Below, piece by piece: positions 1 to 8,634 of a DNA stretch of 8,634 nt; position 1 is the stretch's first letter; each line of letters begins with the position of its first letter. Location: the NCBI GenBank assembly GCA_945483525.1, contig CALYRV010000076.1, forward strand, positions 1-8,634, written 5' to 3'. A program made the position numbers and the translations under genes. This DNA comes from an uncultured Verrucomicrobiota bacterium. GTDB lineage: Bacteria; Verrucomicrobiota; Kiritimatiellia; RFP12; UBA1067. Below the pieces are notes generated by a model. That model did not search any database and was not told where the DNA came from. It was given only the letters and a program-made list of their open reading frames with translations.

Positions 1-516
1 AAGTATATTCGCAACAACCCGGCGCGGGCGCTTTGGAAACGGAACAACCCCGATATGTTTGCCTGCCGTCAGCGGTTCCGCCACCCGGTTCTCGACCCTT
101 CGCTTCCCTGGACCGCCTGCGGCGACTTGACCTTGCTTGGTAACCCATTTATGGTCGCCGTTTCGCTGACGCGTAAGAAAACGCTCGCCGAGCATGAGCC
201 GGAGATTGCCGCGCTCGTCGAGAAGGCCAAACAGGGCTGGATCGTCGTCTGCGGCTTTCTCTCGCCCGGCGAGAAGGAGCTCCAGCGTCGCCTTCGGGCT
301 GAGTCCAATACGCGCTGGATCAAAACGATGGCCCAGGGCCTCCCGCCGCGTTTCGACCCCACGGTCGAAGACTCGCGCTATCTCGCCGAGCATCGCCAGC
401 TGATGCTCAGCGCCCTGCCGATCGGCGCGCCATTCGATTGGAGTGCTTGTCATACAATGAACGACCACGCTGCGGCCATGTGCCAGAGGGCGCGCGGGGA
501 GGAGCGTGGCGATTGA
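1..516 (+). CDS. IS200-like/REP-associated Y1 transposase, C-terminal part (5' end outside window)
   Basis: The reading frame is open from base 1 to the TGA at 514-516, giving 171 residues with no start in view; the ATG at 55 is internal. The first residues read KYIRNNPARALWK, closely matching the 'YIxNNPVRAGL' segment at the end of the catalytic domain of Y1 (HUH) REP-associated tyrosine transposases. The HUH motif and catalytic Tyr should lie upstream, outside the window. The remaining ~130 residues are an extension with a Rossmann-like pattern (LLGNPFMVAVSLTR, a helix, then WIVVCGFLSPGEKEL), which loosely recalls DprA/LOG-type folds and which I associate from memory with transposases of the PVC group. 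These enzymes mobilise or process short palindromic repeats through single-stranded DNA. The gene ends 36 bp before the CARF operon on the same strand. Family assignment is good from the N-terminal motif; the function of the extension is unknown. Confidence 0.72.
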   Translation, partial: KYIRNNPARALWKRNNPDMFACRQRFRHPVLDPSLPWTACGDLTLLGNPFMVAVSLTRKKTLAEHEPEIAALVEKAKQGWIVVCGFLSPGEKELQRRLRAESNTRWIKTMAQGLPPRFDPTVEDSRYLAEHRQLMLSALPIGAPFDWSACHTMNDHAAAMCQRARGEERGD

Positions 517-540
517 TACGACAGCACGTCTTTGAAATAA

Positions 541-549
541 AGGAAGGAG
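541..549 (+). promoter_or_regulatory. Shine-Dalgarno of the first operon gene
   Basis: AGGAAGGAG lies 3 nt before the ATG at 553, with its first AGGA part 8 nt away. It supports ATG 553 as the start. No convincing promoter is seen in the 36-bp gap, so the operon promoter probably lies inside the 3' end of the transposase gene, or there is read-through from it. Confidence 0.7.
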
Positions 550-552
550 AAC

Positions 553-1716
553 ATGAAAGAACTTAAATTTGATGTCGTGGTTCATCTGGCGGGTGAGCAG
601 ATTGTCCCTAATTACATGGCCTTGAAATTGAGCGAGGCCGGACAGCATATCATATTGACTACGAGTCGTACCAAAAAACAGATTGATTCGCTTCGGCGCA
701 TGTTTAAGGACAAAGAATGCGGATTCCTTCGTCACGTCGAAGTTCTGCCGACGGATTATAATGATGTGCTCACCAAGCTGAATGCGATCGGTGAGTTGCA
801 AGGACGGAAGGTTGGCGTGAACGTGACCGGAGGAACCAAGCCGATGTCAGTCGCCGCTTTAGACTTCTGTCGCAAGAATGCGTTCGTGCCATTCTATATC
901 GACACCCAGACCAAGACAGTGTCCTTCTTTGCGGAACCATATCGGAAAATCAAGATGCCGAAGGTTTTTGACAGTGTTGATGAGTTCTTTGATCTCAGTG
1001 GTTTCTCGGTCACTTCTACGGGCAAGAAGGCGGAGGACATATCCGATTCCAGAACGGAGCTGATTAAAGCATTCTGGGGAGAGAGAGATCGTGTTCGCCG
1101 TTCAATTGCACAATTCAACGAAGCGACAGAAATAAAGTATCAAAGGCAAACGAATCTGCCAGAGTGTTTCCGAAGTGCGGTTGCAGATATCCTGCGCATT
1201 TCTGGCAAGAAGGGACTGTCGGTTGCCTCGGCCTGGGAGCGGGTGTTTCCTCCAGGGAAATCGGACTGGCGGCTGGCTGCCCGTTTTGGTGCTGGCGAGT
1301 GGTTTGAAGAGTGGACGCTTCTCCAGTTTGCGAAGAGTAAAATCGCGGAACAATTCATCGATCTTCGATCCGGTGTAACGCTTTCGTTTGCCGGTGATAG
1401 AAATCAGCGGGACGCTCAGGAGATTGATGTCGCATTCACTGATGGTTATACGTTGACACTTCTGGAATGCAAAGCGGGCCGAGTGACGCAAGAGCACATT
1501 CAAAAGCTGGAGAACATTACGCGTCAAATTGGCGGCGCGATGGGACGTGGGATTCTTTGCGCGATTAATTATCAATATGATGACGATGTAGTTGTTCAGC
1601 GTGTTAAGAATGGGAATATCGCCCTGGTGACGGGTGATAAGCCGTTGCGTATGTTGCCTAATCGTTATCTTGAGATAAAGCCGAAGAAATGCTATCAGTC
1701 GGAAAGCGATTATTGA
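553..1716 (+). CDS. card1: Card1/Can2-family CARF nuclease (DUF1887-like)
   Basis: This 387-residue protein has the two-domain plan of Card1/Can2, nucleases activated by cyclic tetra-adenylate from type III CRISPR Cas10. Residues 1-140 form the CARF sensor: strand DVVVHLAGEQIVPNYMALK (7-25), strand HIILTTSRT (32-40), and the ligand-loop motif NVTGGTKPMSVAAL (90-103), which closely matches the family signature. Residues ~155-235 are a helical linker. Residues ~245-340 form a PD-(D/E)XK nuclease: GEWFEEW (248-254), QEIDVAF with D292, and LLECKAG with E305 and K307, so the E/D/ExK catalytic set appears intact. Length is typical of the family. Characterised members cut single-stranded DNA or RNA, or nick supercoiled DNA, when ligand is bound. 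The gene is AT-richer than the helicase genes downstream. It is the first gene of the operon, with a strong SD at 541-549. Family assignment is firm; the actual ligand and substrate are inferred. Confidence 0.9.
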   Translation: MKELKFDVVVHLAGEQIVPNYMALKLSEAGQHIILTTSRTKKQIDSLRRMFKDKECGFLRHVEVLPTDYNDVLTKLNAIGELQGRKVGVNVTGGTKPMSVAALDFCRKNAFVPFYIDTQTKTVSFFAEPYRKIKMPKVFDSVDEFFDLSGFSVTSTGKKAEDISDSRTELIKAFWGERDRVRRSIAQFNEATEIKYQRQTNLPECFRSAVADILRISGKKGLSVASAWERVFPPGKSDWRLAARFGAGEWFEEWTLLQFAKSKIAEQFIDLRSGVTLSFAGDRNQRDAQEIDVAFTDGYTLTLLECKAGRVTQEHIQKLENITRQIGGAMGRGILCAINYQYDDDVVVQRVKNGNIALVTGDKPLRMLPNRYLEIKPKKCYQSESDY

Positions 1717-1726
1717 GGTAGTTGTC

Positions 1727-2326
1727 ATGACCCCTACAGAATTCAAATCGATTGTCGCCACCGAAGGGAGACCGCAGGAGGAGCTCGCGGCCCTTTACGA
1801 GCGAGAGGTGTTTCCTCAGGCATTGGCGAGGATGCGGGAGTTCGCTGCTGGTGCGATGAAATTCGACATCCTTTATCTCACCGCCGGTACACAACCGTTT
1901 TCGCAAGCGCTCAGCATTGCAGCGACGCCGGCGGAGAAGGTCGTCTTCATAGCCACGGATGATCCGAAGTGCCAGGAAAGCCTGCGTCGGGCGATTGAGC
2001 TTGCGGGGCTTGCGGAATCGCAATGCGAAATACACACCTTCCCCGAGCCGTTCTCCGTCGAAGACATGACGAAGGAGATCTACTTCCATGCCACAACTTG
2101 CGGCAAGGACCATCTCGCCGCCGACATTACGTCGGGACGCAAGGTGATGTCGGCCGCTCTGTCGTCTATCGCCAGCGAATTGGAGATTCAGCAGTTCTAC
2201 CTGCATGCAGAATTCTTGCGCGGCAGTTTTGCCGTGAATGAACGGCGGATGCGCGTGCCGAGCGTCGCTGCGCTCGTACGCTATCTTGAGTCGGAAGATG
2301 CGGATGCCGCGAACGGGGAGGTGTGA
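1727..2326 (+). CDS. Stand-alone CARF-domain protein
   Basis: This 199-residue protein has a CARF-like Rossmann core and no visible effector domain. After a helical N-terminus (1-43) come strand 1 and its ligand loop, FDILYLTAGTQPFSQAL (46-62), strand KVVFIATDD (71-79), a helix to ~95, strand CEIHTFPEPF (100-109), and ADITSGRKVMSAAL (132-145). The last segment is the counterpart of NVTGGTKPMSVAAL in the preceding Card1-like protein. A further strand, IQQFYLHAEFL (154-164), and a short helical tail follow. No HEPN RxxxxH, PD-(D/E)XK, HTH or membrane segment is seen. It starts 10 nt after the upstream stop, with GAGGT at 1715-1719 as SD, and ends 2 nt before the helicase start, so it is translationally coupled to both. 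It could be a ligand-sensing subunit for the helicase, a ring nuclease that destroys cyclic oligoadenylate, or a regulator; the sequence does not decide. The CARF call is good and the role open. Confidence 0.75.
   Translation: MTPTEFKSIVATEGRPQEELAALYEREVFPQALARMREFAAGAMKFDILYLTAGTQPFSQALSIAATPAEKVVFIATDDPKCQESLRRAIELAGLAESQCEIHTFPEPFSVEDMTKEIYFHATTCGKDHLAADITSGRKVMSAALSSIASELEIQQFYLHAEFLRGSFAVNERRMRVPSVAALVRYLESEDADAANGEV
2315..2321 (+). promoter_or_regulatory. Shine-Dalgarno deciding the start of the first helicase
   Basis: GGGGAGG ends 7 nt before the ATG at 2329, an ideal distance. An alternative in-frame GTG at 2323 lies only 1 nt downstream of this motif, too close to be served by it. 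ATG 2329 is therefore preferred. The GTG start would add two residues and overlap the upstream stop by 4 nt. Confidence 0.65.
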
Positions 2327-2328
2327 CG

Positions 2329-4233
2329 ATGTTCCCCTTTAAGTCCTATCGCGACGCCGTTGTTGCGCTTTCTGATTCGCGCCGTTTTTCGGTGGAGACC
2401 GAAGTGCTTGACTTCGAGTGTGATCCTGACGATCCAGGAATGATTCGTTTTTCCGTCAAGTTCCTTGGGCAATGTGATAAATCGGCGCTTGAAGATGGTA
2501 CGGCAAGACAGGAAGGGGATGAGCATTCCTTCAGGGGCGAGATTGTCAATGTTGATGTAGCGCTCGGCATTGTGCTGGTCAAGGCGTCTGAATCTGCCAG
2601 CCCAGATCCGTCACATCGCTTGCTCCTTGAACCGGCGAATTACCTTAAGAAGCTTCGTGAGTTCGCGGAACAGTGTGCCTCGACGCATAATGAAGAAAAC
2701 GAGTCGCGCTATGTGGGATTAGGAGACGGTCTTCTCCGTGGCGGACGGAGATTGGCCGATGGTGATTTGGGTCTAAACGAAATGCCCTGTCCAGAATATC
2801 TTCGCGCATCGCAGCATCAGGCCGTCATGATGGCGATGCGTAAAGAGCTTTCCTTCGTCTGGGGACCGCCGGGGACCGGCAAAAGTTATACGCTCGGGCA
2901 CATTGCCGCCAGATTCATCGAACAAGGCAAGCGGGTCTTGCTTATCTCGAATACAAACGCGGCGGTGGACGTGGCGACATTTGCCGTCGATGACGCTTGC
3001 GCACGGTGCGGTTGGCCTTTGAAGGCTGGCGATCTGATTCGCTATGCGCGTGTTCTTGCACGTCCCGATGGTTATAAGGATCGTCCGCATCTTCTTGAAT
3101 TCACAAAGTTGCTTCAGCGTTTCGCCATTCGGGAGAGAGAGCTTGTTGCGAAGGTGCGGGTGTTGCAGGAAAGGATTGCAACGCCGCCTGCTGGTTCAGG
3201 CGATGCGTCGGATCTGAATTTCGATCTCGCCGCCATGATGGTTGAGCTGAAGTCGATCGGCGATGACCGACGGATGGAAATAGCGCAACTTCTTAAAGAC
3301 GCGAAGATCGTCACGGCGACATTGACCAGCGCCATGTATAATGGCTTTGTATCGTCCGGATCGTTTGACGTCGTTCTTGTTGACGAGGCGTCGGTGATGT
3401 CGCTGGCTGTCTGGCCTTATCTGCTTCATCGTTTTCGCCCTGATATGGCAAGATCGAAATTCGTCATCGCGGGTGACCCGATGCAGCTTCTTCCGGTTGT
3501 TGGGGGAAAACTGGATGACAAGGTGGCGTATTGGTTTGAAAATAATATCTATACGTACCTGGGCATGAGCGGATATGCCGGAATCCAACCTTATATGAAT
3601 GCTGGTGTGGTTACGCTTCTGACGGAGCAGACGCGTATGCGCGCGGAAATCTGCAAGGTCGTGAGCGATCGTTTCTACGGCGGTCGATTGACGGGTGATC
3701 GAATGGATGAAACGAAATCATGGTCCTCCGCTTCGGGAATTCCCAACGGACAAATCGTCTTGCTTGATCCCGGCGGCATCCAGCCGTATTCTCCACGAAG
3801 CCGATTCTCGCGCGGGCCAATCAAGAATACGAATGTTAACTCGGCCTTGATGGTCGAGAATCTGGTCCGGCGGTTGGCCGTTGAGGTACCGGTGCTTGGC
3901 GAGCCGCTTGAGATTCTGGTGATTTCGCCGTTCACTAATCAGGTTCGCTATCTCTATGAACGGCGCCTTAAGGCGTTGGCTCACCTTGGCAATCTGCGAA
4001 TCGAGACTACGACCGTTCATCGCAGTCAGGGTTCTGAGGCTGATGTCGTATTTTTGGATCTGGTTGATGCGTCGGCTTGGTTTTTGAATCATCCTGATGC
4101 ATATCATCTGTGGTGTGTAGCCTGTTCTCGGGCGCGGCGACAGCTCTTTGTCCTGGCGGATGAACAGGCGCTGCGCGTGGGCCAGCACTCGGAGCCTCTT
4201 TTCGCTGCGCAGACATTCACGAGATTGGCATAG
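2329..4233 (+). CDS. UPF1/DNA2-like superfamily 1 helicase
   Basis: A 634-residue DNA/RNA helicase of the SF1B UPF1/DNA2/SMUBP2 type (AAA_11/AAA_12 domains), which couples ATP hydrolysis to unwinding or translocation. Residues 1-150 are a beta-rich N-terminal region, possibly an OB-like barrel, without the Cys/His domain of UPF1. The motifs appear in order: SQHQAVMMAM Q-motif (~161-170), FVWGPPGTGKSYT Walker A (176-188), ISNTNAAVD motif Ia (206-214), a helical 1B-like insertion (~250-325), VLVDEAS Walker B (349-355), IAGDPMQLLPV motif III (380-390), LLTEQTRMR motif IV (430-438), TVHRSQGSEADVVFLDL motif V (562-578) and VACSRARRQLFVL motif VI (597-609). All key residues are present, so it should be active. 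No nuclease domain is seen, unlike DNA2. It sits 2 nt downstream of the CARF gene and 17 nt upstream of a second helicase. Family is firm; the partner and substrate are inferred from context. Confidence 0.9.
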   Translation: MFPFKSYRDAVVALSDSRRFSVETEVLDFECDPDDPGMIRFSVKFLGQCDKSALEDGTARQEGDEHSFRGEIVNVDVALGIVLVKASESASPDPSHRLLLEPANYLKKLREFAEQCASTHNEENESRYVGLGDGLLRGGRRLADGDLGLNEMPCPEYLRASQHQAVMMAMRKELSFVWGPPGTGKSYTLGHIAARFIEQGKRVLLISNTNAAVDVATFAVDDACARCGWPLKAGDLIRYARVLARPDGYKDRPHLLEFTKLLQRFAIRERELVAKVRVLQERIATPPAGSGDASDLNFDLAAMMVELKSIGDDRRMEIAQLLKDAKIVTATLTSAMYNGFVSSGSFDVVLVDEASVMSLAVWPYLLHRFRPDMARSKFVIAGDPMQLLPVVGGKLDDKVAYWFENNIYTYLGMSGYAGIQPYMNAGVVTLLTEQTRMRAEICKVVSDRFYGGRLTGDRMDETKSWSSASGIPNGQIVLLDPGGIQPYSPRSRFSRGPIKNTNVNSALMVENLVRRLAVEVPVLGEPLEILVISPFTNQVRYLYERRLKALAHLGNLRIETTTVHRSQGSEADVVFLDLVDASAWFLNHPDAYHLWCVACSRARRQLFVLADEQALRVGQHSEPLFAAQTFTRLA

Positions 4234-4250
4234 CCGAAGGAGGATAGTGA

Positions 4251-6338
4251 ATGGCGGAGGAATTGACTAAAGGTGGAGATCCAGCAAAGGCGATTCTTTC
4301 GCAGATTGCCGATGGCGTGCGCGTTGTCGTTATCCGTGGCGCCGCCGGTACGGGTAAGACGACTTTGATCGGACGGCTCATCCCCGAGTTGGAGAAGCTC
4401 CGTTATAACGTGTTGCTGCTTGCGCCGACCGGGCGTGCCGCGAAGATGATCCAGCTTCGCACAGGGCATCCTGCCAGCACGATTCACTCCGCTATCTATC
4501 AGATCGACGAGAAGCCGAAGGAAGGCAAGGCCGAGCATGGCGACCTTCGCTGGGTGTTCCCGATCAAGCGCGAAAAGACGGCACGTACCTGCTTTATCGT
4601 CGACGAGGCGTCCATGGTAGGTTCTGCCTTGCAGAACGACAGCGTTCTGCAGTTCGGGACAGGGTCGCTGCTGCAGGATCTTGTCGGCTATTCTGACGTG
4701 GAACTTCTGACTTCGGAAAACGTCGTCGTTTTCGTGGGCGATCCCTATCAGCTGCCGCCTGTCAAGGAGAAGGCTGGGGATCCGCCGGCGCTTTCAGAAG
4801 ATCATCTTTCGGGATTGACCGGCCGCGAGGTCATGGTGGTCGAACTGACGGAGGTTCATCGGCAGGGCCGGGAGAGCGGAATTTTCGCCGAGGCCAATCG
4901 CCTTCGTTCGCAAATCGCCTATCGTCTGTTCTGGGAGTTCTGCTTCCGGGAGCATGATGACATTCGACGAGTGGAGGAGGATTCGCTGGAGCAGATTTAT
5001 CATCCGGAGCGGGATCTCAACGAGAAGATGCTGATCGCCTATACCAACGAGCGCGTGTGGGAGTTGAATGGGCGTGTGCGAAAGATGCTCGGGCGCACTT
5101 CGGCGTTGCCCGGGTCGGGCGAGCGGCTCCTCAGTTTGCGAAATACGTCTGTCGGGGTAGGCGGCGAGCGCGAGGCGCGGTTCATGAACGGCGATTTTCT
5201 GCAGGTGATCTCGGCGGACGCGGAGAATCTGGTGACGCTGGACGGCTTTTATCGTCCGAAGGGGAAGGACAAGGCCTTGCATTACGAATTCACCTTCTGC
5301 CGGATGACCATGGCGTGGCTTTACGACGACGGACAGCCGGACGCCGAGGTGTGGGTGAATGTGACGCCGATCCTCAGCTCGGAATACCGAGAGAATCCGG
5401 AGTACGCTTCGATTGCGCTCTATGTGGCGGTGGTGGAACGCATCCGGGCAAAGTTTGGTCTTGGCTATGGCGCAGAGGACGAGGAGACTCTGCGTGATAA
5501 ACTGAAGCAAAGCCAGTTCTATCATGCGCCGTGGGTGACATTCGGCTACGCCATAACCGGACACAAGTCTCAGGGTGGAGAATGGAACGAAGTCTGGGTG
5601 GATTATCGCTACCAGCAGAACCGCATGACCGAAGAATACTTCCGCTGGATGTACACGGTGACTACGCGTGCGAAGAAAATTCTCTTCACGCTGGCACCGC
5701 CGCGGCTGGACGATCTCGCTGACGCGCTGGAGCGGGGACTCAAGCGGTTGGAGTCGGATGAATCGGCGACGCCTGGGGCGATGGCGGTTGCTCCGGCTGG
5801 CGCGTCGCTTTCGTTGCAGACGATACTGGCGCGTCACGGTTACACGATCGGCGAGACTGTTCGACGTCCGTATGCGATTCATCTGCGCCTTGCCCGGGAG
5901 GCCGATCCGTTTGCCGAGACGGGGACGCTTGATCTCGACTACAACGGGAAGAACGTGATCTCGTATGTGCGGCTGGCGTTTGCCGGGGCGAGCGATGCGC
6001 TCGGCGCGGATGTCGCGGCGCTCAAGGGACGGAAGATGGAGTCGGTGTTTCCGGAAACGACGGTGGGAGCCGCGACGGCGGCGAAACCGAAGGTCGAGGT
6101 CGTTGAATCTCAGGAACGACTTCGTGACCGCCTTCTGACGGCGGCGGAGAAGGCGGGGATCCGCGTGACGGGCATGAAGTCGATGACGGTTCATCAGCTG
6201 AGGGTGGAGTTCGCCTCTGAACTTGGTGAAGGGTATGTTGATTTCTACATTGACGGCAAGGGACGGGTATCGGAAATGGGTTCGATGACGATTGGCGCGG
6301 CGAGTCTTAAGCGGCTGTTGGAGGGGCTGTCGAAATGA
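4251..6338 (+). CDS. RecD/Pif1-like superfamily 1 helicase with duplicated C-terminal module
   Basis: A 695-residue SF1B helicase. AAA_30-type motor motifs are IRGAAGTGKTTLI (28-40, Walker A), LLAPTGRAAK (56-65, Ia), STIHSAI (76-82), FIVDEASMV (115-123, Walker B), VFVGDPYQLPPV (160-171, III) and LTEVHRQ (199-205, IV). After a long 2B-like region, a UvrD_C_2-type motif V, YAITGHKSQGGEWNEVWVDY (433-452), and motif VI YTVTTRAKKILFTL (468-481) follow. All catalytic motifs are intact. RecD2, Dda and Pif1 share this layout, moving 5'-3' on single-stranded DNA. Residues ~510-695 are an extension I do not recognise, in which 525-584 and 631-690 look like two divergent copies of one alpha/beta module. 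SD AAGGAGG (4237-4243) is 7 nt before the ATG. The stop overlaps the next start (ATGA, 6335-6338). GC content is visibly higher than in the first operon gene. Helicase call is firm; the extension is probably nucleic-acid or partner binding. Confidence 0.9.
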   Translation: MAEELTKGGDPAKAILSQIADGVRVVVIRGAAGTGKTTLIGRLIPELEKLRYNVLLLAPTGRAAKMIQLRTGHPASTIHSAIYQIDEKPKEGKAEHGDLRWVFPIKREKTARTCFIVDEASMVGSALQNDSVLQFGTGSLLQDLVGYSDVELLTSENVVVFVGDPYQLPPVKEKAGDPPALSEDHLSGLTGREVMVVELTEVHRQGRESGIFAEANRLRSQIAYRLFWEFCFREHDDIRRVEEDSLEQIYHPERDLNEKMLIAYTNERVWELNGRVRKMLGRTSALPGSGERLLSLRNTSVGVGGEREARFMNGDFLQVISADAENLVTLDGFYRPKGKDKALHYEFTFCRMTMAWLYDDGQPDAEVWVNVTPILSSEYRENPEYASIALYVAVVERIRAKFGLGYGAEDEETLRDKLKQSQFYHAPWVTFGYAITGHKSQGGEWNEVWVDYRYQQNRMTEEYFRWMYTVTTRAKKILFTLAPPRLDDLADALERGLKRLESDESATPGAMAVAPAGASLSLQTILARHGYTIGETVRRPYAIHLRLAREADPFAETGTLDLDYNGKNVISYVRLAFAGASDALGADVAALKGRKMESVFPETTVGAATAAKPKVEVVESQERLRDRLLTAAEKAGIRVTGMKSMTVHQLRVEFASELGEGYVDFYIDGKGRVSEMGSMTIGAASLKRLLEGLSK

Positions 6339-7573
6339 CACCGGAACGACAGAAGCTTGAAACTCAGCTGAAATCGTTTGAGGCAGCCAAGAAGGCCGCC
6401 AAGGGGATTGATGATGAGGAATTCGTCAAAAGCGCGCGCGGTATAATATTGACGATTCGGGAGATCTCGAAATTGCCAGAGGACAACTCGCTGACGGATT
6501 TTCAGGTGGGTTCGTACTGTTGGGCGCTTTACGCCATCGCGGCGAAATCTTCGGACGGCGAGGAGTCCCGTCAGACGCTTGCGCGATTGGTCTGCGCCTA
6601 TCGGAAGAAGATTGACAATCCGCAGTTCTGGGGAACGCCGAAGAACGCGGATTTCGGGCGGACGCTGTTCAATTCGATCGTCCTGCAGCTTTATCAGACT
6701 ACGAAGCATGCCAACGATAGCGCGGCGGAGACGCTGCTCAAGAAGGTTGGGGAAACTTATCTTGAAATACTTGATCTTCGGGCGGCGGCATTTCTGGATG
6801 ATGCCGCCTTTCATCGGGAACCGGTCACTGAGTCTCAACGGGCGGCGATGGAAAAGAAACCCGGCAAGAAGATCAAGATGAAGGCCTGGCCTTCGATCGC
6901 GGAAAAGGCTTTCGGCCTGATGAATCGCATTCTCAAGGTATTGCCGGAGGTGAAGCCATCATCGGGGCTTGTGGGTTTCCTGGTAAAGAACTGCAGGCGA
7001 GGGGACTGGCTCGCTTATTATAGTGCCAAGGCGCTGATTCGTGTCGGTGAATATGCGCAGGCGCAAGGGTTTCTGATGGAGATGCTACATAAGAAGCCGA
7101 AGGAAGGGTGGCTTTGGTCGGATCTGGCCGATGCGTGTCGGAAGGATTATGGGGTTGCGGTGTCATGCCTCGCAAAGGCGTTGCGGTGCCCTAATTATGA
7201 CCCGCAGATCGCCGAAGGCATGGCGAAGAAGGAGCGGGCTCTCATGGGGAAACTGCTTCAGACGCTGGGGAGAGGTCCGGCACCAGTGGATCTGAAGGAC
7301 GCGTTTTACGATCAGGAGTGCAAGAAGGCCGAGGTCTTTGTATTTGGCAAGGAAGCGGCAGCGCAAGCGCTGTCCGTCACGTTTGAGGGGAAGTTGATTA
7401 AACACAGTGGCAATGCGTTCGGTTTTGTGAAGTATGCGAAACTCGGTAGCGTCTTCATCCCGCCGCGCTTTGCCGAGAAGCACGCTGATGGCGAATTTGT
7501 GAAGGGGAAAGCGCAGAAAAAGGAGGATAAGAAAAAGAAAAAGCTAAGTTGGTGTATGATTTCTGCTCTTTGA
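6335..7573 (+). CDS. TPR-like helical protein with C-terminal cold-shock/S1-like OB domain
   Basis: A 412-residue basic protein. Residues 1-330 are almost entirely helical. The clearest repeat-like stretch is 220-300 (RRGDWLAYYSAKALIRVGEY, then GWLWSDLADACRKDYGVAVSCLAKAL), typical of TPR-like helix pairs. Residues ~345-395 read as a small OB fold: VTFEGKLIKHSGNAFGFVKY (348-367), then GSVFIPPRFA (371-380). 'AFGFV' and 'VFIPP' occupy the places of the RNP1 and RNP2 motifs of cold-shock proteins (KGFGFI, VFVHF). A lysine-rich stretch (395-403) and LSWCMISAL end the protein. From memory, TPR plus S1/CSD-like architectures have been described in the 'TOTE' prokaryotic conflict systems; I could not check this. 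The start is the ATG inside the ATGA overlap with the helicase gene, with SD GGAGGGG at 6320-6326. It is probably an RNA/ssDNA-binding adaptor for the helicases. OB call is moderate-to-good; partner role is inferred. Confidence 0.7.
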   Translation: MTPERQKLETQLKSFEAAKKAAKGIDDEEFVKSARGIILTIREISKLPEDNSLTDFQVGSYCWALYAIAAKSSDGEESRQTLARLVCAYRKKIDNPQFWGTPKNADFGRTLFNSIVLQLYQTTKHANDSAAETLLKKVGETYLEILDLRAAAFLDDAAFHREPVTESQRAAMEKKPGKKIKMKAWPSIAEKAFGLMNRILKVLPEVKPSSGLVGFLVKNCRRGDWLAYYSAKALIRVGEYAQAQGFLMEMLHKKPKEGWLWSDLADACRKDYGVAVSCLAKALRCPNYDPQIAEGMAKKERALMGKLLQTLGRGPAPVDLKDAFYDQECKKAEVFVFGKEAAAQALSVTFEGKLIKHSGNAFGFVKYAKLGSVFIPPRFAEKHADGEFVKGKAQKKEDKKKKKLSWCMISAL

Positions 7574-7590
7574 CAATCGATGTTATGCTG

Positions 7591-7638
7591 TCTTGAAGGG
7601 AGCCGCTTTAGGCAATAAGGCGGGGTCTCCCTTCAAGA
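7591..7638 (+). terminator. Long stem-loop after the operon (possible terminator or structured leader RNA)
   Basis: TCTTGAAGGGAG (7591-7602) is a perfect 12-bp match to the reverse complement at 7627-7638. Inside it, CCGCTTTA (7603-7610) pairs with TAAGGCGG (7616-7623), with one G-U pair. The loop is GGCAA (7611-7615), and a 3-nt bulge (7624-7626) separates the two helices. About 20 base pairs make this far stronger than chance. It begins 18 nt after the last operon stop, as a terminator would, but no T-run follows, so a classical Rho-independent terminator is not shown. An mRNA 3'-end stabiliser or a leader element are alternatives. Confidence 0.6.
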
Positions 7639-7656
7639 ATGAAGGTTTGACTATCG

Positions 7657-7681
7657 TTCCAAGGGAGTTTCCCCCTTGGAA
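7657..7681 (+). other. Second hairpin in the leader region
   Basis: TTCCAAGGG (7657-7665) pairs perfectly with CCCTTGGAA (7673-7681) around a 7-nt loop. It lies 18 nt after the first hairpin, and its 5' arm shares the AAGGGAG core with the first hairpin's 5' arm (AAGGGAG at 7596-7602 and 7661-7667). No T-run follows. It could be part of a bipartite terminator or a protein-binding site. Confidence 0.5.
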
Positions 7682-7716
7682 TATGCGAATTTGTCCGCGA
7701 ATAAAGCAATGAAATC

Positions 7717-7725
7717 TGGTACAAT
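7717..7725 (+). promoter_or_regulatory. Extended -10 promoter element, candidate for array transcription
   Basis: TGG followed by TACAAT (7720-7725) matches an extended -10 (TGn-TATAAT, 5 of 6). No -35 hexamer stands at the usual distance: TTGTCC at 7691 is 23 nt away. Extended -10 promoters can do without one. Transcription would start near 7732, about 100 nt before repeat 1. Confidence 0.4.
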
Positions 7726-7797
7726 ATTAACGGCCTTGAAGGGTGTCAAGAAAAGATACGTAATTGCTACTTGCTTCAGAATCACTAAATATGGTGC

Positions 7798-7826
7798 TTG
7801 AAATCGGTAGCTTTTGCGTTGAAAAT
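7798..7826 (+). promoter_or_regulatory. Weak sigma70-like pair adjacent to repeat 1
   Basis: TTGAAA (7798-7803; 5 of 6 to TTGACA) and GAAAAT (7821-7826; 4 of 6 to TATAAT) are separated by 17 nt. Transcription would start at about the first base of repeat 1. This is an alternative to the extended -10 element upstream. Matches of this quality occur by chance in AT-rich DNA. Confidence 0.25.
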
Positions 7827-7834
7827 AGATGACA

Positions 7835-8634
7835 GTCCGAAAAGACCATTGAGCCGAAAGGCTATTGAGACGTCCCAGGGAGGGCAAGGGACGAGTGAGC
7901 GGTCGCTGTATCTGTCCGAAAAGACCATTGAGCCGAAAGGCTATTGAGACAGGAGTCAAGTCATACATTAACGACTCGACCCAAGCCGGGTCCGAAAAGA
8001 CCATTGAGCCGAAAGGCTATTGAGACCGCCATTCGCCTTTACCATGATTACAAATGCAGACGCTTGTCCGAAAAGACCATTGAGCCGAAAGGCTATTGAG
8101 ACGTGCCGTCGAATTCGAGCGTGCGCGTAGCGAGGTCGACGAGTCCGAAAAGACCATTGAGCCGAAAGGCTATTGAGACAGCCAGCACCCGGCAGTTGAG
8201 ATTCCGCCGAGGATTTTGGGTCCGAAAAGACCATTGAGCCGAAAGGCTATTGAGACCTTGATTGAATCACAGAAGAACAGTGCTTTTGACGACTTGTGTC
8301 CGAAAAGACCATTGAGCCGAAAGGCTATTGAGACGCGACCCTCGCGACGGGAGACCACGACGGACTCCTCATCCCGTCCGAAAAGACCATTGAGCCGAAA
8401 GGCTATTGAGACTACTGGAGTCCGTTGACTTTCGCTGCCATCGTTGTGCTGTCCGAAAAGACCATTGAGCCGAAAGGCTATTGAGACGGCTCGGGGGTGC
8501 AGAGGTTGCCCTCGACTACCACGGTGTCCGTCCGAAAAGACCATTGAGCCGAAAGGCTATTGAGACGTGTATCACCATTGGCGACACGGTCTGTGAGAAC
8601 GCGCCGTCCGAAAAGACCATTGAGCCGAAAGGCT
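7835..8634 (+). CRISPR. CRISPR array: 10 full repeats plus one cut by the window edge, 10 spacers
   Basis: The 37-bp repeat starts GTCCGAAAAGACC and ends GGCTATTGAGAC. Copies start at 7835, 7914, 7990, 8066, 8143, 8220, 8298, 8376, 8451, 8530 and 8606; the last is cut after 29 bases. All copies are identical. Spacers are 42, 39, 39, 40, 40, 41, 41, 38, 42 and 39 bp, all different. The 3' end ATTGAGAC matches the usual 8-nt crRNA 5' tag (ATTGAAAC/ATTGAGAC) of Cas6-processed type I and III arrays. This sets the direction as + and puts the leader on the left. The repeat can form AGCC-GAAA-GGCT, a 4-bp hairpin with a GNRA loop, 8 nt before its 3' end, the expected Cas6 cleavage position. Repeat and spacer lengths fit type III, and the CARF genes next door agree. 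The array continues past the right edge. No cas gene of the core machinery is in view. Confidence 0.97.

Follow-up and report, generated by a model that had tools for sequence, protein, structure and literature searches.

Layout of the operon and the CRISPR array

Analysis of the open reading frames showed that the window (the whole stretch of 8,634 nt that was analysed) carried five genes, all on the + strand between positions 553 and 7573, followed by a CRISPR array. The features were as follows:

Gene 1, 553..1716, + strand: 387 aa; CARF4-type CARF domain and PD-(D/E)xK nuclease, Card1/Can2-like
Gene 2, 1727..2326, + strand: 199 aa; predicted stand-alone CARF domain of the Csm6 type, with a helical N-terminal part and lacking HEPN
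Gene 3, 2323..4233 (GTG start, 636 aa) or 2329..4233 (ATG start, 634 aa), + strand: IGHMBP2/UPF1-like SF1 helicase
Gene 4, 4251..6338, + strand: 695 aa; RecD2/Pif1-like SF1 helicase with a C-terminal TBP-like domain (PDC-M16A, TOTE)
Gene 5, 6335..7573, + strand: 412 aa; TPR/DUF7017 and S1/cold-shock-type OB protein (PDC-M16B, TOTE)
Operon-array interval, 7574..7834, + strand: 261 nt; candidate leader, provided that the array reads from left to right
CRISPR array, 7835..8634, + strand: 37-nt repeat GTCCGAAAAGACCATTGAGCCGAAAGGCTATTGAGAC, 10 full copies and 1 partial copy; runs off the window

Genes 1 and 2 were separated by 10 nt and genes 3 and 4 by 17 nt, while genes 4 and 5 overlapped by 4 nt. 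The spacing between genes 2 and 3 was a 2-nt gap with the ATG start of gene 3 and a 4-nt overlap with the GTG start, and the motif GGGGAGG preceded both candidate starts. The original prediction of five co-directional genes with such short gaps and one 4-nt overlap, ending 261 nt before an array, was borne out by the ORF coordinates and the array positions.

The full repeats started at 7835, 7914, 7990, 8066, 8143, 8220, 8298, 8376, 8451 and 8530, with the partial repeat at 8606, and the spacers were 38-42 nt long. The array adjoined the operon 261 nt downstream, which is the CRISPR linkage looked for in a type III ancillary module, and positions 7574-7834 would be a candidate leader, provided that the array reads from left to right. 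No cas10 or any other cas gene was present within the window, and the Rfam scan gave no match. No protospacer match was obtained for the array among phages, or for the cores of 3 of the 10 spacers among viral contigs.

Protein families of the five genes

The gene 1 protein matched PF23400 (CARF_Card1, 48.5 bits) and PF09002 (Card1_endonuc, 37.9 bits), both above the Pfam cut-off, as well as the PADLOC profile CARF4--CARF_PDDEXK (197 bits). Alignment to Card1 (6wxw) and Can2 (7bdv) showed an intact catalytic triad (D292, E305 and K307), the position of which was common to 8 of 8 aligned CARF nucleases, and the CARF motif TGGTK started at residue 92. Gene 1 has the same CARF domain, Card1_endonuc domain and D...ExK site as Card1 and Can2, the type III CARF PD-(D/E)xK nucleases, but it is encoded in an operon with helicases and its ligand and substrate are predictions. 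By analogy with these enzymes, it would be activated by cyclic oligoadenylate.

For gene 2, the match to PF23400 (20.0 bits) was under the cut-off of 24.6, and a CARF fold was supported by a confident structure model. The PADLOC profile and structure comparison showed a CARF domain of the Csm6 type. Csm6 is a CARF-HEPN RNase, whereas the gene 2 model, at 199 aa, stopped where the CARF half of TtCsm6 stops, with the HEPN RNase domain absent. Named relatives were found as weak matches in 2 of 387 Verrucomicrobiota genomes and in 1 of 4 further genomes, with none found in viral contigs.

The gene 3 protein carried PF13086 and PF13087 with Walker A and DEAS motifs. Its structure model (pLDDT 87.9) had IGHMBP2, SETX and UPF1 as top Foldseek matches, and its nearest four homologues were 634, 634, 636 and 632 aa long. 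Its best PADLOC match was the helicase region of MkoA (147.5 bits), the SF1 helicase of Mokosh. Mokosh is defined by an MkoA-type helicase together with a PLD nuclease partner or domain. Gene 3 (636 aa) resembles only the helicase region, while PLD and kinase are absent from the window; no PLD domain was found by Pfam in the six window proteins scanned, so the locus was not assigned to Mokosh. The gene 3 profile matched 234 of 387 Verrucomicrobiota genomes at E 0.001, mostly weakly and partially. Its distant relatives in this phylum had no CARF gene or gene 4 alongside in 7 of 7 stretches, which were the best-scoring loci and in some cases short.

Gene 4 matched PADLOC PDC-M16A (376 bits) and, marginally, PF22721 (TBP-TOTE, 28.6 bits against a cut-off of 27); it carried Walker A and DEAS motifs and had RecD2, Dda and Pif1 as PDB relatives. 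Gene 5 matched PF22707 (S1CSD-TOTE-2, 52.4 bits) and PF22860 (DUF7017, 54.7 bits), both above the cut-off, PADLOC PDC-M16B (52.4 bits) and, below the cut-off of 23.5, TPR_14 (20.6 bits). Genes 4 and 5 are the known TOTE pair, the PADLOC candidate PDC-M16A/B. TOTE stands for TPR, OB, TBP, Effector conflict systems, according to the passage of PMC12458937 that cites Aravind et al. 2022. The window shares with these systems the TBP-helicase and the TPR-like/S1-cold-shock OB protein, overlapping by 4 nt. It differs in having a separate, putatively CARF-gated nuclease, whereas NERD is fused to many gene 4 relatives, and in its additional second CARF protein and UPF1-like helicase. The gene 1 nuclease lies upstream in the same direction and the same operon, with its catalytic residues present, and may act as the TOTE effector. 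TALON, which is described in a section of PMC12458937 as YprA helicase, NERD, TPR-CSD and TBP, has its TPR-CSD and TBP components in common with the window operon; the YprA helicase is absent here and a CARF nuclease stands in place of NERD. PF22721 also matched an RNase HIII-like protein, and the TBP-like domain of RNase HIII binds DNA-RNA hybrids according to a section of PMC3710099.

A plasmid or phage origin was rejected, as plasmids gave no near match. The relatives of gene 4 on plasmids had <60% identity, and of their 221 records 14 reached 80% coverage of the query, while 0 of 20 records did so for gene 3. Weak relatives of gene 4 (n=47) and gene 3 (n=12) occurred in viral contigs.

Recurrence of the genes and linkage to type III CRISPR

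In protein listings, relatives of genes 2 and 3 on metagenomic contigs had 7 contig sizes in common, against 0.18 expected by chance, and those of genes 2, 3 and 4 had two (7338 and 18597 nt); this linkage is indirect, being read from equal contig sizes. The company of genes 2 and 3 on equal-sized contigs spanned 33-98% (gene 3) and 44-94% (gene 2) divergence. A size coincidence between genes 3 and 4 at 2283 nt leaves no room for both genes, so chance size matches do occur. Four gene 2 contigs (14-16 kb) and two close gene 4 contigs (13.7 and 14.8 kb) had no same-sized partner.

An uncultured Ulvibacter, which belongs to another phylum than the source of the window, had all five kinds of gene in a single co-directional run (locus L022). 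This locus has in addition a wHTH-like gene and a PLD gene; its helicase is MkoA-like (385 bits), with the PLD gene one gene further on. Its CARF-only protein was weakly like gene 2 (BLASTP E 0.002, 22%; profile 17.9 bits). No Cas10 (PF22335 at E 0.001) was found in the genome, which may be incomplete, and no array in the locus. An accident of a single genome was rejected because genes 2 and 3, and in part gene 4, share contig sizes elsewhere and the five kinds recur in Ulvibacter. The predicted set, made up of one nuclease with a CARF domain, a further CARF protein, two SF1 helicases of different kinds and a TPR-OB protein, is present in the window and recurs, in part on equal-sized contigs and with all five kinds in Ulvibacter.

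Among gene 4 relatives, a gene 5-like gene adjoined 52 of 62 full-length examples; other partners were a reverse transcriptase (L173) and, in the Pfam lists, fused NERD nucleases. CARF genes flanked the helicase in 6 of 80 related loci (L021, L022, L034, L049, L053 and L071), as detected with a small query panel that included CARFs from five of those six loci. A Card1-like or other CARF effector was also near a related helicase in L183, beyond the 80, and none was recognised in six loci inspected from a family-level draw. Cas10 was beside or close to related helicases in L004, L070 and L049; among the 50 genomes that contain related helicase loci, 14 had a Cas10 match over the cut-off. Apart from Cas10, CARF and Csx20, the Cas/RAMP names in L049, L070, L178, L179 and L183 were read from translations, unscored. 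The linkage of TOTE-type helicases to type III loci spanned Bacteroidota and Proteobacteria.

Seven of the 14 Bacteroidota genomes with TBP-TOTE in a gene 4-like protein had Cas10, and in 5 of those 7 Cas10 and TBP-TOTE were on the same contig, 5.8-25 kb apart. The excess of Cas10 in the TBP genomes (7/14 vs 14/59) had P 0.06. Card1-CARF was found in 5/14 TBP genomes vs 14/381 (Fisher P 2e-4), or 2/13 vs 12/381 (P 0.07) with matches above the Pfam cut-off only and the centre genome excluded; the four remaining Card1-CARF matches among the TBP genomes were on different contigs from the TBP match. Two genomes (G583 and G651) had been removed from 16 because the fetched stretch held no gene 4-like protein, the G583 protein being RNase HIII-like by eye. 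With both retained, the values were 9/16 vs 14/59 for Cas10 (P 0.016) and 7/16 vs 12/379 for Card1-CARF (P 2e-6).

The repeats of arrays near related helicases mostly followed the design GTC...ATTNNGAC, as does the repeat of the window, and ATTGAGAC itself was present in repeats of L021, L034, L042 and L053. The repeats of L190 departed from this design, and a tandem match in L019 was not counted as an array because the second array finder did not return it. Locus L071 has the order CARF-adenosine deaminase, 192-aa gene, gene 4-like, gene 5-like and array; its helicase/TPR-OB pair and 37-nt array match those of the window in order and repeat orientation. The distance from pair to array is 184 nt there vs 261 nt in the window, and the effector is a CARF-deaminase, not a CARF nuclease with a CARF protein and a UPF1-like helicase.

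Interpretation of the operon

The reading we favour, at somewhat better than even probability, is that the operon represents a variant of TOTE that is gated by cyclic oligoadenylate and serves type III CRISPR. The results suggest a machine that, once triggered by the alarm molecule, would unwind and cut the DNA or RNA of an invader. A Cas10 complex, encoded off this contig, would meet invader RNA through its crRNA and produce a cyclic oligoadenylate, most likely cA4. This ligand would bind the CARF dimer of gene 1 and switch on the PD-(D/E)xK nuclease, as expected from Card1/Can2, whose catalytic residues gene 1 retains. Gene 2, the sensor half of Csm6 without the RNase half, may bind the same ligand, acting either as a ring nuclease or sponge that lowers its level or as a relay of the signal to gene 3; translational coupling and recurrence on equal-sized contigs point to a partnership of the two. 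Genes 3 and 4, which we take to be SF1B-type motors with the 5'-3' polarity of their families, would open the nucleic acid of the invader. Gene 4, through its TBP-like domain, and gene 5, through its OB domain, may hold the motors on RNA:DNA hybrids and single strands; structures of this kind presumably arise where a transcribed invader comes under type III attack, and the single strands would be fed to the nuclease.

The idea that the five genes form one system is partly supported. Of the two outcomes that the original prediction named as counting against it, a helicase and TPR trio that usually occurs without CARF genes was borne out in part, with CARF near 6 of 80 helicase loci and gene 3 relatives alone in 7 of 7 stretches; adjacency of the five in this genome only was not, in view of the equal-sized contigs and Ulvibacter. 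For cas10 in genomes with relatives, the picture was mixed, with 14 of 50 related-helicase genomes carrying it and none found in the Ulvibacter genome. It is possible, although on balance improbable, that two separate modules share one transcript and act independently, the CARF pair (genes 1 and 2) and the TOTE pair (genes 4 and 5), with gene 3 in either; they would be neighbours because defence genes cluster. The gene 4-5 pair does occur alone or with other partners at most loci, the reverse transcriptase and fused NERD nucleases being among these partners, and the distant gene 3 relatives stood without CARF or gene 4 in all 7 stretches. However, genes 2 and 3, not just genes 1 and 2, stay together over wide divergence on equal-sized contigs, the five kinds recur in another phylum, and the TOTE helicase repeatedly neighbours CARF effectors or Cas10.

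An operon that is CARF-gated but independent of CRISPR, with a ligand that another enzyme or the infection itself supplies and an array that is just a neighbour, would accommodate Ulvibacter, where the five kinds occur without a PF22335 match or an array in the locus; CARF nucleases in standalone genes and other systems are also described in a section of PMC3710099. We consider it unlikely, as many related helicase pairs adjoin type III arrays and Cas10, and the window's own repeat shares the design of the related loci. In other organisms, helicases of the UPF1, IGHMBP2 and SETX kind act on cellular RNA and R-loops, which they process, and the fold match of gene 3 to this group would fit an operon for housekeeping or regulation, through R-loop or transcript processing, that plays no part in defence. 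A Card1-type nuclease with an intact triad, a Csm6-type CARF, candidate-defence families for genes 4 and 5, the CRISPR array alongside and a patchy spread (gene 2 weakly in two of 387 Verrucomicrobiota genomes) make such a role very improbable.

As genes 4 and 5 were already described as TOTE/PDC-M16, the predicted fusion of a CARF module with a helicase-based anti-invader system is nearer the mark than the new effector system offered beside it. No description of CARF joined to TOTE was found in the open-access literature, and in the sole paper with the terms TOTE, 'conflict system' and CARF, the last was confined, in the portions available, to the reference list. Most type III CARF effectors known to date work singly, as diffusing enzymes that cut or modify whatever they encounter. 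It is doubtful, though conceivable, that the operon represents a distinct type III effector class, processive and not diffusive, in which a CARF nuclease and a separate CARF adaptor gate two different SF1 motors. These motors would seek out R-loops or RNA:DNA hybrids where invader DNA is transcribed, strip them and pass single strands to the nuclease.

If the favoured TOTE variant is real, the coupling of a CARF nuclease to a TBP/OB pair and two helicases would imply an alarm able to recruit motors, and TOTE, so far a sequence-defined conflict system, would gain a testable trigger and become part of CRISPR signalling. The association between TOTE-type helicases and type III loci in Bacteroidota and Proteobacteria is useful on its own, since many unannotated pairs of the RecD-like and TPR-OB kind gain a predicted function from it.

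The operon and its CRISPR array

Genes 1-5 are a real operon: five plus-strand ORFs that span 553-7573 of the window, separated by successive gaps of 10, 2, 17 and -4 nt (an alternative start codon turns the gap of 2 into a 4-nt overlap), with a purine-rich Shine-Dalgarno-like stretch visible by eye upstream of each. A CRISPR array starts 261 nt past the operon and continues beyond the window edge. The ORF positions, spacings and array distance of the original prediction were all re-found. An open-ended partial ORF (window 1-516, +) stops 36 nt upstream of gene 1 on the same strand; it had no match in Pfam, PADLOC or NCBIfam, and its start presumably resembles the end of a REP-associated transposase.

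Repeats near related helicases were mostly 35-37 nt long and ended in ATTGAGAC, ATTAAGAC or ATTACGAC, while those of locus L190 departed from this common design. The window repeat ends in ATTGAGAC, the same as at loci L021, L034, L042 and L053, and starts with GTCCGAA, like the repeat of L191 in Bacteroidota genome G444, where that array sits within a Cas10 cluster. The 5' tag of a crRNA derives from the final 8 nt of repeats of this kind; with the ATTGAGAC end as the tag source, the array would read left to right, in the same direction as the operon. No protospacers were found when the window array was compared with phages and the cores of 3 of its 10 spacers with viral contigs. At L174, L181, L191 and L192 (G439 and G444), gene 4-5 pairs were flanked on both sides by several same-repeat arrays and located within large CRISPR regions.

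Recurrence of the gene set

The genome scan by gene 4 alignment took the best 80 of more than 80 existing loci, with identities of 36% or less. One of them, L022 from an uncultured Ulvibacter and thus from a second phylum, carried seven genes on the same strand, whose neighbours overlapped by 1-17 nt or were separated by gaps of 6 and 131 nt.

Genes of the Ulvibacter locus L022
SF1 helicase with three S1 domains (MkoA family, 385 bits)
wHTH-like protein
PLD protein
CARF-only protein, 192 aa (top match Csm6-type CARF1 family, same as gene 2)
Card1-type CARF nuclease
RecD-TBP helicase
TPR-OB protein

All five kinds of gene in the window were present, arranged differently and accompanied by two further genes. 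The likeness of gene 2 to the L022 CARF-only protein was weak (22% over 125 aa, E 0.002), and no Cas10 was found in this Ulvibacter genome, which may be incomplete.

Relatives of genes 2, 3 and 4 were searched among 5.8 billion proteins, with entries being clusters that carry the size of the longest contig without gene context. Gene 2 had 29 relatives, gene 3 had 290 among the candidates scored (best 120 of 290 listed) and gene 4 had 7259 (best 120 of 7259 listed). Among the matches listed, relatives of genes 2 and 3 had seven longest-contig sizes in common (6871, 7338, 3827, 11594, 18597, 3729 and 4236 nt) versus 0.18 expected by chance, and two of these (7338 and 18597 nt) were common to relatives of all three genes. 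The 18597-nt contig, grouped by matching size among the matches listed, showed 57, 39 and 56% identity to genes 2, 3 and 4. Shared sizes are an indirect sign that genes 2-3(-4) recur together, and one hard to get by chance. Gene-2 contigs of 14811, 16312, 14566 and 15215 nt and close gene-4 contigs of 13718 and 14833 nt had no size-matched partner among the matches listed.

Protein P0083 (535 aa, 7992-nt contig) combined UvrD_C_2, DUF7017 and S1CSD-TOTE-2, a gene 4 end fused to gene 5, either natural or assembly-made. At L199, a 98-aa open frame (9557-9853, -) that closely matches the gene 3 end (131 bits) looks like a gene 3 remnant; the remainder of such a gene was absent nearby.

Linkage of the gene 4-5 pair to type III loci

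A gene-5-like protein lay downstream of 52 of 62 full-length gene-4 relatives and of none of the 18 short ones without the C-terminal part, by a profile seeded with 29 of those same neighbours. CARF occurred in the flanks of 6 of the 80 loci (L021, L022, L034, L049, L053 and L071), a lower bound for the remaining loci because the query panel held CARFs of five of these six. L071 has the layout of the window with a different effector: upstream of the pair of helicase and TPR-OB genes lie a CARF-adenosine deaminase (PADLOC CARF5--CARF_ADA) and a gene of 192 aa, and 184 nt past the pair an array begins. Card1-type proteins and arrays were both present in L034 and L053. Cas10 adjoined the helicase in L004, lay 2.8 kb downstream of it in L070 and, with Card1-type and Csx1-type proteins, upstream of a short helicase in L049 (the L070 and L049 sites were assigned through contig coordinates). 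This short RecD-like helicase (L049 9944-11413), which lacks both the TBP part and a TPR-OB partner, comes immediately after the Csx1-type gene and a small gene, with an array after it. Cas10 was over cut-off in 14 of 50 hand-picked genomes of the 80, and in all six tested genomes whose helicase has an array nearby (L021, L034, L042, L049, L053 and L071); L038, whose genome was outside the Cas10-tested set, has an array too.

The TBP-TOTE domain of gene 4 was found in 16 of 395 Bacteroidota genomes, of which 14 were kept after removal of two whose match was not gene-4-like. Cas10 was over cut-off in 7/14 of these versus 14/59 TBP-free genomes (P 0.056), and five of the seven carried both on one contig (about 2% expected per genome), at distances of 5.8 (G494), 5.8 (G486), 15 (G404), 22 (G444) and 25 kb (G439). 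Card1-CARF was present in 5/14 versus 14/381 (P 2e-4), or 2/13 versus 12/381 (P 0.07) with only matches over cut-offs and the centre genome left out; among the TBP-TOTE genomes it adjoined the gene 4-5 pair in G405 only. The linkage of gene-4-like helicases to type III loci is therefore firm, and the genome-level excess of Cas10 and Card1-CARF with TBP-TOTE is suggestive.

In a draw from the family of the centre genome, the domain was found in 8 of 299 genomes, and no CARF was recognised in the six of these that were inspected (L020, L040, L051, and, with genes 1 and 2 alone as queries, L193, L194 and L195). By eye, the pair in L040 and L193 is preceded by small proteins of receiver-like type and by further genes without names, and the TOTE sensor slot seems to vary between loci. 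Another TOTE pair partner, two genes upstream of the pair in L173, was a reverse transcriptase of a candidate defence kind (12045-13406, -; RT-Protease_XI, 344 bits).

Proposed mode of action

The gene content, order, catalytic motifs, folds and recurrence of the operon were established. The idea that the five genes act as one system held in part: the set recurs in L022 and the pair is linked to type III loci, against which stands the presence of CARF near only 6 of 80 loci. We somewhat favour the operon being a TOTE variant that is gated by cOA and linked to type III. No description of CARF joined with TOTE was found in the open-access full-text literature, a scope that leaves out most subscription papers.

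The ligand, the targets and a complex of the operon proteins are predictions. The TBP-TOTE model also matches an RNase HIII-like protein, and according to PMC3710099 RNase HIII uses its TBP-like domain to bind DNA-RNA hybrids. Together with the UPF1/SETX-like helicase, the RecD-like helicase and the OB protein, this suggests that the predicted substrate is RNA:DNA hybrids or R-loops. Card1-type nucleases cleave single strands, and both helicase motors would feed such strands to the gene 1 nuclease. Hybrid or R-loop targeting would suit immunity against transcribed invaders.
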